This document shows, piece after piece, positions 1 through 64,000 of a DNA stretch of 64,000 nucleotides. Made by a program: the position numbers and the translations under genes. Positions within the stretch are counted from its first letter, which is position 1; every line of letters begins with the position of its first letter. The DNA is from Blastococcus sp. Marseille-P5729 (GTDB lineage: Bacteria > Actinomycetota > Actinomycetes > Mycobacteriales > Antricoccaceae). Below the pieces are notes generated by a model. The model saw nothing but the letters and a program-made list of their open reading frames with translations, searched no databases and had not been told where the DNA came from. The stretch is taken from assembly GCF_900292035.1 (NCBI RefSeq), contig NZ_OMPO01000001.1:1495192-1559191 (forward strand), in the 5' to 3' direction.

Positions 1-566
1 GCACCGCCGTGACCCAGCTGTTCAGCGAGGGGACGGTCACCGGCTGCGGCCAGGCGACTTCCGCGGTCGGGCCGTTCTACTGCCCGAACGACGAGAAGAT
101 CTACATCGACATGTCATTCTTCGACACCCAGCTGCAGCAGCTCGGCGCCGAGAACACCACCTTCGTCCAGGCGTACGTTGTCGCGCACGAGTACGGGCAC
201 CACCTGCAGAACATCCTCGGCGTCCTCCAGCAGGGTCAGCAGATGGACCAGTCCGGCCCCAACTCCGGCGCCGTGCGCGTCGAGCTGATGGCCGACTGCC
301 TGGCGGGCGTGTGGACCCACCACGCCACCGGCACCACCGACGAGTCGGGCGTGAAGATCATCAACTCGATCACCGACGAGGACATCCAGTCCGGCTTGAA
401 CGCCGCATCGTCGATCGGTGATGACCACATCCAGGAGCAGACGCAAGGCCAGGTCAACCCCGAGTCGTTCACGCACGGCACCTCCCAGCAGCGCTACAAC
501 TGGTTCAAGAAGGGCATCGACTCCGGCGAGCTCGGCCAGTGCGACACCTTCTCCGGCGGCATCTAG
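1..566 (+). CDS. Neutral zinc metallopeptidase, 5'-truncated
   Basis: The reading frame is open from the window edge, so the N-terminus lies outside. The 188 visible residues match the C-terminal half of the neutral zinc metallopeptidase (YpfJ-like) family. The zinc motif HEYGHH is near visible residue 62, and a glutamate-containing stretch RVELMADCLAGVW follows about 35 residues later, as expected for the third zinc ligand. The family is usually membrane-anchored with an extracytoplasmic peptidase domain; the anchor would be in the missing part. The substrate is unknown. The stop codon is 31 bases before the aquaporin start on the same strand, so the two may share a transcript, but no functional link is known. 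Confidence 0.85.
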   Translation, partial: TAVTQLFSEGTVTGCGQATSAVGPFYCPNDEKIYIDMSFFDTQLQQLGAENTTFVQAYVVAHEYGHHLQNILGVLQQGQQMDQSGPNSGAVRVELMADCLAGVWTHHATGTTDESGVKIINSITDEDIQSGLNAASSIGDDHIQEQTQGQVNPESFTHGTSQQRYNWFKKGIDSGELGQCDTFSGGI

Positions 567-597
567 AACGTTCGGCCTCACGTTGAAAGGAGCCCGC

Positions 598-1440
598 ATG
601 GGCGCCCTCAAGAGCTACCTCGCCGAGTTCATCGGCACCATGGTCCTGGTGATCGGCGGCGTGGGAACCGCGGTGATCGCAGGCGACCAGGTCGGTTACC
701 TCGGCATCGCCCTGGCCTTCGGCCTGACGCTGGTCTTCCTGGTCTACGCGATCGGACCGATCTCCGGCTGCCACGTCAACCCGGCAGTCACCCTGGGCCT
801 GCTGGCCACGGGCAAGATCGCACTGAAGGACGCCATCGCGTACGTCGTCGCGCAGTTCCTGGGCGGCATCGCGGGCGCGGCGATCGTGTTCGGCATCGCG
901 CACGGCAACCCGACGTACACCCGCTCCATCGACGGCCTCGGCGCGAACGGCTACGGCACCGGCAGCCCCGACGGGTACAGCCTCGCGTCGTCCTTCGGCG
1001 CCGAGATCGTGCTGACCTTCCTGCTGGTGTTCGTCGTCCTCGCCGCGACCGACCGGATCGGCACCGCGGCGCTCGCCGGCCTGGCGATCGGTACCACGCT
1101 GATCATCTGCCACCTCGTGGGCATCCCGATCACCGGCACCTCGGTGAACCCGGCCCGCTCGCTCGGCCCGGCGTTGTTCGCCGGCGGAGACGCGCTGAGC
1201 CAGTTGTGGCTGTTCCTGGTCGCCCCCGCCATCGGCGGAGTGATCGGCGCACTCGTCTACAACATCCTCTTCGGTCAGGACAAGGTCGGCTACGAGGGCG
1301 AGCTGAACGTCGACGGTCGAGAGGACGGCGATCCGCTCGACCGCACACCCGGCACTCGGGACGCCCGGCACGACGCGCTTTCGACGGCCGGCCGGGATGG
1401 CGCGGTCGATCCGTCGGCGCGCACCGACGACGCGCGGTAG
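598..1440 (+). CDS. aqpZ: Aquaporin, MIP family (AqpZ-like water channel)
   Basis: 280-residue six-helix channel with both half-helix boxes intact: HVNPAV (N61-P62-A63) and SVNPAR (N184-P185-A186). The residue after the second box is Arg, as in water-selective aquaporins. The ATG at 598 follows GAAAGGAG at 585-592; longer upstream frames overlap the preceding gene and are not needed. About 50 polar, charged residues follow the last helix, longer than in E. coli AqpZ (231 aa), and probably form a cytoplasmic tail. Expected role is passive water flux in osmotic adaptation. A glycerol-facilitator role is less likely from the length and box context. Confidence 0.9.
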   Translation: MGALKSYLAEFIGTMVLVIGGVGTAVIAGDQVGYLGIALAFGLTLVFLVYAIGPISGCHVNPAVTLGLLATGKIALKDAIAYVVAQFLGGIAGAAIVFGIAHGNPTYTRSIDGLGANGYGTGSPDGYSLASSFGAEIVLTFLLVFVVLAATDRIGTAALAGLAIGTTLIICHLVGIPITGTSVNPARSLGPALFAGGDALSQLWLFLVAPAIGGVIGALVYNILFGQDKVGYEGELNVDGREDGDPLDRTPGTRDARHDALSTAGRDGAVDPSARTDDAR

Positions 1441-1458
1441 CCGGGCCACGGTCTCCGC

Positions 1459-1492
1459 GGAGGGCGCGGCCTCCTGCGAGGGCGCGCCCTCC
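1459..1492. terminator. Hairpin between convergent genes
   Basis: A perfect 10-bp stem (1459-1468 with 1483-1492, GGAGGGCGCG) sits between the convergent aquaporin and nucleoside hydrolase genes. There is no clear U-tract, so it may act as a bidirectional GC-rich terminator typical of actinomycetes. Its left arm begins just after the aquaporin stop and its right arm ends just before the hydrolase stop. Confidence 0.45.
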
Positions 1493-1494
1493 CG

Positions 1495-2487
1495 TCATGT
1501 CTGCGTAGCGTCCCGCCGACGAGTCAACCGTTCTACGAGCCGGTCGGGGAAGGTTCCGGCGGTCTCGAGCACAACGCGGCAGCGTGCATCGTCCTGGCGC
1601 GGAAACCCGCGGTAGCGGCCTCGGGTGTCGCAGATCGTTGCTCCCCTGCTGGGCCCGTCGGTGCAGTCGATCTCGACCCTGATGACGGGTGCGAGCATCG
1701 GCAGGACGTCGCCGACGGCGATCGCCGCAGCCAACGCGTCATGGCACGGGGAGCTGCGCTCGGTGTACGAGTCGGCGTGGAAGAACTCGAAGTAGAAGTC
1801 GGTGATCGCCGCGACGAAGCGGGCTGCCGGTTGGTCGCTGGCGGCTAGCGCAGCGCGGTGTCGCTCCGTGACCACCTCGCGCATCGTCACATCGAGCGGC
1901 ACGAGCGTGATCGGCCAGTCGGCGCTCAGCACCGCGTGGGCTGCCTCTGGGTCGTGCAGGATGTTGGCCTCGGCTGCTGCTGTCTGGTTGCCTGGCGCGT
2001 CGGCCGCGCCGCCCATCACGGTCACCCCGGCGACGAGGGCTGGCAGGTCTGGTTCGATGCCGAGGGCGAGCGCCAGATTCGTCAACGGCCCGGTAGCGAG
2101 GATGTGCAGCTCGCCGGGCCTTGCGCGAGCGGCGTGCACGATCAGCTCGGCCGCACTGCGCGAATCCAGCGGTCGCTCGGAGGCAGGAAGCCCGACGCCG
2201 CCTAGACCATCCTCACCGTGCACGTGTGGCGCAAGCTCGGGGATGTCTCCGCGCAGACTCCGCGAGGCCCCAACGGCGACCGGTATCGCGTCTGCATCCA
2301 CAAGGTCGAGAACTCGTAGGCAGTTGGCCGCAGCAGCCGGCGCCGTCGTATTACCGAAAACTGTCGATATAGACGCAATCTCGGCACGCTCGTCGAGCAG
2401 CAGGTACAGGAGGGCCATCGCGTCGTCCACTCCGGTATCGCAGTCGACGTGTAGCACCCGGGCATCAGCAATCCTCACGGCAGCCAT
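1495..2487 (-). CDS. Inosine-uridine preferring nucleoside hydrolase
   Basis: 330 residues, the usual length for this family. The calcium-binding signature DxDxxxDD is at D15, D17, D21 and D22, and a later conserved aspartate sits in CHDALA. The enzyme cleaves the N-glycosidic bond of purine or pyrimidine ribonucleosides for salvage; base preference cannot be read from the sequence. The ATG at 2487 is chosen because CCTGAAAGG lies just upstream; the longer frame to 2562 adds 25 arginine-rich residues unlike the family. It is transcribed divergently from the SDR gene at 2682. Confidence 0.9.
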   Translation of the reverse strand: MAAVRIADARVLHVDCDTGVDDAMALLYLLLDERAEIASISTVFGNTTAPAAAANCLRVLDLVDADAIPVAVGASRSLRGDIPELAPHVHGEDGLGGVGLPASERPLDSRSAAELIVHAARARPGELHILATGPLTNLALALGIEPDLPALVAGVTVMGGAADAPGNQTAAAEANILHDPEAAHAVLSADWPITLVPLDVTMREVVTERHRAALAASDQPAARFVAAITDFYFEFFHADSYTERSSPCHDALAAAIAVGDVLPMLAPVIRVEIDCTDGPSRGATICDTRGRYRGFPRQDDARCRVVLETAGTFPDRLVERLTRRRDATQT

Positions 2488-2681
2488 CCTTTCAGGCGCC
2501 CGGCTCAGCACGAGCGACCGGAGCGGGAGCTCCCGACGAGCGCGGAGTGAAGACCTCGGCACCTTCTCACGCGGTCACCGAGGTGCCCGGTTGCCGATCG
2601 GTAGTCTGGCGCATGATCCCTCCGCCGTTCCCTCCTTTCGCAGGGCAGGGTGGAGCCCCCACGAGTGGAAGGAGCAGCGGC

Positions 2682-3368
2682 ATGCGGCACATCGGTGAGA
2701 GCCTCGGCGGCAAGCGGGTCTTGATCACCCAAGCCAGCGAGTTCATGGGCCCCGTTCTGGTCGAGGCGTTCAAGTCGTACGGCGCCGACGTCGTCGTCGA
2801 CGAGCGCGTGCTCGACAGCGGCCTCGCCGGCGAGGAGGTCGCCACCGCCGCAGGTGAGGTCGACGTCCTGATCGCCAACCTCGGCGTCCCGGCGCCCAGC
2901 ACCAAGGCACACGAGATCGGCGACGACGAGTTCCGGTACGCCTTCGCGCACATCGTCGATCCGCTGCCCGGCCTGTTCCGCGGCGTGCTGCCAGGGATGC
3001 TCGAGCGCCGCCGCGGCAAGATCGTCGTGATGGGCAGCGCGCAGGCGCTACGGAGCCAGAAGCGGGTCGCCACCTACGCCGCGGCGCGCAGCGCGCAAGC
3101 CGGGTTTGTCCGCGCCGCCGGGATCGAGGCTGCGCCGTCCAACGTGCAGATCAACATGATCGCGCAGAACTTCATCGAGAACCCGATGTACTACGGACCT
3201 GAGGTCCAGGCGAACCCAGCCTTCCAAGAGCGGCTGCGGCGCGAGGTTCCCGCGGGGCGTCTCGGCACTCCCGAGGAGGACGCGCAGTTCGCCGTGTTCC
3301 TCGCCTCCGACGAGGTGGGCTTCTTCGCCGGGCAGTCCATCTCTTTCTCCGGCGGCTGGGCAACCTGA
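2682..3368 (+). CDS. SDR-family enzyme with halohydrin dehalogenase signatures
   Basis: 228 residues with a short-chain dehydrogenase fold. Two features separate it from oxidoreductases. The catalytic triad reads S119, Y132, R136 (S-x12-Y-x3-R), with Arg in place of the usual Lys, the spacing known for HheC. The N-terminal region, where SDRs bind NAD(P) with TGxxxGxG, reads T16-QASE-F21-M-G23, fitting the T-x4-(F/Y)-x-G halide-pocket motif described for halohydrin dehalogenases. The C-terminal part (RLGT, then FLAS, then a GQ-x5-GG segment) also resembles HheC. Predicted activity is reversible epoxide/haloalcohol conversion without a nicotinamide cofactor. The start at 2682 follows GGAAGGAG. 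Family assignment as SDR is near certain; the dehalogenase call is motif-based. Confidence 0.8.
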   Translation: MRHIGESLGGKRVLITQASEFMGPVLVEAFKSYGADVVVDERVLDSGLAGEEVATAAGEVDVLIANLGVPAPSTKAHEIGDDEFRYAFAHIVDPLPGLFRGVLPGMLERRRGKIVVMGSAQALRSQKRVATYAAARSAQAGFVRAAGIEAAPSNVQINMIAQNFIENPMYYGPEVQANPAFQERLRREVPAGRLGTPEEDAQFAVFLASDEVGFFAGQSISFSGGWAT

Positions 3369-3522
3369 CGAACGACGTCCCCACCGCCGTCCTGCTCGGC
3401 TTCCAGGTTCTCGCGAGCTTCATGGGAGTTTTCGGGTTCGCGGTGGTCTTCAACTGACCGGCGCTGGTCGCCTTGGCCGCCCCCGGCGAATGAGGTGGCC
3501 GTTCGCGAGGCCAGCAGGAACG

Positions 3523-3556
3523 AGAACGGGCGAGCCCTCGCGGACTCGCCCGTTCT
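3523..3556. terminator. 12-bp stem-loop downstream of tRNA-Arg and the SDR gene
   Basis: Perfect inverted repeat AGAACGGGCGAG (3523-3534) with its complement at 3545-3556 and a 10-base loop. It lies about 25 bases past the 3' end of the minus-strand tRNA-Arg gene and 155 bases past the SDR stop, so it can serve both strands. Confidence 0.6.
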
Positions 3557-3581
3557 TCACATGATGCGCGGCTACAAAGTG

Positions 3582-3655
<74 letters not shown>

Positions 3656-3816
3656 TCGTGCGGCTTCCCGCGAAGTGCGTTGTCCAGTATGGCATATCGC
3701 GCGAGGCCGCGGCGATGTGTTTTGGCACACCGCCCCCGCGGAGGATGCGGGACCCCGTCCGTTCGTCGCTCCTACGTCGCGTCGAACGTCCTCCTCAAAT
3801 CCCGGACTCCGCTTCG

Positions 3817-3906
3817 CGGAGGATGCGGGATTTGAACCCGCGAGGGGCGAGTAGCCCCAACCGCATTAGCAGTGCGGCGCCATAGACCGGACTAGGCGAA
3901 TCCTCC
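3817..3906 (-). tRNA. tRNA-Ser (GCT)
   Basis: 90-nt class II tRNA on the minus strand with acceptor GGAGGAT/ATCCTCC, anticodon stem CCGCA/TGCGG around loop CTGCTAA (anticodon GCT, reading AGC/AGU), a long variable arm, and T arm GCGGGTTCAAATCCCGC. CCA is not encoded. A short GCTTCGCGGAGGATGCGGGA-type sequence just outside its 3' end partly repeats the acceptor region. Confidence 0.95.
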
Positions 3907-3997
3907 GTGCCGACATCCGAGGGACGCCTGCAACGTTCAAGGGTACAGGCCGCCGATCGCGCCCTGCAAAGCGGCCGCGCTGGGCCTCGTGGCGGCC

Positions 3998-4825
3998 TCA
4001 GAAGAAAAGCTGGTAGCCGACGAAGGCGACGATGTCGAGCAGCCAGTGTGCGATCACGAGCGGCAGGACGCGGCCCTCCTTGTGGAAGAACCACGCGAAC
4101 ACGATTCCCATCACCACGTTGCCGATGAACCCGCCGAAGCCCTGATACAGGTGGTATGCGCCGCGGAGCACCGCGGACGCCGCGATCACCGCCGGCAGCG
4201 TCCAGCTGAGCTGTCGCAGCCTCGTCATCAGGAACCCGACAACGATGACCTCCTCGACGATCGAGTTCTCCAGCGCGGCCATGATCAGCACCGGCACGGC
4301 CCACCAGTGCTCGTTCAGCCCGCTGGGCGCGACCGTCGTGTTGAACCCGAGGTGCTGAGCCAGGAAGTAGAAGCCCAGCCCCGGGAGGCCGATGACCGCC
4401 GCCAGGACCGCGCCCCAGCCGAGGTCGGTCCACGCCGTACGCCGCGAGAGGTCCAGGCCGAGCCGCTGCCACACGGACCGGCGTCCGTCGGCGTCCTGAG
4501 AACAGTGGTCGGGTCCCACAGAGCGTGGCGCGCTGCCGCCGGCGAACCGATCTCGCGAAAGCAGATAGAGCGCCAGCGCGACCGGGATGAGCGCGAAGAA
4601 GATGCCGCTGAGCTGGTAGGTCAAATCCAGCAGCGGTCGTTCGGACTGGGCGCGATTGAGCGTGGTGGTCTGCTGCGCGAGCGGTGTCGAGTCGGTCAGC
4701 TTGGCGATGATGCTGATGATCGAGTAGATCGCCGACTGCCCGAGCGACAGCCCCAGAACGATCCAGATCTCGCGCCGGTGGTCACGAATCGTCGTACCGT
4801 CGTCCGGGGCAGAGATTGAGCTCAC
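3998..4825 (-). CDS. CPBP-family intramembrane metalloprotease
   Basis: 275 residues with several hydrophobic helices (about 21-42, 70-90, 136-158, 174-190, 206-222, 232-248, 255-272). The CPBP (Abi/CAAX protease) motifs are present: E191-E192 with a following arginine, R-x3-H with H225, and H260-x3-D264. Members are Rce1-like glutamyl/metal intramembrane proteases; in bacteria they often give immunity to, or process, peptides. No bacteriocin gene is next to it; it sits alone between tRNA-Ser genes. The start is GTG at 4825 with no clear ribosome-binding site, so it may be shorter. Confidence 0.85.
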   Translation of the reverse strand: MSSISAPDDGTTIRDHRREIWIVLGLSLGQSAIYSIISIIAKLTDSTPLAQQTTTLNRAQSERPLLDLTYQLSGIFFALIPVALALYLLSRDRFAGGSAPRSVGPDHCSQDADGRRSVWQRLGLDLSRRTAWTDLGWGAVLAAVIGLPGLGFYFLAQHLGFNTTVAPSGLNEHWWAVPVLIMAALENSIVEEVIVVGFLMTRLRQLSWTLPAVIAASAVLRGAYHLYQGFGGFIGNVVMGIVFAWFFHKEGRVLPLVIAHWLLDIVAFVGYQLFF

Positions 4826-4915
4826 GACCGCGATTCTGCCCGGAGTGCGTCCTGCGGGGCAGTGGAGCGCGCTATCGGGCGATTAGCGTGCCCACCGCCC
4901 CGCAGGAGGCATATG

Positions 4916-5000
4916 CGGAGGGTATGGGATTTGAACCCATGAGGAGTCTCCCCCTGCGCGCTTTCAAGGCGCGTGCACTCGGCCACTATGCGAACCCTCC
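4916..5000 (-). tRNA. tRNA-Ser (TGA)
   Basis: 85-nt class II tRNA on the minus strand: acceptor GGAGGGT/ACCCTCC, anticodon stem CGCGC/GCGCG with loop CTTGAAA (anticodon TGA, reading UCN codons), long variable arm and T arm ATGGGTTCAAATCCCAT. CCA is not encoded. Two tRNA-Ser genes and serS lie within 8 kb. Confidence 0.95.
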
Positions 5001-5037
5001 AGAGGTGCGTCATCTAGTCTCGCACGACCGGCCGCAA

Positions 5038-5079
5038 CGACTCGGGCGGGCGTGCCGCGAGGCACACCCGCCCGAGTCG
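5038..5079. terminator. Strong hairpin after the lipoprotein gene
   Basis: A 19-bp stem (5038-5056 with 5061-5079) closed by the tetraloop GCGA, with one G-U pair. It begins 15 bases past the stop of the minus-strand lipoprotein gene and ends before tRNA-Ser, so it most likely terminates the lipoprotein transcript. Confidence 0.7.
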
Positions 5080-5094
5080 CACGAATCGGCAGGA

Positions 5095-5415
5095 CTACGA
5101 AGACGTGGATCCGCCGAGGACCTCGGCGCTGCACTCCTGGTCGATCGCCGACATCTCGTCGACGTCGTCGTCGGTGCCCTTGGCGGTCGACCCGTCCTCG
5201 ATGATGTTGTTCAGACCGGTTCGAGAGATCTTGTCGACCATCTTGGGTGCGGCGCAGTCGGCGTACGCCTTGGCCTGCTCCGGCGTCGCCCCCTGCTTCT
5301 CCAGCATCTCGACGACCGCCCCGTGGACCTCGGACTCGCTGGGCTTGCTGCACCCGGCCAGGGCTAGCGCGGGAATGCAGCACATCGCGACCGCGGCGAA
5401 CTTCTTCATACGCAT
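5095..5415 (-). CDS. Small putative lipoprotein
   Basis: 106 residues. Residues 1-21 form a lipoprotein signal (basic MRMKKF, hydrophobic core, LAGC box), so C22 would be lipidated and the protein exported to the outer face of the membrane. The mature part is acidic, with cysteines in ADCAAPK and DQECSAE that could pair. It resembles small actinobacterial DUF-type lipoproteins but no named family is recognised. The ATG at 5415 is chosen for the purine-rich GAAGGAAAGAGA upstream; an upstream TTG at 5436 would add seven charged residues. Function unknown. Confidence 0.75.
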   Translation of the reverse strand: MRMKKFAAVAMCCIPALALAGCSKPSESEVHGAVVEMLEKQGATPEQAKAYADCAAPKMVDKISRTGLNNIIEDGSTAKGTDDDVDEMSAIDQECSAEVLGGSTSS

Positions 5416-5657
5416 ACTTCGATCTCTTTCCTTCAAGCCATAGGCGCACGGCGGCCCAGGGTGCCCTAGGCCTTTCTCACACCGAACACACTAGCGGTAG
5501 CCGGAGCTTGACCCGCTCGCTCGGCAAGATGTCGCCCAACGGCTACGTGATCGTCACCTATCCACACGGGTGTGATGTCTGACCAGGCCCATACCGCCGG
5601 GTAACAGCGACCTTACGATGGACGGTGATAGTTCCCCTCCCGAGAAACGAGGAACCC

Positions 5658-7232
5658 GTGGTCTTCAAGTCGACCTATCCAGACATCGAGATCCCCCGCC
5701 TGACCGTCGCCGAGATGGCGCTGCGAAAGGCTGACACGGTTCCCGACAAGACGGCGCTGGTCGACGCGGCCTCCGGAGACAAGCTGACCTACGGGCAGCT
5801 GAAGACCTACGCCGAGCGGGTCGCCGCCTGGCTCGCCGACCAGGGTTACCGCAAGGGCGACCGCATCATGCTCTGGGCACCGAACATCATTTGGTACCCG
5901 GTTCTCTTCCACGGCGTCACGATGGCCGGCTGCGTGGCCACCACCGCGAACTCGCTCTACACCGCTGACGAGATCGCCCACCAGCTGAAGGACTCCGACG
6001 CCAAGGCGATCATCACCATCTCCGCCTTCCTGGACCGCGCCAAGGGTGCGACCGCGCAGCAGCCGGTCGACCAGATCGTCGTGCTGGACGGCGCAGAAGG
6101 TCACACCGACCTGATGACGATCCTCGGCAATACCGCTCCGGTCCCACAGGTAGACATCGACCCCGCGACCGACCTCGCGGTACTGCCCTACTCGTCAGGC
6201 ACGACCGGCTTGCCGAAGGGCGTCATGCTGACCCACGAGAACCTGGTCGCCAACGTCGTGCAGTGCCAGCAGATGATGACCACGATGGGCGAGCAATCCG
6301 TGGTGCTCGCGGTGCTGCCGTTCTTCCACATCTACGGCCTGACGGTACTGATGAATTTCACCCTCTCGCAGGGCGCCGAGGTCGTCACGATGACTCGGTT
6401 CGACCTCGAGGCCTTCCTGCAGGCGGTACAGGACCACAAGGTCACCAAGATCTACGTCGCACCGCCGATCCTCGTGGGATTGACCAAGCACCCGATCGTC
6501 GACGAGTACGACCTGTCGTCGCTAGTGTCAATCACCTCGGGCGCTGCGCCTCTCGACGAGAGCCTGGCCCTGGCCGCCGAGGCGCGTCTCGGCGTCCCGG
6601 TCATGCAGGGCTTCGGCATGACCGAGCTTTCGCCGGTGTCACATACCGTTCCCGACCCGCTGGCAGGTCAGCTGCCCCGTGGCTCGGTAGGCATCTCGCT
6701 GCCGAATATCCTGTGCCGCCTCGTCGACCCGGTCACCGGACAGGACGCCGAGCTCGGCGCCGAGGGCGAGCTGTGGGTGAAGGGCCCGAACGTGATGGCC
6801 GGCTACCTCAACAACGAAGCCGCGACCGCCGAGACGATCGTCGAGGACGGCTGGCTGCGCACCGGCGACATCGCCTCGTACGACCCGCAGAACGGCGTGT
6901 ACATGATCACCGACCGCCTGAAGGAGCTCATCAAGTACAAGGGCTACCAGGTGGCGCCGGCAGAGCTCGAGGCCGTGCTGCTCACTCACGACGAGATCGT
7001 CGACAGCGCGGTCATCGGTGTCCCTGACGAGGAGGGTGGCGAGGCACCCAAGGCGTACGTCGTACGCGCCCCCAACAGCTCGCTGACCGAGGAGGACCTC
7101 AAGACCTGGGTGGCCGGCGTCGTCGCGCCGCACAAGAAGATCCGGCACGTGGAGTTCGTCGACGAGGTACCGAAGTCCTCGTCCGGCAAGATCCTGCGCA
7201 AGGACCTCCGCGCCCGGCACGCGGGAAAGTAG
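5658..7232 (+). CDS. Acyl-CoA synthetase of the 4-coumarate-CoA ligase type (ANL superfamily)
   Basis: 524 residues, full length. The ATP/AMP motif YSSGTTGLPKGVMLTHENL begins near residue 177, the hinge region GWLRTGD is near 400, and the catalytic C-terminal lysine motif SSSGKILRKDLR ends the protein. It activates a carboxylic acid to an acyl-adenylate and then to the CoA thioester. Similarity in layout to 4CL-type enzymes suggests an aromatic or medium-chain substrate, which cannot be fixed by eye. The GTG at 5658 follows ACGAGGA by five bases. The quinone oxidoreductase follows 57 bases later on the same strand. Confidence 0.85.
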   Translation: MVFKSTYPDIEIPRLTVAEMALRKADTVPDKTALVDAASGDKLTYGQLKTYAERVAAWLADQGYRKGDRIMLWAPNIIWYPVLFHGVTMAGCVATTANSLYTADEIAHQLKDSDAKAIITISAFLDRAKGATAQQPVDQIVVLDGAEGHTDLMTILGNTAPVPQVDIDPATDLAVLPYSSGTTGLPKGVMLTHENLVANVVQCQQMMTTMGEQSVVLAVLPFFHIYGLTVLMNFTLSQGAEVVTMTRFDLEAFLQAVQDHKVTKIYVAPPILVGLTKHPIVDEYDLSSLVSITSGAAPLDESLALAAEARLGVPVMQGFGMTELSPVSHTVPDPLAGQLPRGSVGISLPNILCRLVDPVTGQDAELGAEGELWVKGPNVMAGYLNNEAATAETIVEDGWLRTGDIASYDPQNGVYMITDRLKELIKYKGYQVAPAELEAVLLTHDEIVDSAVIGVPDEEGGEAPKAYVVRAPNSSLTEEDLKTWVAGVVAPHKKIRHVEFVDEVPKSSSGKILRKDLRARHAGK

Positions 7233-7289
7233 CCGCGGCTCCTCCCGCTCGTCGCACGCGCTCGGGGCCGACGGACTAGGGTTGGCCGC

Positions 7290-8282
7290 ATGAAGGCAAT
7301 CGTCGTGAACGAGCCGGGAGGGCCCGAGGCTCTCGTCTGGGGCGAGGCCCCGGACCCCACCTGCGCCCCCGACGAGGTGGTGCTGAAGATCGAGGCAGCT
7401 GGCGTCAACCGCGCCGATGTCATGCAGCGCAAGGGCTTCTATCCCCCGCCGAAGGGCATCACCGAGATCATCGGTCTCGAAGCCGCCGGCACCATCGTCG
7501 AGGTCGGTGACGAGGTGACCGACTGGACGGCCGGTGACCAGGTGTGCGCCCTGCTGTCGGGCGGCGGGTACGCCGAGAAGGTGAACGTTCCCGCCGTCCA
7601 GCTGCTGCCGCTGCCCTCGGGGCTCAGCATGGCCGAGGGCGCCGCGCTGACCGAGGTGGTCTGCACGGTCTGGTCGAACCTGTGGGCGCCGTTCTCCACC
7701 GGGCGGGTGCAGCCCGAGGAAACCTTGCTCGTGCACGGCGGGTCATCGGGCATCGGCACCATGGCGATCCAGCTGGCCAAGGCGAAGGGCAACCCGATCG
7801 TCGTCACGGTCGGAACCGACGAGAAGGCCCGGTTCTGCCGGGATCTCGGCGCGGAGACGATCAACTACAAGGATGAGGACTTCGTCGAGCGGGCCCGCGA
7901 GATGACGGCCGGCCGTGGGGTTGACGTCATCCTCGACAACATGGGCGCGAAGTACCTCGACCGCAACATCGACGCCGTTGCCCCTGATGGCCGAATCGTG
8001 ACGATTGGCATGCAGGGCGGCAATACCGCAGAACTGAAGATCGGGAAGTTGCTGGGCAAGCGGGTCAGCTACAGCGCGACCAGCCTGCGGGGGCGCCCCG
8101 TGCACGGCCCGAACGGCAAGGCCGCTGTCGTCGCCGGGGTGACCGAGGACGTCTGGCCGCTCATCAGCTCAGGCGAGGTCAAACCGATCGTCGACAGCAC
8201 CATGCCGATGAGCGAGGCAGCGAAGGCGCACGAGCGCATGGAGTCATCCGAGCACATCGGCAAGATCATCCTCACGAACTAG
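7290..8282 (+). CDS. NAD(P)H quinone oxidoreductase, zinc-independent MDR family (PIG3-like)
   Basis: 330 residues. The GroES-like substrate domain occupies about 1-125 and lacks the zinc cysteines of alcohol dehydrogenases. The nucleotide-binding domain contains HGGSSGIGTMAIQLAKAKG near residue 150, the quinone-reductase version of the glycine motif. The N-terminal MKAIVVNEPGGPEALVW and the GVNRADVMQRKGFYPPP segment match the TP53I3/PIG3-type branch. It would reduce quinones or enones with NADPH. It may be co-transcribed with bpa, whose start is 30 bases downstream. Confidence 0.88.
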   Translation: MKAIVVNEPGGPEALVWGEAPDPTCAPDEVVLKIEAAGVNRADVMQRKGFYPPPKGITEIIGLEAAGTIVEVGDEVTDWTAGDQVCALLSGGGYAEKVNVPAVQLLPLPSGLSMAEGAALTEVVCTVWSNLWAPFSTGRVQPEETLLVHGGSSGIGTMAIQLAKAKGNPIVVTVGTDEKARFCRDLGAETINYKDEDFVERAREMTAGRGVDVILDNMGAKYLDRNIDAVAPDGRIVTIGMQGGNTAELKIGKLLGKRVSYSATSLRGRPVHGPNGKAAVVAGVTEDVWPLISSGEVKPIVDSTMPMSEAAKAHERMESSEHIGKIILTN

Positions 8283-8312
8283 AACCCTTACAGAACAGGC
8301 CAACTAGTAGTC

Positions 8313-8936
8313 ATGACTGACGAGATCCAGCCCACGGAAACCGCTGCCGAAAAACAGTCCGACAGTGAAGCGCCCCCTTCCGACGAGCAGAAGACCCGCC
8401 GCGTCGTCGTGGTCGGCCCCGACGGGCAGCCCATCGGCCAGGTCGATATCGCGGCGGACCAGCAGGGCTCCGAGGACGACGAGAAGTCCGTGACCGACAT
8501 GGTCGAGCAGCCCGCGAAGGTGATGCGGATCGGCACGATGGTCAAGCAGCTGCTCGAGGAGGTGCTTTCAGCGCCGCGGGACGACGCCTCCCGCCAGCGG
8601 CTCAAGGAGATCTACCGCCGCTCGATCACCGAGCTCGAGGACGGTCTCGCCCCCGAGCTGCAGGAGGAGCTCGCACGGCTCTCCCTGCCGTTCACGGACG
8701 ACGACGCACCCTCGGACGCCGAGCTGCGGATCGCCCAGGCCCAGCTGGTCGGCTGGCTGGAGGGCTTGTTCCACGGCATCCAGACTGCGCTGTTCGCGCA
8801 GCAGATGGCCTCGCGCGTCGCACTCGAGCAGATGCGCGGCGGCGGTGGCCCGGCCGCGCTCCCGCCCGGCATGGGGCGGATGATGCCGCCGCAGCAGAAC
8901 CCTGGCGACGACCACGCCTCCGGCCAGTCCCTGTAA
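8313..8936 (+). CDS. bpa: Bacterial proteasome activator Bpa (DUF2587), altered C-terminus
   Basis: 207 residues. The conserved core (VEQPAKVMRIGTMVKQLLEEV, then ITELEDGLAPELQEEL, then AELRIAQAQLVGWLEGLFHG) matches Mycobacterium Rv3780, a ring-forming ATP-independent activator that docks on the 20S proteasome with a C-terminal GQYL tail. Residues 1-60 are a variable acidic leader, and about 172-195 are Gly/Pro/Met rich. Here the protein ends DDHASGQSL: the docking tyrosine is replaced by serine. Two further copies of the 3' end that still encode GQYL lie downstream (8907-9200). No proteasome gene is in this window. Activity in proteasome gate opening is therefore uncertain. Confidence 0.93.
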   Translation: MTDEIQPTETAAEKQSDSEAPPSDEQKTRRVVVVGPDGQPIGQVDIAADQQGSEDDEKSVTDMVEQPAKVMRIGTMVKQLLEEVLSAPRDDASRQRLKEIYRRSITELEDGLAPELQEELARLSLPFTDDDAPSDAELRIAQAQLVGWLEGLFHGIQTALFAQQMASRVALEQMRGGGGPAALPPGMGRMMPPQQNPGDDHASGQSL

Positions 8937-9200
8937 GCCCTAGGTCACCACGTCTCGGCGTCCCTCGTTCCTCGGTCGCTCGCTGGTACTGAGCAACGGC
9001 GACGAAGGAGCCGGAGTCGAAGTGACGACCGTGTAAACGACGACCATGCCTCCGGCCAGTACCTGTAAGCCCTAGGTCACCACGTCTCGGCGTCCCTCGT
9101 TCCTCGGTCGCTCGCTGGTACTGAGCAACGGCGACGAAGGAGCCGGAGCCGAAGTGACGACCGTGTAAACGACGACCATGCCTCCGGCCAGTATCTCTAG
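8907..9200 (+). repeat. Tandem triplication of the bpa 3' end, 132-bp period, with imperfect palindromes
   Basis: Units start at 8907, 9039 and 9171, exactly 132 bases apart; the third is cut short at 9200. Each begins GACGACCA(T/C)GCCTCCGGCC, which encodes DDHASG in the bpa frame, followed by the tail codons and a stop: QSL-TAA in unit 1, QYL-TAA in unit 2, QYL-TAG in unit 3. Units 1 and 2 are nearly identical and each carries an imperfect palindrome of about 65 bases (CGTCTCGG...CCGGAG(T/C)CG) that looks like a REP-type or terminator hairpin. Because 132 is a multiple of three, all copies keep the bpa frame. Unit 1 is the only copy reached by normal translation. Confidence 0.9.
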
Positions 9201-9221
9201 GATCTTCCCTCTCGCCTCGGC

Positions 9222-10016
9222 TCAAGCGATGAGGGACTCGAGATAGGCGGCGGTGCCGTCGTCCGCGATGTGCCCGATGATTCGGTCCGCGCGCGCCTTC
9301 GCGTCGTCGTTGCCGTTCTCGGGAACGATCGCCGTGCCCGCCCACTCGAGCATCTCGAGGTCGTTGGTCATGTCCCCCATGCACACGACGTCCTCGACGG
9401 CGATCCCCCACCGGTGCGCGAGCGCGGCGCACGCGCTGGCCTTGGTGACGCCGAGCGCCGTCATCTCGACCAGCCCACTGTCCTCGCTGGACCACGCGAT
9501 CTCAACCCGGCCTGCGGCGATCGGCTCGAGGAGAGCACCGATCTCGCTGCTGCGCATGTCACGGTCCACCGCCCAGATCTTCGCTGCAGGGAACAGCCCG
9601 AAGTCGCCGACCTCGAGGGCTTCCTGGCCGAAGTCGTAGACCTCGATCTGTCGTGGCTCGGAGTACATCGACCGGGGATTCGGCGTGATCCGTGACAGTC
9701 CGAGGTGCAGGCCGGGATACTGGCGCGCTACCTCGTGCGCCATCTCACCGACCACACCCGCCTCGATCAGCTCGCAGGCGAGCACGTGGTCGTTGCCGGC
9801 GTCGTAGGTAAGCGCCCCGTTGTCGCAGATCGCGATGCCGTCGTAGCCGTGATCGAGCACCGGGGCGAGCAGTCCCGCCGTCCGGCCGGTGGCGACGGCG
9901 AACTGGATGCCGGCCGCGCGCACCGCCTGGATCGCCGCCCATGTGCGCTGCGAGACGACTCCGCGGTTGGCGATCGTGCCATCGATGTCGCTGATGATCA
10001 GCTTCGGCGTACTCAC
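9222..10016 (-). CDS. HAD-superfamily hydrolase, Cof/YidA type
   Basis: 264 residues. Motif I is DIDGT at residues 9-13 (nucleophile D9), motif II VATGRT follows, and the C-terminal GDMTNDLEML carries the magnesium-binding aspartates. The cap between motifs II and III is of the Cof (C2) type. Such enzymes dephosphorylate sugar phosphates or nucleotides; the substrate is unknown. The GTG start at 10016 overlaps the stop of the preceding HAD gene (GTGA), indicating translational coupling. The two HAD proteins are related in sequence and probably paralogous. Confidence 0.85.
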   Translation of the reverse strand: MSTPKLIISDIDGTIANRGVVSQRTWAAIQAVRAAGIQFAVATGRTAGLLAPVLDHGYDGIAICDNGALTYDAGNDHVLACELIEAGVVGEMAHEVARQYPGLHLGLSRITPNPRSMYSEPRQIEVYDFGQEALEVGDFGLFPAAKIWAVDRDMRSSEIGALLEPIAAGRVEIAWSSEDSGLVEMTALGVTKASACAALAHRWGIAVEDVVCMGDMTNDLEMLEWAGTAIVPENGNDDAKARADRIIGHIADDGTAAYLESLIA

Positions 10017-10924
10017 GACTCCCCGTGTCCCCCCGATCTTGGAATGAAGTGATCGCTGAGCGTTCCAGCATCCCGGGATTGAGCAAAGCCGAAATCCGGG
10101 AAGAGATCGGCGATGTAGCGGGTGATGCCGTAGTCGCAGGACGCCGGCGCGAGGTCGTCGGCGGCGGCGAGGACGTCGGGGTGACCGTCGGCCATCGCGA
10201 CCGCCCGGCCGGACCACTCGAACATCGGCAGGTCGTTGGGCATGTCGCCGAAGCAGAGCACGTCGGCGTGGTCGATCCCGAACCGGTCGCAGATGTACTT
10301 CACGCCCGCGGCCTTGCTGACATCGGGCGGGGAGATCTCGACGAACCCGATGCCCGAGTGGGTCACGTAGGCGAGATCCTCCGGCACAAAGGACTTGATC
10401 AGCGCGGTCAGCTCGTCGATCGGGTGCCGCTGCGACTCGACGAACACCTTCAGCACCTCGTCGCTCACGACGTCCTCGACGTCGACGTTGATCGACTCAT
10501 CCATCGAGTAGGGCCACACGAACCCGTGCTCCAGCCGCAGCGGCAGCTCGAAGTCGGCGCCGTCCTCCGCGCCGATGCGGACGTCGTCGACGTGCTCTCG
10601 CACCTGCTCGAGGATGCTCAGCGCGAGCTCGCCGCTCATCGACTCCCGATGGAGCAGGGTGCGGCCGTCGTAGACGATTCCGCCCTGACCCATGATCAGC
10701 AGCCCCTCCTCGCCGATCTCCGATCGGGTGAGGTCGAGCAGCCGCGGGCCCCGACCGGTCACCGGCACCATCGGGATCCCGCGCGCCTCGAGCCAGTCAC
10801 GCGTGGCCCGGTGCTCGGGTGACAGGCCATGCCCATGGCAGATATAGGTGCCATCCAGGTCGGTAGCGACGAGCTTGGGCTGCCAGCCTGGTTGCCGCGC
10901 AGCCTCCTTGTGCGGCCGCATCAC
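10013..10924 (-). CDS. HAD-superfamily hydrolase, Cof type
   Basis: 303 residues. Motif I is DLDGT at residues 22-26, the second motif is VPVTGRG, and the metal-binding motif is [14 protein letters not shown]. The start GTG (10924) is followed at once by ATG (10921) and overlaps the serS stop codon, so translation is coupled to serS. With the next HAD gene it forms a serS-HAD-HAD operon, an arrangement seen in other actinomycetes. Substrate unknown. The last 20 residues are encoded by a short palindrome-containing stretch (10039-10068) similar to a repeat near 27.75 kb. Confidence 0.85.
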
Positions 10925-12192
10925 AGCGGCTTGGCGGAGATGACCTCGAGGCCACCAAGGAACGGTCGGATGGCCTCAGGCACACGTACCGAGCCGTCCT
11001 CCTGCTGGTGGACGTCGAGCAGTGCCGCGATCGTCCGCGTCACCGCGCAGAGGGTGCCATTCAGCGTCGCCGCGATCTGCGGCCTTCCATCCTCGTCGCG
11101 GTAGCGGATGTTCAGCCGACGGGCCTGGTAGGTCGTGCAGTTGGACGTCGAGGTCAGCTCGCGGTATCGCTGCTGGGACGGGAACCAGACCTCGCAGTCG
11201 AACTTCCGCGCAGCAGAGGATCCGAGGTCGCCGGCGGCGACGTCAATGACCCGGAACGGCAGCTCGAGCTTGCCCAGGAACTCTTTCTGCCACTCCAGCA
11301 GCCGCTGGTGCTCAGCCTCGGCATCCTCGGGCGTGCAGTAGACGAACATCTCGACCTTGTCGAACCAGTGCACCCGGAACACGCCCTTGGTGTCCTTGCC
11401 ATACGACCCGGCCTCGCGGCGGAAGCACGACGAGAACCCGGCGTACCGCGTCGGTCCGGCGGAAAGGTCGATGATCTCGTCGGAGTGGTAACCGGCCAGC
11501 GCCACCTCCGAGGTGCCCACGAGGTAGAGGTCGTCGTTCTCGAGGTGGTAGACCTCATCGGCGTGCGCGCCGAGGAATCCAGTGCCCTCCATCGACTCGG
11601 GCCGCACCAGCGACGGCGCGATCATCGGGATGAGGCCGTACGATGCCGCCTGCGCCATCGCCATGTTCACCAGCGCCAGTTCCAGCTGCGCGCCGATCCC
11701 GGTCAGGAAGTAGAAGCGGGCTCCGGAGACCTTCGCGCCCCGCGGGAGGTCGAACACCCCGAGGGTGTGGCCGAGCTCGTCGTGATCCTTCGGCGCGAAC
11801 CCGAAGGACGGGATCTCGCCGACCCTCTCGAGCTCGACGAAGTCGTCCTCGCCTCCGGCGGGAACGCCGTCGATGATCAGGTTGTGCACCTCGGCGTGGG
11901 CCGCGCGCAGATCGGCCGCGGCCTGGTTGGCGGCCGACTCGGCGGCCTTCACGTCGGCCGCGAGCTCCTTGGCCCGCGACAGCAGCGCGGGGCGTTCCTC
12001 GGCGGTCGCCTTCTTGACCGCCTGGCCGGCCTGCTTCTGCTCGGCGCGCAACGACTCGTAGGCCGACAGCGCCGTTCGCCGCGCCTCGTCGGCGTCCTTC
12101 AGCTCATCGGCGGTGGCGGGGTCGATGCCGCGAGCCTGCTGGCTCGCGCGCACCCGCTCGAGGTCGTCGCGTACTACCCGAAGATCGATCAC
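10921..12192 (-). CDS. serS: Seryl-tRNA synthetase
   Basis: 423 residues. The N-terminal long coiled-coil arm (about 25-100) that contacts the tRNA-Ser variable arm is followed by a class II catalytic core. Motif 2 lies in [20 protein letters not shown], and motif 3 in the [18 protein letters not shown] region, followed by [11 protein letters not shown]. It charges tRNA-Ser (and tRNA-Sec where present). It heads an operon with two HAD phosphatases through stop/start overlaps. Confidence 0.97.
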
Positions 12193-12245
12193 GTGGCGAT
12201 TCTATTCGGCCCGGTGTGCCTCGTTCCTCGCGTAGCCTGTTGCGC

Positions 12246-13703
12246 GTGAAGTTCCTCAACGACCTCCAGCCGACCCTGGACCTCACCTATAGCGACGTGT
12301 TCATGGTCCCGCGGCGTTCGTCGGTGTCATCACGCCTCGACGTCGACCTGACGACGCCCGACGAGGTGGGCACCACCATCCCGATCGCGGTCGCAAACAT
12401 GACCGCTGTCGCCGGACGGCGGATGGCCGAGACCGTCGCGCGACGCGGCGGCATCGCGATCCTGCCGCAGGACATAGCGCTGGACGCCGTCCGGGAGATG
12501 GTCAGCGAGGTCAAGCAGAGCCACCCGGTGTTCGAGACCCCCGTGACCGTTGCGCCGAACGACGCTGTCACCACGGTGCTGTCGCTGCTGGGCAAGCGCG
12601 CTCATGGCGTGGCCGTGGTGATCGACGACGGCAAGCCGGTCGGCATCGTCAACGAGCGGGACTGCGTCGAGGTCGACCGGTTCACCCGCGTCGGCGACGT
12701 GATGACGACCAGCATCGTGACGGTCGACAAGGACGCCGATCTCTCCCAGGCCTTCGAGACGATGACTCGCGGCCACCTGCCTCTGGTGCCGGTGCTCGAC
12801 GGCGATCAGCTCGTCGGCGTCCTAACGCGCAAGGGCGTGCTGCGCTCGGCGATCTACCAGCCGGCCCTCGATCCGCAGGGCAAGCTCATGGTCGGTGGCG
12901 CGATCGGGATCAACGGCGACATCAAGGGCAAGGCGGCCGAGCTGCTGTCGATCGGCGTCGACGTCCTCGTGGCTGACACCGCGCACGGTCATCAGGAGAA
13001 GATGGTCGAGGTGCTGCCGCAGATCGTGGCTGCGCGCGACGACCATGCAAACAGGACGGGCCGCCAGATCCCTGTCGTAGCAGGCAATGTGGTCACGCCG
13101 GATGGCGTCAGCGATCTCGTGAACGCTGGCGCCGACATCCTCAAGGTCGGCGTTGGCCCGGGCGCGATGTGCACGACTCGCATGATGACTGGTGTCGGCC
13201 GTCCGCAGTTCTCAGCAGTGCTCGAGTGTGCGCAGGCGGCAAGCGACCTCGGTGCGCACGTCTGGGCGGACGGCGGAGTGAAGTATCCGCGCGACGTGGC
13301 CCTCGCGCTCGCTGCCGGCGCGGCGAGCGTCATGGTCGGGTCGTGGTTCGCCGGGACCTACGAGTCCGCCGGCGACCTGGTCGTGGACGTCGACGGCCGG
13401 CTCTACAAGGAGAGCTTCGGCATGGCCTCGGCCCGCGCGGTCCGCAGCCGCACCAAGGACCAGTCGGCCTTCGATCGTGCGAGATCCGCCCTGTTCGAGG
13501 AGGGCATCAGCCACTCGCGCATGTACCTCGATCCGCAGCGGCCCGGGGTGGAGGACCTGCTCGACCAGATCGTGGCCGGCGTCCGCTCATCGTTCACCTA
13601 TGCCGGCGCACGCACGATCACCGAGTTCCGCGAGCTCGCCGTCGTCGGCTTGCAGAGCAGCGCCGGGTACGACGAAGGTCGACCGCACACCACCTCCTGG
13701 TAG
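12246..13703 (+). CDS. guaB1: GuaB1-family IMPDH-related protein (probable GMP reductase with CBS pair)
   Basis: 485 residues with the IMPDH/GMPR barrel and a CBS pair inserted at about 95-210 (GDVMTTSIVTVDKD marks the second CBS). The catalytic cysteine is C309 in GPGAMCTTR. The C-terminal part differs from true IMP dehydrogenase and matches the actinobacterial GuaB1 group, whose mycobacterial member was shown to be a GMP reductase, returning GMP to IMP with NADPH under nucleotide control through the CBS domains. The GTG at 12246 (MKFLNDLQP) is the family start; a longer frame from 12216 is disfavoured. Confidence 0.88.
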   Translation: MKFLNDLQPTLDLTYSDVFMVPRRSSVSSRLDVDLTTPDEVGTTIPIAVANMTAVAGRRMAETVARRGGIAILPQDIALDAVREMVSEVKQSHPVFETPVTVAPNDAVTTVLSLLGKRAHGVAVVIDDGKPVGIVNERDCVEVDRFTRVGDVMTTSIVTVDKDADLSQAFETMTRGHLPLVPVLDGDQLVGVLTRKGVLRSAIYQPALDPQGKLMVGGAIGINGDIKGKAAELLSIGVDVLVADTAHGHQEKMVEVLPQIVAARDDHANRTGRQIPVVAGNVVTPDGVSDLVNAGADILKVGVGPGAMCTTRMMTGVGRPQFSAVLECAQAASDLGAHVWADGGVKYPRDVALALAAGAASVMVGSWFAGTYESAGDLVVDVDGRLYKESFGMASARAVRSRTKDQSAFDRARSALFEEGISHSRMYLDPQRPGVEDLLDQIVAGVRSSFTYAGARTITEFRELAVVGLQSSAGYDEGRPHTTSW

Positions 13704-13709
13704 CGACCG

Positions 13710-14060
13710 GTGGTGGTCAAGATCAGCCGACGCCGGTTCGACCGGCTGGTCAGCGAGGCACTTGACGAGATTCCTCCGGAGCTCACCGCCCGGATGGACA
13801 ACGTCGTCGTCCAAGTCGCGGCGCGCAACGACGAGGAACCCTCGATCCTCGGGCTCTACGACGGGATCGCGTTGACTGAGCGGCTCAGCGACTACGGCGG
13901 TGTGCTGCCGGACACGATCTGGATCTACCGGGAGGCGATCCTCGAGCTCTGCCAGAACGAGGACGACGTCCGCGACGAGGTGCTGATCACCGTCGTCCAC
14001 GAGATCGCGCACCACTTCGGGATCAGCGACGAGCGGCTCCATGAGCTCGGATGGGGCTGA
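13710..14060 (+). CDS. Zincin-like metallopeptidase family protein (PF06262-type)
   Basis: 116 residues, the usual size of this small family. The zinc motif HEIAHHFG lies near residue 95, preceded by the typical VRDEVLITVV and followed by SDERLHELGW, where the late histidine is the third expected ligand. Two GTG codons (13710 and 13713) could start it, six bases after the guaB1 stop, so it is probably co-transcribed with guaB1. Protease activity is inferred from the motif only; the biological role of the family is unknown. Confidence 0.85.
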   Translation: MVVKISRRRFDRLVSEALDEIPPELTARMDNVVVQVAARNDEEPSILGLYDGIALTERLSDYGGVLPDTIWIYREAILELCQNEDDVRDEVLITVVHEIAHHFGISDERLHELGWG

Positions 14061-14414
14061 GGACACACCACGCGGCGGCGACAATCGGGAGGTCGATCAC
14101 ACAGCCGGTATCCGCTCCGTAACGATCCACCCACCTGTTGGGTAACGATCCGGGCGTTCGATCGATCCAGCGTCACCTACCTACAGATAAGTGGTTACAT
14201 CGATAGGTCGCCTACACGGCGTGACGGGGCCCAGGTGCCGTAGCCCCCGGTTCTGCGGAGGCGCCGCCGATCGGGCTCGTCTTGGCGTGGTGGTCGGTGC
14301 CAGAGCGCGCTACGGCCCCGCCACGCAATGGGGTGGTGCTGCCGCCCGACTGAGCGGTCATCGCTTCGTAGGGGTTGTTCCGCGCCGACCGCTGACCTCA
14401 AGAAAGGTGGGATT
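14061..14414. other. 354-bp intergenic region upstream of the betaine/proline importer
   Basis: No gene or RNA motif was recognised. The stretch holds two copies of GTAACGATCC about 25 bases apart (near 14118 and 14141) around the inverted CCACCTGTTGGG, which could be regulator sites, and the only AT-richer patch (CTACAGATAAGTGGTTACATC, about 14182-14201), a plausible promoter area. A c-di-AMP (ydaO) riboswitch was considered because of the downstream osmolyte transporter, but its conserved core was not seen. Confidence 0.35.
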
Positions 14415-15743
14415 GTGGCGAAGCTGAGCGTCAAGAATGTCTACAAGATCTTCGGACGTCGCGAGCAGGAAGCCGTCAGGAGACTCCAGGAGGGCGCTTC
14501 CAAGGAGGACGTGCAGCACCTCGGCACCGCCGCGGTGATCGATGCCTCCATGGACGTCCAAGAGGGCGAGATCTTCGTCGTAATGGGCCTTTCCGGCTCA
14601 GGGAAGTCCACATTGATCCGCACGCTGAACGGTCTGTGGAAGCCGTCCTCCGGCAGTGTCGAGATCGACGGCGTCGACCTGGCTACCGCATCGGACGCTC
14701 AGCTGCGGAAGATCCGCCAGGGGAAGGTCTCGATGGTGTTCCAGCACTTCGCCCTCTTGCCCCATCGCACGGTGCTGGAGAACGCGGCCTACGCGCTCGA
14801 GGTGAAAGGGGTCGGGAAGGCCGAACGCGAGGCGACCGCGGCGCACTGGCTGAAGATGGTCGAGCTGGACGGGTGGGGGGACAAGCTGCCCAGCCAGCTC
14901 TCCGGCGGAATGCAGCAGCGGGTCGGGTTGGCTCGCGCGCTCGCCTCCGAGACCGACATCCTGCTGATGGACGAAGCCTTCTCCGCCCTCGACCCGCTGA
15001 TCCGCCGGGAGATGCAGGAGCAGCTCCTAGAGCTCCAGCGCGACCTCGGCAAGACGATCGTATTCATCACGCACGACCTCAACGAGGCCATGTTCATCGG
15101 CGACCGCATCGCCGTGATGCGCGACGGGCGGATCGTTCAGATCGGTACAGCCGAGCAGATCCTCACTGACCCGGCGAATGACTATGTCGCCCAGTTCGTC
15201 CAGGACGTCGACCGCACCCGCGTGCTGACGGCCCGGTCCGTCATGGAGAAGCCGGTGAGCCTCGTCCCCTCGGGATTCGGCCCGCGGGGCGCCCTCGATC
15301 AGATGCGCCGCACGCAGTCTGCAGGTGCCCTGGTGGTGGCGCGCGATCGTACGTTGCTCGGGTACGTGACCGACGGCGACGCGGTCCAGGCCATCAAGGA
15401 CAAGGCCGAGCGACTTGACGACTATGTGCGTCTGGATGGCATCCACACCGTGAGCGCCGACACCCCACTGGCGGAGTTGTTCGCTCCCTCGTCGTCCTCG
15501 CCCATCCCGCTGGCGGTCGTCGACGACGACAACAGATTGCTGGGCGTCGTACCGCGCATCGCGATCCTTGCCTCCTTGGCTCAGCTCGGCAACACGACCG
15601 AGCTGCAGCCGGTCGACGACGACGGCCGGCCGCATGCGCCCGAGCATGGAGCGCTGACGACGGGCTCGATCTCGGTCGCCGAGATCGAGGCCGAGCGCAG
15701 CTTCACCGAACCGGCCGACGCCGTCGCCGGGGAGGGGATCTGA
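14415..15743 (+). CDS. proV: Glycine betaine/L-proline ABC transporter, ATP-binding subunit
   Basis: 442 residues. Walker A GLSGSGKST is near residue 60, signature LSGGMQQR near 159, Walker B ILLMDEAFSALDP near 180, and the switch histidine lies in FITHDLNEAM. Residues about 270-400 form a CBS pair, the ionic-strength or nucleotide sensor of ProV/OpuAA proteins. The GTG at 14415 follows AAAGGTGGGA. The stop TGA overlaps the permease ATG (TGATG). It energises import of compatible solutes at high osmolarity. Confidence 0.93.
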   Translation: MAKLSVKNVYKIFGRREQEAVRRLQEGASKEDVQHLGTAAVIDASMDVQEGEIFVVMGLSGSGKSTLIRTLNGLWKPSSGSVEIDGVDLATASDAQLRKIRQGKVSMVFQHFALLPHRTVLENAAYALEVKGVGKAEREATAAHWLKMVELDGWGDKLPSQLSGGMQQRVGLARALASETDILLMDEAFSALDPLIRREMQEQLLELQRDLGKTIVFITHDLNEAMFIGDRIAVMRDGRIVQIGTAEQILTDPANDYVAQFVQDVDRTRVLTARSVMEKPVSLVPSGFGPRGALDQMRRTQSAGALVVARDRTLLGYVTDGDAVQAIKDKAERLDDYVRLDGIHTVSADTPLAELFAPSSSSPIPLAVVDDDNRLLGVVPRIAILASLAQLGNTTELQPVDDDGRPHAPEHGALTTGSISVAEIEAERSFTEPADAVAGEGI

Positions 15744-16609
15744 TGGACCTGCTGAATCCACGAATCCCGTTCGGCGAATGGACCGACCAGGCGCTCGACT
15801 GGACGACGACGAACCTCGCGTGGTTCTTCGACCTCGTCAAGGCGATCCTGACCGGCTTCTACGATGCTCTCTACTTCCTGCTCAGCACGCCCATTTACCT
15901 GGTGATGATCGCGGTATTCGCCGCGCTCGCCTGGTGGGTGACCAGCTGGAAGCTCGCCGTGTTCACTGTCATCGGGTTCTACCTGATCCGGGCCTTCGAT
16001 CAGTGGGACAACGCGATGAGCACCATCGCCCTCGTCCTGGTCGCGGTCACGATCGCCCTACTGATAGCCATTCCGCTGGGCATCTGGGCCGCTCGCTCAG
16101 ATGCTGTATCGCGCCTGATCAAGCCACTGCTCGACCTCATGCAGACGCTCCCCGCGCTCGTCTACCTCGTCCCGGCCATCACGATCTTCTCGGTCGGCAT
16201 CGCTCCCGGAGCGATCGCGACGCTGATCTTCGCGCTGCCGCCGGGCGTCCGGCTCACCGAGCTGGCGATCCGCGGTGTCGACAAGGAGGTCGTCGAGGCC
16301 GGGAATGCCTTCGGCGCCAGCAGGGGGCGCATCCTTCGGCAGATCCAGCTACCGCTGGCGCTACCGACGATCATGGCCGGCGTCAATCAGGTCATCATGC
16401 TGGCGCTGTCGATGGTCGTGCTAGCGGGCATGGCCGGCGCCGGCGGGCTCGGCGGCGCGGTCACTGCGTCACTGGCTCGATTGAACGTGCCGCTCGGCGT
16501 CGAGGCAGGCCTAGCCGTGGTGATCATCGCGATCTTCCTCGACCGGCTGAGCAACTCGCTGGGCACCCGATGGTCGTACCTGAACAAGCTCGAGAAGCTC
16601 AACGCCTAA
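15743..16609 (+). CDS. proW: Glycine betaine/L-proline ABC transporter, permease subunit
   Basis: 288 residues with about seven membrane helices. The binding-protein-dependent permease signature sits in EAGNAFGASRGRILRQIQLPLALPTI (about residues 184-209), the EAA loop that contacts the ATPase. The long first segment before the transport domain resembles ProW. Its ATG overlaps the ATPase stop and is preceded by GGAGGGG inside proV, so translation is coupled. Confidence 0.93.
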   Translation: MDLLNPRIPFGEWTDQALDWTTTNLAWFFDLVKAILTGFYDALYFLLSTPIYLVMIAVFAALAWWVTSWKLAVFTVIGFYLIRAFDQWDNAMSTIALVLVAVTIALLIAIPLGIWAARSDAVSRLIKPLLDLMQTLPALVYLVPAITIFSVGIAPGAIATLIFALPPGVRLTELAIRGVDKEVVEAGNAFGASRGRILRQIQLPLALPTIMAGVNQVIMLALSMVVLAGMAGAGGLGGAVTASLARLNVPLGVEAGLAVVIIAIFLDRLSNSLGTRWSYLNKLEKLNA

Positions 16610-16678
16610 TCCATCCATCCTGACCCGAAAGTAGTAGTTCGGTTGCGGGCAGTGCCCGCTACGAGAGGAGATATCCGA

Positions 16679-17680
16679 ATGTTCAAGCGATCCAAGACGA
16701 TGGCGGGAATCGCCATGGCCGCCGCGCTGGTCCTGACCGGCTGCGGCGCCAGCAACACTGGCTCCGGTGACGACTCCGGCTCCGGTTCCGACGAGACCGC
16801 CACCCAGAGCGAGTGGGCAGAGTGCGACATGACCGAGGGTGTGCAGGACGTCGCTGAGGTCAGCGGTGAGGATGCTGACAAGGAGATCAGCATCGGCGCC
16901 TTCAACGGCTGGGACGAGTCTTTCGCGACCGCACATCTGCTGAAGGCAGTACTGGAACAGGACGGCTACACCGTCACCATCGAGCCCTACGACGCCGCGC
17001 CCGCCTACACCGCGGTCGCGGACGGATCGATCGATCTCGTCACCGACGCGTGGCTGCCGATCACGCATGAGGACTACCTCAACGAGTACGGCGATCAGAT
17101 GGAGAGCCTGGGCTGCTGGTACGACAACGCCAAGCTCACGATCGCGGTCAACGAGGACTCGCCTGCCCAGTCCATCGAGGACCTCGCGGAGATGGGTGAC
17201 GAGTACGGCAACACCATCGTCGGCATCGAGCCGGGCGCCGGACTGACCAAGCAGACCGAGGAGAAGGCAATTCCCGAGTACGGTCTCGACGGCATGACCT
17301 TCACGACGTCGTCCACGCCGGCGATGCTCGCGGCGATCAAGGCCTCCCAGTCGAACGGTACCAACATCGCCGTGACGCTCTGGCGTCCGCACTGGGCGTA
17401 CGACGCGTTCCCGATGCGTGACCTCGAGGATCCGAAGGGCGCCATGGGAGGCACCGAGTTCATCTACTCCTTCGCCACCGATGGCTTCAGCGAAGAGCAT
17501 CCGGTCGCGTCGCAGATCGTCAAGAACCTGATCCTGAGCGACGAGCACCTGTCGTCGCTGGAGAACATCATGTTCGGCGCCGACAACTTCAACGGCCAGG
17601 ACAATGACGCGGCGGTCGCGCAGTGGTTGTCGGAGAACCCGGACTTCGCTACCCAGCTCAAGGCCGGCGAGCTCGGCTAA
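16679..17680 (+). CDS. proX: Glycine betaine/proline-binding lipoprotein of the ABC importer
   Basis: 333 residues. Signal peptide with lipobox VLTGC, so C22 is the lipidated cysteine. After a Gly/Ser/Asp-rich linker the OpuAC domain starts at about 60 (ISIGAFNGWDESFATAHLLKAVL) and includes aromatic residues such as those in DAWLPITHEDY and WRPHWAYDAF that in the family cage the quaternary ammonium group. ATG at 16679 follows GAGAGGAG. Third gene of the importer operon; a terminator follows at 17726. Confidence 0.93.
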   Translation: MFKRSKTMAGIAMAAALVLTGCGASNTGSGDDSGSGSDETATQSEWAECDMTEGVQDVAEVSGEDADKEISIGAFNGWDESFATAHLLKAVLEQDGYTVTIEPYDAAPAYTAVADGSIDLVTDAWLPITHEDYLNEYGDQMESLGCWYDNAKLTIAVNEDSPAQSIEDLAEMGDEYGNTIVGIEPGAGLTKQTEEKAIPEYGLDGMTFTTSSTPAMLAAIKASQSNGTNIAVTLWRPHWAYDAFPMRDLEDPKGAMGGTEFIYSFATDGFSEEHPVASQIVKNLILSDEHLSSLENIMFGADNFNGQDNDAAVAQWLSENPDFATQLKAGELG

Positions 17681-17725
17681 GGCAGCCGAGGAGTCGGCGG
17701 TCGCACCCCGCCAGACGGCCTTGCC

Positions 17726-17762
17726 CGGATGCCGGGATTCCCCCGAGGGATCCCGGCATCCG
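17726..17762 (+). terminator. Terminator of the betaine/proline importer operon
   Basis: Perfect 13-bp stem (17726-17738 with 17750-17762, CGGATGCCGGGAT) and an 11-base loop, 45 bases after the binding-protein stop. No long U-tract follows, as is common in high-GC actinomycetes. Confidence 0.75.
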
Positions 17763-17824
17763 CCGTTCCACGCCAATGCGCCGGCCACCGGACGCATTAT
17801 GGTTGGAGGATGCGGACCGACCCG

Positions 17825-19042
17825 ATGCCGAAGATCCCTCGCCAGCTGCCGAAGTGGGAGGACCTCAAGCCGCGGCTCGGCTTTCGCAGCCCCCAGCTCG
17901 GCGGGTCAGCGCGGCGACTGTCGCGCGCCACCACGATCGAGGACCTGCGCGCGATCGCGATGCGGCGTACGCCGCGGTCGGTGTTCGACTACACCGACGG
18001 CTCGGCCGAGGACGAGTCGTCGCTGCGCCGTTCCCGCGAGCTGTGGCAGGCGGCGGAGCTGAACGCCAACGTGCTGCGCGACATCTCGCAGGTCGACCTG
18101 AGGACGATGATCCTCGGCGAGCAGTCGGCGATGCCGTTCGCCCTGGCGCCCACCGGCTTCACCCGGATGATGCACTACCAGGGCGAGACGGCGGTCGGGT
18201 ACGAGGCCAACAACGCCGGCATCCCGTACGCCCTCTCGACGATGGGGACCACCTCCATCGAGGACGTCACCCGCGTGACGCCCGACATCCCGCGGTATTT
18301 CCAGCTATACGTGTGGAAAGACCGCGCCGCGAGCACCGAGCTGGTGGAGCGGGCGCGCGAGGCGGGCTACTCCGCGCTGATGCTGACCGTCGACACGGCG
18401 GTCGCGGGCGCGCGGCTGCGCGACGTCCGCAACGGGCTCACCATTCCCCCGCAGCTGTCGGTGAAGACCTTCGCCGACATGGCGCTGCATCCCTCCTGGT
18501 GGGCGAACCTACTCACCACCGCGCCCCTGGAGTTCGCCTCGCTCACGAGTTGGGAGGGCACGGTCGCGGACATGATCAACCACATGTTCGACCCGACCGT
18601 GTCGTTCAAGGACGTCGAGTGGCTGCGCTCGATCTGGCCCGGCAAGCTCATCATCAAAGGAATCCAGAGCGTCGAGGACGCCAAGGAGTCCTTCGACGTC
18701 GGCGCTGACGGGATCATTCTGTCCAACCACGGTGGCCGCCAGCTGTCCCGCGCGCGCCCCCCGCTGCGATTGCTTCCGGAGGTACGCGCAGCGCTCGGCG
18801 ACGAGCCGGCGGTGTTCATCGACGGCGGCATCATGAGCGGCAGCGACATCGTGACGGCGATCGCGTCCGGGGCGGACGCCGCCTTCGTCGGTCGCGCCTA
18901 CCTGTACGGGCTGATGGCCGGCGGTCATCTCGGCGTCCGGCGTGCCCTGCAGATCCTGCGCGAGGAGATCTTGCGGACCATGCAGCTGCTCGGAGTCGCG
19001 CGCGTCGCCGACCTCGGTCCGCAGCACGTCCGCATCCCGTGA
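17825..19042 (+). CDS. lldD: FMN-dependent alpha-hydroxy-acid dehydrogenase (L-lactate dehydrogenase, LldD type)
   Basis: 405 residues. TIM-barrel flavoenzyme with DYTDGSAEDE near residue 60, ALAPTGFTRMMH, the LKGIQS-like substrate lysine segment (KLIIKGIQ) and the active-site SNHGGRQL, whose histidine removes the alpha-hydroxy proton and whose arginine binds the carboxylate. It oxidises L-lactate or a related 2-hydroxy acid and passes electrons to the quinone pool or oxygen. GGAGG at 17805-17809 is 15 bases from the ATG at 17825 but directly abuts an in-frame ATG at 17810, so the start is uncertain by five residues. Confidence 0.88.
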   Translation: MPKIPRQLPKWEDLKPRLGFRSPQLGGSARRLSRATTIEDLRAIAMRRTPRSVFDYTDGSAEDESSLRRSRELWQAAELNANVLRDISQVDLRTMILGEQSAMPFALAPTGFTRMMHYQGETAVGYEANNAGIPYALSTMGTTSIEDVTRVTPDIPRYFQLYVWKDRAASTELVERAREAGYSALMLTVDTAVAGARLRDVRNGLTIPPQLSVKTFADMALHPSWWANLLTTAPLEFASLTSWEGTVADMINHMFDPTVSFKDVEWLRSIWPGKLIIKGIQSVEDAKESFDVGADGIILSNHGGRQLSRARPPLRLLPEVRAALGDEPAVFIDGGIMSGSDIVTAIASGADAAFVGRAYLYGLMAGGHLGVRRALQILREEILRTMQLLGVARVADLGPQHVRIP

Positions 19043-19067
19043 GCGAGACATCGAGTACCCTCGTCGG

Positions 19068-19394
19068 GTGACCGAGAACGACCCCAAGCTGCCGATCATG
19101 ATGCTGCACGACCGTCTGCTCGTGCAGGACTCGACCGATGAGGGCGACCGCCGGTCCTCCGGCGGCATCCTGATTCCCGCCACCGCGCAGGTGGCCAAGC
19201 GGCTGAAGTGGGGCAAGGTGCTCGGCGCCGGCCCGTCGGTACGCAACGTGAAGGTCGACGACCGCGTGCTGTACGCCGAGGAGGACGGGCACGAGGTCGA
19301 GATCCAGACCGAGACCTACGTGATCATGCGCGAGCGCGACGTCCACGCGATCGCCGCGAAGCGGGTTGAGGTGTCGACCGGGCTCTATCTCTGA
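19068..19394 (+). CDS. GroES-like co-chaperonin family protein
   Basis: 108 residues with the Cpn10 fold pattern: LPIMMLHDRLLVQ at the start, a mobile-loop region SSGGILIPATAQVAKR (about 29-44), the GKVLGAGPS and VKVDDRVLYAEEDGHEVE strands, and YVIMRERDVHAI near the end. It is more divergent and slightly longer than housekeeping GroES and is not next to groEL. It may be a paralogue that modulates a chaperonin or has another role. GTG at 19068 starts 25 bases after lldD; the gene converges on the phosphatase at 19398. Confidence 0.8.
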   Translation: MTENDPKLPIMMLHDRLLVQDSTDEGDRRSSGGILIPATAQVAKRLKWGKVLGAGPSVRNVKVDDRVLYAEEDGHEVEIQTETYVIMRERDVHAIAAKRVEVSTGLYL

Positions 19395-19397
19395 CGG

Positions 19398-20051
19398 CTA
19401 GATGATGCCGCCCTCGTCGGGCTCGGCCTCCAGCGGGTCGATGCCCGCCCAGGAGACGATCCGCGGCCGCTGGCTCGGGTCGCGAGGCACGTCGATCTCG
19501 ATAACCGAGGCGTTCGGCAGCAGGTTGCGGAAGGCGAACTCCATGCTCACACCATCCGCCCACCGCTGGGTCGCCGTCCGCAGGCAGAAGCCGTGCGCGA
19601 CCGCCACCACGGAGTCGTCGGAGTCCCCGTGCTCGGCGCGTATGCGGTCGAGCTCGCCAGTCATGCGGCGCAGGACGTCGGCCCCCGACTCGCCGCCCGG
19701 CCGGGCGAGGTCGAGCTTCTCGCGCATGTTCCAGTCGGTCGCGAGCGCGTCCATCAGGTCGTAGGCCTCGACGTCCGAGCGCTCAGCCAGATCTCCCAGC
19801 TGCACCTCGTGCAGGCCCTCAAGCTCGGTCATGCGCAGCCCGAACGTGCGGGCGAGCGGTGTCGCGGTCTGCTTGGTGCGGACCATCCGCGAGTGGTAGA
19901 CCGCCGTGATGTCAGCGCTCTGCAGCCGTTCGACGAGCGTCTCGGCCTGCTCCCAGCCGAGATCGGTCAGGTTCGGGCCAGGAATGCCGCACGCGATGAC
20001 ATGGTCGCGGTTGGCCTCGCTCTCGGCATGCCGCACGAGGTAGAGCTTCAT
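19398..20051 (-). CDS. Histidine phosphatase family protein (phosphoglycerate mutase-like)
   Basis: 217 residues. The catalytic RHAES motif is at residues 7-11 (phospho-accepting H8), the second arginine/glutamate pair lies in LEGLHEVQLGDLAE, and the second histidine in VVAVAHGFCLR. Probably a broad phosphatase rather than a glycolytic mutase. Its ATG overlaps the pheA stop (ATGA), so it is translated with pheA; the link with phenylalanine synthesis is positional only. Confidence 0.87.
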   Translation of the reverse strand: MKLYLVRHAESEANRDHVIACGIPGPNLTDLGWEQAETLVERLQSADITAVYHSRMVRTKQTATPLARTFGLRMTELEGLHEVQLGDLAERSDVEAYDLMDALATDWNMREKLDLARPGGESGADVLRRMTGELDRIRAEHGDSDDSVVAVAHGFCLRTATQRWADGVSMEFAFRNLLPNASVIEIDVPRDPSQRPRIVSWAGIDPLEAEPDEGGII

Positions 20052-20974
20052 CGCGGCTGGCCCCCTTGACGCACTGCTGCAAGCCAGCGTGCGGCCTCGT
20101 CGAACGCCTCGTCGGTGGCGTGGTCGGGGAAGCCCTCGTTGCGGCGATCGGCACGCGGGTAGGAGCCGAGGAAGCGGACGTCGGCGCAGATGCGGTGCAG
20201 GGCCGCCAGCGCGTCACCCACCCGCGGGTCGGCGATGTGCCCCTCGCACTCGAGGATGAAGTGGTACTCGCCGATCCGCTCCCGCCACGGGCGCGACTCG
20301 ATGCGGGTCAGGTTGATCGAGCGGGAGGCGAGCTCGGCCAGGACTCCGCTCAGTGCGCCGGGCTGCTCCTGCCTGATGTGGACGACGATGCTGGTGCGGT
20401 CGTTGCCGGTCCGCGGTGCGGGCGCCTCGGGCAGGGTGAGCAGCACGAACCGGGTGACCGCGTCCTTGGTGTCCTCGATGCCGTCGGCGAGGATCGCCAG
20501 CCCGTGGTTCTCCGCCGCGATCGACGCGCACACCGCGGCGTCGTACTCGCCCCGCGCGACCAGCGCCGCGGCCTCTGCGGTCGAGGTCGTGGTCACCGCG
20601 TCGGCGCCCGGCAGGTTCGCACCGACCCACGCCCGCACCTGCGCGTGTGCGTGCGGGTGGCTGACCAGCGTGCGGACGTCGTCCAGGCTCTTGCCGCGTG
20701 CGGCGAGGACGAAGGACACCGGGAGGAAGACCTCCCGGACGATCTGCAGCGGGTCGCCGACGACCAGCTCGTCGGTCGTGGTCGAGACCGGGCCTTCGAC
20801 GGAGTTCTCGATCGGCACCAGGCCGTAACGTGCCTCGCCGGAGCGGACCGCCGCGGTGACCGCCGGAACACCCGGGCACGGCAGCAGGACGGCCTCGCTC
20901 ACCCCGGGGATGCTCAGCAGCGCTTGCTGCGCGAAGGTACCGGCGGGGCCGAGGAAGGCGTAGGAGTCAGGCAC
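20048..20974 (-). CDS. pheA: Prephenate dehydratase
   Basis: 308 residues, the monofunctional actinobacterial form. The catalytic domain (about 4-185) includes GPAGTFAQQAL, GLVPIENSVEG and the catalytic threonine in DAVTRFVLL. The C-terminal ACT domain (about 195-275) has the phenylalanine-binding motifs GALS and ESRP. It decarboxylates and dehydrates prephenate to phenylpyruvate, with feedback inhibition by phenylalanine. Starts at GTG 20974. Confidence 0.95.
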   Translation of the reverse strand: MPDSYAFLGPAGTFAQQALLSIPGVSEAVLLPCPGVPAVTAAVRSGEARYGLVPIENSVEGPVSTTTDELVVGDPLQIVREVFLPVSFVLAARGKSLDDVRTLVSHPHAHAQVRAWVGANLPGADAVTTTSTAEAAALVARGEYDAAVCASIAAENHGLAILADGIEDTKDAVTRFVLLTLPEAPAPRTGNDRTSIVVHIRQEQPGALSGVLAELASRSINLTRIESRPWRERIGEYHFILECEGHIADPRVGDALAALHRICADVRFLGSYPRADRRNEGFPDHATDEAFDEAARWLAAVRQGGQPR

Positions 20975-21065
20975 CCGTCGAGCCTATCCGCCGCCTGCGG
21001 CTCTGGGATGACGGTCTCGTGAACGCCCGCGGTGCCCCGATGTCGCCGGCGCCGGCGTGGTGAGG

Positions 21066-22115
21066 TCAGTAGCCCTCGGCCGGGTCCACCCGGTTGCGCA
21101 GCTCGGCACCGGCAAGATAGCGGCGCAGGTTGTCGCAGAACAGATCCGCCACCCGCTGTTCCTCGCCGTCGTCGAGCGCTGCGGTGTGCGGGCTGACGAT
21201 CACGTTCGGCAGGTCCCACAGCGGGCTGTGGGCATCGAGTGGCTCGCGCTCGAACACGTCGAGAGCCGCCGAGCCCACCTGTCCGCTGCGCAACGCGTCG
21301 ATCAGGGCCGTCTCGTCAATGACCGACCCCCGGCCGACGTTGACGAGGTGCACCCCCGGCTTGCAGGCGGCCAGCACGTCGGCGTCCACCAGATGCTCCG
21401 TGCTGGCCGTGCCGGGCAGCGTCACCACGAGGTGGTCGGCCTCGGCGGCCCGTTCGCGCAGCTCGTCGGTACTCACTATCTCGTCGAAGTGCTCGACCGG
21501 CTCGACCGTCCGCTTGACGCCGATCGTTCGCATGCCGAGGGCCCGAGCCCGGTACGCGATGGCCGTGCCGATCTCGCCCGCGCCTACGATCAGGCAGGTG
21601 GCGCCGTTCAGCTGCCGGGTGGCCCGCCGGTCGGGCCAGACGTGCGCTTCCTGGTCTCGCCGTAGGCGCACGAGATCCTGAGACCCCGCGAGCATGCCGA
21701 ACACTGCGAATTCCGCGAGGGACGACGCGTGGACCCCGGCCGACGTCGTCACGGTGACCCGTTCGAGCTGGTGCGGTGACAGGTCCGCTGCGAGGACCAT
21801 CGCTCCCGCCCCGGCCTGGACGGCGTGCACCCACCGCAGCCGCTCGTTCCGGGAGACCAGCCGCGACAACCCGGACGGCTGCAGCTCCGGTATGCCGTAG
21901 ACGATCTCGGCGTCCGCGAGGTAGTCGAAGAACGCCGCGCGCTCCTGGTCGGTGCGCTCTCGCGCCGGCGCGCCGTGGTGGTCGCCGAGGTAGCGCTCTC
22001 CCGGGAACTGCTCCCGGTCGTAGACGACCTCGACACGGTCGTCGACCAACCGGATCTGCTCGACGAGCGCCTCCGTCATCGGGACGGCGATCGTCACCTG
22101 CACCTGGGCACTCAT
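21066..22115 (-). CDS. D-isomer-specific 2-hydroxyacid dehydrogenase
   Basis: 349 residues. The Rossmann domain has CLIVGAGEIGTAIA near residue 165. The catalytic set is present: arginine in NVGRGSVID, glutamate in FEREPL, histidine in VSPHTAAL. It reduces a 2-keto acid or oxidises a D-2-hydroxy acid with NAD(P); the substrate is unknown. The ATG at 22115 is chosen because AAGGA lies seven bases upstream and the longer frame runs into the preceding gene. Confidence 0.87.
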   Translation of the reverse strand: MSAQVQVTIAVPMTEALVEQIRLVDDRVEVVYDREQFPGERYLGDHHGAPARERTDQERAAFFDYLADAEIVYGIPELQPSGLSRLVSRNERLRWVHAVQAGAGAMVLAADLSPHQLERVTVTTSAGVHASSLAEFAVFGMLAGSQDLVRLRRDQEAHVWPDRRATRQLNGATCLIVGAGEIGTAIAYRARALGMRTIGVKRTVEPVEHFDEIVSTDELRERAAEADHLVVTLPGTASTEHLVDADVLAACKPGVHLVNVGRGSVIDETALIDALRSGQVGSAALDVFEREPLDAHSPLWDLPNVIVSPHTAALDDGEEQRVADLFCDNLRRYLAGAELRNRVDPAEGY

Positions 22116-22119
22116 CCGC

Positions 22120-22626
22120 TCATCCTTCACGGGCGACGTCACGGTCGCGGGGCAGGACGGCGACGTAGATCTCCTCGCCGTCCGGCACGCGTACGAAGAT
22201 CATCGAGGTCCCACCGAGGTCCCCGGCGTACTGCAGGACCCCCTCGCGCTCGATGCGGTTGGTGGTCTCCGGTGAAAGCCCGGTAACCGCGATGTACTGG
22301 CCCGGATCGAGCAGCTCGATGATCGTGCGTCCATTGCGGCCCGACTTCGGACGGGCGAGCACCTTGACCGGCGTCGTCATCCATTCGTGCGACTCGAGGA
22401 CCCTCCGCGCCTTACGGCGATAGGTGAACCCGATCAACGAGGCGGCGCCGATCGAGCCGCCGAAGAGGAACAGGAAGCCGCCGAGGAAGGCCCACGCGCC
22501 GCGCCAGGAGATGAGCACGATGCCGATCCCGATGAGCGCCCCGGCAATGATCAGCGCGCCGATGAACGCGCGGTCCTTGGCTTTCTCGTGCCGGGCCGTG
22601 CGTTCGTCGTCCGCCGCTGGGCTCAC
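22120..22626 (-). CDS. Two-helix membrane protein of unknown function (paralogue of its neighbour)
   Basis: 168 residues. Two adjacent membrane helices (about 23-42 and 46-66), then a soluble domain with KVLARPKSGRNGRTIIELLD and a C-terminal strand pattern VLQYAGDLGGTSMIFVRVPDGE. The same layout and a matching ending (VIEYVGELGDDTAILVRPRKGE) occur in the upstream gene, so the two look like diverged paralogues. The GTG start overlaps the upstream stop (GTGA). Third gene of a tight three-gene operon. Not recognised further. Confidence 0.75.
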   Translation of the reverse strand: MSPAADDERTARHEKAKDRAFIGALIIAGALIGIGIVLISWRGAWAFLGGFLFLFGGSIGAASLIGFTYRRKARRVLESHEWMTTPVKVLARPKSGRNGRTIIELLDPGQYIAVTGLSPETTNRIEREGVLQYAGDLGGTSMIFVRVPDGEEIYVAVLPRDRDVAREG

Positions 22627-23105
22627 GCGCTGGTTCCCGGCTGCAGCATCGCCAGCGAACGGCACCGCGCGAAGTACTCCAGCTCCCCCTTGCGCGGACG
22701 AACCAGGATCGCGGTGTCGTCACCGAGCTCGCCGACGTACTCGATCACGTTGCTCGACTCGATCTCGTCACGCAGCTCGAGCGGGTAGCGCGCCATCGCG
22801 ATCCGGTACTTGCCGTCCTTGGTGTCGACGAGGGTCTTGTCGCGCTCGCCGTACGCGTCGTCCACCACCATCTTCACCACGAGCTTCTGCCAACCGGTGC
22901 GGCGCAGCTTGTTCCACCTCGAAAGCTCCCGGAACATCAGCATCGACAGCACCAGGAGCGCGACGCCGACGACGACGAAGATCCAGCCGAGAATGTCGCC
23001 CATGGTGCTGTCGAGCCCGGCGATGAACAGCACGCCGATCAGCAGCATCGGGGCGCCGGCGACGAAGGGCCCGACCGCGAACCGGGAGTTGATGGGGCCG
23101 TTCAC
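22623..23105 (-). CDS. Two-helix membrane protein of unknown function
   Basis: 160 residues. Helices at about 12-30 and 36-56, then a polar domain (LRRTGWQKLVVKMVVDDAYG, KDGKYRIAMARYPLELRDEI) ending in VIEYVGELGDDTAILVRPRKGE, similar to the next gene. GTG at 23105 is preceded by AGGAGGAGG and overlaps the TAG of the upstream gene by one base. Function unknown; the C-terminal domain probably faces the cytoplasm. Confidence 0.75.
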   Translation of the reverse strand: MNGPINSRFAVGPFVAGAPMLLIGVLFIAGLDSTMGDILGWIFVVVGVALLVLSMLMFRELSRWNKLRRTGWQKLVVKMVVDDAYGERDKTLVDTKDGKYRIAMARYPLELRDEIESSNVIEYVGELGDDTAILVRPRKGELEYFARCRSLAMLQPGTSA

Positions 23106-23380
23106 TAGTCCTCCTCCTGCCGGACGATCGCGCGGGCGACCACCGTGGTGATTCCCGGGTCGAACACGCTGGGAATGATGTAGTTGGGGTTCAGCTGGCG
23201 GTGGTGTTCGGCCAGCGCCATGCTGACTCGCCCGACTCCCGGCGGGTAGGCCATCGAGATATCGTCGCGGGTCGTCAGCGGATCGGTACCGGTGCGCAGC
23301 CGCACGGTGAGGGAGTAGGACCCGGTGGTCGCTCGTGCGCGGTGCGCCAGCAACGAGGTGTTGGCGTTGGCTTTCGACAC
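23105..23380 (-). CDS. Small soluble protein of unknown function, first gene of a membrane-protein operon
   Basis: 91 residues starting at GTG 23380. No signal peptide or helix is evident. The sequence has a central PPGVGRVSMALAEHHRQLNPNYIIP segment and ends in an acidic tail. Not recognised. It is joined by stop/start overlap to two paralogous membrane proteins, so it may be their partner. Confidence 0.6.
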   Translation of the reverse strand: MSKANANTSLLAHRARATTGSYSLTVRLRTGTDPLTTRDDISMAYPPGVGRVSMALAEHHRQLNPNYIIPSVFDPGITTVVARAIVRQEED

Positions 23381-23451
23381 GCTGCCCAGTCTCCCATGCA
23401 GCGGGCTCGAGCGTGGTCACGGTGTTGCTGACCAGCTCGGGCGGCTGGCGG

Positions 23452-23955
23452 CTATAGGTGCAGGATCATCTGGCGCTCGAGCCCCGAGCGGGGCTCGGGC
23501 AGGTCGTGGACGCGGCCGGTGAGCGCGAACCCGGCCGACTCGTAGAGCCGCTCAGCGGCGGTGCCCTCCTGCATGACCCAGAGCGTCACGGCCGACGCGC
23601 CCTGCTCCCGGGCATGCGCGATAGCCGCCGTGAGCAGCTGCCGGGCGACCTCCCGACGGCGAGCCTGAGGCGCGACCCAGAAGCCGGCCAGGTCATAGTG
23701 GCTCGCGTCGGCCTCCGCGTCCCAGCTCGGCGGACCCACGGTGGCCACCCCGACGTCCCCGCCGCCACGGACGGCGAGCAGGACGGCGCGCGCCGGGTCG
23801 CTCAACCGCTTGCGCCAGTCGTTCTCGTGACGTGAGCTCTCCTGGTCGTAGGAGTGCCAGAAGGCCTCCGGCGCATCGGCAAGCGCGCGCAGCCTGATGT
23901 CGCGGAAACGCTTCCACTGTGGCGGGGTGCAGCGGGCAATGCTTACGTCACTCAC
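23452..23955 (-). CDS. GNAT-family N-acetyltransferase
   Basis: 167 residues. The acetyl-CoA site is in the segment VAPQARRREVARQLLTAAIAH, a variant of the RxxGxG/A loop in which glutamate replaces the first glycine, and the C-terminal AAERLYESAGFALTGR is typical. Substrate unknown. The GTG at 23955 gives a family-like N-terminus (SDVSIARCTPPQWKRFRDIRLRAL) with a typical RLRAL phrase. Transcribed divergently from the MFS gene. Confidence 0.82.
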   Translation of the reverse strand: MSDVSIARCTPPQWKRFRDIRLRALADAPEAFWHSYDQESSRHENDWRKRLSDPARAVLLAVRGGGDVGVATVGPPSWDAEADASHYDLAGFWVAPQARRREVARQLLTAAIAHAREQGASAVTLWVMQEGTAAERLYESAGFALTGRVHDLPEPRSGLERQMILHL

Positions 23956-23999
23956 GAGCCTGAGGCTATCCCGAAGGCCGGTGCTGGGAGAATGGTTTG

Positions 24000-25256
24000 G
24001 TGATCGAAGCATCTGCTGGCCGCCGCGCGCTGCCCATGTGGCTGTCCATCGTGGCCGTCATCGCGCTGGCTGCGAACCTGCGCGTCGCGGTGAGCTCGGT
24101 CGGCGCGCTGCTCCCGGACATTCGGGAGGCGAACTCGCTGGGCGGCTTCGGGACCGGTCTGCTGACCGCGCTGCCCCCGTTCTGCTTCGGCGTCATGGGC
24201 CTCGCCGGCCCAACCGTGGCCCGCCGCATCGGGCTGCACCGGACGGCGCTGCTGAGCGTGCTGCTGATTACGACCGGCCAGGTGATCCGCGCCGTCGTCC
24301 CCGGGGCGATCTGGCTGTTCGCAGGATCGGTCATCACCCTCGCCGCGATCGCACTGGGTAACGTGATCATGCCCAGCATCCTGCGCGAGATGTTCCCCGC
24401 CAGGATCGCGGGCATGACCGCGGCGTACACCGTCGTGATGGCGACGATGCAGGCGAGCGTTTCGTTCGTGACGATCCCGCTGACCGACGCTCTCGGTGGT
24501 GATTGGCGTCTCGGCATCGGCATGTGGGCGGTGCTCGCGCTGATGGCCGTGATCCCGTGGCTGCCGATGGCGCATCACGAGGCCGCGCCCTCCCGATCCG
24601 GCGTACACCGGCTGCCGCTGGCCACCATCGCCCGGGTGCCGAAGGGCTGGGCGCTGGCCCTGTTCTTTGGCGTCCAGTCGCTGAATGCGTACTTCTCCTT
24701 CGGCTGGTACCCGACGCTGCTGCGCGATCAGGGCCTCCCTCAGGGGTACGCGGCGGCCCAGGTCGGATTCGTGTCGATCGCCGCCACGGTTGCGACCATT
24801 TTTGCCCCGGGGCTGCTGGACCGGATGCGCCGTCCGGCGCTGCTGACCTGGGGGCTGTTCGCCTGCAACATCGTCGCCTACCTCGGACTGTGGTTGGCAC
24901 CGACCACCGCCACGACCGTCTGGTCGCTGATCATCGGGACCGGTCAGACCTACTTCACGATCGCGCTGTACGTGGTCAACCTGCGGGCGGACACGACGAC
25001 CGGGGTGCTGTCACTGTCAGGGTTCATGCAGTCGGTCGGCTACCTGGTCGCCGGCAGCGGACTGCTGCTGCTGGGGACCGTGCACGGCGGCAGTACCGAG
25101 TGGGGCGGCGTGATCCTGGTGATGATGCTGCTGAGTGCGGTCCTGCAGGTGTTCGCTCTCGTCAGCGTGGGACGGTGGAGCATCGAGAAGGAGCTCGCGG
25201 CACGCGACCTGCTGCCGAGCGAGCTGGCGCCGGCCGACCGGGGCGAGGGCAGGTAG
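24000..25256 (+). CDS. MFS transporter of the CynX/NimT type
   Basis: 418 residues with about twelve membrane helices. The opening NLRVAVSSVGALLPDI is typical of the CynX/NimT group (cyanate and 2-nitroimidazole transporters). The two six-helix halves are separated by a basic loop (about residues 190-215). Substrate is unknown; small organic solute export is likely. The GTG at 24000 is preferred because GGGAGA lies 9-14 bases upstream; a TTG one codon earlier is possible. Confidence 0.85.
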   Translation: MIEASAGRRALPMWLSIVAVIALAANLRVAVSSVGALLPDIREANSLGGFGTGLLTALPPFCFGVMGLAGPTVARRIGLHRTALLSVLLITTGQVIRAVVPGAIWLFAGSVITLAAIALGNVIMPSILREMFPARIAGMTAAYTVVMATMQASVSFVTIPLTDALGGDWRLGIGMWAVLALMAVIPWLPMAHHEAAPSRSGVHRLPLATIARVPKGWALALFFGVQSLNAYFSFGWYPTLLRDQGLPQGYAAAQVGFVSIAATVATIFAPGLLDRMRRPALLTWGLFACNIVAYLGLWLAPTTATTVWSLIIGTGQTYFTIALYVVNLRADTTTGVLSLSGFMQSVGYLVAGSGLLLLGTVHGGSTEWGGVILVMMLLSAVLQVFALVSVGRWSIEKELAARDLLPSELAPADRGEGR

Positions 25257-25268
25257 GACGAGACGTGA

Positions 25269-25433
25269 TTAGCGGAGCTGGTGTGGCTCGTTCGAGCCCT
25301 TGATGGCCCCGTAGGCGGCGACGCCGACCAGCACCACCGCGGCGGTGACGCCGAGCCAGAACAGGGTCTTGATGACAAACCCGATCACCGAGAGCGCGAT
25401 GAGCACGGCGACGATTGCGAGCAGCACCTTCAT
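25269..25433 (-). CDS. Short membrane protein, 54 aa
   Basis: An open frame from ATG 25433 to TAA 25271-25269 encodes two closely spaced hydrophobic segments (about residues 3-20 and 24-41) and a short polar tail ending NEPHQLR. Base composition and codon ends match real genes. It fills an otherwise empty gap between the MFS gene and a GNAT gene. No clear ribosome-binding site is seen. Similar tiny two-helix proteins of unknown function occur widely in actinomycetes. Confidence 0.6.
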   Translation of the reverse strand: MKVLLAIVAVLIALSVIGFVIKTLFWLGVTAAVVLVGVAAYGAIKGSNEPHQLR

Positions 25434-25519
25434 GCCGGGTCAACGCGCGTGGGAGACCGGTAGTTCCCGAAGTTGTCCTAGGGTGCAGGTCGGGGGATTC
25501 GTCCGGACCGGGAGAGCGC

Positions 25520-26071
25520 ATGAACGACCAGCCGTTGCGGCTGCGACCGATGACCCTCAACGATCTCCCCATGGTCGCGACGTGGATGCGCCGACCGCAC
25601 GTTGCGGAGTGGTGGAGCGATGACCCGACCGGTGAGCTGGCCGACATGAGCAACGAGCTGCGCGCCGGTGGGCCGACCGTCTACTGCATCATCGAGCTTG
25701 ACGACCGGCCCGTCGGCCTGCTGTTCCGCTACCGGATCGACGCCTACGGCGAGTATGTCGAGGAGCTGGCCGCAGCGAACGTCGATCTGCCCGAGCGCGC
25801 CTGGAGCATGGACTACCTGATCGGCGAGCAGGACGTCGTCGGCCGCGGCGTCGGGACGGCGATGGTCCGCGCGGCGTGCGAGGACCTGTGGCGTAGCGAC
25901 GACAGGGCCAGCTGCCTGCTGGTTCCGGTGCACGCCGACAACGTGCGGTCCTGGCGAGTGCTGGAGAAGTGCGGGTTCACTCGGCTTCCGGGCGTCTTCG
26001 AGATGGAGCCCGACACCGCGGCGCACGACGGGCGACACGTCGTCTACTCGCTGATGCGCCCCGACCCCTGA
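25520..26071 (+). CDS. GNAT acetyltransferase of the AAC(6')/IucB-like group
   Basis: 183 residues. The early WMRRPHVAEWW motif, SMDYLIGEQDVVGRGVGTAMV acetyl-CoA loop and VHADNVRSWRVLEKCGF ending match aminoglycoside 6'-acetyltransferases and related siderophore-lysine acetyltransferases (PF13523). Natural substrate is unknown and antibiotic resistance cannot be claimed. ATG 25520 follows GGAGAG; upstream codons in the longer frame look non-coding. Confidence 0.85.
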   Translation: MNDQPLRLRPMTLNDLPMVATWMRRPHVAEWWSDDPTGELADMSNELRAGGPTVYCIIELDDRPVGLLFRYRIDAYGEYVEELAAANVDLPERAWSMDYLIGEQDVVGRGVGTAMVRAACEDLWRSDDRASCLLVPVHADNVRSWRVLEKCGFTRLPGVFEMEPDTAAHDGRHVVYSLMRPDP

Positions 26072-26138
26072 CGCCGGCGCCCTGACCCGCGAGGTCCCGA
26101 CCGGCCGCGACCTGGCCGGCGACGGCCTGACCGGTCCG

Positions 26139-27665
26139 TCAGCTGCGGACCGTGATGTCCACCAGCCGACGCGCGACCTCCAGCGCCGGTTCGCGGTAGA
26201 CGGTCTGCCCGATTCGGGTGCGGCGGTCGATCAGATCCTCGGCGGTGATCGCGAGCTCGTGCTCCAGGGCCCATACGAGCTCAGCGCGCAGCACCGGCAG
26301 GTGCGGCACGACCCGCTCGCGCAGCTCCGGGCGGGAGGCTGCGAGCGCCATCACCTCGTGCGCCTCGATGCCGTAGCGGTGGATCAGTCGCTGGTCCATC
26401 CCGAGCGCCGACAGCCGCCGAAGGGAGGCTGCACCGACGAGGGGCAGATCGCGCGTCTGGCACTCCCCGGCCCAGAGCATGTTCGCTGAGATCAGCCGGT
26501 CGACGGCGTCCTCGGCCATCCGCCGGTAGGTCGTGAGCTTGCCGCCCAGGACGGTGACCGAGCCGGCGTCGGACACCACGACCGCATGCCGCTTCTCCAG
26601 GTCGCCGTGCTTGTCACCGGCCAGGATCGGTCGAACGCCGGCGTACCGGCCTACGACGTCCTCGATCGTCAGATCGACGGCGAGCGCCCGGTTGATCGTC
26701 CCGAGCAGACCGCGCAGGTCGTCGTCCGAGACGGCGATGTCATCGGGCGAGGTGGCCTCGGTGTCCGTCGCGCCCACGAGCACCAGGTCGTCGGACTGCG
26801 GGATGGCGAACACGACGTCGTCCGGCCGCGGGGAGATCGGGACCGCGAGGGCGGTTCGGGGGCGGCCGAGGGTCGCAGCGGGAACCAGCAGGTGCACGCC
26901 CTTGCGGTAGCCCAGCCGCAGCGCAGGCTCCAGCTCCGATGCCCACACGCCCGCCGCGTTGACGACGTGGTTTGCCCGGATCGTCAGCGGATCACCGGTC
27001 AGGTGGTCGACGCAGTGGACCTGGCCATCCTGGATCGCGCGCGCCTCGACCCGGGTGAGGATCGTGGCGCCGTGCTCGGCCGCGGTACGAGCGACGGCAA
27101 TCACCAGGCGCGCGTCGTCCTCGAGCTGGGCATCGAAGGACAGCACTGCACCACTGAGGCCCTCGCGACTCAGGCCGGGGAACAGCCCCTCGGCTTCGGC
27201 GGCCGAGACCTGGCGCGGCGGCGGCAGGACGGCCGAGCGCAGCCCGGTGACGCGGCGCACCAGATCACCGGCGTGGAAGCCCAGCCGGGTCAGTCGCCGG
27301 GTCCGCTTGGAGGTGTCCGGCAGCTCGGGGACCAGCATCGGCATGGCGCGGACCAGGTGGGGCGCGATGCGCTGCATCAGGAGGGTCCGCTCCGCCGAGG
27401 ACTCGACCGCGAGGCCGACGCCGCCGCCCGCCAGGTACCGGGTGCCGCCGTGGATCACCCGGCTGGACGCGCCGCTGGTGCCGCTCGCGAGGTCATCGCG
27501 CTCGACGAGGACCACGCTCAGGCCGCGCGTCACGGCGTCCAGCGCGACGCCGACGCCGGTGATCCCGCCGCCAATCACGACCAGGTCGACCTCGGGGCTC
27601 TCGGTGAGCGCGCGGATCTCCTGCGCGCGACGGGATGCGGAAAGTGATCCAGGGATCTCAGACAC
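26139..27665 (-). CDS. glpD: Aerobic glycerol-3-phosphate dehydrogenase
   Basis: 508 residues. FAD-binding motif VVIGGGITGVGVALDA near residue 29, followed by ERDDLASGTSGASSRVIHGGTRYL, the GlpD signature. The C-terminal helical domain (about 390-500) includes EHELAITAEDLIDRRTRIG. It oxidises glycerol-3-phosphate to dihydroxyacetone phosphate and feeds electrons to quinone at the membrane. Start GTG 27665. Divergent from arcA across a 153-bp spacer with a long palindrome. Confidence 0.93.
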   Translation of the reverse strand: MSEIPGSLSASRRAQEIRALTESPEVDLVVIGGGITGVGVALDAVTRGLSVVLVERDDLASGTSGASSRVIHGGTRYLAGGGVGLAVESSAERTLLMQRIAPHLVRAMPMLVPELPDTSKRTRRLTRLGFHAGDLVRRVTGLRSAVLPPPRQVSAAEAEGLFPGLSREGLSGAVLSFDAQLEDDARLVIAVARTAAEHGATILTRVEARAIQDGQVHCVDHLTGDPLTIRANHVVNAAGVWASELEPALRLGYRKGVHLLVPAATLGRPRTALAVPISPRPDDVVFAIPQSDDLVLVGATDTEATSPDDIAVSDDDLRGLLGTINRALAVDLTIEDVVGRYAGVRPILAGDKHGDLEKRHAVVVSDAGSVTVLGGKLTTYRRMAEDAVDRLISANMLWAGECQTRDLPLVGAASLRRLSALGMDQRLIHRYGIEAHEVMALAASRPELRERVVPHLPVLRAELVWALEHELAITAEDLIDRRTRIGQTVYREPALEVARRLVDITVRS

Positions 27666-27748
27666 GGGTGCCTCGACAAGCTCGCGGGGAAGATACCTCG
27701 AATCTATGCGGCGTCTGCGCGATTCCGGCGGAGGCTGCCCGACCGCGA

Positions 27749-27801
27749 CCCGTTTTTGGGACGAAGCGCTCGCTGAGCGAACGCTTCATTCCAGAAACGG
27801 G
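27749..27801. repeat. 53-base near-perfect palindrome between glpD and arcA
   Basis: The arms CCCGTTTTTGG (27749-27759) and CCAGAAACGGG (27791-27801) enclose GACGAAGCG...CGCTTCATTCC. Most mismatches are G-T, so a transcript of either strand could fold into one long hairpin. It lies 18 bases before the arcA start and could be a transcription attenuator, an operator, or a dispersed palindromic repeat: a related 24-base stretch lies at 10039-10068. Confidence 0.6.
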
Positions 27802-27818
27802 GTGACTATGCTCGGCGG

Positions 27819-29027
27819 GTGAGCGAATCCCCCGCGCCGTACGTCGACAGCGAGGTTGGCCGGCTGCGCACCGTGCTGCTGCACCGACCGGGGCCGGAGC
27901 TGTCCCGCCTCACTCCCCGCAACAACGACGAGCTGCTGTTCGATGGCGTCCCGTGGGTCAGCCGGGCGCAGGAGGAGCACGATCAGTTCGCCGACGTGCT
28001 GCGCTCCCATGGGGTGGAGGTGCTGCTGCTGACCGACCTGCTCACCGAGGCGCTGCAGGCACCGGCGGCCCGCGAGGCCGCGATTGCCGGCGTGCTCGCC
28101 GATCCCCGGCTGGGTGATGATCTGGGGCGGGTCGTACGCGATTATCTCCAGACGCTCTCGGCGGCTGAGCTGGTGGCTGCGCTGATCGGCGGCGTCTCGA
28201 AGACCGAGCTGCCAGGCGGCCGGGGGATCGCGTGGGCGCTGATGGACGCGCATGACTTCGTCGTCTCGCCGCTGCCGAACTGCCTGTTCACCCGCGACTC
28301 GTCGGTCTGGCTGCGTGGTCAGGTGGCGGTCACCTCACTCGCCCTCGAAGCGCGCCGGCGCGAATCGACCCTCACCGGCGTCATCTACGCTCACCACCCG
28401 CGCTTCGCGCTGGCCGACACGCTGTTCACCCCGGACCTGGAGCCATTGGAGGGCGGCGACGTCCTGCTGCTGGCTCCCGGCACGATCGCGGTCGGCGTGG
28501 GTGAGCGGACGACGCCGGCCGGTGCCGAACGGCTGGCGCGGCAGGCCTTCGCGCGAGGGCTGGCCGAGACCGTGCTCGTCGTCCCGATCGCCCAGGACCG
28601 GGCGACGATGCATCTGGACACCGTGTGCACGATGGTGGACCGCGACGCGATGATCGTCTATCCGAACATCGCGGACTCGATGGTGGCCTATCCGCTGACC
28701 GCACCCGAGGGGCCGGACCAGCCGCTGCGGGTGGGCGGCGTCCGTCCGTTCCTGGAGGCCGCGGCCCAGGCGATGGGAGTGGATCGGGTCCGCATGATCG
28801 AGACCGACCTCGACCCGATCGCCGCCGAGCGAGAGCAGTGGGACGACGGCAACAACACCCTGTGTCTGGCGCCCCGACTGGCGGTGGCCTACGAGCGCAA
28901 CCATGCGACGAACGCCGCCCTGGAGGCCGCCGGCATCGAAATCATCGAGATCGCCGGGTCGGAGCTCGGTTCCGGACGCGGCGGACCGAGGTGCATGTCC
29001 TGCCCCATCACCCGCGACCCGTACTAG
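27819..29027 (+). CDS. arcA: Arginine deiminase
   Basis: 402 residues, the usual size. Conserved blocks: LLHRPGPEL near the start, [14 protein letters not shown] with catalytic Asp, ALEGGD-type [21 protein letters not shown] with the catalytic histidine, and the C-terminal [12 protein letters not shown] with the nucleophile C392. It converts arginine to citrulline and ammonia. No arcB, arcC or arcD is adjacent, so the rest of the pathway, if present, lies elsewhere. GTG start at 27819. Confidence 0.95.
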
Positions 29028-29030
29028 GCG

Positions 29031-30089
29031 CTACGACGTCGGGTAGATCGTCACTTCGGTCGCCTTGATGGTGAAGGTGACCTGAGTGCCCGGCGTCAGA
29101 TCGAGCTCGGCGAGCGCCTGCGGGGTGACATCGGCGATCAGCGAGCCGGCGCGCAGCCGGACCCGGTCGCCCTGTGGCTCGATGGCAGTCACCGTCACCG
29201 GCAGCGAGTTGCGGGGACTGCCCCCTGGCGCGTCGCGGAACACCGACACCGCCGCAGGTCGGAAGACCGCGACGGCCTGCGCGCCGTTCGCCGGCGTCAG
29301 ACCATCGACCATCCCGCGCACCTCGCGCCCGTCCGCGGTCCGGACGCCGCCGTCCACCCAGGACCCCTCGAGCATGTTTAGCCCCGCGATCCGGGCCGCG
29401 AACGCGCTGCGCGGCTGCGCGAGGACGTCGTGCGCCGACCCTTCCTCGATGACCTTCCCCTCGCCCAGGACGACGATCGTGTCGGCCAGCATGAGCGCAT
29501 CGAGCGCGTCGTGCGTGACGATCACGGCCGTGCGGCCCTCCAGCACCCGGCGCAGCACCTGCCGAAGGGCGGGGGTCACATCGACGTCGAGGGCGGCCAT
29601 CGGCTCGTCGAGCAGCAGCAGACCGGGGTCGGCGGCGAGCGCCCGCGCGATCGCCGCCCGCTGCGCCTGTCCGCCGGACAGCTGCGCCGGCTTGCGCTCG
29701 GCGAGCTCCGGGATGCCGACCTGTTCGAGCCAGTGCCGCGCGGCGGGGTGCGCCTCGGACCGTCGTACGCCGCGGCTGCGGGGCGCGAACGCGACGTTCT
29801 CGAGCACGCTCAGGTGCGGGAACAGCAGCGGATCCTGCGCGAGGGTGGCGATGTGGCGGTTGTGCGGCGGCACGAGGATGTCGCGGCCGTCTGCGCCGAG
29901 CCGGGTCAGCACGTGACCGTCGAGGCTCACCTCGCCGGTGTCGGGGCGCAGCAGCCCGGCGGCGATGCCCAGGATCGTCGACTTCCCCGATCCGTTCGGG
30001 CCCATCAGCGCGACCGTCCGCCCTGCCGGGGCGGTCAGGTCGACGTCCAGGCCGCGCTCGGCGAGCGTGGCACGCAGCCGCAGCGTCAT
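29031..30089 (-). CDS. modC: Molybdate ABC transporter, ATP-binding subunit
   Basis: 352 residues. Walker [10 protein letters not shown] near residue 33, signature LSGGQAQR near 135, Walker [13 protein letters not shown], and a C-terminal TOBE/Mop domain (about 285-350, [19 protein letters not shown]) that distinguishes ModC. The ATG at 30089 overlaps the modB stop (ATGA); the longer open frame upstream runs inside modB and is discarded. Last gene of modABC, converging on arcA with a three-base gap. Confidence 0.93.
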
Positions 30090-30874
30090 ACCGAGCTCCT
30101 GCTCTGCCGCGCGAGGCCGATGACGAGGACCGCGCCGACGACGAGCACCAGCGAGAGCGCTACCGCTGCGTCGGCGTCGGTCTCCCGCTGCAGATAGATC
30201 TCCAGTGGGAGGGTGCGCGTCACCCCCTGCAGGCTGCCGGCGAAGGTGATGGTCGCGCCGAACTCGCCCAGCGAGCGCGCAAAGGCCAGGACGGCGCCGG
30301 AGACCAGCCCAGGCAGCACCAGCGGCAGGGTCACCCGCCGGAACACCGTCGTCGGACGGGCGCCCAACGAGGCCGCGACCACCTCGTAGCGGTGGCCGGC
30401 GGTCCGCAGCGCACCTTCCAGGCTCACCACCAGGAAGGGCAGGGCCACGAAGGTCTGTGCCAGGACGACGGCCGTCGTCGAGTAGGCGATCTGGAGGCCG
30501 AGCACGTTGAAGGTCTCGCCGAGCAGACCCTTGCGCCCGAAGGTGTACAGCAGCGCGATGCCGCCGACCACTGGCGGGAGCACGAGCGGCAGCAGTACCA
30601 GCGAGCGGACCAGCCGCTGCCCGGGGAAGTCGGCGCGGGCCAGCACGACGGCCATCGGGACCCCGAGGAGGATGCACAGCAGCGTGCTGGTCGCCGACGT
30701 CCGAAGGCTCAGCAGCAGCGCCGCCGTCGAGCTCTCGGAGGTGATGAGCCCGAGGAAGTTGGTCCAGTCGACCCGCAGCACCATAGCCAGCAGTGGGAGC
30801 AGCACGAACGCTGCTCCCACTGCCGCAGGGACGAAGATCCATCTGGGGACGCCGACGTCGCGCCCCGCCCCCAC
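30086..30874 (-). CDS. modB: Molybdate ABC transporter, permease subunit
   Basis: 262 residues with five to six helices. The cytoplasmic EAA loop is in [26 protein letters not shown] (about 170-195). The context between the binding protein and a TOBE-containing ATPase fixes the assignment as ModB. GTG start at 30874, five bases after the modA stop. Confidence 0.93.
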
Positions 30875-30879
30875 CCGGT

Positions 30880-31665
30880 TCAGGGCGCCCCGAATCCGGC
30901 CTCGCTCAGCACTTGCTGGCCTTCCTCACCGGTGACCAGGTCGATGAACTCCTGGGCAAGATCGGCGTGCTGAGAGTCCTTCACCTCTGCGATGGGGTAC
31001 CTGTTGACGACGGCGTCCGACTCCGGGAAGTCGATGGCTTCGACCTTGTCACCGGCGCTCTTTGCGTCCGTGACGTACACCAGGCCGGCGTCCGCCTCGC
31101 CCGAGGTCACCTTGGTGAGGACGTCGGTCACGGACTGCTCCTCGCTCACCGGCTTGAGGTCCAGCCCGGCCGATTCGGCGACCTTCTGAGTGGCTGATCC
31201 GCACGGCACCTGCGGGGCGCAGATGACGAGGTTCAGGCCGTCCTTGGCGAGGTCCTGCAGGGAGGCGACGCCGGCCGGGTTGTCCGGCGGTACGGCGATC
31301 GTGAGCGTGTTCGTGGCGAAGATCTTCGGCTCGCTGCCGTTCAGGCCGTCGTCGGTCAGCTTCTTCATGTTGTTCTCGTCAGCCGAGGCGAAGACGTCGG
31401 CCGCGGCGCCGCCCTGGATCTGGGCGACCAGGTCCGACGACCCGGCGAAGCTGAATTGGAGCGTCACACCTTCGTGCTCGCTCTCGAACTGCTTGCCCAG
31501 CTCCTCGAAGGTGGACTTCAGCGAGGCGGCGGCGAAGACGGTCAGCGTGACGCTGTCCGCGGATCCACCATCGCCCGAGCCGTTGCCGGAGTGGTCCTCG
31601 TCGCCGCCGCACGCTGCGGTGGCGACGATGACCACCGCTAGAAGCAGGATCCAGAGTCGTCGCAT
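30880..31665 (-). CDS. modA: Molybdate-binding lipoprotein
   Basis: 261 residues. Signal peptide with lipobox ATAAC (lipid on C19), a short Gly/Ser/Asp linker, then the periplasmic-binding domain starting [20 protein letters not shown], the ModA signature, with [22 protein letters not shown] lining the oxyanion site. ATG 31665 follows GGGAGG. First gene of modABC, importing molybdate (or tungstate) for the molybdopterin enzymes whose cofactor genes lie at 47-50 kb. Confidence 0.95.
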
Positions 31666-31750
31666 GTGTCCTCCCATAGCCACCAACGGACATTCAGCTG
31701 CGGCTGATTCACGACAATATCACCGCACTTGCGAAGCGGTTTTCGGGTTA

Positions 31751-31837
31751 GCGAGAGGGCATGCACCGAGCGGGAGGACATTAATCCCCTCCCGCTCGCC
31801 GTAATCCCGCTCGCTCAGGGCAACCCCTCTCGCGCGG
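31751..31837. repeat. Palindromic intergenic element, copy 1
   Basis: Between modA and the DUF885 gene lies GCGAGAGGG...GAGCGGGAGG...ATTAATCCCCTCCCGCTCG...AACCCCTCTCGCGC, a set of nested inverted repeats. The same pieces (GCGAGAGGG, ATTAATCCCCTC, AACCCCTCT) recur in the same order near 41.9 kb, also just upstream of a plus-strand gene. Confidence 0.55.
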
Positions 31838-31877
31838 CAGCGCCTTCCCCGCGCCGGCAGCCATTAGATTGACCGGG

Positions 31878-33563
31878 ATGCCCCAGCCAGTTGAGACACC
31901 CGACCCCCAGGCCCGGACGCCGACCGAGGTTGACGCGATCGCCGACGGCTATCTCGACGACCTGCTACAGCTCAGCCCGATCGAGGCCACCCGCCAGGGC
32001 CTGCCGACCCGTCAGGACGAGTACGACGACTACTCCCCCGCCGGCATCGCCGCCAAGACCGATCTGGCGCGCACGGCACTGGCGAGCCTGGAGCGCGCCG
32101 AGCCGTCGGACGACGTCGACGTCGTCACTGTGGCGGCGATGCGCGAGCGGCTCGGCCTGGAGATCGAGCGTGCCGACGCGCGGCTGACCGCCGGGGCGCT
32201 CAACAGCATCCACTCGCCCTTCCAGTGGCTGCGCGACACGATCGACCTCATGCCCACCGCGCACGACGACGACTGGGCGATGATCGGCCGTCGCTTGCAG
32301 AGCCTGCCGTCCGCCTTCGATCACTACTTCGAAGGACTTCGATATGCTGCGGACGGCGGAGTCCGTGCGGCCCGCCGGCAGGTCCAGGCCTGCATCGACC
32401 AGGCCCACTCACTGACCGCTCCCGACGGCTACTTCGCCACGCTGGTTGCAAACTCGAGCGCAACCGGCACGGCGCACGACGAGCTCCGCCGCGGCGTGGA
32501 GGCCGCAGCGACCGCCTACCGGACCGCGGCGAGACGACTCACGGAGGAGTGGTTGCCCGCCGCGCCCGAGCGCGACGCGGTCGGGATCGAGCGGTATCAG
32601 CTCGAGTCGCGGGTGTTCCTGGGCGAGAGCATCGACCTCGCGGACGCCTACGCCTGGGGCCAGGAGGAACTCGCGCGGATCACGTCGCTGATGCAGCAGA
32701 CCGCCGAGCAGATCCAGCCCGGCGCCACGGTCGGTGAGGCGATCGACGCGCTGGACGCCGACCCCCGCTACCAGCTGCACGGCACCGATGCGCTGATGGC
32801 CTGGATGCAGCACAAGGCCGATGAGGCCATCGACGTCCTGAACGGCGCGCACTTCGACATCCCCGAGCCGGTACGGCGGATCGAATGCCTCATCTCGCCG
32901 AGCAGCTCCGGTGGTGTCTACTACACCGCGCCGTCCGAGGACTTCTCCCGCCCGGGCCGAATGTGGTGGTCGGTGGGCAAGAACACGACCCGCTTCGTCA
33001 CCTGGCGCCGGCTGACCACCGTCTACCACGAGGGCGTGCCCGGTCACCACCTGCAGCTGGGCCAGACGGTCTACCGGGCCACCCTGCTGAACCGGTGGCG
33101 GCGGATGGGCTGCTGGGTGTCCGGGCACGGCGAGGGCTGGGCGCTATACAGCGAGTGGCTGATGTCCGAGCTGGGCTACTTGAACGATCCGGCGTACCGG
33201 ATGGGCATGCTCAACTCGCAGTCGCTGCGCGCCACGCGGGTGGTGCTCGACATCGGCATCCACTGCGGGTTCGAGGCACCCGCGGAGGTCGGCGGTGGGC
33301 GCTGGAGCTTCGGTAAGGCGTCGGAGTACTTCGCGGCCAAGGTGCACATGGCGGAGGGTTTCCGGCGCCGCGAGCTGGTCCGCTATCTCGGGTGGCCGGG
33401 CCAGGCCCCGTCCTACAAGATCGGCGAGCGGGCCTGGCTGCAGCTGCGCGAGGAGAACCACCGCCGGGACGGCGCCGCCTTCGACCTGAAGGCCTTCCAC
33501 CGCCGCGCGCTCGACATCGGCTCGGTCGGGCTCGACACCTTGCGCCGCGCCCTCCTCCCCTGA
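31878..33563 (+). CDS. DUF885 family protein (putative zinc carboxypeptidase-like)
   Basis: 561 residues, the usual length of DUF885 (PF05960). The family zinc-site motif HEGVPGHHLQ is near residue 385, and a second acidic/histidine stretch SGHGEGWALYSEWL follows about 45 residues later. No signal peptide is visible, so it is probably cytoplasmic. The metallopeptidase activity is inferred from the HExxxHH pattern; substrates are unknown. The ATG at 31878 is chosen over a TTG three codons upstream. Confidence 0.85.
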   Translation: MPQPVETPDPQARTPTEVDAIADGYLDDLLQLSPIEATRQGLPTRQDEYDDYSPAGIAAKTDLARTALASLERAEPSDDVDVVTVAAMRERLGLEIERADARLTAGALNSIHSPFQWLRDTIDLMPTAHDDDWAMIGRRLQSLPSAFDHYFEGLRYAADGGVRAARRQVQACIDQAHSLTAPDGYFATLVANSSATGTAHDELRRGVEAAATAYRTAARRLTEEWLPAAPERDAVGIERYQLESRVFLGESIDLADAYAWGQEELARITSLMQQTAEQIQPGATVGEAIDALDADPRYQLHGTDALMAWMQHKADEAIDVLNGAHFDIPEPVRRIECLISPSSSGGVYYTAPSEDFSRPGRMWWSVGKNTTRFVTWRRLTTVYHEGVPGHHLQLGQTVYRATLLNRWRRMGCWVSGHGEGWALYSEWLMSELGYLNDPAYRMGMLNSQSLRATRVVLDIGIHCGFEAPAEVGGGRWSFGKASEYFAAKVHMAEGFRRRELVRYLGWPGQAPSYKIGERAWLQLREENHRRDGAAFDLKAFHRRALDIGSVGLDTLRRALLP

Positions 33564-33575
33564 GGTCCTCCCTCG

Positions 33576-34463
33576 CTAGCTCGCGTGTGAGACAGGGCAG
33601 CCAGGCGCCTGCTTCGGGAAGCTGCCGAGCTCGGCCAGCGGCGGAACGCCGGTCTTCTTGTAGTAGGTGAAGCTGCGGTCGTCCTGGGCCTTCTTGGGCC
33701 GGCGCCGCGCCGGCATCCGCGAGAGCACCTTGCCGCGCAACTTCAGCGCACCACGCGAGATGAGCTCGACGGGCTTGGGTGGGGCGTCGTACCGGAACGC
33801 CGCGCGCAGGGGCTGGTCCATGATCGACCGGGCGAACAGGTCGATGAGCGGGCGCACCGGCTTCGGGTAGAAGGACGCCATGAGGTCCTTCGTCGCATCA
33901 GCGACCCGGCGGCCGCCCTCGTCGAAAGCGAAGTGCTCGGCCTCGTAGGCATCCAGCGCGGCACAGAATTCCTGCCAGGTCTGCGGGATGTCCTTGATGT
34001 TCATGTGCCGCCCCAGCGTGCGGTAGTAGTTCGCGGTCGCGATCTTCTCCTGCTCCATCATCGGGCGGTAGCCGTAAGCGTCCATCCAGCGGATCGGCGT
34101 CGCGACGAAGGTGCACAGCACGTAGCGCATGTCGTCATTGGAGATCTCGTATGCACCGTGCATCTGATTGATTCGGCGGATCGCCGTGCGTGCATCCGGG
34201 TGCTCGAAGCCCTTCAGCAGCGGCTCCTCCAGCAGGATCGAGGTGTCGTCGTAACGCTTCTGCGCGCGCTCGGTGAATTCGCCGGTCGTGTCGAGCAGCC
34301 CTCCGACCGACGGCACAGCATAGGTGCGGTAGAGCGCGAACGACAGCGCCTGCAGGGTGTCCCACGGAAATTCGTGCATGGAGGAGATGCGCAGGATCTC
34401 CAGCCAGTCGGTCTGCGGATCGAGTGTGGCGATCTTCTTCTGCCAGTGGTCGCGCGTGAGCAT
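33576..34463 (-). CDS. MpaB/latex-clearing-like oxygenase family protein (DUF2236)
   Basis: 295 residues. The pattern WDTLQALSFALYRTYAVPSVGGLL, ERAQKRYDDTSILL, IRRINQMHGAY and DDMRYVLCTFVATPIRWMDAYGYR matches the DUF2236/MpaB family of b-type heme proteins, which includes rubber oxygenase Lcp. The histidine of QMHGAY and the RKR-type arginines are candidate heme-site residues. Many actinomycetes carry several such genes of unknown substrate. It converges on the DUF885 gene. Confidence 0.82.
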   Translation of the reverse strand: MLTRDHWQKKIATLDPQTDWLEILRISSMHEFPWDTLQALSFALYRTYAVPSVGGLLDTTGEFTERAQKRYDDTSILLEEPLLKGFEHPDARTAIRRINQMHGAYEISNDDMRYVLCTFVATPIRWMDAYGYRPMMEQEKIATANYYRTLGRHMNIKDIPQTWQEFCAALDAYEAEHFAFDEGGRRVADATKDLMASFYPKPVRPLIDLFARSIMDQPLRAAFRYDAPPKPVELISRGALKLRGKVLSRMPARRRPKKAQDDRSFTYYKKTGVPPLAELGSFPKQAPGCPVSHAS

Positions 34464-34544
34464 GGCCGGCCTCCAGGTCGGGGTGGATTGAGCAATGAGA
34501 GCAACAAACTGATCGGTGTGTCAACTAATCACGGAAAGTGCAGG

Positions 34545-34766
34545 CGGCGGGCGTCAGATTGTTCGGCCTGAGCGCGCCCCACATCCGCCGCAAGCCACTC
34601 GACCGGTTCAGCGACGTGCTGATGCCCGGACGCCGAGGTGTGGACCGGCGTCCTGCCAACCGCACTGTCCTACCGCGAGCCGCAGACCGCGGCCGAGAGC
34701 ACAGTCGCGGAGGTGTCGGCGTCGGTGCGCCGGCTGGTGGAGCGCTCTATCGAAGCGAGACCTGGC
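34545..34766 (+). pseudogene. Degraded C-terminal fragment, pyridoxamine 5'-phosphate oxidase-like
   Basis: The gap between the MpaB-like gene and the DUF5926 gene has no intact gene. A plus-strand frame beginning at 34623 reads DAEVWTGVLPTALSYREPQT followed by a helix-like AESTVAEVSASVRRLVERSI, which resembles the C-terminal end of FMN-binding PPOX-family proteins (VWxGVLP...). An in-frame stop at 34620 and no start codon show that only a remnant is left. The assignment rests on this short motif. Confidence 0.3.
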
Positions 34767-35643
34767 GACCGATGACACCCGCGCGGGCGCGGCGCTCGGC
34801 CTCGTTCAGCGGCTCGTCGCTCGCCATTGCCTTCTCGAGCTTGGCCTGCATGTCGGCGGTCGGCTTTTCGAACTCATCGGGATGCGCGTCGATCGAGACA
34901 TCCCACACGGGCACGAGGACACCGTGGCCGCGGAACTGGCCGGCGAAGCGAGTGCCCTCGCCGAGGTTCAGCTCACCGGCGGCCGACAGCCGGGCCAGCG
35001 CGTCGAGCAGCTTGTCCTCGTCGTACGGCATCGGCCACCGCACGTGCGCCTTGGGCCCGGGCGCGCACCAGTAGGCCGCCTCGACACCCTGCAGCCGCAC
35101 CGTCGGGAAGACCGTGTCGTTGGCGCGTTCCATCGAGGCGCGCACCTCCGGGGGCTGCCGGTCGGCGTCCACCAGCCAGAACGAGAAGTCGTCGTGCACG
35201 GTGACCTCGAGCGGGTCGTCGGTGAGGATGTCGGCGAGCGTCGGCCCGTCGAGCGGCGCGAACTCGATCGGCAGCAGGTCGCCCGGCTGGGCGTCGAGCG
35301 CTCGCAGCAGCGCGTGCGCGATGTCCCGCGAGGGGTCGGACGACGGAATGGTGGTCTGCGCCGCGACGAAGATCGAGTCGTCCTCGCGCACCATCGCCGG
35401 CACCGCCATCGGCAGCACGGTGGCCAGGGTGATCTCGCGGTCCGTCCCGTCCTTCAGCCTCAGCGGGGCGGTGGCCGCCGGCACCAGCTCGCGCAGAGCA
35501 ACCCAGTCGCACTCGCTCGGCGTCCCCTCGAACGATCGCGCGACGATCGGCCGGTCGACCCTCTTGACCCGCTCGCGCTTGGGGGCGCCGGCCGCGGCGT
35601 GGCGCTCGGCGTTCTTCTGCCTCCGCTCGGACTTCTTGCTCAT
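34747..35643 (-). CDS. DUF5926 family protein
   Basis: 298 residues. Strongly basic N-terminus (MSKKSERRQKNAERHAA) followed by an all-soluble domain, with WVALRELVPAATAPL, PSRDIAHALLRALDAQPGD and FAGQFRGHGVLVPVWD, a pattern conserved across actinobacteria and annotated as DUF5926 or, loosely, as SecA-related. Function unknown. Divergent from the DUF3054 gene; its stop overlaps the end of the degraded fragment on the other strand. Confidence 0.85.
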   Translation of the reverse strand: MSKKSERRQKNAERHAAAGAPKRERVKRVDRPIVARSFEGTPSECDWVALRELVPAATAPLRLKDGTDREITLATVLPMAVPAMVREDDSIFVAAQTTIPSSDPSRDIAHALLRALDAQPGDLLPIEFAPLDGPTLADILTDDPLEVTVHDDFSFWLVDADRQPPEVRASMERANDTVFPTVRLQGVEAAYWCAPGPKAHVRWPMPYDEDKLLDALARLSAAGELNLGEGTRFAGQFRGHGVLVPVWDVSIDAHPDEFEKPTADMQAKLEKAMASDEPLNEAERRARAGVIGRQVSLR

Positions 35644-35727
35644 GACGCATCAGCCTAGTCGGCTGATGTTGGTCACTCCTGCGCGGCTGGGCATGCGTGC
35701 GCCGCCGAAATCGGGGAGGCTCGGTGC

Positions 35728-36099
35728 GTGCCTGTCATCGTTGTCTTCGCCATCGACGTCGTTCTGACGATCGCCTTCGCCATCATCGGCCGCGCCAGCC
35801 ACGAGCACGGCCTGACGCTGGGCGGGATCGCGCAGACTGCGTGGCCGTTCCTCGTCGGTCTCGTCGTCGGCTGGCTCGTCGCCACGATGATCGCCAAGGG
35901 CTACCCCACCACCTGGCGGACGGCGTGGCCGGTCTGGATCATCACCGTCTTGGTCGGCATGCTGCTGCGCCAGTTCACCGGCCAGGGCACCGCTGCGGCG
36001 TTTGTCGCGGTCGCCACGCTCACCCTCGGCGTCCTCCTCATCGGGTGGCGGCTGCTCGCCTCGACGGCCCTGCGGCAGAACACCCCCACCGCGCAGTGA
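35728..36099 (+). CDS. DUF3054 family membrane protein
   Basis: 123 residues with four hydrophobic helices (about 2-18, 34-54, 68-82, 88-110). The GRASHEHGLTLGGI loop and the TAWPFLVGLVVGW segment are the DUF3054 signature, an actinobacterial family of unknown role. GTG start at 35728, no strong ribosome-binding site. Confidence 0.85.
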   Translation: MPVIVVFAIDVVLTIAFAIIGRASHEHGLTLGGIAQTAWPFLVGLVVGWLVATMIAKGYPTTWRTAWPVWIITVLVGMLLRQFTGQGTAAAFVAVATLTLGVLLIGWRLLASTALRQNTPTAQ

Positions 36100-36206
36100 C
36101 GCGGACCACTATCATTTCTCGGTGACGTGCCCGGGGTGCGGTCCGTGGGGCCGGCGCATGGGCGACGACGTCTTTGCTGCACGACTACCGAAAGCGAGTA
36201 CCCCAG

Positions 36207-37841
36207 ATGCAGGGCTTGATGCAGGACTACCAGCTCACCCTCCACAACATCTTCAACCGGATGGAGCGGATCTACCCCGACCACACGGTCGTGACGGGCG
36301 GGCCGCGTCCGAGCCGGTACACCTACGCCGAGGTGGCCGAGCGGATCCGCAAGCTCGGCACCGCGCTGGAGCAGAAGCTCGGGCTGGGCGCGGACGCCGT
36401 CGTGGGCTCGTTCTGCTGGAACCACGTGCAGCACCTCGAGCTGTACTACGCCGTCCCGATGTCCGGCCGCGTGCTGCACACCCTGAACATCCGGCTGTTC
36501 CCGCAGCAGATCGAGTACATCGCAGGGCACGCTGGCGACGAGATCATCTTCGTCGACCGCTCCCTGCTCCCGCTGCTGCTGCCGCTCCGCGAGCAGCTCC
36601 CCAGCGTCACCAAGTACGTCGTCATCGACGACACCCCGGAGGGCCAGGAGGGCCCGGAGATCCCCTCGGACGGTGCCTTCTTCGACTACGAGGAGCTGAT
36701 CGGCGACTGCGAGCCGATCACGGCGTTCCCGGAGGCGAACGAGAACGACGGCGTCACCTTCTGCTACACCTCCGGCACCACCGGCAACCCCAAGGGCGTT
36801 CTGTACTCGCACCGCTCGATGTGGCTGCACGCGATGGCCTGCACCTCCACCGCCGGGGCGGGCGTCAAGCCGACCGACACGGTGATGCCGGTCGTGCCGA
36901 TGTTCCACGCCAACGCGTGGGGCTTCATCCACTCGGCTCCCATGGTCGGGGCGAACCTGGTGCTGCCGGCGTCCGACATGACACCGCACGGGTTGTCCAA
37001 ACTGATCGTCAACGAGGGGGTCACCCTCGCCGCCGGCGTACCGACCATCTGGCAGGGCATCGTCCCGCTGTTCGACCGGTACGACTTCAGCAAGCTCGAC
37101 CGGATCCTGTGCGGCGGCTCCGCTGTTCCGGCCGGCCTGATCAAGGAATGGCGCAAGGTCGACGTCCTGGTCTGGCAGGCATGGGGCATGACCGAGACGA
37201 ACCCGGTCGCCTCCGGCGCGATCATCGATCCTCGCCTCGACGGCAAGTCCGAGGACGAGCTGCTGCCGCACCGGGCGCGCGCGGGCACTCCCCCGCCGGG
37301 AGTCGAGTTCCGCATCGTCGAGCCCGACAGCACCAACGAGCTGCCGTGGGACGACGTGGCAACCGGTGACCTGCAAGTCCGCGGCCCGTGGATCGCGCGC
37401 GACTACTACAACCCGGACGCCGGAGTCGAGCTGAGCACCGAGGACGGGTGGATGTCGACCGGTGACGTCGCGGCCATCGATCCGTTCGGCTCGGTGCGGA
37501 TCGCCGACCGCACCAAGGACCTCGTGAAGTCCGGCGGTGAGTGGATCTCCTCGGTCGACATCGAGAACATCCTGATGGGCCACGACAAGATCCGCGAGGC
37601 GGCGGTCATCGGCATCCCCCACCCGAAGTGGGACGAGCGGCCCCTGGCCTGCGTCGTGCTCGAGGAAGGTCAGGAGATGACCGCCGAGGACGTCAAGGAA
37701 TACCTCGCACCGCAGATCGCCAAGTGGTGGATGCCCGACGCCATCGAGTTCATCGACGAGGTGCCCAAGACCAGCGTCGGCAAGATGAGCAAGAAGGACC
37801 TGCGCGACCAGTTCAAGGAGTACCAGCTCCCCACCGCGTAG
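36207..37841 (+). CDS. Long/medium-chain fatty acyl-CoA ligase
   Basis: 544 residues. AMP-binding motif CYTSGTTGNPKGVLYSHRS near residue 185, WGMTETNPVAS near 328, GWMSTGD near 415 and the C-terminal catalytic lysine in TSVGKMSKKDLRDQF. The layout is that of the AlkK/DmdB-type fatty acyl-CoA synthetases for medium to long chains. It would activate fatty acids for beta-oxidation. ATG 36207 is preferred over TTG 36174 and ATG 36219. A terminator follows at 37850. Confidence 0.88.
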   Translation: MQGLMQDYQLTLHNIFNRMERIYPDHTVVTGGPRPSRYTYAEVAERIRKLGTALEQKLGLGADAVVGSFCWNHVQHLELYYAVPMSGRVLHTLNIRLFPQQIEYIAGHAGDEIIFVDRSLLPLLLPLREQLPSVTKYVVIDDTPEGQEGPEIPSDGAFFDYEELIGDCEPITAFPEANENDGVTFCYTSGTTGNPKGVLYSHRSMWLHAMACTSTAGAGVKPTDTVMPVVPMFHANAWGFIHSAPMVGANLVLPASDMTPHGLSKLIVNEGVTLAAGVPTIWQGIVPLFDRYDFSKLDRILCGGSAVPAGLIKEWRKVDVLVWQAWGMTETNPVASGAIIDPRLDGKSEDELLPHRARAGTPPPGVEFRIVEPDSTNELPWDDVATGDLQVRGPWIARDYYNPDAGVELSTEDGWMSTGDVAAIDPFGSVRIADRTKDLVKSGGEWISSVDIENILMGHDKIREAAVIGIPHPKWDERPLACVVLEEGQEMTAEDVKEYLAPQIAKWWMPDAIEFIDEVPKTSVGKMSKKDLRDQFKEYQLPTA

Positions 37842-37849
37842 CCTCCACG

Positions 37850-37879
37850 CCCGGCCAGGGCATGATTGCCCTGGCCGGG
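37850..37879 (+). terminator. Terminator after the fatty acyl-CoA ligase
   Basis: Perfect 13-bp stem CCCGGCCAGGGCA (37850-37862) with its complement at 37867-37879, loop TGAT, nine bases after the ligase stop and 26 bases before the next start. Confidence 0.75.
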
Positions 37880-37904
37880 TGCTGTTGCAGAGAAGGAGAG
37901 ACCG

Positions 37905-38774
37905 ATGACCACCGAGACCTCGACCGAGATCAACGGGCTCCGTTTCGCCTATGAGGTGCACGGGTCGGAGGACGCCGCTCCGCTGCTGCTCATCGCGGGC
38001 CTCGGCATGCAGATGATCGGCTGGCAGCCCGGCTTCATCGATGCCCTCGTGCAGCGCGGCTTCCGCGTCATCCGGTTCGACAACCGCGACAGCGGACGCT
38101 CCAGCTTCATCGATGACGCGCCGGCGCCCGACATCGCGGCGCTGCACGGCGGTGACACCTCCAGCGTCCGATACACGCTGAGCGACATGGCGGGCGACGC
38201 CGTCGGCCTGCTGGACGCGCTCGGGATCGTGCAGGCGCACGTCGTCGGCATCTCGATGGGCGGGATGATCGCCCAGCAGGTCGCGATCGACCACCCGGAG
38301 AAGGTCCTGTCACTGACCTCGATCATGTCGACCACGGGCGACCGGTCGGTCGGCGGCGCCACGCCCGAGGCCACCGCGGCGCTCATGACGCCGGTGCCGC
38401 TGGATCACGACGAGGCGCTCACCAAGCTGACCAACGACAGCCGCATCATCGGCTCACCCGGCTTCCCCTTCGACGAGGCCGCCGTCCGGGCACGTCATGC
38501 GGCCGCCATCGAACGAGCCAACAACCCCGCCGGCACGGCCCGGCAGTTCGGCGCCATCATGGCCAGCCCCGACCGCACCCCGGCGCTGCGTGGCCTGTCG
38601 GTGCCGGCTCTGGTGATCCACGGTGCGGAGGATCCGCTGGTCGGCCTCAGCGGCGGCGAGGCGACCGCCCGCGCCATCCCAGGCGCGCGTCTCGTGGTCA
38701 TCGAGGGAATGGGCCACGACCTGCCCGAGCAGCTCTGGGACAGGCTGGCCGACGAGATCTCGACCCTCAAGTAA
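37905..38774 (+). CDS. Alpha/beta hydrolase
   Basis: 289 residues. Oxyanion segment LLLIAGLGMQM, nucleophile elbow GISMGG (Ser near residue 116), acidic residue in IHGAEDPLVG, and catalytic histidine in EGMGHDLP. The FDNRDSGRSS motif is typical of the DhaA/epoxide-hydrolase-like TesB-type esterase group. Substrate unknown. ATG 37905 follows AAGGAGAG. Confidence 0.87.
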   Translation: MTTETSTEINGLRFAYEVHGSEDAAPLLLIAGLGMQMIGWQPGFIDALVQRGFRVIRFDNRDSGRSSFIDDAPAPDIAALHGGDTSSVRYTLSDMAGDAVGLLDALGIVQAHVVGISMGGMIAQQVAIDHPEKVLSLTSIMSTTGDRSVGGATPEATAALMTPVPLDHDEALTKLTNDSRIIGSPGFPFDEAAVRARHAAAIERANNPAGTARQFGAIMASPDRTPALRGLSVPALVIHGAEDPLVGLSGGEATARAIPGARLVVIEGMGHDLPEQLWDRLADEISTLK

Positions 38775-38817
38775 ACAGATCCGGACACGGCGGCCGACCA
38801 CTCGATCCGCCACGGGG

Positions 38818-39141
38818 CTAGATGACCGTCGGCTCCTGGCCGGATTCGCTGACCATCGGCCTGCCGGATGCTGACCACGCGCGCATTCCGCCATCGATGT
38901 TGATCGCCTCGATGCCCTGCGCGTCAAGCCACTCGACGACGCGAGAGCTACGTCCACCGCTACGGCAGATCACGAAGATCTCATCGGCGTCCGGCAGTTC
39001 GCCGAGCCGCTGCGGTACCTCCGCCACCGGGATGTGCGTGGCCCCGTCGATGTGCCCTGCGGCCCACTCGTCGTCCTCGCGGACGTCGAGCACCGTCGGG
39101 TCGGACGGAAGCTGGTCGACGCTGGTCTGTCGAATGCTCAT
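38818..39141 (-). CDS. Rhodanese-like domain protein
   Basis: 107 residues, a single rhodanese domain: LDVREDDEWAAGHIDGATHIP, catalytic cysteine in VICRSGGRSSRV (C-R-S-G-G-R loop, six residues as in sulfurtransferases), and IDGGMRAW. It would transfer sulfane sulfur, for example to cyanide, thiols or a sulfur carrier. ATG 39141 follows CAGGATCGAGGA. Confidence 0.88.
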   Translation of the reverse strand: MSIRQTSVDQLPSDPTVLDVREDDEWAAGHIDGATHIPVAEVPQRLGELPDADEIFVICRSGGRSSRVVEWLDAQGIEAINIDGGMRAWSASGRPMVSESGQEPTVI

Positions 39142-39185
39142 TCCTCGATCCTGCCACGCCCGGCCGCCGCCGCGCTGAGCGGAAT

Positions 39186-39267
39186 CTACGCACAGACGGA
39201 TCTTGAAGTGCACTATGCACTTTAGGTGCCGGACCTGCGTAGCACTTTAGGTGCCGGACCTGCGTAG
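39186..39267. repeat. Palindromic repeat with a 25-bp tandem duplication
   Basis: CTACGCACAGAC...CCGGACCTGCGTAG forms a palindrome (39186-39242) with inner arms AAGTGCA/TGCACTT. The right part, GCACTTTAGGTGCCGGACCT plus GCGTA, is repeated exactly (39217-39241 and 39242-39266). A diverged relative lies at 44335-44397 (AAGTGCACAGTGCGCTC...TGTGCGTAGTTTTCG), and part of the motif appears at 44928-44942. This is probably a dispersed REP-type family. Confidence 0.65.
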
Positions 39268-39278
39268 TTTCGATCGCC

Positions 39279-40133
39279 CTACTTCAGCAGCCGGTCCATC
39301 CGGCGATCGTTGAGCTTCTTCCCGCCGGTCTGACAGGTCGGGCAGTACTGGTAGCTCTTGTCGGCCAGCGAGATCTCGGCGATGGTGTCGCCGCATACCG
39401 GGCACGGCAGCCCCGTACGCGCATGTACTCGCAGGCCAGAGCGTTTCTCTGCCTTCAGGGTCGCCGCCTGTTGACCGACCGAACGCGCGACGGCGTCCGA
39501 CTCGATCTCGATGATGGCGGCGGCCAGCGCTTCCAGCTCGTCGTCGGTGAGCTTGCCGGCGATCTTGAACGGGGAGAGCTTCGCCGCGTGCAGGATCTCA
39601 TCGCTGTAGGCGTTGCCGATACCGGCGATCACCCGCTGATCGGTGAGGGTGTTCTTGATGCGACCGGCCTGGCCCGCGAGCGCGGCCTTGAGCCCGGCGG
39701 CATCGAGCGAGAGCGCGTCGGGGCCGAGCCGCGCGATGCCTGGGACCTCCTGCGGGTCGCGGACGACGTACACCGCTAGACCCTTCTTCGTTCCGGCCTC
39801 GGTGAGGTCGAAACCGCTCCCGTCGTCGAGGTGCACCCGTACCGCGAGCGGACCCCTGCCGGGTCGCGGCGGGGCCTTCGGCAGCTCGTCATTCCAGCGC
39901 AGCCACCCTGCGCGGGCCAGGTGGACGACGAGGTGCAGGCCGTCGACGTCCAGGTCGAGGAACTTGCCGTGGCGGCCGGCGCCGGTCACGCTCACACCCT
40001 GGAGGGCGGTGAACGGCGGATCGAAGGTCTTGATCGCGGAGATCGCCGCCACGTCGATGCGCTCTATGAATTTCCCGACGGCATGCTCCCGCAGGTGATG
40101 GGCGAGCGCTTCGACCTCGGGTAGCTCCGGCAT
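39279..40133 (-). CDS. Fpg/Nei-family DNA glycosylase
   Basis: 284 residues starting MPELPEVEAL; P2 is the catalytic nucleophile and E3 the general acid. The C-terminal zinc finger CPVC...CPTC holds the metal, with the helix-two-turn-helix before it (DQRVIAGIGNAYSDEIL). The AAISAIKTFDPPFTAL segment marks an actinobacterial subgroup distinct from classical MutM. It removes oxidised bases and cuts the AP site. The longer frame to 40286 is discarded since the mature protein must begin with proline. Confidence 0.9.
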   Translation of the reverse strand: MPELPEVEALAHHLREHAVGKFIERIDVAAISAIKTFDPPFTALQGVSVTGAGRHGKFLDLDVDGLHLVVHLARAGWLRWNDELPKAPPRPGRGPLAVRVHLDDGSGFDLTEAGTKKGLAVYVVRDPQEVPGIARLGPDALSLDAAGLKAALAGQAGRIKNTLTDQRVIAGIGNAYSDEILHAAKLSPFKIAGKLTDDELEALAAAIIEIESDAVARSVGQQAATLKAEKRSGLRVHARTGLPCPVCGDTIAEISLADKSYQYCPTCQTGGKKLNDRRMDRLLK

Positions 40134-40242
40134 GGCTCCATCCTGCCACGTGCCTGCGGAACCACTCGACCTGCTCGGTGGTCCGTGCGGCATGGACTGA
40201 CTGCCTCGCCACGCGATCATCACGGCAACCCTGCTCACGGCG

Positions 40243-41062
40243 ATGACGGTATGGACCGCTGTTCCAGCGGACGATGACCGGGCCAAAACGCTTCCGGTGG
40301 GACCGCCAGATGTCGTCTTCGTCCCCGAGGGCTACCAGGTCAGCAGCACATGGCGAGGTAAGACCGACGCGGGTGTCCCGTACCCGGGCAGCGAGATCAC
40401 CTGGCTCTATGACCCCGATGACCCGACGCGCACAGCGCTGATCGGCAGTTCGTACGACCGCGGCAGCCCCGGGAAGGGCGAGGACATGACAGGCGCAAGT
40501 TTCCCACTTTCCAGGCCGCCACCGACGCCACCGTGACCCTCGAGGAAGACGGCGACCGATTGGTGCTGATCAGTGAGCCGCCAGATCAGGATGACCCCTA
40601 CCCCTACACCTTCATCGAGTCCCACGGCCTCACTAGGGAAGAGGTGCCGCACTCGCCTCCTGGACCAGCTGGACCGAGAGCTACTGGCCGCTGATCCACG
40701 GTAGTCTGCCGGAAGGGATGACGGAGCTCGGTGTGACGCCCATGCCCATTCCGCCGCATGAGGCACACCGTGTCGAGGTCATCGCGCCGTATGGCGAGCA
40801 GATTCGGGTCTCGACGTTGCGCGCGCCTCCCGTGCTGGTCGAGTACTACGGCGCCTACTACGAAAGCGAGCCGATCGAACGCCGTGGGCAGCCGGGCTAC
40901 CGGCTGTCGATCAACAGACAGATCATCGACGTGTGGGCCGAGGACGGGAACGTGATTGCGCTGTGGCTGCAACGCAATGAGACCCCGCCGTCCGACGGAA
41001 TCGCCGAGACCCTGATTGCCAAGTCCGCCAGCGAGCTCGACACGCTGGACACCGTCGACTAG
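40243..41062 (+). pseudogene. Unknown protein gene broken by two frameshifts
   Basis: Three successive plus-strand frames read as one protein. Frame 1 (40243 to about 40490) gives WTAVPADDDRAKTLPVGPPD and EITWLYDPDDPTRTALIGSS. Frame 2 (about 40491-40650) gives FPTFQAATDATVTLEEDGD and PYPYTFIESHGLTREEV. Frame 3 (about 40652-41062) gives LASWTSWTESYWPLIHGSLP and EYYGAYYESEPIERRGQPGY. Each ends at the edge of the next, as expected for a gene of about 270 codons with two single-base indels. The first residues are hydrophobic, so it may be exported or anchored. No family is recognised. Real decay and sequencing errors cannot be told apart. Confidence 0.6.
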
Positions 41063-41071
41063 GCGCGCCGG

Positions 41072-41812
41072 CTACAGCGACGCGATCCAGTCCTTCAGGA
41101 TCCGCGCGAGCTCGTCGGGCACGGTCATCGGGCCCATGTGCGACGAGCGGGTCTCGGCTTTGGTGATGTGGTCGCCTTCCAGGTCGATCTCGGGCATCGA
41201 AAGGTCGTCCGTGCCGCTCACGAACAGCACCGGGATCTCGGGGCGTTGCAGGATCGTGCCGGAATGGTCGGCCCGGTCGCGGATCGTGGTCAGCGCGAAT
41301 CGTGCGCCGTCCACGCTGGCCTGCTTGGTGATCGCGATGGCCTCCTCGAACATCTCCGGCGGGTCGTAGTCGGCGAAGTACGCCGGGAACAGGGCGCGGA
41401 CGACGTCGTCCCACGGCTCGGTCTCGAACCGCTTGATCGCATCGGTGCGCCCCTGCTGCTTCTCGGGCGGGTCGGCGTACGGCTGGGAGTAGATGATCGC
41501 GGCGGCCTGTAGCGCCTGCGGCTGGCTGGCGATGATCTCGCACACTGCGTACCCACCCCAGGAATGCCCGACGACGACCGGATCCTGGACGCCGATGGCG
41601 TCGAGGGTCTGCGCGATCTCTCGGGCGAGGTCCGGCATCGTGGCGACGTCGGCCGGGACCTCGCTGCCGCCGTGGCCGGGGAGGTCGAGGGTGACGACGT
41701 CGTACTCGTCGGCCAGCAGCGGTACGACGCGGGAGAAGATGTCGTGCGAGCCGAGCAGGCCGTGGATCAGGACGATGGTGCGGCCGGAGCCGGCGCGCTG
41801 ATGCTGAAGCAT
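41072..41812 (-). CDS. Alpha/beta hydrolase
   Basis: 246 residues. HGLLGSHDIF oxyanion loop, LDLPGHGGSE, nucleophile elbow GHSWGG (Ser near 84), acid in VSGTDDLSMPE, and final histidine in SSHMGPM. Resembles menaquinone-pathway MenH-like or proline iminopeptidase-like hydrolases; substrate unknown. The ATG at 41812 gives the usual short N-terminus. Confidence 0.85.
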   Translation of the reverse strand: MLQHQRAGSGRTIVLIHGLLGSHDIFSRVVPLLADEYDVVTLDLPGHGGSEVPADVATMPDLAREIAQTLDAIGVQDPVVVGHSWGGYAVCEIIASQPQALQAAAIIYSQPYADPPEKQQGRTDAIKRFETEPWDDVVRALFPAYFADYDPPEMFEEAIAITKQASVDGARFALTTIRDRADHSGTILQRPEIPVLFVSGTDDLSMPEIDLEGDHITKAETRSSHMGPMTVPDELARILKDWIASL

Positions 41813-41859
41813 GTCGCGAGAATAGCCGGGATCGCGCCGCACGCGAACAGTCGAGGGGG

Positions 41860-41973
41860 TTGACCTGAGCAGGAGGGCTTGACCTGAGCAGGAGGGCTTG
41901 AGCTGAGCGAGAGGGGATTAATCCCCTCTTGCTGAGTAGATCCCCTCCCGCGCCGGCGAACCCCTCTTACGCG
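41860..41973. repeat. 19-bp tandem repeats and palindromic element, copy 2
   Basis: The 19-mer TTGACCTGAGCAGGAGGGC occurs at 41860-41878 and 41879-41897, with a diverged third copy at 41898-41916. It runs into a 34-base palindrome (41903-41936) centred on GGGGATTAATCCCC, followed by AACCCCTCTTACGCG. The palindrome parts match the element at 31751-31837. It ends 36 bases before the flavoprotein start, so it may fold in the 5' leader. Confidence 0.65.
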
Positions 41974-42008
41974 AGGTGCTGGGACGCTCTTCGTGACACG
42001 ATGGCGAG

Positions 42009-43658
42009 ATGGATACCGACGTCGTTGTCGTAGGGGCCGGGCTCGCCGGGCTGGTCGCCGCTGCCGAGCTGGTGGATGCCGGACGCCGCGTGATCATCGT
42101 GGAGCAGGAGGGTGAGCAGAACCTCGGCGGCCAGGCACACTGGTCGCTCGGTGGGCTGTTCCTGGTCGACACCCCCGAGCAGCGCCGCATGGGCATCAAG
42201 GACTCGTACGAGCTGGCGCTGCAGGACTGGATGGGCACCGCCGACTTCGGTCGCGACGAGGACTACTGGCCGCGGCAGTGGGCCGAGGCGTACGTCGACT
42301 TCGCGACGGGCGAGAAGCGCGGATGGCTGCACGATCAAGGCATGCGCTGGTTCCCGGTCGTCGGCTGGGCCGAGCGCGGCGGGTACGGCGCGATCGGGCA
42401 CGGAAACTCGGTGCCGCGCTTCCACATCACCTGGGGGACCGGTCCGGGGGTCGTCGCGCCCTTCGAGCGGCGGGTCCGCGCGGGCGCCGACAAGGGCGCG
42501 GCGCAGCTGCGCTTCCGCCACCAGGTCGACGAGCTGATCATCGAGGACGGCGCTGCGGTCGGCGTCCGCGGCACCCTCCTGGCGCCCGACTCTGCAGACC
42601 GCGGGGCGGCGTCCAACCGCGAGCAGGCCGGTGAGTTCGAGATCCGGGCGCAGGCGGTGATCGTGACCAGCGGCGGCATCGGCGGCAACCACGACCTGGT
42701 GCGCTCGTACTGGCCCAAGCGGCTCGGCGGTCCGCCGAGGTCGATGGTGGCGGGCGTCCCGGCGCACGTCGACGGACGGATGCGGGAGCAGGCCGCGGCG
42801 CAGGGCGCGCACCTGATCAACGCCGACCGCATGTGGCACTACGTCGAGGGAATCCGCGACTGGGAGCCGAAGTGGGCCAACCACGGCATCCGGATCCTGC
42901 CCGGGCCGTCGTCCCTTTGGTTCGACGCGGAGGGACGCCGCCTTCCGGTGCCGCTGTTCCCCGGCTTCGACACGCTGGGCACGTTGACGCACCTGCGCGA
43001 GACCGGCCACGACCACTCGTGGTTCATCCTCACCCAGCAGATCATCGAGAAGGAGTTCGCTCTGTCCGGGTCGGAGAAGAACCCCGACCTCACCGGCAAA
43101 GACCTCAAGCTCACCCTGCAACGCGTCAAGGCGGGCGCCCCCGGCCCGGTCGAGGCCTTCAAGCAGCACGGCGAGGACTTCGTCGTCGCCGAGACCCTCT
43201 CCGAGCTGCTGGAGGGTATGCAGCGGCTGGACGGCGGCGAGCTGCTGGACGTCGACCGGGTGCACCGCGAGGTGCTCGCGCGCGACCGCGAGATGGACAA
43301 CGCCTTCACCAAGGACCTGCAGATAGCTGCGCTGCGTCAGGCCCGCTCGTACCGCGGCGACAAGCTCGCGCGGGTCGCCACCCCGCACAAGCTCACCGAC
43401 CCGAAGGCGGGCCCGCTGATCGCCGTCCGGCTGCACATCCTGACCCGAAAGACGCTCGGCGGGCTGGAGACCAACCTCGAATCCCAGGTGATGCGTCCTG
43501 ATGGCTCCGCCTTCGACGGGCTCTACGCCGCGGGCGAGGTCGCCGGGTTCGGCGGTGGTGGCGTCCACGGCAACCGGGCGCTGGAAGGGACCTTCCTCGG
43601 CGGCTGCATCTTCAGCGGACGCACCGCCGGCCGCAGCGCCTCCCGCGCCGTCGTCTGA
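42009..43658 (+). CDS. FAD-binding dehydrogenase (KstD/fumarate reductase-like flavoprotein)
   Basis: 549 residues. N-terminal FAD motif VVVVGAGLAGLVAAAELVDAG at residues 5-25, then EQEGEQNLGGQAHWSLGGLF, typical of the Rv0785-like group of putative FAD-binding dehydrogenases. The C-terminal GLYAAGEVAGFGGGGVHGNRAL is the second FAD contact region. The group is related to 3-ketosteroid dehydrogenases and fumarate reductase flavoproteins. Substrate is unknown. Starts at ATG 42009. Confidence 0.87.
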   Translation: MDTDVVVVGAGLAGLVAAAELVDAGRRVIIVEQEGEQNLGGQAHWSLGGLFLVDTPEQRRMGIKDSYELALQDWMGTADFGRDEDYWPRQWAEAYVDFATGEKRGWLHDQGMRWFPVVGWAERGGYGAIGHGNSVPRFHITWGTGPGVVAPFERRVRAGADKGAAQLRFRHQVDELIIEDGAAVGVRGTLLAPDSADRGAASNREQAGEFEIRAQAVIVTSGGIGGNHDLVRSYWPKRLGGPPRSMVAGVPAHVDGRMREQAAAQGAHLINADRMWHYVEGIRDWEPKWANHGIRILPGPSSLWFDAEGRRLPVPLFPGFDTLGTLTHLRETGHDHSWFILTQQIIEKEFALSGSEKNPDLTGKDLKLTLQRVKAGAPGPVEAFKQHGEDFVVAETLSELLEGMQRLDGGELLDVDRVHREVLARDREMDNAFTKDLQIAALRQARSYRGDKLARVATPHKLTDPKAGPLIAVRLHILTRKTLGGLETNLESQVMRPDGSAFDGLYAAGEVAGFGGGGVHGNRALEGTFLGGCIFSGRTAGRSASRAVV

Positions 43659-43660
43659 CC

Positions 43661-43696
43661 CCCCACGGTCGTCGACCGCGGCGGAACCGCGTGGGG
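43661..43696. terminator. Possible terminator between convergent genes
   Basis: CCCCACG (43661-43667) pairs with CGTGGGG (43690-43696), with a GC-rich inner loop that can pair further. It follows the flavoprotein stop by three bases and precedes the stop of the HhH-GPD gene on the other strand. Confidence 0.35.
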
Positions 43697-43733
43697 ACGC
43701 CGCAGGACGATGATGCCCGCGACCGGACGGCCC

Positions 43734-44297
43734 CTAGGAACCCTTCTTCGCGGCTTTCGCCGCCTTCTTGAAGTCCCGCACCTTCTGGAGGCTCTCTGGG
43801 CCGGTCACGTCGGCGACCGACCGGGTCGCGCCCTCGTCGGCGTACGGTCCGATGGTCTTGCGCCAGGCGTACGGGCGGTGGTCGAGCTGCTTACCGAGCA
43901 GGGCCGCGAAGATCCGTGCCTTCTGCTCGCCGAAGCCGGGCAGTGCCTGCAGCCGCTTCAGCAGATCGGCGGCGCCGTCCGACTCGGTCCAGATCGCCTC
44001 GGCACGGCCCTCGTACTGCTCGAGGACGACGCGAGCGAGATCCTGTACGCGGCGAGCCATCGAGCGACCGTAGCGGTGGATGGCGGGCGGGGTCGCGCAG
44101 ATTTCCTCGAACTCGGTCTGCTCGTACGCCGCGATTGTCTGCGGATCGAAGCTGCCGATGCGGCTGGCGATCTTCTGCGGACCGCGAAAGGCGTGCTCCA
44201 TCGGGTACTGCTGGTCCAGCAACATGCCTACCAGCAGCGCGAACGGGTTCTCAGTGAGCAGCCGGTCGGCTTCCGGCTCCTGGGCGATCTGCAGCAT
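43734..44297 (-). CDS. HhH-GPD-type base excision DNA repair protein
   Basis: 187 residues. The helix-hairpin-helix reads LPGFGEQKARIFAALLGKQL (about 128-147), and the N-terminal LLVGMLLDQQYPMEHAF is typical of the small actinobacterial HhH-GPD group. The catalytic aspartate expected after the hairpin is not evident by eye. It probably excises damaged bases. ATG 44297 is used; GTG 44306 would add three residues. The basic tail (KKAAKAAKKGS) may aid DNA binding. Confidence 0.83.
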   Translation of the reverse strand: MLQIAQEPEADRLLTENPFALLVGMLLDQQYPMEHAFRGPQKIASRIGSFDPQTIAAYEQTEFEEICATPPAIHRYGRSMARRVQDLARVVLEQYEGRAEAIWTESDGAADLLKRLQALPGFGEQKARIFAALLGKQLDHRPYAWRKTIGPYADEGATRSVADVTGPESLQKVRDFKKAAKAAKKGS

Positions 44298-44334
44298 GCC
44301 GCCCACCCTAACCCGCTCATCTACCCGTCAAAAA

Positions 44335-44397
44335 CCGCGCAGATCTGGCACTCAAAGTGCACAGTGCGCTCGAGGTCCCGAATGTGCGTAGTTTTCG
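44335..44397. repeat. REP-type element related to the one at 39.2 kb
   Basis: CCGCGCAGATCT...TCAAAGTGCACAGTGCGCTC...TGTGCGTAGTTTTCG shares order and spacing of blocks with the 39186-39242 palindrome (CGCA(C)AGA, AAGTGCAC, GAGGT/AGGT, TGCGTAGTTT). It lies between two minus-strand genes. Confidence 0.45.
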
Positions 44398-44409
44398 TCG
44401 GTCTCCGCG

Positions 44410-44883
44410 CTAGTTTTCCCGAGGGGCCACGAAGCCGACCTGCCGCCAGGCCTCGTAGACGGCGATCGCGGCGCTGTTCGAGAGGTTCAGCGACCGCCGG
44501 CCGGGCAGCATGGGCAGGTGCACCCGCTCGGTGACCCTCGGTGAGGCAAGCACTGCGGGCGGGAGCCCGTCGGACTCGCGGCCGAACAGCAGTACATCAC
44601 CGTCGCGGTAGGCAATGTCGGCGTACGACGCGGACCCGCCACGGGTGAAGGCAAAGACTCGCGGGTGGTCCGAGAACCCGTCGAGGCAGGCGTCCAGGCT
44701 CGGATGCACGTGCACCTTGGCGAGGTCGTGGTAGTCGAGACCGGCGCGCCGCAGCTGCTTGTCCTCGAGCGTGAAGCCCAGCGGCTCGATCAGGTGCAGC
44801 TCTGCCGGCGCGCAGGCGACCAGCCGGATCGCGTTGCCGGGATTCGGCGGGATCTCGGGCTGATGGAAGACGACGCGCAGCAC
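44410..44883 (-). CDS. trmL: tRNA (cytidine/uridine-34 2'-O)-methyltransferase TrmL-type
   Basis: 157 residues, the length of the single-domain SPOUT enzyme TrmL. Knot motifs are seen: N-terminal HQPEIPPNPGNAIRL, GRESDGLPPAVL (SAM site), and LPMLPGRRSLNLSNSAAIAV at the C-terminal knot. It methylates the wobble ribose of tRNA-Leu in characterised members. Confidence 0.9.
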   Translation of the reverse strand: MLRVVFHQPEIPPNPGNAIRLVACAPAELHLIEPLGFTLEDKQLRRAGLDYHDLAKVHVHPSLDACLDGFSDHPRVFAFTRGGSASYADIAYRDGDVLLFGRESDGLPPAVLASPRVTERVHLPMLPGRRSLNLSNSAAIAVYEAWRQVGFVAPREN

Positions 44884-45041
44884 CCGCCCATCTCATCACG
44901 GCCGTCCTCGCGGGCTATCGCGCGGCGGCGCAGGTTCGGCACATTGACGCCATGGAATCGAGTCGTGGCTACGCCACTGGTTTCTGACCCGGACGGTCGG
45001 CCCCGCCCGCTACGCCGCCGCACCTTCTGAGCGCCGCTCGT

Positions 45042-47204
45042 TCAGGAGGCAGCCGCGACGTTGGCGGGGAGCCAGCGCTGGGAGGTACCCACGGTCACGA
45101 GTCGCTGAGTAGCACGTGTCAGGACGACGTACAGCAGGCGGACGCCGCGGTCGTCGTCGCCGGCGATCTGGTCCGGCTCGACCACGACGACACCGTCGTA
45201 CTCCAGCCCCTTCACCGACAGCTCGTCGATCACGACCACGCGATCCCGCCCAGGCAGCGCGCGTTCGCCGCCGCTGAGCCAGGACGTCACCTCCTCGACC
45301 CGGGACGCCGGTGCGATCACCGCGACGGTGCCCTCGACATCGTCGAGCATCCTGCGGACGGCGTCCAGCACGGGCAGGCGCAGATCCCGCGAGAGGACGT
45401 GCTCGGGCGGATGGCCGGTCGAGCGAACGGCGGCCGGGATGTCGGCGTCCGGCATCACCGTGCGCACGACGTCCGCTGCAAGCGTGAAGACCTCGGCCGG
45501 CGAGCGGTAATTGGTGTCGAGGAGGAACTCGCGCCGCGGGGGGCGGGCCAGCGCCTCGTCCATCGCCGCGCGCGCCTCGGCGGGGTCATGCCAGGAGGTC
45601 TGGGCGATGTCGCCGACGACCGTCCACGAGGCGTTGCGGCCGCGGCGACCGAGCATCCGCCACTGCATCGGCGAGAGGTCCTGCGCCTCGTCGAGGATCA
45701 CGTGCCCGTACCCCGAGTAGTTCTCCGGACGCACTCGCGGCCCAGCTGCGGCGTACTCGCGGTCGGCCGCGGTGGTGAGCTCCTGCAGCTCGGCGATCTC
45801 GAGCTCGGTGCGCTGCTTCGGCGGTGGCGGGATCTCGCCCAGGACGTCGCGGATCTCGTCGAGCAGGGCGACGTCCTGCGCCGACAGTGCCATTGAACCG
45901 TCGACCGCCGTGTGCGCGCTCCAGTCTGTCGCGAGCGCCTCGATCTCATCGCGCCGCAGCACGCCCGACGAGCAGGTCTGCAGATACTTCGCATCACCGA
46001 GGGCGCGCAGCACGTCGTGCGGGCGGCGCATCGGCCACCACGCCGCGAAGAATGCGTCGTACTCGTCTCGTTCGGCGAGGTCCTCCCGGAACTCGGCGAT
46101 GGTACGGTCTGCGGCCAGCTGGGCCGGCAGACGCCGGTACAGCAACTCGGACAGCGCGTCCTTGGCGGCCCGCAACGACCGGTTGTACTTGCGGTTGCCG
46201 CGCAGTACCGAACGACGGATCGACCGCAGCTCGGACTGGGTCACCTGCAGCACCTCGCCGCGGTAGAACAGCCGCAGGCTCTCGGCGGTCGAGGGATCGG
46301 CGAACCGAGCCGCCCGGGAGACGACGGGCGCGATGCGCGCGGATCCTTTGATCCGGCTCAGCTCCGGCGAGTCGATGCGGGCGGCCGCATAGCCATCGAC
46401 GAGCTCCCCCACCGAGCGCAGGGACGCTGAGTCCTCGCCGAGGGAGGGCAGCACCCGCTCGATGTAGCGCATGAAGGTCCGCGAGGGTCCGACGACCAGC
46501 ACGCCGCTGCTCTCGAACTTGCGCCGATCGCGATAGAGCAGGTAAGCCGCGCGGTGCAGCGCGACGACGGTCTTCCCGGTGCCCGGGCCGCCACTGATGA
46601 TCGTGACGCCGTCCCCCGGTGCCCGGATGGCCTCGTCCTGATGGGCCTGGATGGTGGCGACGATGTCGCGCATCTGCCCGGTACGGGCCCGCGACAAGGA
46701 TGCGATGAGCGCGCCGTCCCCGATTACGTTCATGCCCTCGAGCGACGCGTCGGGATCGAGCAGGTCGTCCTCGACCGAGACGACCTTCTCGCGCACGCAC
46801 CGGATCACACGGCGGCGTACGACGTCCAACCGCTCGGCTGCCGTGGCCCGGTAGAAGGGGGCGGCGGCCGGGGCGCGCCAGTCGAGGACCAGCGGCTCGA
46901 AGCCTTCGTCCAGGACGCCGATCCGACCGACGTGGTGCACGGTCCTGTCGTCGAAGTCGAGGCGCCCGAAGACCAGTCCCTCGTGCTCGCGGTTGAGCAG
47001 GTGCTTGCGACGGGCCGCGACGTGCACGAAGGCATCGCGCTCGACCAGGCCACCGAAGGACCCCGAGCGGCCGCGCGCCAGGCCCTCCTGGGTGATCGCG
47101 TCGGCGTTGCGCAGGAGTATCTCGACCCGGGCGTTGACCTTGTCGACGTGCGCCTGCTCGCGGGCGATCTCGACCGACTCGACGTCGTCCGGTTGCTCTT
47201 GCAC
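45042..47204 (-). CDS. HelD/HelR-like ATPase (RNA polymerase-associated UvrD-family helicase)
   Basis: 720 residues. Superfamily 1 motifs: Walker A SGGPGTGKTVVALHRAAYLL near residue 204, motif II ILDEAQDLSPMQWRML, motif III VVGDIAQTSW, motif IV DTNYRS, motif V SVKGLEYDGVVVV and motif VI YVVLTRATQRLV. A coiled-coil-like first 60 residues precede LVFGRLDFDD...RIGVLD, the HelD-type N-terminal layout; UvrD domain 1B is replaced by a long insertion. HelD proteins release stalled RNA polymerase, and the actinobacterial HelR branch can displace rifamycins. GTG 47204 follows AGGAG. Which branch this is cannot be decided by eye. Confidence 0.83.
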   Translation of the reverse strand: MQEQPDDVESVEIAREQAHVDKVNARVEILLRNADAITQEGLARGRSGSFGGLVERDAFVHVAARRKHLLNREHEGLVFGRLDFDDRTVHHVGRIGVLDEGFEPLVLDWRAPAAAPFYRATAAERLDVVRRRVIRCVREKVVSVEDDLLDPDASLEGMNVIGDGALIASLSRARTGQMRDIVATIQAHQDEAIRAPGDGVTIISGGPGTGKTVVALHRAAYLLYRDRRKFESSGVLVVGPSRTFMRYIERVLPSLGEDSASLRSVGELVDGYAAARIDSPELSRIKGSARIAPVVSRAARFADPSTAESLRLFYRGEVLQVTQSELRSIRRSVLRGNRKYNRSLRAAKDALSELLYRRLPAQLAADRTIAEFREDLAERDEYDAFFAAWWPMRRPHDVLRALGDAKYLQTCSSGVLRRDEIEALATDWSAHTAVDGSMALSAQDVALLDEIRDVLGEIPPPPKQRTELEIAELQELTTAADREYAAAGPRVRPENYSGYGHVILDEAQDLSPMQWRMLGRRGRNASWTVVGDIAQTSWHDPAEARAAMDEALARPPRREFLLDTNYRSPAEVFTLAADVVRTVMPDADIPAAVRSTGHPPEHVLSRDLRLPVLDAVRRMLDDVEGTVAVIAPASRVEEVTSWLSGGERALPGRDRVVVIDELSVKGLEYDGVVVVEPDQIAGDDDRGVRLLYVVLTRATQRLVTVGTSQRWLPANVAAAS

Positions 47205-47351
47205 GTGGAGCTGCTCCTGAGATGTTGCGGCCGCGCTCTCGGTGGCGCAGAAGCATCAATCCTACGCCTCGATACGGCGGCGAGGCACGCTCCTCCCGGC
47301 CGCTGGACGAGCGCTCATCGCACCGCGCCACAGCGACGTACACTCGACGAG

Positions 47352-48401
47352 ATGAGCAGCCCTACCCCTGACGAGACGCTCCAGGAGCGGGTAAGCAGGC
47401 TGCGCTCCGAGGGCCGCCTGGTCGACCGGTTCGGTCGGGTAGCGACCGACCTGCGGATCTCGCTGATCGACAAGTGCAACCTGCGCTGCACCTACTGCAT
47501 GCCGGCCGAAGGCCTGCCCTGGCTGCCCAAGGAGCAGCTGCTCACCGACGACGAGATCGTTCGGCTGGCGCGCATCGCCGTCGAGAAGCTGGGCATCGAG
47601 GAGATCCGGTTCACCGGCGGCGAGCCGTTGCTGCGCCCCGGGCTGGTCTCGATCCTCGATCAGGTGACCTCGCTGAGCCCGCGCCCCCAGACCGCCCTGA
47701 CGACCAACGGCCTCGGGATGGCGCGCATCGCCCCGGCCCTCAAGGACGCCGGGCTGGACCGGGTCAACATCTCGCTCGACACCCTCGCCCCGGAGCGGTT
47801 CGTCGCGCTGACCCGCCGCGACCGGCTGCACGACGTCCTCGACGGCATCGCGGCGGCCCAGCAGGCCGGGCTCACGCCGGTCAAGATCAACACCGTCCTG
47901 ATGCGCGGCGTCAACGACGACGAGGCGCCAGCGCTGCTTCGTTGGTGCCTCGCACACGGTTACGAGCTGCGCTTCATCGAGCAGATGCCGCTCGACGGCG
48001 GGCACATCTGGGACCGTCATCAGATGATCACTGCGCAGGAGATCCTCGCCGAGCTGCAGCAGCACTTCGACCTCACGCCCGACCCCGCACACCGTGGTGC
48101 CGCGCCGGCCGAGACCTGGCTGGTCGATGGGGGTCCGATCCGGGTCGGCGTGATCGGCTCGGTCACCCGGCCGTTTTGCGGCGACTGCGACCGCACCCGG
48201 CTGACCGCCGACGGCCAGATCCGCAACTGCCTGTTCGCCACCGAGGAATCTGACCTGCGGGCGGCGCTGCGCGGGGGCGCGAGCGATGACGAGCTCGCCG
48301 ATCGGTGGCGGACCGCGATGATCGGCAAGCGCGCCGGGCACGGGATCGACGATCCGTCCTTCCTGCAGCCGGCCAGGCCCATGTCAGCAATCGGGGGATA
48401 G
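47352..48401 (+). CDS. moaA: GTP 3',8-cyclase (molybdopterin synthesis)
   Basis: 349 residues. The radical-SAM cluster cysteines are C42, C46 and C49 in CNLRCTYC. The second cluster is in the FCGDCDRTRLTADGQIRNCLF segment, and the essential C-terminal GG is present (SAIGG). It converts GTP to the cyclic precursor of molybdopterin. The ATG at 47352 gives the usual N-terminus; the much longer open frame from 46554 lies over the opposite-strand helicase gene. moaD follows directly. Confidence 0.96.
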   Translation: MSSPTPDETLQERVSRLRSEGRLVDRFGRVATDLRISLIDKCNLRCTYCMPAEGLPWLPKEQLLTDDEIVRLARIAVEKLGIEEIRFTGGEPLLRPGLVSILDQVTSLSPRPQTALTTNGLGMARIAPALKDAGLDRVNISLDTLAPERFVALTRRDRLHDVLDGIAAAQQAGLTPVKINTVLMRGVNDDEAPALLRWCLAHGYELRFIEQMPLDGGHIWDRHQMITAQEILAELQQHFDLTPDPAHRGAAPAETWLVDGGPIRVGVIGSVTRPFCGDCDRTRLTADGQIRNCLFATEESDLRAALRGGASDDELADRWRTAMIGKRAGHGIDDPSFLQPARPMSAIGG

Positions 48402-48644
48402 ATGTCCGTTCACGTTCGTTACTTCGCCGCAGCGGCAGCCGCCGCGGGTCTCGACGAGGAGACCGTCGAGCCGGGCACGCTCGCACAGATCACCGACGCG
48501 ATCGGCGAGCAGCACGGCGCGCTGATGGTCAAGGTGCTGCCCGCCTGCAGCTTCCTGGTCGACGGTACGGCGACGACCGATCTCGCTACCTCCGTGCAGG
48601 CCGGCAGCACGATCGACGTCCTGCCGCCCTTCGCGGGCGGCTGA
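48402..48644 (+). CDS. moaD: MoaD/ThiS-family sulfur carrier (molybdopterin synthase small subunit)
   Basis: 80 residues with a ubiquitin-like fold pattern and the C-terminal GG (PPFAGG) that is thiocarboxylated. It starts at the base after the moaA stop, so translation is coupled. It donates sulfur to precursor Z together with MoaE, which is encoded convergently as the second half of a fusion protein just downstream. Confidence 0.9.
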   Translation: MSVHVRYFAAAAAAAGLDEETVEPGTLAQITDAIGEQHGALMVKVLPACSFLVDGTATTDLATSVQAGSTIDVLPPFAGG

Positions 48645-48650
48645 GCCCGC

Positions 48651-49703
48651 TCAGGGAGCGTTGACCCACTCGTCGGTGCCGTCCTCGAAGATCTGGTGCT
48701 TCCAGACCGGAAGCTCGGACTTGATCCGCTCGACCAGCAGCGAGCAGGTCTCGAATGCTTCCTGCCGGTGGTCGGCGGCGACCGCACAGCCGAGCGCGAT
48801 GTCCCCGATCTCCAGCTCGCCGACGCGATGCTGGACGGCGATCCCCCGCACACCCGACATCGCCGCGATCTCCTCGGTCACCGTCCGGACGACCTCGTCG
48901 GCGGTCGGGTGTGCCATGTAGTTGAGCTTCTTGACCTGGCGGCCGTAGTCATGGTCGCGGACGATGCCACTGAAGGTCACCACCGCGCCCGCGCGGCGAT
49001 CGCGCACCAGCAGCTCGAGGAACGAGACGCTGATGTCCTCTCGGGTGACCTCGGCCTTGTGGATCTCGGTCTCGACCAGGTCGCGCTGGCCGAGCGCGCG
49101 CAGCTCGTCGGGGGTGTCGATGTCGACCGGCGAGCCAAGCCCGTCGCACGCGACCCTGGTGAGGTCGTCACGGCCGTTGAGATACTGCCGGGCACCGACA
49201 TCACCGGTGACCATCTCGGCGATCGGCAGCCAGTGCTCGCGACCGATGAGCATCGGGTGGCCGATGACGCCCTCGTAGGTCGCGACGACCAATGCGCTCG
49301 CCGCCGACTCCTTGCGTAGCCGCTCGATGGCATCGGGGCTGATCTCTGGGGTGTCGACCAGCTGGATCACGACGGACTCGGGCTTGGAGCGCAGCTCCTG
49401 GACGCGTTGCAGACCCGCACGTACCGAGCTCGACATGCCCTGCTCGTAGTCCGGGTTGCTGATCACGAACAGCTCACCCTCGCCCATGATCGCCTCGACC
49501 TCCTCGGCCCAGGTCTCGAGCGCCTTGCGCACGAACGGCTCCCCGGCGCCGAGGACGACGACGATGTCCTCGCACCCGCCGTCCCGGAGGATCTGCAGTG
49601 AGTGGGTCAACAGCGACTTGCCCCCGGGCAGCCGCACGAGCGCCTTCGGCATACCCATCCGGGTTCCGGCCCCGGCCGCGAGTACCAGTCCCGCACTGCT
49701 CAC
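48651..49703 (-). CDS. Fusion of MobA-like NTP transferase and MoaE (molybdopterin synthase large subunit)
   Basis: 350 residues. Residues 1-205 are a MobA/MocA-like nucleotidyltransferase: LVLAAGAGTRMGMPKAL (3-22), VVLGAG, NPDYEQGMSSSVRAGL and GHPMLIG. Residues 212-350 are MoaE, with the catalytic lysines K328 and K335 in IKSELPVWKHQIFEDGTDEWV. MoaE inserts the dithiolene sulfurs carried by MoaD; the first domain would attach a nucleotide (CMP or GMP) to the finished cofactor. No frameshift or internal stop separates the halves, so the fusion is genuine in this sequence. Start GTG 49703. Confidence 0.9.
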   Translation of the reverse strand: MSSAGLVLAAGAGTRMGMPKALVRLPGGKSLLTHSLQILRDGGCEDIVVVLGAGEPFVRKALETWAEEVEAIMGEGELFVISNPDYEQGMSSSVRAGLQRVQELRSKPESVVIQLVDTPEISPDAIERLRKESAASALVVATYEGVIGHPMLIGREHWLPIAEMVTGDVGARQYLNGRDDLTRVACDGLGSPVDIDTPDELRALGQRDLVETEIHKAEVTREDISVSFLELLVRDRRAGAVVTFSGIVRDHDYGRQVKKLNYMAHPTADEVVRTVTEEIAAMSGVRGIAVQHRVGELEIGDIALGCAVAADHRQEAFETCSLLVERIKSELPVWKHQIFEDGTDEWVNAP

Positions 49704-49748
49704 CGCGTCACACCACCAAGTCGTCAGCGTCGATGTTCACTTCTGGGG

Positions 49749-49778
49749 CGTGTGCCGCGGCCACGGCCGCGGCACACG
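49749..49778 (-). terminator. Hairpin after the HTH-TOBE gene
   Basis: 14-bp arms CGTGTGCCGCGGCC (49749-49762) and complement (49765-49778) with a two-base centre. It lies 86 bases past the stop of the HTH-TOBE gene and 45 bases before the start of the fusion gene, on the same strand, so it separates their transcripts. Confidence 0.6.
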
Positions 49779-49863
49779 AATGTCCAGTCTTTGACACTAG
49801 AGCCGGTTGCGGTCCGGTGCCAACCACGGGTGCGACACCGAGACCAGACTGTCGTACTCGCCG

Positions 49864-50259
49864 TCAGCGGCTGGCTCGCTCGACCGCCACGTTGGTGGCC
49901 TTGATCGACGCGATCGCGACGCTGCCGACCTCCAGGCCCATCTCCCGCACGGCTTCGGTGGACAACAGCGACACCACGCGGAACGGCCCCGCCTGGATCT
50001 CGACCTGGGACATCACCTGGTCGGAGACCACCCGCGTGACGATGCCTTTGAGCCGGTTGCGCACCGACGCCTCCCCCGCGCGGCCGGGATCCGGCGTGTG
50101 GGCCTGGTCCGCTGCGAATCGCGCGAGGTCGACGGCGTCCACCGAGAGCGCGCCCGGGCCGCCGGCCGCCTTGACCTTGCCGGCATCGACCCAGCGGCGA
50201 ACGGTGTCGGTACTGACCCCCAGCAGCTCGGCGGCCTCGGCGATTCGCAGGTGCGTCAT
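49864..50259 (-). CDS. HTH plus TOBE-domain molybdenum-binding protein, probable regulator
   Basis: 131 residues. Residues 3-50 form a MerR/excisionase-type helix-turn-helix (IAEAAELLGVSTDTVRRWVDAG). Residues 65-129 form a Mop/TOBE domain (RNRLKGIVTRVVSDQVMSQVEIQAGPFRVVSL...GSVAIASIKATNVAVER). This combination binds molybdate oxyanion in related proteins, and the position beside cofactor genes supports a role as molybdate sensor or carrier. Its targets are not shown by the sequence. Confidence 0.85.
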   Translation of the reverse strand: MTHLRIAEAAELLGVSTDTVRRWVDAGKVKAAGGPGALSVDAVDLARFAADQAHTPDPGRAGEASVRNRLKGIVTRVVSDQVMSQVEIQAGPFRVVSLLSTEAVREMGLEVGSVAIASIKATNVAVERASR

Positions 50260-50298
50260 ACCGGCGATGCTATCGCCGCACCTGCTCGCTCGGACCGC

Positions 50299-51663
50299 TC
50301 AGATCGCGTACGGCCACACCGTGAGCATGAACGCGCCGAACCAGGCACTCATCAGCGCGGCGACCCCGACGACGCCGACCTGCGCCGTCCGGCCAGCGGT
50401 CGCGAGGCGCCGTGCCGGGAGCAGGAGCAACGTAAACATCGGCACCAGGAAGCGCACCTTGGAAGCCTCGTAACCGGCCGAGCCCACCGCCAGCGCGACG
50501 AGGACGACGGCGTACGCCGCGACCGGCCACCATGCGCGTGCGCGAGGGCCACGGGCCCGCCAGGCATGCGCTAGCAGCGCGGCAAGAAGGAGGACGGCGG
50601 CGAGCATCGCGAGCAGGGACGCGGCCTGGACTACCCGCCCCACCGCATCGAGCAACCCGTCGAAGCTCAGCGTGCGCCAGGCGTTCTGCAGCACCGATGC
50701 CCCGAAATCGAAGCGTGATCCCCAGTACAGCTGCTGCGCGGCAAACCAGGCGTCGATGCGGCCGCCCACGATCGCGACATAGAGCCACCAGGAGGGCGCG
50801 CCGGCCGCGGCGAGCACCACCGCCGTCGCGATCCGCCATCGCGAAGCCTCGGCGCGAGGCGGGGGGTGTGGAGCCTCGGTGCGAGGCCGCGGGTGCGGGG
50901 CGTCGGCGCACGGCCGCGGGGATGGCGTGTCATCCGTGCTCGGCCCGGGTTCCGGCGTCGTTTCGCCGCGCCGCCAGGCGAGCAGCGCGGCCATTGCGAT
51001 GGCGGCGCCGACGGCGAGGCCGGTGGAGCGGGTCAGCCCGGACAGCAGCGCGAGCAGTCCAGCGGTCAGCCACCACTCGCGGCGGGCCAGCCACATCGCC
51101 CACGCGGCGAGCGCTACGAACAACGCCTCCGAGTAGGCCATCGACAGCACCACCGTCATCGGCCCGGCCGCCCACAGGAGCGCGGCCAGCATGGCGGCGC
51201 GCGGCGCGATCAGGTCCCTGGCGACGGCGTACACCCCTACCACGGCGAGCGCCCCGGCGACTGCGGTGATCAGCAGGCCCGCGCTCAGCGCAGGCATGCC
51301 CATGAGGTGCAGCAGCCGCATCGCCATCGGGTAGAGCGGCGGGAACACCAGCGGCGCGGTCGAGTCCTCGCGAGGCGAGACCAGTGACAGGTGATCCGGA
51401 TATCCGTGCTCGGCGAGCTTCACGTACCAGCCGCCGTCCCAGGCGCCGAGCTCGTCGTAGGTGCTCGGCTCGGCTGGCTCGGACGAGTCGAAGGGATTGT
51501 CGGGCGGGGGCTGGTCGGCGTGCACGCCGGCGTGCAGCACCAGCAGCCCGACCACCCGGATGCCGGCGTACGCCGCGAGCAGCCAGCCGACCCGGATCAG
51601 CTCGAGGCGGGTACGGCGCAACGGCTGCACCTCGCGCTCGACTGTCCCGGTCACTCGGCCCAT
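50299..51663 (-). CDS. PIG-V-like mannosyltransferase, polytopic membrane protein
   Basis: 454 residues with about ten membrane helices. The early loop LGAWDGGWYVKLAEHGYPD (about 70-90) carries the aspartate-containing motif of PIG-V/GT-C mannosyltransferases, and LVFPPLYPMAMRLL follows. It probably uses a polyprenyl-phosphate sugar on the outer face of the membrane. Between helices at about 240-275 a proline-rich loop contains three 9-residue repeats. ATG 51663 is preferred; a longer frame to 51714 covers the operator region. Confidence 0.8.
   Translation of the reverse strand: MGRVTGTVEREVQPLRRTRLELIRVGWLLAAYAGIRVVGLLVLHAGVHADQPPPDNPFDSSEPAEPSTYDELGAWDGGWYVKLAEHGYPDHLSLVSPREDSTAPLVFPPLYPMAMRLLHLMGMPALSAGLLITAVAGALAVVGVYAVARDLIAPRAAMLAALLWAAGPMTVVLSMAYSEALFVALAAWAMWLARREWWLTAGLLALLSGLTRSTGLAVGAAIAMAALLAWRRGETTPEPGPSTDDTPSPRPCADAPHPRPRTEAPHPPPRAEASRWRIATAVVLAAAGAPSWWLYVAIVGGRIDAWFAAQQLYWGSRFDFGASVLQNAWRTLSFDGLLDAVGRVVQAASLLAMLAAVLLLAALLAHAWRARGPRARAWWPVAAYAVVLVALAVGSAGYEASKVRFLVPMFTLLLLPARRLATAGRTAQVGVVGVAALMSAWFGAFMLTVWPYAI
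50846..50926 (-). repeat. Three 27-bp repeats inside the mannosyltransferase gene
   Basis: Copies at 50846-50872, 50873-50899 and 50900-50926 encode SPRPCADAP, HPRPRTEAP and HPPPRAEAS in protein order. They lie in a cytosolic or external loop, so copy number could vary without breaking the frame. Confidence 0.7.
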
Positions 51664-51716
51664 GCTAGTTACTCCGGCGTAGCCCTGGCCGGTCCCGACC
51701 TGAGCCGGCCGCACGA

Positions 51717-51736
51717 CCGACCGAGCGCTTGTTCGG
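51717..51736. promoter_or_regulatory. TetR-type operator upstream of the acyl-CoA dehydrogenase
   Basis: CCGACCGAGCGCTTGTTCGG matches 17 of 20 positions of the symmetric sequence CCGAACAAGCGCTTGTTCGG, a pattern typical of TetR-family sites near fatty-acid genes in actinomycetes. It lies 54 bases upstream of the mannosyltransferase start and 124 bases upstream of the dehydrogenase start, between the divergent genes. Confidence 0.5.
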
Positions 51737-51859
51737 TAGCCGTCGATCGTGTAGACAGGTATTGGAGCCTTCCTGTGACAGCGGCCCTCTCGGGAGCGAG
51801 ACTGTCACCCACGAGCACCCGAGTCGCGACGCAGACGACCGGAACACCTGGAGGAATGT

Positions 51860-53068
51860 ATGGACTTCGAGCACAGCGCCAAGGCCAAGGAGTACCAGGA
51901 GAAGATGTGGGAGTTCATGAACTCGCACATCTTCCCGGCAGAGAAGACCTGGAACGAGTGGCGTGCCAATGCCGGCTACGACAACCACGACCTCCCGCCG
52001 GTCATGCACGAGCTGAAGGAGGAGGCCAAGAAGCGCGGCCTGTGGAACCTCTTCCTCAAGGACGTCTCGGGCATGAACAACGTCGAGTACGCCTCGATCG
52101 CCGAGATCACCGGCTGGGTTCCCGAGGTCGCCCCCGAGTCGATCAACTGTGCCGCTCCCGACACCGGCAACATGGAGACCCTGCACCTGTTCGGCAACAA
52201 GGAGCAGCAGCAGGAGTGGCTTGAGCCGCTGCTGGCCGGCGAGATCCGCTCGGCGTTCGCGATGACCGAGCCGCGCGTCGCCAGCTCGGACGCCCAGAAC
52301 ATCGAGACCCGCATCGAGTCGGACGGCGACGACTACGTCATCAACGGGCGCAAGTGGTGGATCTCCGGCACCGCTGACGAGCGCTGCAAGATCTTCATCC
52401 TGATGGGCAAGACCGACCCCAACGCCCACCCGCACAAGCAGCAGTCGATGATCCTGGTGCCGCGTGATACCCCGGGCGTCAATGTCATCCGCCATCTGCC
52501 GGTGTTCGGCTACCAGGACCAGCACGGCCACTCGGAGATCGAGTTCAAGGACGTGCGCGTCCCGAAGAAGAACCTGCTGATGAACGAGGGCGACGGCTTC
52601 ATGATCGCCCAGGGCCGCCTCGGCCCCGGCCGCATCCACCACTGCATGCGCCTGATCGGCATGGGTGAGCGCGCCATCAAGCTCATGGTCGAGCGTGCGG
52701 CGTCCCGCCACGTCTTTGGTGGCCCGATGATCGAGCAGGGCGTGGTCCGCGACCAGATCGCCCGCTCGCGCATCGAGCTCGACCAGGCCCGCCTCATGGT
52801 GCAGAAGGCTGCGTGGCTGATCGACACCACCGGCTCGGCGAAGGGCGCGCAGATCGAGATCGCCGCGATCAAGGCCAACACCCCTGCCGTCGTGTGCGGA
52901 ATCCTCGACCGCGCGATCCAGATCCACGGCGGCGGCGGCGTGTCGGACGACTTCCCGCTGGCGAACATGTACGCCCAGGCTCGCACGCTGCGCCTGGCCG
53001 ACGGCCCGGACGAGGTGCACATCCGCACCGTCGCCCGCAAGGAGATCGCCAAGCACGTCCAGAAGTAG
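51860..53068 (+). CDS. Acyl-CoA dehydrogenase family protein
   Basis: 402 residues. FAD/substrate segment AFAMTEPRVASSDAQNIETR (about 133-152), KWWISGTADERCK, and the C-terminal QIHGGGGVSDDFPLANMYAQAR, typical of the ACAD10/11-like and FadE groups. The catalytic base cannot be placed with certainty by eye. It introduces a trans-2 double bond into an acyl-CoA. Codon use is very uniform (almost all G/C endings), suggesting high expression. ATG 51860 follows GGAGGAATGT. Confidence 0.9.
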   Translation: MDFEHSAKAKEYQEKMWEFMNSHIFPAEKTWNEWRANAGYDNHDLPPVMHELKEEAKKRGLWNLFLKDVSGMNNVEYASIAEITGWVPEVAPESINCAAPDTGNMETLHLFGNKEQQQEWLEPLLAGEIRSAFAMTEPRVASSDAQNIETRIESDGDDYVINGRKWWISGTADERCKIFILMGKTDPNAHPHKQQSMILVPRDTPGVNVIRHLPVFGYQDQHGHSEIEFKDVRVPKKNLLMNEGDGFMIAQGRLGPGRIHHCMRLIGMGERAIKLMVERAASRHVFGGPMIEQGVVRDQIARSRIELDQARLMVQKAAWLIDTTGSAKGAQIEIAAIKANTPAVVCGILDRAIQIHGGGGVSDDFPLANMYAQARTLRLADGPDEVHIRTVARKEIAKHVQK

Positions 53069-53090
53069 CCACCCGGCTGGCTACCGAGAA

Positions 53091-53151
53091 CGCAGCCCCG
53101 GAGCGCGAGCATCGCCATCAGAGCGATGCCTCGCCTCCGGGGCTGCGTTTT
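53091..53151. terminator. Bidirectional terminator between acyl-CoA dehydrogenase and purU
   Basis: Outer arms CGCAGCCCCGGA (53091-53102) and complement (53136-53147) with an inner stem GCGAGCATCGC/GCGATGCCTCGC, followed by TTTT at 53148-53151. It sits between convergent genes. Confidence 0.8.
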
Positions 53152-53169
53152 GGTTCTGCTCTTCCGACG

Positions 53170-54042
53170 TCAGCGGTCGGTGAACACAACCGTCCGGTGG
53201 TCGTTGAGGAACACCCGCCGCTCGCTGTGCCACTTCACCGCGCGCGCCAGCACCTGAGTCTCGACGTCCCGCCCGACGCTGACGAGGTCCTGCGGGGTCA
53301 TGGTGTGCGACGCGCGAGCGACGTCCTGCTCGATGATCGGACCCTCGTCGAGGACGTCGCTGACGTAGTGCGCGGTCGCACCAATGATCTTCACGCCGCG
53401 GTCGTGCGCCTGGTGGTACGGCTTGGCGCCCTTGAAGGACGGCAGGAATGAGTGGTGGATATTGATCGCGCGGCCGGCCAGCCGCTCACACGCATCACTC
53501 GACAGGATCTGCATGTACCGGGCGAGGACGACCAGGTCGATGTCGTACTCGTCGACGAGCTCGAACATCCGCGCCTCGGCCTGCGCCTTGGTGTCCTTGG
53601 TGACCGGGATGTGCTCGAAGCGGACGCCGTACCCCTCGACCATCTCGCGCAGGTCGGGGTGGTTGGAGACGACGACCGGGATGTCGATGCCCACCGAGCC
53701 GTGCCGGAAGCGGAACAGCAGGTCGTTGAGGCAGTGCGCGATCTTGCTGACCAGCACGAGGGTCTTCATGGGGGTGGCGACGTCGATGATCTGAGCGGAC
53801 ATCTCGAAGTCGTCGGCGACCGGCGCGAACTGCTCGCGCATACGCTCCAAAGCCGGCACCTCGCCGGGGAACTCCATGAGGATCCGCGCGAAGAACCGCC
53901 CGGTGAGGCGGTCGGAGTGCTGCTGCAGGTCGAGGATGTTGGCGCCCCGCTGGTAGAGGAAGTCCGTCAGCGCGCGCACCACTCCCGGCCGGTCCGGGCA
54001 GGTGAGGGTGAGCAGGTACTCGGGCTTTACGGAGTCGGTCAT
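53170..54042 (-). CDS. purU: Formyltetrahydrofolate deformylase
   Basis: 290 residues. N-terminal ACT domain (about 8-85, LTLTCPDRPGVVRALTDFLY) and a formyltransferase-like catalytic domain with N-H-D residues in INIHHSFLPSFKGAKPYHQA and GATAHYVSDVLDEGPII. It releases formate from 10-formyl-THF. The ATG at 54042 overlaps the stop of the methyltransferase (ATGA). Confidence 0.95.
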   Translation of the reverse strand: MTDSVKPEYLLTLTCPDRPGVVRALTDFLYQRGANILDLQQHSDRLTGRFFARILMEFPGEVPALERMREQFAPVADDFEMSAQIIDVATPMKTLVLVSKIAHCLNDLLFRFRHGSVGIDIPVVVSNHPDLREMVEGYGVRFEHIPVTKDTKAQAEARMFELVDEYDIDLVVLARYMQILSSDACERLAGRAINIHHSFLPSFKGAKPYHQAHDRGVKIIGATAHYVSDVLDEGPIIEQDVARASHTMTPQDLVSVGRDVETQVLARAVKWHSERRVFLNDHRTVVFTDR

Positions 54043-54662
54043 TCGGTTCCTTGGTTCTTCATCATGCTGACGATCCATGGTGCGTCATCTCGCCACGGCG
54101 AGAGCTGCCAGTCGCTGAAGCGGTGCAGCTCGGTCAGGCCCAGCTCCCGCTGATGGCGCTCGAGGTCGGCGACGGGGTACTCGCGGTCGGTGCGGAATCC
54201 GAGCACCAGCCGGCCGTCGTCCGCTAGCCGCTTCAGCAGGTTGGCGAGGACGTCGCGCTCGGTACCGGGCGCAAGGCACGGCATCACGTTTCCGGCCAGC
54301 ACGACGATGTCGACCCGCTCGGGCAAGCCGGCGGCGGTGAGGTCTGCCGGACCGACCTCAAGTAGGTCCCGCACCTGGTAGGCGACACCCGGGAAGTACT
54401 CGCGCGCCACCTCGATCAGCCGAGGACTGCGGTCGACGCCGAGCACGCGGTGGCCCGCCTGCGTGAGGGCCGCGGCGACTCGCCCGGTGCCGCAGCCAGC
54501 ATCGAGGATCGCCGATTCCCGCTCGGCGAAAGCGTCGATGAAGCGGGCCTCGCCTGCGACGTCATCGCCGTTGTCGTACTTCGTGGTGAACTTCGCGACG
54601 TACTCCTCAAGGCGCGCACCTTCGGGGCGCGTGACATCGAAGCGAGTCTGCGGAGTGGTCAT
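54039..54662 (-). CDS. Class I SAM-dependent methyltransferase
   Basis: 207 residues. Motif I ILDAGCGTGRVAAALT (about 50-65), GVDRSPRLIEVAREYFP and VLAGNVMPCLAPG fit small-molecule methyltransferases. Translated with purU through stop/start overlap, so a link to one-carbon metabolism is possible but not shown. ATG 54662 has GGGAGA upstream. Confidence 0.85.
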   Translation of the reverse strand: MTTPQTRFDVTRPEGARLEEYVAKFTTKYDNGDDVAGEARFIDAFAERESAILDAGCGTGRVAAALTQAGHRVLGVDRSPRLIEVAREYFPGVAYQVRDLLEVGPADLTAAGLPERVDIVVLAGNVMPCLAPGTERDVLANLLKRLADDGRLVLGFRTDREYPVADLERHQRELGLTELHRFSDWQLSPWRDDAPWIVSMMKNQGTE

Positions 54663-54724
54663 CAGAAGATTCTCCCAAGAGCACGCGGCGAACGGCGTAG
54701 CCGGGTACTGCATGGCGAGAGCGT

Positions 54725-54790
54725 TCAGCCCGTAGCGGACTCAAGCTCGGTGTGCACGAAGTCATCACCTTTGTACAAGATCGGCTTTGG
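54725..54790 (-). pseudogene. Scar of a VapC toxin C-terminus
   Basis: A short minus-strand frame reads PKPILYKGDDFVHTELESAT and then stops; (L)LxKGDDFxxTD is the conserved C-terminal motif of VapC PIN-domain toxins. An in-frame TAA lies immediately upstream and no PIN catalytic residues remain, so only the last 21 codons survive. No antitoxin remains were recognised around it. Confidence 0.5.
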
Positions 54791-54817
54791 TTACACCCTG
54801 CCGCTAGACGAACGGCG

Positions 54818-55432
54818 CTAGTCGGCAGCGACGCGAGCAATGAGGCCGCAGAAGTCATCGATGAGCTCGGCAGCGCGCTTATCGGTGTCGGCGGCGGCCA
54901 CCTCCCGGCCGGCGGTACCGGTGACAGTCGTCAGGACGACGACCAGAGCCTCGCCGTTACGTCGCTCTCCGGCGCGGATCAGCCGGCCGTTCTGGCGGAC
55001 CCATTCGGCGGCTACCCGCCGGCGCATCGCGTTGAACCCCGGTGGGCCGTCGCCTCCGAGGAATAGGGCGGTCAGGTCGGCGTCCCGCCGGCACTGCTCG
55101 AGGTAGCCGCGCGCACCTCGTACGAACAGCGACACCGGGTCTGCCTCGCCGGACTCGCGCGCCCGGGCAACCTCTATCGCGGCCGCGTGCGAGCAGCGCG
55201 CCTCGTACTCCTCGTAGAGGGCGATGAACACGTCGGGCTTGCCGCCGAAGTGGTGATAGAGACTGCCGACCGAGGCTCCCGCCTTCTCGACGATGGAGGT
55301 GACCGACGCGTCGATGTAACCCACCCCCACGAACACGGCCCGGGCGGCGTCCAGCAACGCGGCGCGCATGAGCGCGGCGCGGCCGTTGCCACGAGGATGC
55401 GCTGCATTCTGCGGAGCCGTCGGGGTGGTCAC
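54818..55432 (-). CDS. TetR-family transcriptional regulator
   Basis: 204 residues. The N-terminal helix-turn-helix is at about 22-70 (ALLDAARAVFVGVGYIDASVTSIVEKAGASVGSLYHHFGGKPDVF), the TetR signature with the SLYHHF recognition-helix end. The ligand domain is typical in length. It is transcribed divergently from the DUF985 cupin gene, its most likely target. The GTG at 55432 has no Shine-Dalgarno, so a leaderless start is possible. Confidence 0.9.
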   Translation of the reverse strand: MTTPTAPQNAAHPRGNGRAALMRAALLDAARAVFVGVGYIDASVTSIVEKAGASVGSLYHHFGGKPDVFIALYEEYEARCSHAAAIEVARARESGEADPVSLFVRGARGYLEQCRRDADLTALFLGGDGPPGFNAMRRRVAAEWVRQNGRLIRAGERRNGEALVVVLTTVTGTAGREVAAADTDKRAAELIDDFCGLIARVAAD

Positions 55433-55504
55433 CAGGTGAGCATACCGGCTGGACCGAATCCGATTCGGTTTGCGTTCGCGCTCGGTCCTGGCGGTGCTGA
55501 GCGG

Positions 55505-55936
55505 ATGATGCGCGGATACTATTTCCCCGGCGGGGACCTCGCCGACCCGGAGTCTCTGGGCATGCGCCCGCACCCAGAGGGCGGCTGGTACCGGGAGCTC
55601 TATCGCAACGATCTGTCGGTAGCGACTACGCGCGGACGGCGTCCGCTGAGCACCGCGATCTCGTTCCTGCTGCGGCCCGGCGAGGAGTCGGCCTGGCACC
55701 GGGTTGCCAGCGACGAGATCTGGTTCTGGCAGGGCGGGGGCGCACTCGAGCTACGGACCGGCTCGGACGGCGAACGTCCGACATCCGAGGTCACCTATCA
55801 ACTGGGCGTAGGAGGTCAGCTTCTGGTACCGGCAGACACCTGGCAGACGGCCCGCCCGGCGGACGACGAGTCGGTGATCGTGGGCTGCGTCGTCAGCCCA
55901 GGTTTCGACTTCGCCGACTTCCAGTTGCTCGACTGA
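55505..55936 (+). CDS. DUF985 cupin family protein
   Basis: 143 residues. GMRPHPEGGWYRELYR, LLRPGEESAWHRVASDEIWFW and QLLVPADTWQTARP are the DUF985 (PF06172) signature, a small cupin with possible metal-binding histidine in SAWHR. Function unknown. Starts at ATG 55505 (or 55508), divergent from the TetR gene. Confidence 0.87.
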   Translation: MMRGYYFPGGDLADPESLGMRPHPEGGWYRELYRNDLSVATTRGRRPLSTAISFLLRPGEESAWHRVASDEIWFWQGGGALELRTGSDGERPTSEVTYQLGVGGQLLVPADTWQTARPADDESVIVGCVVSPGFDFADFQLLD

Positions 55937-55997
55937 CGACCAGCCACGAGACGACCCGCCTATTCCTCGAGCGCAGCCAGGCACTAGCACCAGCCGG

Positions 55998-56534
55998 CTA
56001 GCTCGCGGGCGACCCCTGGGGCGGGATCTGGCCCCGGGTACATGCCGGTGAGGCGCGTGAGAAGCGGTAGAAGTATTTGGTCACGTAGAGCTCGTCGACG
56101 ATCGTGGTCATCATCAACACCAGGTCAGGTCCGTCGGTGAACATCACGTTGTCCATGTCCAGGTCACTGTCGGAGTACTTGCTCACCCAGGTGCCATCCA
56201 CCAGTCGCTCCATGCGGAGGTAGGGCGCCACGCTGCTGACGATGTGTCCGTCCTGGTCCTCGATCGAGTCGATCAGGACGCCCTGCTCCTTCTCGGCGGA
56301 GGTCCAGGGGACCTTGGCGTCGCCCCGCATCGAGAAGTGGATCTCGCCGTCGGAGTTGGTGATCTCGAGCGTTTCGCCACCTGCGGGAGAGAATGTGCCC
56401 GGGGTGTAGAGCGAGCGGTCGCGGAAGATGATTGCGTAGCTGCCCGAGCGGTGTCCGGCGTCCTGTTCGGAGAAGCCGGTCAATTCCCACTTGCCGAGCA
56501 GTGCTGTCGGGTCAGTCGTCTGGGGTGCGGGCAT
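55998..56534 (-). CDS. Unrecognised soluble protein, 178 aa
   Basis: Starts at ATG 56534 and reads as real coding sequence (LLGKWELTGFSEQDAGHRSG, GETLEITNSDGEIHFSMRGD, FTDGPDLVLMMTTIVDEL). The strand-rich pattern GKWEL...SYAIIFRDRSLYTPGTF resembles a lipocalin-like or DUF-type beta barrel, but no family is recognised. No signal peptide. It starts the lower-GC accessory stretch and could be an orphan immunity-like protein; that is a guess from position. Confidence 0.65.
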   Translation of the reverse strand: MPAPQTTDPTALLGKWELTGFSEQDAGHRSGSYAIIFRDRSLYTPGTFSPAGGETLEITNSDGEIHFSMRGDAKVPWTSAEKEQGVLIDSIEDQDGHIVSSVAPYLRMERLVDGTWVSKYSDSDLDMDNVMFTDGPDLVLMMTTIVDELYVTKYFYRFSRASPACTRGQIPPQGSPAS

Positions 56535-56561
56535 AGCCGAGTTCTCTCAGTAGGGGTCGGG

Positions 56562-56765
56562 TCAGGGGGTCAGCGCGGCGCGTAGCTCTATGGAGTTGTC
56601 ATCGTTGCAGCGCCAGGCCTCGGCTTCGTCGCCGAGGTAATAGGTTACAGTCGCCGCTTTAGCTTTGAGGTCACACTGGATGATCGCGGCAAGGGGTTCG
56701 CCTAGTTGGTCGTCTTGGTTGTCGAGCCAAGTGTTTTGACGACGCCACGCAGAATTCGGGCAGTT
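56562..56765 (-). pseudogene. Open frame without a start, probable frameshifted tail of the next gene
   Basis: Minus-strand frame reads QNTWLDNQDDQLGEPLAAII, then TYYLGDEAEAWRCNDDNS before its stop at 56562. It has no usual start codon and begins inside the last codons of the 56702-56962 gene in another frame. A single indel near 56735 would join the two into a protein of about 130-150 residues. Not recognised. Confidence 0.4.
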
Positions 56766-56962
56766 CTACGATGTATGTCCCCGCGAATATCGCTTCGTTC
56801 AGGGCCGTATGCCGCCACAAGCATCTTGATGGTATTTGCTTCGTAGAAGAGGATCATGGCTGCGTGGTCAGCAGGTTCTTCGGCAAGAAAGTATTGGTCG
56901 TTGGTGAGCTCGTCGACGAGCGCAGCGGTGGTCTCGTCATCGACGGTCAGCGTGATCGGCAT
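56702..56962 (-). CDS. Unrecognised small protein, probably truncated by a frameshift
   Basis: 86 residues from ATG 56962 (GAGGGG just upstream); an ATG at 57031 would add 23 residues. Reads PITLTVDDETTAALVDELTN and AMILFYEANTIKMLVAAYGP. No family recognised. The likely original C-terminus continues in another frame (56562-56765). Its GC content is below that of the core genes. Confidence 0.5.
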   Translation of the reverse strand: MPITLTVDDETTAALVDELTNDQYFLAEEPADHAAMILFYEANTIKMLVAAYGPERSDIRGDIHRRTARILRGVVKTLGSTTKTTN

Positions 56963-57048
56963 CGTCCCCTCGATTCCTCCCTGCTCTCCCGGCAACTGGT
57001 TCGTTGCCTCGTTGAATCGGTGAGCCTTCATGGCGAACGCATCTGGCG

Positions 57049-57088
57049 ATGTCGAAACTAGGCAGAAACTAGTGCTGATTCGACATCT
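57049..57088 (-). terminator. Nested hairpin after the immunity-like gene
   Basis: GATGTCGAA (57049-57057) pairs with TTCGACATC (57080-57088), and inside it ACTAG (57058-57062) pairs with CTAGT (57070-57074). It begins 40 bases past the stop of the immunity-like gene and probably ends the toxin-immunity transcript. Confidence 0.5.
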
Positions 57089-57127
57089 GCTATTTCTGCA
57101 TTGAGGAGGCCCCAGTTATGATCACGC

Positions 57128-57562
57128 TTAGTCGGTACGCGCTTCAGGCGGATTGATTGAGGCCGGGCGCAGCTTTTCGCGAATCACGGAGATGTCGATA
57201 GCGTCCACGTCCCACTTGAGCGCGTCGCTACCGGTCAAGTAGTGTGCAGTAAGTACCGCATCGCCGTAGGCGTAGATGAATATTTCAGCAAACGGGGATT
57301 CTGGCGCGGTCCCGATGTTGTTTCGCCAAATATCCTGAAATGCTTCGCTAGCCTCCTCTCGTGTCTTGATCTTAAGGTTCGCATTGATGCTAGATTCCCC
57401 AGCTCGGTAAAGGGAGCTCACCGTGGACACTATGGAATTAGCGTGATAGTTGAGAATGGAGTACCCCTCGAAGGGGCCTTTTCTGGTGGCATTCGGATCC
57501 GTCCACACCGCTCGAGAAAGGTCCATTCGCTGTTGGTCGGAGCTTGGAAAGCTGTAGATCAT
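57128..57562 (-). CDS. Probable immunity protein of a polymorphic nuclease toxin
   Basis: 144 residues, start ATG 57562 overlapping the toxin stop (ATGA). It reads SFPSSDQQRMDLSRAVWTDP, REEASEAFQDIWRNNIGTAP and FAEIFIYAYGDAVLTAHYL; no immunity family is recognised. The gene is clearly lower in GC than the core genome. Position directly after a toxin tip, small size, acidic/soluble character and matching composition are the usual signs of an immunity gene. Intact, unlike the toxin. Confidence 0.65.
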   Translation of the reverse strand: MIYSFPSSDQQRMDLSRAVWTDPNATRKGPFEGYSILNYHANSIVSTVSSLYRAGESSINANLKIKTREEASEAFQDIWRNNIGTAPESPFAEIFIYAYGDAVLTAHYLTGSDALKWDVDAIDISVIREKLRPASINPPEARTD

Positions 57563-58919
57563 TTATCCTGCCCATATGTTCTCTTATAGTCCTGGCCGTC
57601 GGTATTGATGAACTTCAGCGCTCGGTCGGGTTCGAACTCTAGATTACCGTCGGAGTCAGTTCCTACGAATTCTATTGCGACTGCACGTGGTCTAATTTCG
57701 GGCTCATCAAAGGTAAACTTGATCTCTCCTTCTACGGTGAGTCCGTCATTGACGAGTGCAGCCCAGTCATTCTCAACCTTCTTGTAGGCGCTGGTGTTGA
57801 AGTTACCGTTCTGCGGGAAGAGGTTGTGCAGGCCTTGGTCGAGCATGAAGCGGTGCGCAACGACGTGGCCGGCATGGTCGCCCTTGATGACTCCGTACTG
57901 ATTGGCTCCCACGGCCACGCCACCGGACACGTCTCTCTGGTGTGACATTTCCTCGCTGGTGCGTCCCATTCCCTCGAACGAGTGGCGCGAATTGAATTTG
58001 GACTCGACGGTGCGGGTGCCGTGCTCGGTCCACGTGACGGTGTTGCGCACGTCCGGCTTGTCTCCCGCGGACACCGACGTGGTGGTGACGGTGACGGGGC
58101 GGTGGAACCGTCGCCGAGTTCGGTGAGCCGGTCGCTGATCGCGTCGTAGGCGTCCGTCCCCCCGTCGTCGGGGTGTCCCGCCTGGTCGGCGTCCTGACGG
58201 GGGTGCAGGTCCGGCGTGATCCCGGTGGCGTCGTACAGTGCTCCGGCGGGCACCAGCCGTCGCCCCGTTGTCCCATACCGGAACTTTCAGAGGGGAGATC
58301 GGGGTGCCGGTCGGCGAGCGCGTCGAGGGCGTTGTGCCCGCAGTCGGTCGTGTCGATGTCATCCGGGTTCGTAGGCGTCGACGGATCTTCCGGCGTGGTG
58401 GGCGCGTCGTCGCCGCGACCGGGGTCCGGATCGCTCCCGGAGGAGTCGGCCGGGGCGCTGTCGGCTGTGGTGGTCGGATCCGTCGTGGTGGCCGCGGTGG
58501 TGCCGTCGCCACCGGGCAGATCGAGCCCCGAGATGTGGTCGCGGATCGGACCCTCGGCCTCGACCGATGTAGTCGCGTCGAAATCTCCGGTGTCCCCAGC
58601 GGGGGCGGCCGTGTCACTGTGCTGGTCGACCGCCGGCAGCCCGTCGGGCGTCTGTGTGGCATCGGTTTCACGCCCGGCGAAGCGACCGCGTCGGAGTCAC
58701 CTGTCTCTTCGCCGGGCATTGCCTCGCCGGTGTCCGTGGCCGTGTCGCCAGCGTCTCCCGAATTGGTAGCGCCCCCGGTGTCGGGCGTGACGGACTCGCC
58801 GCCGGGGGTCGGGTCGGCCCGTCGGAGGTGCCCGGGTCGTCGGCGAGCCCCGCGGCGTCAGTGATGTTGGAGGCGCCGGACGAGTCCCCACCCGTCCCGC
58901 CGAGATCGTGCATCGCCTG
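57559..58919 (-). pseudogene. Polymorphic toxin with C-terminal DNA/RNA non-specific endonuclease, frameshifted upstream
   Basis: The last about 180 codons (57559 to about 58095) are intact and encode a nuclease tip of the Endonuclease_NS_2 type: KGDHAGHVVAHRF (active-site GH), NLFPQNGNFNTSAYKKVEND and IRPRAVAIEFVGTDSDGN. Upstream the protein continues only by switching frames: DAYDAISDRLTELGDGST (about 58100-58180), VDQHSDTAAPAGDTGDFDAT to NALDALADRHPDLPSES (about 58285-58640), DTGEAMPGEETGDSDAVASP (about 58650-58790), and DLGGTGGDSSGASNITDAAG (about 58830-58913). These are acidic, Thr/Pro/Gly-rich linker sequences. The N-terminal delivery domain is missing: a glutamate dehydrogenase fragment takes its place. 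Confidence 0.7.
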
Positions 58920-58924
58920 CAGCG

Positions 58925-59345
58925 CTCACAGTTGACCGGTCAGCGCGCTCGATCTCTTGCAGGACGGCGATGTCGTCAAGTGCGGCATCAACTCGTACGC
59001 CGCCCGATATCCCGGGGCATCGAGTCCGCGATCCGTGCGATGTTCTTCTGGGCATCCAGGTCGTGGTCGCGCAGCGCGTCGGCGAGGTCGTCGTCCCACG
59101 ACCGGGCTGCCTCGATCACCTTCGCCTCGAGATCTGCCAGTCGGTCCAGCGGCAGATCCTCGACCGCGGTGTGGTCGTCGACCCGGATGAGGAACTCCAG
59201 CCGGGCGAGGGGCGACTCACCGGACTGTGTCGAGTACTCGTACGAGGCCCCGCCGAGCTCGCGCATCAAGATGTCGGTCATCCGGACGCGCACGGGCGTC
59301 GAGTAGCGGTCTCGGGAGAGGAATACCAGCGCCGAGTAAGTGGCG
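58925..59345 (-). pseudogene. Internal fragment of the large NAD-specific glutamate dehydrogenase
   Basis: The minus-strand frame from the IS edge reads ATYSALVFLSRDRYSTPVRV, MTDILMRELGGASYEYSTQS, LARLEFLIRVDDHT and LEAKVIEAARSWDDDLADAL, which fits the internal region of the 180-kDa NAD-GDH (Rv2476c type; PRDRY-x-T...R and W-x-D-x-L blocks). Near 59000 the frame breaks, and neighbouring frames continue with GYRAAYE and DAALDDIAVLQEIERAD. Only about 140 of some 1600 codons are present; both ends are missing. It abuts the IS256 inverted repeat on one side and toxin linker sequence on the other. Confidence 0.65.
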
Positions 59346-60543
59346 TCCCGCATAGTGGTGTAGCGCGGTCGCCGAGATCGTCACCGGCGTGTTCGTCGGA
59401 CGAAGACGCGGCCACCGCGTGATCCTTCGAGTGAACCCTTACAGCACTCTCGAACGGAGTCATCACGATGACCGCTCCTCACATTGTCGACCCTGCCGGC
59501 CTGCTCGGCGAAGCCCTCGCCGAGGCGAGTCCCGCCTGATGCGCTCGCTGTTGCAGACGATGATCAATGCCTTGCTTTCCGCTGACGCCGACGCCGTCGT
59601 GGGCGCCGAGTATGGCCGACCCACCCCGGGGCGCACGACGCAGCGCAACGGCTACCGCCACCGCGACCTGGACACCGGGGTCGGCACTGTCGAAGTCGCG
59701 ATCCCCAAGCTCTGCAAGGGCACCTACGTCCCCGCGTGGCTCCTCGAACGCCGCAAGCGGGCTGAGACCGCGCTGATCACCATCGTGGCCGACTGCTACC
59801 TCGCCGGCGTCAGCACCAGGCGGATGGACAAGTTGGTCAAGACCCTCGGCATCGACTCGCTGTCGAAGTCCCAGGTGTCCCGAATGGCAGCCGATCTGGA
59901 CGAACACGTCGAGCAGTTCCGCCACCGAGGGCTCGATGCGACGGGACCGTTCACCTTTGTCGCCGCCGACGCGCTCACCATGAAGGTCCGCGAAGGCGGA
60001 CGCGTGGTGGGAGTGCACGTGCTGGTCTCCACCGGCGTCAACGGCGACGGGCACCGTGAGGTCCTCGGCATGCGGGTGGCCACCAGCGAGGCCGGTGCGG
60101 CGTGGAACGAGTTCTTCGCAGACCTGGTCGCCCGCGGTCTGTCGGGAGTCCGGTTGGTCACCTCGGACGCTCACAAAGGCTTGGTCGAAGCGTCGCAGCG
60201 AACCTGGCCGGCGCGTCCGGGCAGCGCTGCCGCACCCACTGCGCCGCCAACCTCATGTCCGTGACGCCGAAGTCGATGTGGCCGGCGAGATCCGGCGTCG
60301 CACCGACGCCGTCGGGATCTTCCCCACCCACGAAGCGATCGTGCGCCTGGTCGCAGCGGTGCTGGCCGAGCAGACCGATGAATGGGCCGAAGGCCGCCGG
60401 TACCTCGGACTCGAGGTCCTGGCCCGCAGCCACATTAACATCGTGCCCACCACCGAAACCGAGATCGGAGCTGATCATCTGCCTACACTTACCGCCTGAC
60501 CCACCCCACCGAAGGAACGCACCGCTACACCACTACGAGGGAC
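59346..60543. mobile_element. IS256-family insertion sequence, defective
   Basis: Inverted repeats of 21 bp with two mismatches: GTCCCGCATAGTGGTGTAGCG (59346-59366) and the complement of GTCCCTCGTAGTGGTGTAGCG (60523-60543). They enclose a decayed IS256-type transposase. At 1198 bp it is shorter than usual, in line with an internal deletion of about 200 bp. The flanks (TAAGTGGC on the left, TTGACACG on the right) do not repeat each other, so no target duplication is seen. Confidence 0.8.
59468..60499 (+). pseudogene. IS256-family transposase, frameshifted and internally deleted
   Basis: Starts MTAPHIVDPAGLLGEALAEA at 59468 and hits a stop near 59538, where a one-base loss breaks the expected LMRSLLQTMINALL join. 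The main frame then reads GRTTQRNGYRHRDLDT, STRRMDKLVKTLGIDSLSKS and VAADALTMKV (first catalytic Asp) through RLVTSDAHKGLVEA (second Asp). A further shift near 60185 leads to AANLAGASGQRCRTH and NLMSVTPKSMWPA. It then jumps near 60285 to EIRRRTDAVGIFPTHEAIVR and EWAEGRRYLGLEVLARS. The missing 70-75 residues include the DDE glutamate, so it cannot be active. Confidence 0.85.
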
Positions 60544-60643
60544 TTGACACGAGGGTGGCCAGTTGCGCGCGCTGGCGCGCCAGTATCCGTCATCCGCGCG
60601 GGACCGGGCCGGACCGTGAGGTGCTACTTGTCGCAGCCGCGGT

Positions 60644-62677
60644 TCATATCAACGTGGAAAACATCGACCAGCCGTAGCTAATCGTGGTGGGTCCACTAAC
60701 CACGCCTGCGGCGGAAACCGGGTACACGCTGAGTGTGCCGCTGTTGAGGTTCGGCGTCCGAGCGTAGAGATAGGTACGCCCGGATGCTGGTGCTGCGGCG
60801 ATGTGGTCAAAGCCCCCCCACCCGCTGTTGATCCGGGCGACTGACGTAATCGAACCCCCCAGGCCCGTGGTGTACCGAAACAATCCCCCGTCGGCGGCCG
60901 CACGGGCGATCAGGTCGGGCCGACCGTCGCCGTCCAGATCGCCGGCGCCGACGACGAGATCGAGTGTGTTCCAGCCATGGTTGGCCACCGAGCGGTCATT
61001 GAAGCCGCCACCGGGGGCCCCGCGATAGAGATAGAGCACGCCGGATGGATCACGTCCATAAACGTCAGGAACCCCATCACCGGTTACATCTCCGATCGCG
61101 ACGATCATAGTCAGCCAGTCCCAGCCCGAGCCGATGTGACGCTTGTCGGTCGCAACCCCTTGACGGTTGAGCGGATAGAGATAAAGGGCGCCGGTGCCGG
61201 CCTCACGCGCGTAGAGGTCCGGGATGCCATCTCCGCTGACATCTCCTGGCGAGCCCACCCAGTCGAAGCCACCCCAACCCCCGCCGACGACCGTGCCGGA
61301 GCCGAACAATGTCGGTGAGTAGCCCGGATAGAGCACCATGGCCCCAGTAGTGCGGTTCTGTCCAAGGATGTCGATCGTGCCGTCGCCGTTGATATCGGTC
61401 AGTAGCCCGCCGTTCGGCTGTACGGGCGGGGTGGGCGGTTGCTGCGGACTGGTGATCGTCCACCAGGTCGAGCGCATTCCTAACGCGGTCCGGAAAGCCG
61501 CGCCAGTCACATCGACCGAGCCGGCGGTGCCCACGATCCGTAGCGTTTCGATGCGACCGCCCCACTCACCATTGCCGTCGCGCTTCAGGACGACTAACGC
61601 GGTGGGCGTGCCAACTTGCGGGTACGCAGCGTGGATCTGCGCGACGCTGAGGGTCGCGGTCCACGAGTTCGCGCTGCTCGGCATCACCCCGTCATAAGGG
61701 TCGGGCTTCGCTATGAGGTACGGGGCCGACCCGGCGACCGTATAGCCACCGTTGGACGATGAGAACTGGGTGAACGCATAACTATAGGCGCCGCCCGTGA
61801 TGACCACGCGCCCGCTCGTCGCGGTGATTGCTTGGTCGGTGGACGCCGCCTCGTAACTCGCGCGCAGCGTGCCGCTGGCCGTGTACTTCGCCACGCCATT
61901 GTACACCTGGCATTGCACCGTGTCGCAGGTGTGCGTAGGCCCGGTAGCCGTGTGACGTTCTCGGGAGGCGTACGTACGGGCGGCGACCGCCTGCGACTGT
62001 AGCGCGGCCTTCGACCAGCTCGGAGGCATCTCTGAGGGCACTACCGAGCGCAGATAGTCTTCCATGAGCACGGCGTTGTAAGCCTGGATCGTCCCGCCGG
62101 TAGTGTGAGCGCCGACGAGGCCGCGGTACTCGGTCCGGCCCGAGTCGGCCCCGATCAGCCGCACCCGGCCGGTCGGGCTGTGGAACAGTCCCCAGCCCCC
62201 TGGCACGTAGGAGTACTGCTGCCAACTGCTCGACCCCGAGTCGCTATGATCGAGCACGAGCGACCCACCGATGTTGCGCAGCCGCCAACTGGTCACTGGG
62301 CGGCCGCTGGGGGCGGTCGACGGCAGCGCGAGAGTTCCGCCGGACCATACCAGCGACATCCCGGCGACTGGATCGACCGTTGCCTGTCCACTTTGGGCCG
62401 TCGACAGGCGGACCTTGATATCCCAGTTCGGCTGGCTGGTCAGCGCGGTACCCGGGTAGTAGAAAGCCAGAATCTGTGCGGCACTGAGTCCCTGTGTGGC
62501 AGCGCCGTATGCACCCCACTGGCTCATCCCACGGCCATGCCCGTAGCCATGGCCGCTGAGCTGAAAGGCCCCGTTGCTGGGGTAGTAGGTCTCGGCCGCA
62601 AGCGCAGGCCGCGGCGCGAGCGTCAGGGTGCCGAAAGCGATGAGCAGCACGAGCAGCAGTTTGGCGAGAGCGCGCAT
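60644..62677 (-). CDS. Secreted SpoIID/LytB-domain protein with FG-GAP repeats
   Basis: 677 residues. Signal peptide (1-27, cleaved after ALA). Residues about 35-420 are a SpoIID/LytB-type domain: GHGYGHGRGMSQWGAYGAATQGLSA, VLMEDYLRSVVPSEMPPSW, ALQSQAVAARTYASRE and TQFSSSNGGYTV. Residues about 440-677 hold FG-GAP/VCBS repeats with calcium-type loops DINGDGTIDI, DVSGDGIPDL, DVTGDGVPDV and DLDGDGRPDL. SpoIID-type domains act on cell-wall glycan; the repeats suggest a beta-propeller-like surface module. ATG 62677 has GGAGGGG upstream. Confidence 0.85.
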   Translation of the reverse strand: MRALAKLLLVLLIAFGTLTLAPRPALAAETYYPSNGAFQLSGHGYGHGRGMSQWGAYGAATQGLSAAQILAFYYPGTALTSQPNWDIKVRLSTAQSGQATVDPVAGMSLVWSGGTLALPSTAPSGRPVTSWRLRNIGGSLVLDHSDSGSSSWQQYSYVPGGWGLFHSPTGRVRLIGADSGRTEYRGLVGAHTTGGTIQAYNAVLMEDYLRSVVPSEMPPSWSKAALQSQAVAARTYASRERHTATGPTHTCDTVQCQVYNGVAKYTASGTLRASYEAASTDQAITATSGRVVITGGAYSYAFTQFSSSNGGYTVAGSAPYLIAKPDPYDGVMPSSANSWTATLSVAQIHAAYPQVGTPTALVVLKRDGNGEWGGRIETLRIVGTAGSVDVTGAAFRTALGMRSTWWTITSPQQPPTPPVQPNGGLLTDINGDGTIDILGQNRTTGAMVLYPGYSPTLFGSGTVVGGGWGGFDWVGSPGDVSGDGIPDLYAREAGTGALYLYPLNRQGVATDKRHIGSGWDWLTMIVAIGDVTGDGVPDVYGRDPSGVLYLYRGAPGGGFNDRSVANHGWNTLDLVVGAGDLDGDGRPDLIARAAADGGLFRYTTGLGGSITSVARINSGWGGFDHIAAAPASGRTYLYARTPNLNSGTLSVYPVSAAGVVSGPTTISYGWSMFSTLI

Positions 62678-62800
62678 GGTCCGATGCCCCTCCGGCGGTC
62701 CGCAGATCAGCCGCCTCACTAAACACTCCAGAATCACCCGTGACAGCGATCTCACTATCGCACGAGCGAGGCGATCGCGGGAGGGTGCGCGCGTGCGCGG

Positions 62801-64000
62801 CTACCAGGTGATCACGCGGCCCTGGTACCGATCCGGCAGCTCGGCAAGCACCGCCTCGAGGACTTCCGGCGCAACGACGATCACGTGTTCAGCACCGCCG
62901 ATCTCGAACGTCTCGATCATCCGGTCCGCGACCTTCTCGTAGGAGAATCCCTGCCACCAGTCAGGACCACCGATGTCGATTCCGACGGCCGAAGCCTTGT
63001 CGCTCTTGACAGACCAGTCGCCGAGCATCGCGTGCATCCAGTGATCATCCAGAACCGAATAGCCGTCATGGGGCTGGATAGCGTAGTAGGTCACGCTGCC
63101 CTTCGGATACTCCTTGGCGACCTCGTACGCCAACACAATCCGATGCGAGGCGATCCGGAACGACGTGTCGGCGTTGATCACCGAACGCAGGGCCACGGCC
63201 TTGCTCGTATCGCCAAACCATGAGGTGAACCCGTTTGCGATGCCGCCGTAGACCGTGATCATGAAACCCATCGCCCCGATGAGGGCGAGAGCACTCCATC
63301 GTTTGGCCCCACTGGCCGCCATCAGCGGTGGTCGTACAAGCCTGGCTGCTCCTAGGGCGACGAAAGCGACCAGCGCGATCTGCACGCCGATGCCCAGTTT
63401 CCAGAAGTAATAGGAGAGCTGACCGTCGGCGATCAGCTGGTAGCCCGCGAGTACGCTCAGACCCGCCAGCAGCCCAACTAGGCTCCACGACTGGACGCCG
63501 TAGCGGTGGCGCACTCCGTATGACCAGCCCGCGACGACGCGCGGCTGGTAGGCGGCCATGAAGATCGCCAGCGCGAGCAGTCCGACGGTATGCGAGAACT
63601 GCGCGTCGATAGCGTCACCAGGCAGGGTCAACGTGCTACCCACGTCATATCCCGTGATCGTCAGCCCGATCTTCACCAGACAGGCAAGCAGCAGCGCGCC
63701 GATCGCCACCGTACTTGCCCAGTGGCGACGGAAGCCAAACCGCGTGCGCGGATCGCGCACGAGCGCAACCGCGAGGATCAGCCCCGCCCAGGGACCGATC
63801 AGCGGCCAGGCTCCCGTGGTGGCCACGACCAGACCGGCGGCCGGTGCGAGCACGACCGGGTGCCAGGGATCTGGGTGCGGCACGATGATCAGCACCATCA
63901 ACGCGATCGTGACACCAGCGAACCCGACGTTCAGGTGTCCACGCATCAGGGATGAACCGCCCGGTCCGAGGGTCATCAAGGCGATCGCAGCCACGCTCAG
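62801..64000 (-). CDS. Polytopic membrane protein, truncated by the window edge
   Basis: The frame is open to the window end, so the N-terminus is missing. About 400 residues are visible: at least eight membrane helices (to about residue 255 of the visible part), then a soluble C-terminal domain with ADTSFRIASHRIVLAYEVAK, VTYYAIQPHDGYSVLDDHWM and GGAEHVIVVAPEVLEAVLAE. The layout of helices plus an extracytoplasmic C-terminal domain suggests a GT-C glycosyltransferase or related envelope protein, but the catalytic loop is not in view and no family is recognised. Confidence 0.7.
   Translation of the reverse strand: MSVAAIALMTLGPGGSSLMRGHLNVGFAGVTIALMVLIIVPHPDPWHPVVLAPAAGLVVATTGAWPLIGPWAGLILAVALVRDPRTRFGFRRHWASTVAIGALLLACLVKIGLTITGYDVGSTLTLPGDAIDAQFSHTVGLLALAIFMAAYQPRVVAGWSYGVRHRYGVQSWSLVGLLAGLSVLAGYQLIADGQLSYYFWKLGIGVQIALVAFVALGAARLVRPPLMAASGAKRWSALALIGAMGFMITVYGGIANGFTSWFGDTSKAVALRSVINADTSFRIASHRIVLAYEVAKEYPKGSVTYYAIQPHDGYSVLDDHWMHAMLGDWSVKSDKASAVGIDIGGPDWWQGFSYEKVADRMIETFEIGGAEHVIVVAPEVLEAVLAELPDRYQGRVITW

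Follow-up and report, generated by a model that had tools for sequence, protein, structure and literature searches.

A probable halohydrin dehalogenase related to the D and B types in a strain-specific segment of an actinobacterial genome

Introduction

Halohydrin dehalogenases (HHDHs) interconvert halohydrins and epoxides; the family is known and is used in industry. These enzymes are valued as biocatalysts and are difficult to tell apart from the numerous SDRs. A 228-residue reading frame in the genome of Blastococcus sp. Marseille-P5729 raises just this question: does it encode an HHDH or an ordinary SDR, how did it reach this genome and what does it do there? An initial annotation had proposed an HHDH that lies hidden among SDR genes and follows HheC in its C-terminal half.

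Here, we examine the gene within a window of 64,000 nucleotides, the whole stretch of DNA that was analysed, and compare the encoded protein (the window protein) with its homologues, with solved structures and with the SDR-type paralogues of the same genome. As judged from its sequence, the window protein is very probably a cofactor-free HHDH of the SDR superfamily, belonging to a clade that is sister to the D type.

Results

The reading frame and its surroundings

The features of the locus are listed below in window coordinates.

1367..3579, no strand: strain-specific segment of about 2.2 kb, boundaries approximate (flanks align to congener G002)
1495..2562, - strand: inosine-uridine type nucleoside hydrolase, divergent neighbour (Pfam PF01156, 278.7 bits)
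2669..2674, + strand: AAGGAG, ribosome-binding site, 7 nt 5' of the ATG (read from the sequence)
2682..3368, + strand: predicted halohydrin dehalogenase (HHDH) gene, 228 aa, related to types D and B (motifs, best PDB matches and tree)
2727..2750, + strand: motif 1, T-x4-F-x-G (TQASEFMG), predicted nucleophile pocket replacing the NAD(P)-binding glycine motif (definition of PMC11976700)
3036..3089, + strand: motif 2, S-x12-Y-x3-R, predicted catalytic Ser119-Tyr132-Arg136 (invariant in the aligned homologues)
3581..3655, - strand: tRNA-Arg(ACG), at the segment edge (ARAGORN and Rfam)

The HHDH reading frame is real and intact. It runs from an ATG at 2682 to a stop codon at 3366-3368, its start matches the N-termini of the homologues in the alignment, and its GC content at the three codon positions (0.70/0.46/0.90) is similar to that of the neighbouring genes. 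Around it lie the nucleoside hydrolase, tRNA genes, a CAAX-type protease and an acyl-CoA synthetase; the gene itself stands alone, is transcribed away from the nucleoside hydrolase and has no catabolic gene linked to it. None of the other SDR matches of the genome falls within the window, so the gene is not hidden among SDR genes as first described.

Two smaller elements follow the gene. A possible 30-residue hydrophobic reading frame directly 3' of it was dropped, having no match in 60 relatives. Between the HHDH stop codon and tRNA-Arg there is a perfect 11-bp inverted repeat, GAACGGGCGAG...CTCGCCCGTTC (3524-3555), which may act as terminator for that tRNA.

Both HHDH motifs are present and the SDR motifs are absent

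The fingerprints of HHDHs are T-x4-F/Y-x-G and S-x12-Y-x3-R, and those of SDRs are T-G/A-x3-G/A-x-G and S-x10-14-Y-x3-K (PMC11976700; PMC4989007). The initial annotation had read both HHDH motifs in the protein and had called them published hallmarks of the family, in agreement with the same two papers. Both readings are exact: TQASEFMG begins at residue 16 (T16-x4-F21-x-G23) and SAQALRSQKRVATYAAAR begins at residue 119 (S119-x12-Y132-x3-R136, with Y132-AAA-R136). The SDR cofactor motif, which requires Gly or Ala at places 2 and 6, is missing from TQASEFMG, where these places are taken by Gln and Phe, and Arg136 replaces the Lys of the classical catalytic motif S-x(10-14)-Y-x3-K.

All 13 full-length homologues with 50-75% identity keep both motifs, as does one homologue that ends at a contig edge. 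Residues T16, G23, S119, Y132 and R136 show no variation in the homologue alignment, and the predicted catalytic and pocket residues as a whole vary little or not at all. Retention across the 13 full-length proteins argues that the motifs are not a product of chance. Scoring was possible for 13 SDR-type paralogues encoded in this genome: 12 of them carry the SDR motif S-x(10-14)-Y-x3-K, and none carries the pair of HHDH motifs.

Matches to solved structures and protein families

The top sequence matches in the PDB are 7b73 (245.7 bits), 8xxb (236.4), 4zd6 (189.6) and 5b12 (183.4). The first of these is HheD2, a halohydrin dehalogenase (PMC5892878; PMC9629495); 8xxb is an HheD8 triple mutant with bound chloride according to the fold library, 4zd6 is HheB and 5b12 is an HheB mutant. 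Identity to HheD2, HheD8 and HheB is 47-51%. The next chain after the HHDHs, 6a41, scores 89.6 bits and is itself named a dehalogenase, and the best ordinary SDR reaches 84.1 bits. Fold comparison used an AlphaFold model of the monomer (mean pLDDT 80.4), which served for fold ranking alone because its pLDDT drops below 50 near the active site (residues 120-127 and 165-172), too low for the halide pocket to be seen. The Z scores were 26.5 for HheD2, 26.4 for HheD8 and 25.0-25.4 for HheB, and 23.3 or less for SDRs. Best matches among cofactor-binding SDRs had been named as the outcome that would overturn the HHDH proposal; the best matches are HHDHs instead, and the proposal stands.

The family libraries give a different label. 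Pfam SDR models match from residue 51 onward only, leaving out the cofactor-loop part, and the best NCBIfam match, an SDR model, scores 98.6 bits against a cut-off of 306, with all the matches listed far below their cut-offs. No HHDH-named family is among the best NCBIfam matches; such genes are therefore likely to be annotated as SDRs.

Position in the HHDH tree

In a maximum-likelihood tree with HHDH references of the B, C and D types, in which HheC was represented by a sequence identical to PDB 1pwx, the window protein lies within the HHDH clade (support 100/99) and groups with the D-type enzymes (98/99). Its nearest neighbour is L009, with 75% identity (100/98), followed by L010, L012 and L011. 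With these references, the clade composed of the window protein and L009-L012 comes out as sister to the HheD2/HheD8 clade, beside the D-type branch. Farther out come HheB and the remoter homologues from actinobacteria, the SDR paralogues of the same genome form a separate group outside the HHDH clade, and HheC sits on a long branch, its exact placement being unsure. Nesting within the HHDH clade, together with the best sequence and fold matches to HheD2, HheD8 and HheB, supports the HHDH identity first proposed.

Distribution and origin

A scan of species genomes returned 14 loci with 50-76% identity, all labelled Pseudomonadota and several of them MAGs. No clear homologue (E up to 1e-30) was found in 60 relatives, including two congeners. 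When the best seven candidates per genome were scored, clear homologues were present in 2 of 399 genomes of the order, counting this genome, and in 4 of 396 genomes of the phylum. Viral contigs yielded no relatives. That the host is an actinobacterium is borne out by its seryl-tRNA synthetase, which is closest, in the records searched, to those of Nocardia, Rhodococcus and Tsukamurella (65-67%).

The gene order conserved in the family at this locus runs from a protease through aquaporin, tRNA-Arg, tRNA-Ser and a CAAX protease on to serS. The aquaporin and tRNA-Arg flanks are 122 bp apart in congener G002 and 2.2 kb apart in this genome, where positions 1301-1366 and 3580-3694 align to G002. 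Between the flanks lie the nucleoside hydrolase and HHDH genes, and at this position the congener lacks the former too. In other relatives the position is occupied by unrelated genes, such as phosphate permease-like and pantothenate synthetase-like genes (named from sequence only), which marks the gap between aquaporin and tRNA-Arg as a variable spot. Across five related genomes that were compared, the content between aquaporin and tRNA-Arg(ACG) differs, the bare 122 bp occurring in G002 only.

Horizontal acquisition of the HHDH gene is likely, since its closest relatives are proteobacterial; insertion is preferred to loss because, in addition, the gene is absent in nearly all relatives. A search of the opposite segment edge for an att-like copy of the 3' end of tRNA-Arg found no shared word of at least 10 bases; nothing therefore points to an integrase having targeted the tRNA gene, and the 2.2-kb segment carries no integrase gene. 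Third-position GC is host-like in the HHDH gene (0.90) and not in the nucleoside hydrolase gene (0.77); the two genes may therefore have been acquired in separate events.

Gene neighbourhoods of the homologues

No gene neighbourhood is common to the 14 close homologues beyond closely related lineages. The neighbourhood is thus not conserved even in close homologues, and clues to a role come from more distant ones. The Novosphingobium plasmid pSA2 (L060:6805-8678) carries a 45% homologue directly after an epoxide hydrolase gene, within a run of genes for catabolic dehydrogenases. At L066:3417-5183 (actinobacterial genome G549), a 45% homologue is divergent from a haloalkane dehalogenase (374.9 bits versus an NCBIfam cut-off of 265), with a cytochrome P450 nearby. 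In G274, an unassigned alpha/beta hydrolase gene follows the HHDH homologue.

Some of these homologues depart from the fingerprints. Motif 1 of the pSA2 protein reads SMAELYMG, with Ser for Thr, and a strict motif search would therefore miss it; a 41% homologue at L068:8753-9427 apparently has one residue extra between Ser and Tyr relative to motif 2. Strict motif filters may undercount the HHDH family. One further homologue, L063 (G650:C174:1970-2653), contains an in-frame TAG and is either a decayed copy or the result of a sequencing error.

Elsewhere in the host genome there is an intact-looking epoxide hydrolase gene (PF06441, 125.1 bits; G000:C1:918921), which makes a route from haloalcohol through epoxide to diol possible. 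A gene of the PF06441 type is also present in congener G001, which has no HHDH, so the epoxide hydrolase is not tied to the HHDH. The host genome holds no haloalkane dehalogenase above the cut-off, only sub-threshold alpha/beta hydrolases; a search for a limonene-type epoxide hydrolase found none.

Discussion

The reaction mechanism of HHDHs has been established for HheC (PMC4989007). By analogy, Ser119 of the window protein would hold the substrate hydroxyl, and Tyr132, its pKa lowered by Arg136, would accept the hydroxyl proton; the resulting alkoxide would then displace the vicinal halide to form the epoxide. The leaving halide would exit into a pocket made partly by the motif-1 loop (T16...F21-x-G23), at the site where SDRs hold the nicotinamide cofactor. 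As for HheC, halide, azide, cyanide and comparable anions should be able to drive the reaction in reverse. From the sequence we infer both the enzymatic activity and the halide pocket.

The natural function of HHDHs is presumed to be the detoxification and degradation of haloalcohols (PMC11536340). For the window protein, the most likely role, to which we give about even chances, is turnover of vicinal haloalcohols, whether natural or man-made, in which case the epoxide product would be passed to the host epoxide hydrolase. We consider it unlikely that the protein is an HHDH with a different physiological reaction, for example the opening of an epoxide metabolite by some other anion, or a reaction within a biosynthetic or nucleoside pathway. 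In favour of this reading, the natural substrates of most HHDHs are not known, and the gene has a nucleoside hydrolase, not a haloalkane pathway, next to it; however, this hydrolase is divergently transcribed, was seen beside none of the homologues and differs in third-position GC (0.77 versus 0.90), and two deeper homologues adjoin haloalkane dehalogenase or epoxide hydrolase genes. It is very improbable that the window protein and L009-L012 constitute an uncharacterised HHDH subtype that naturally acts on a specific metabolite and not on xenobiotic haloalcohols; in that case the co-located nucleoside hydrolase would hint at nucleosides or sugars in halogenated or epoxidised form.

We give slightly less credence still to a decayed or non-functional acquisition: this reading is invited by the orphan state of the gene and by the patchy, strain-specific nature of its segment, but the frame is intact and is preceded by a ribosome-binding site, its codon-position composition is host-like and the conserved residues are all kept. 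Least credible of all is an ordinary NAD(P)-dependent SDR with Arg for Lys by chance, which would fit the database names and the restriction of NCBIfam and Pfam matches to SDR models, but those NCBIfam matches listed are far under their cut-offs (98.6 versus 306 bits at best), the closest homologues are known HHDHs, an HHDH motif stands in place of the missing cofactor glycine motif and the tree excludes the SDR paralogues.

As a very probable HHDH, the window protein adds an actinobacterial member to the clade sister to the D type and is not a novel type of enzyme; biocatalysis specialists would wish to include it in a panel but would find nothing surprising in it. The locus provides a clean case of probable strain-specific acquisition. 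For the question of the natural role, the epoxide hydrolase and haloalkane dehalogenase neighbours of the two deeper homologues supply concrete loci, and L066 is a better one than the window.

Among the named enzymes, HheC (Agrobacterium radiobacter AD1, PDB 1pwx) shares both motifs with the window protein and presumably the same chemistry. Nevertheless, the likeness to HheC that the initial annotation had stressed did not survive comparison: identity is just 24%, no higher than to ordinary SDRs, features such as FLAS and G(Q)..GG occur in SDRs of the same genome too, and HheC has a C-terminal extension (PMC4989007) that the window protein lacks. The real kin are the B and D types. HheB (Corynebacterium sp. 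N-1074, PDB 4zd6), with 47% identity, has both motifs and the same C-terminal GGWAT, but it carries Tyr for Phe in motif 1 and lies farther away on the tree. HheD8 (PDB 8xxb; fold Z 26.4) is 51% identical, and so, over the full length, is HheD2 (PDB 7b73), a D-type enzyme from a gammaproteobacterium. HheD2 and HheD8 lie in the D-type branch, whereas the window protein lies with L009-L012 in the sister clade; HheD2 resembles it in both motifs, in length and in the absence of the cofactor motif.
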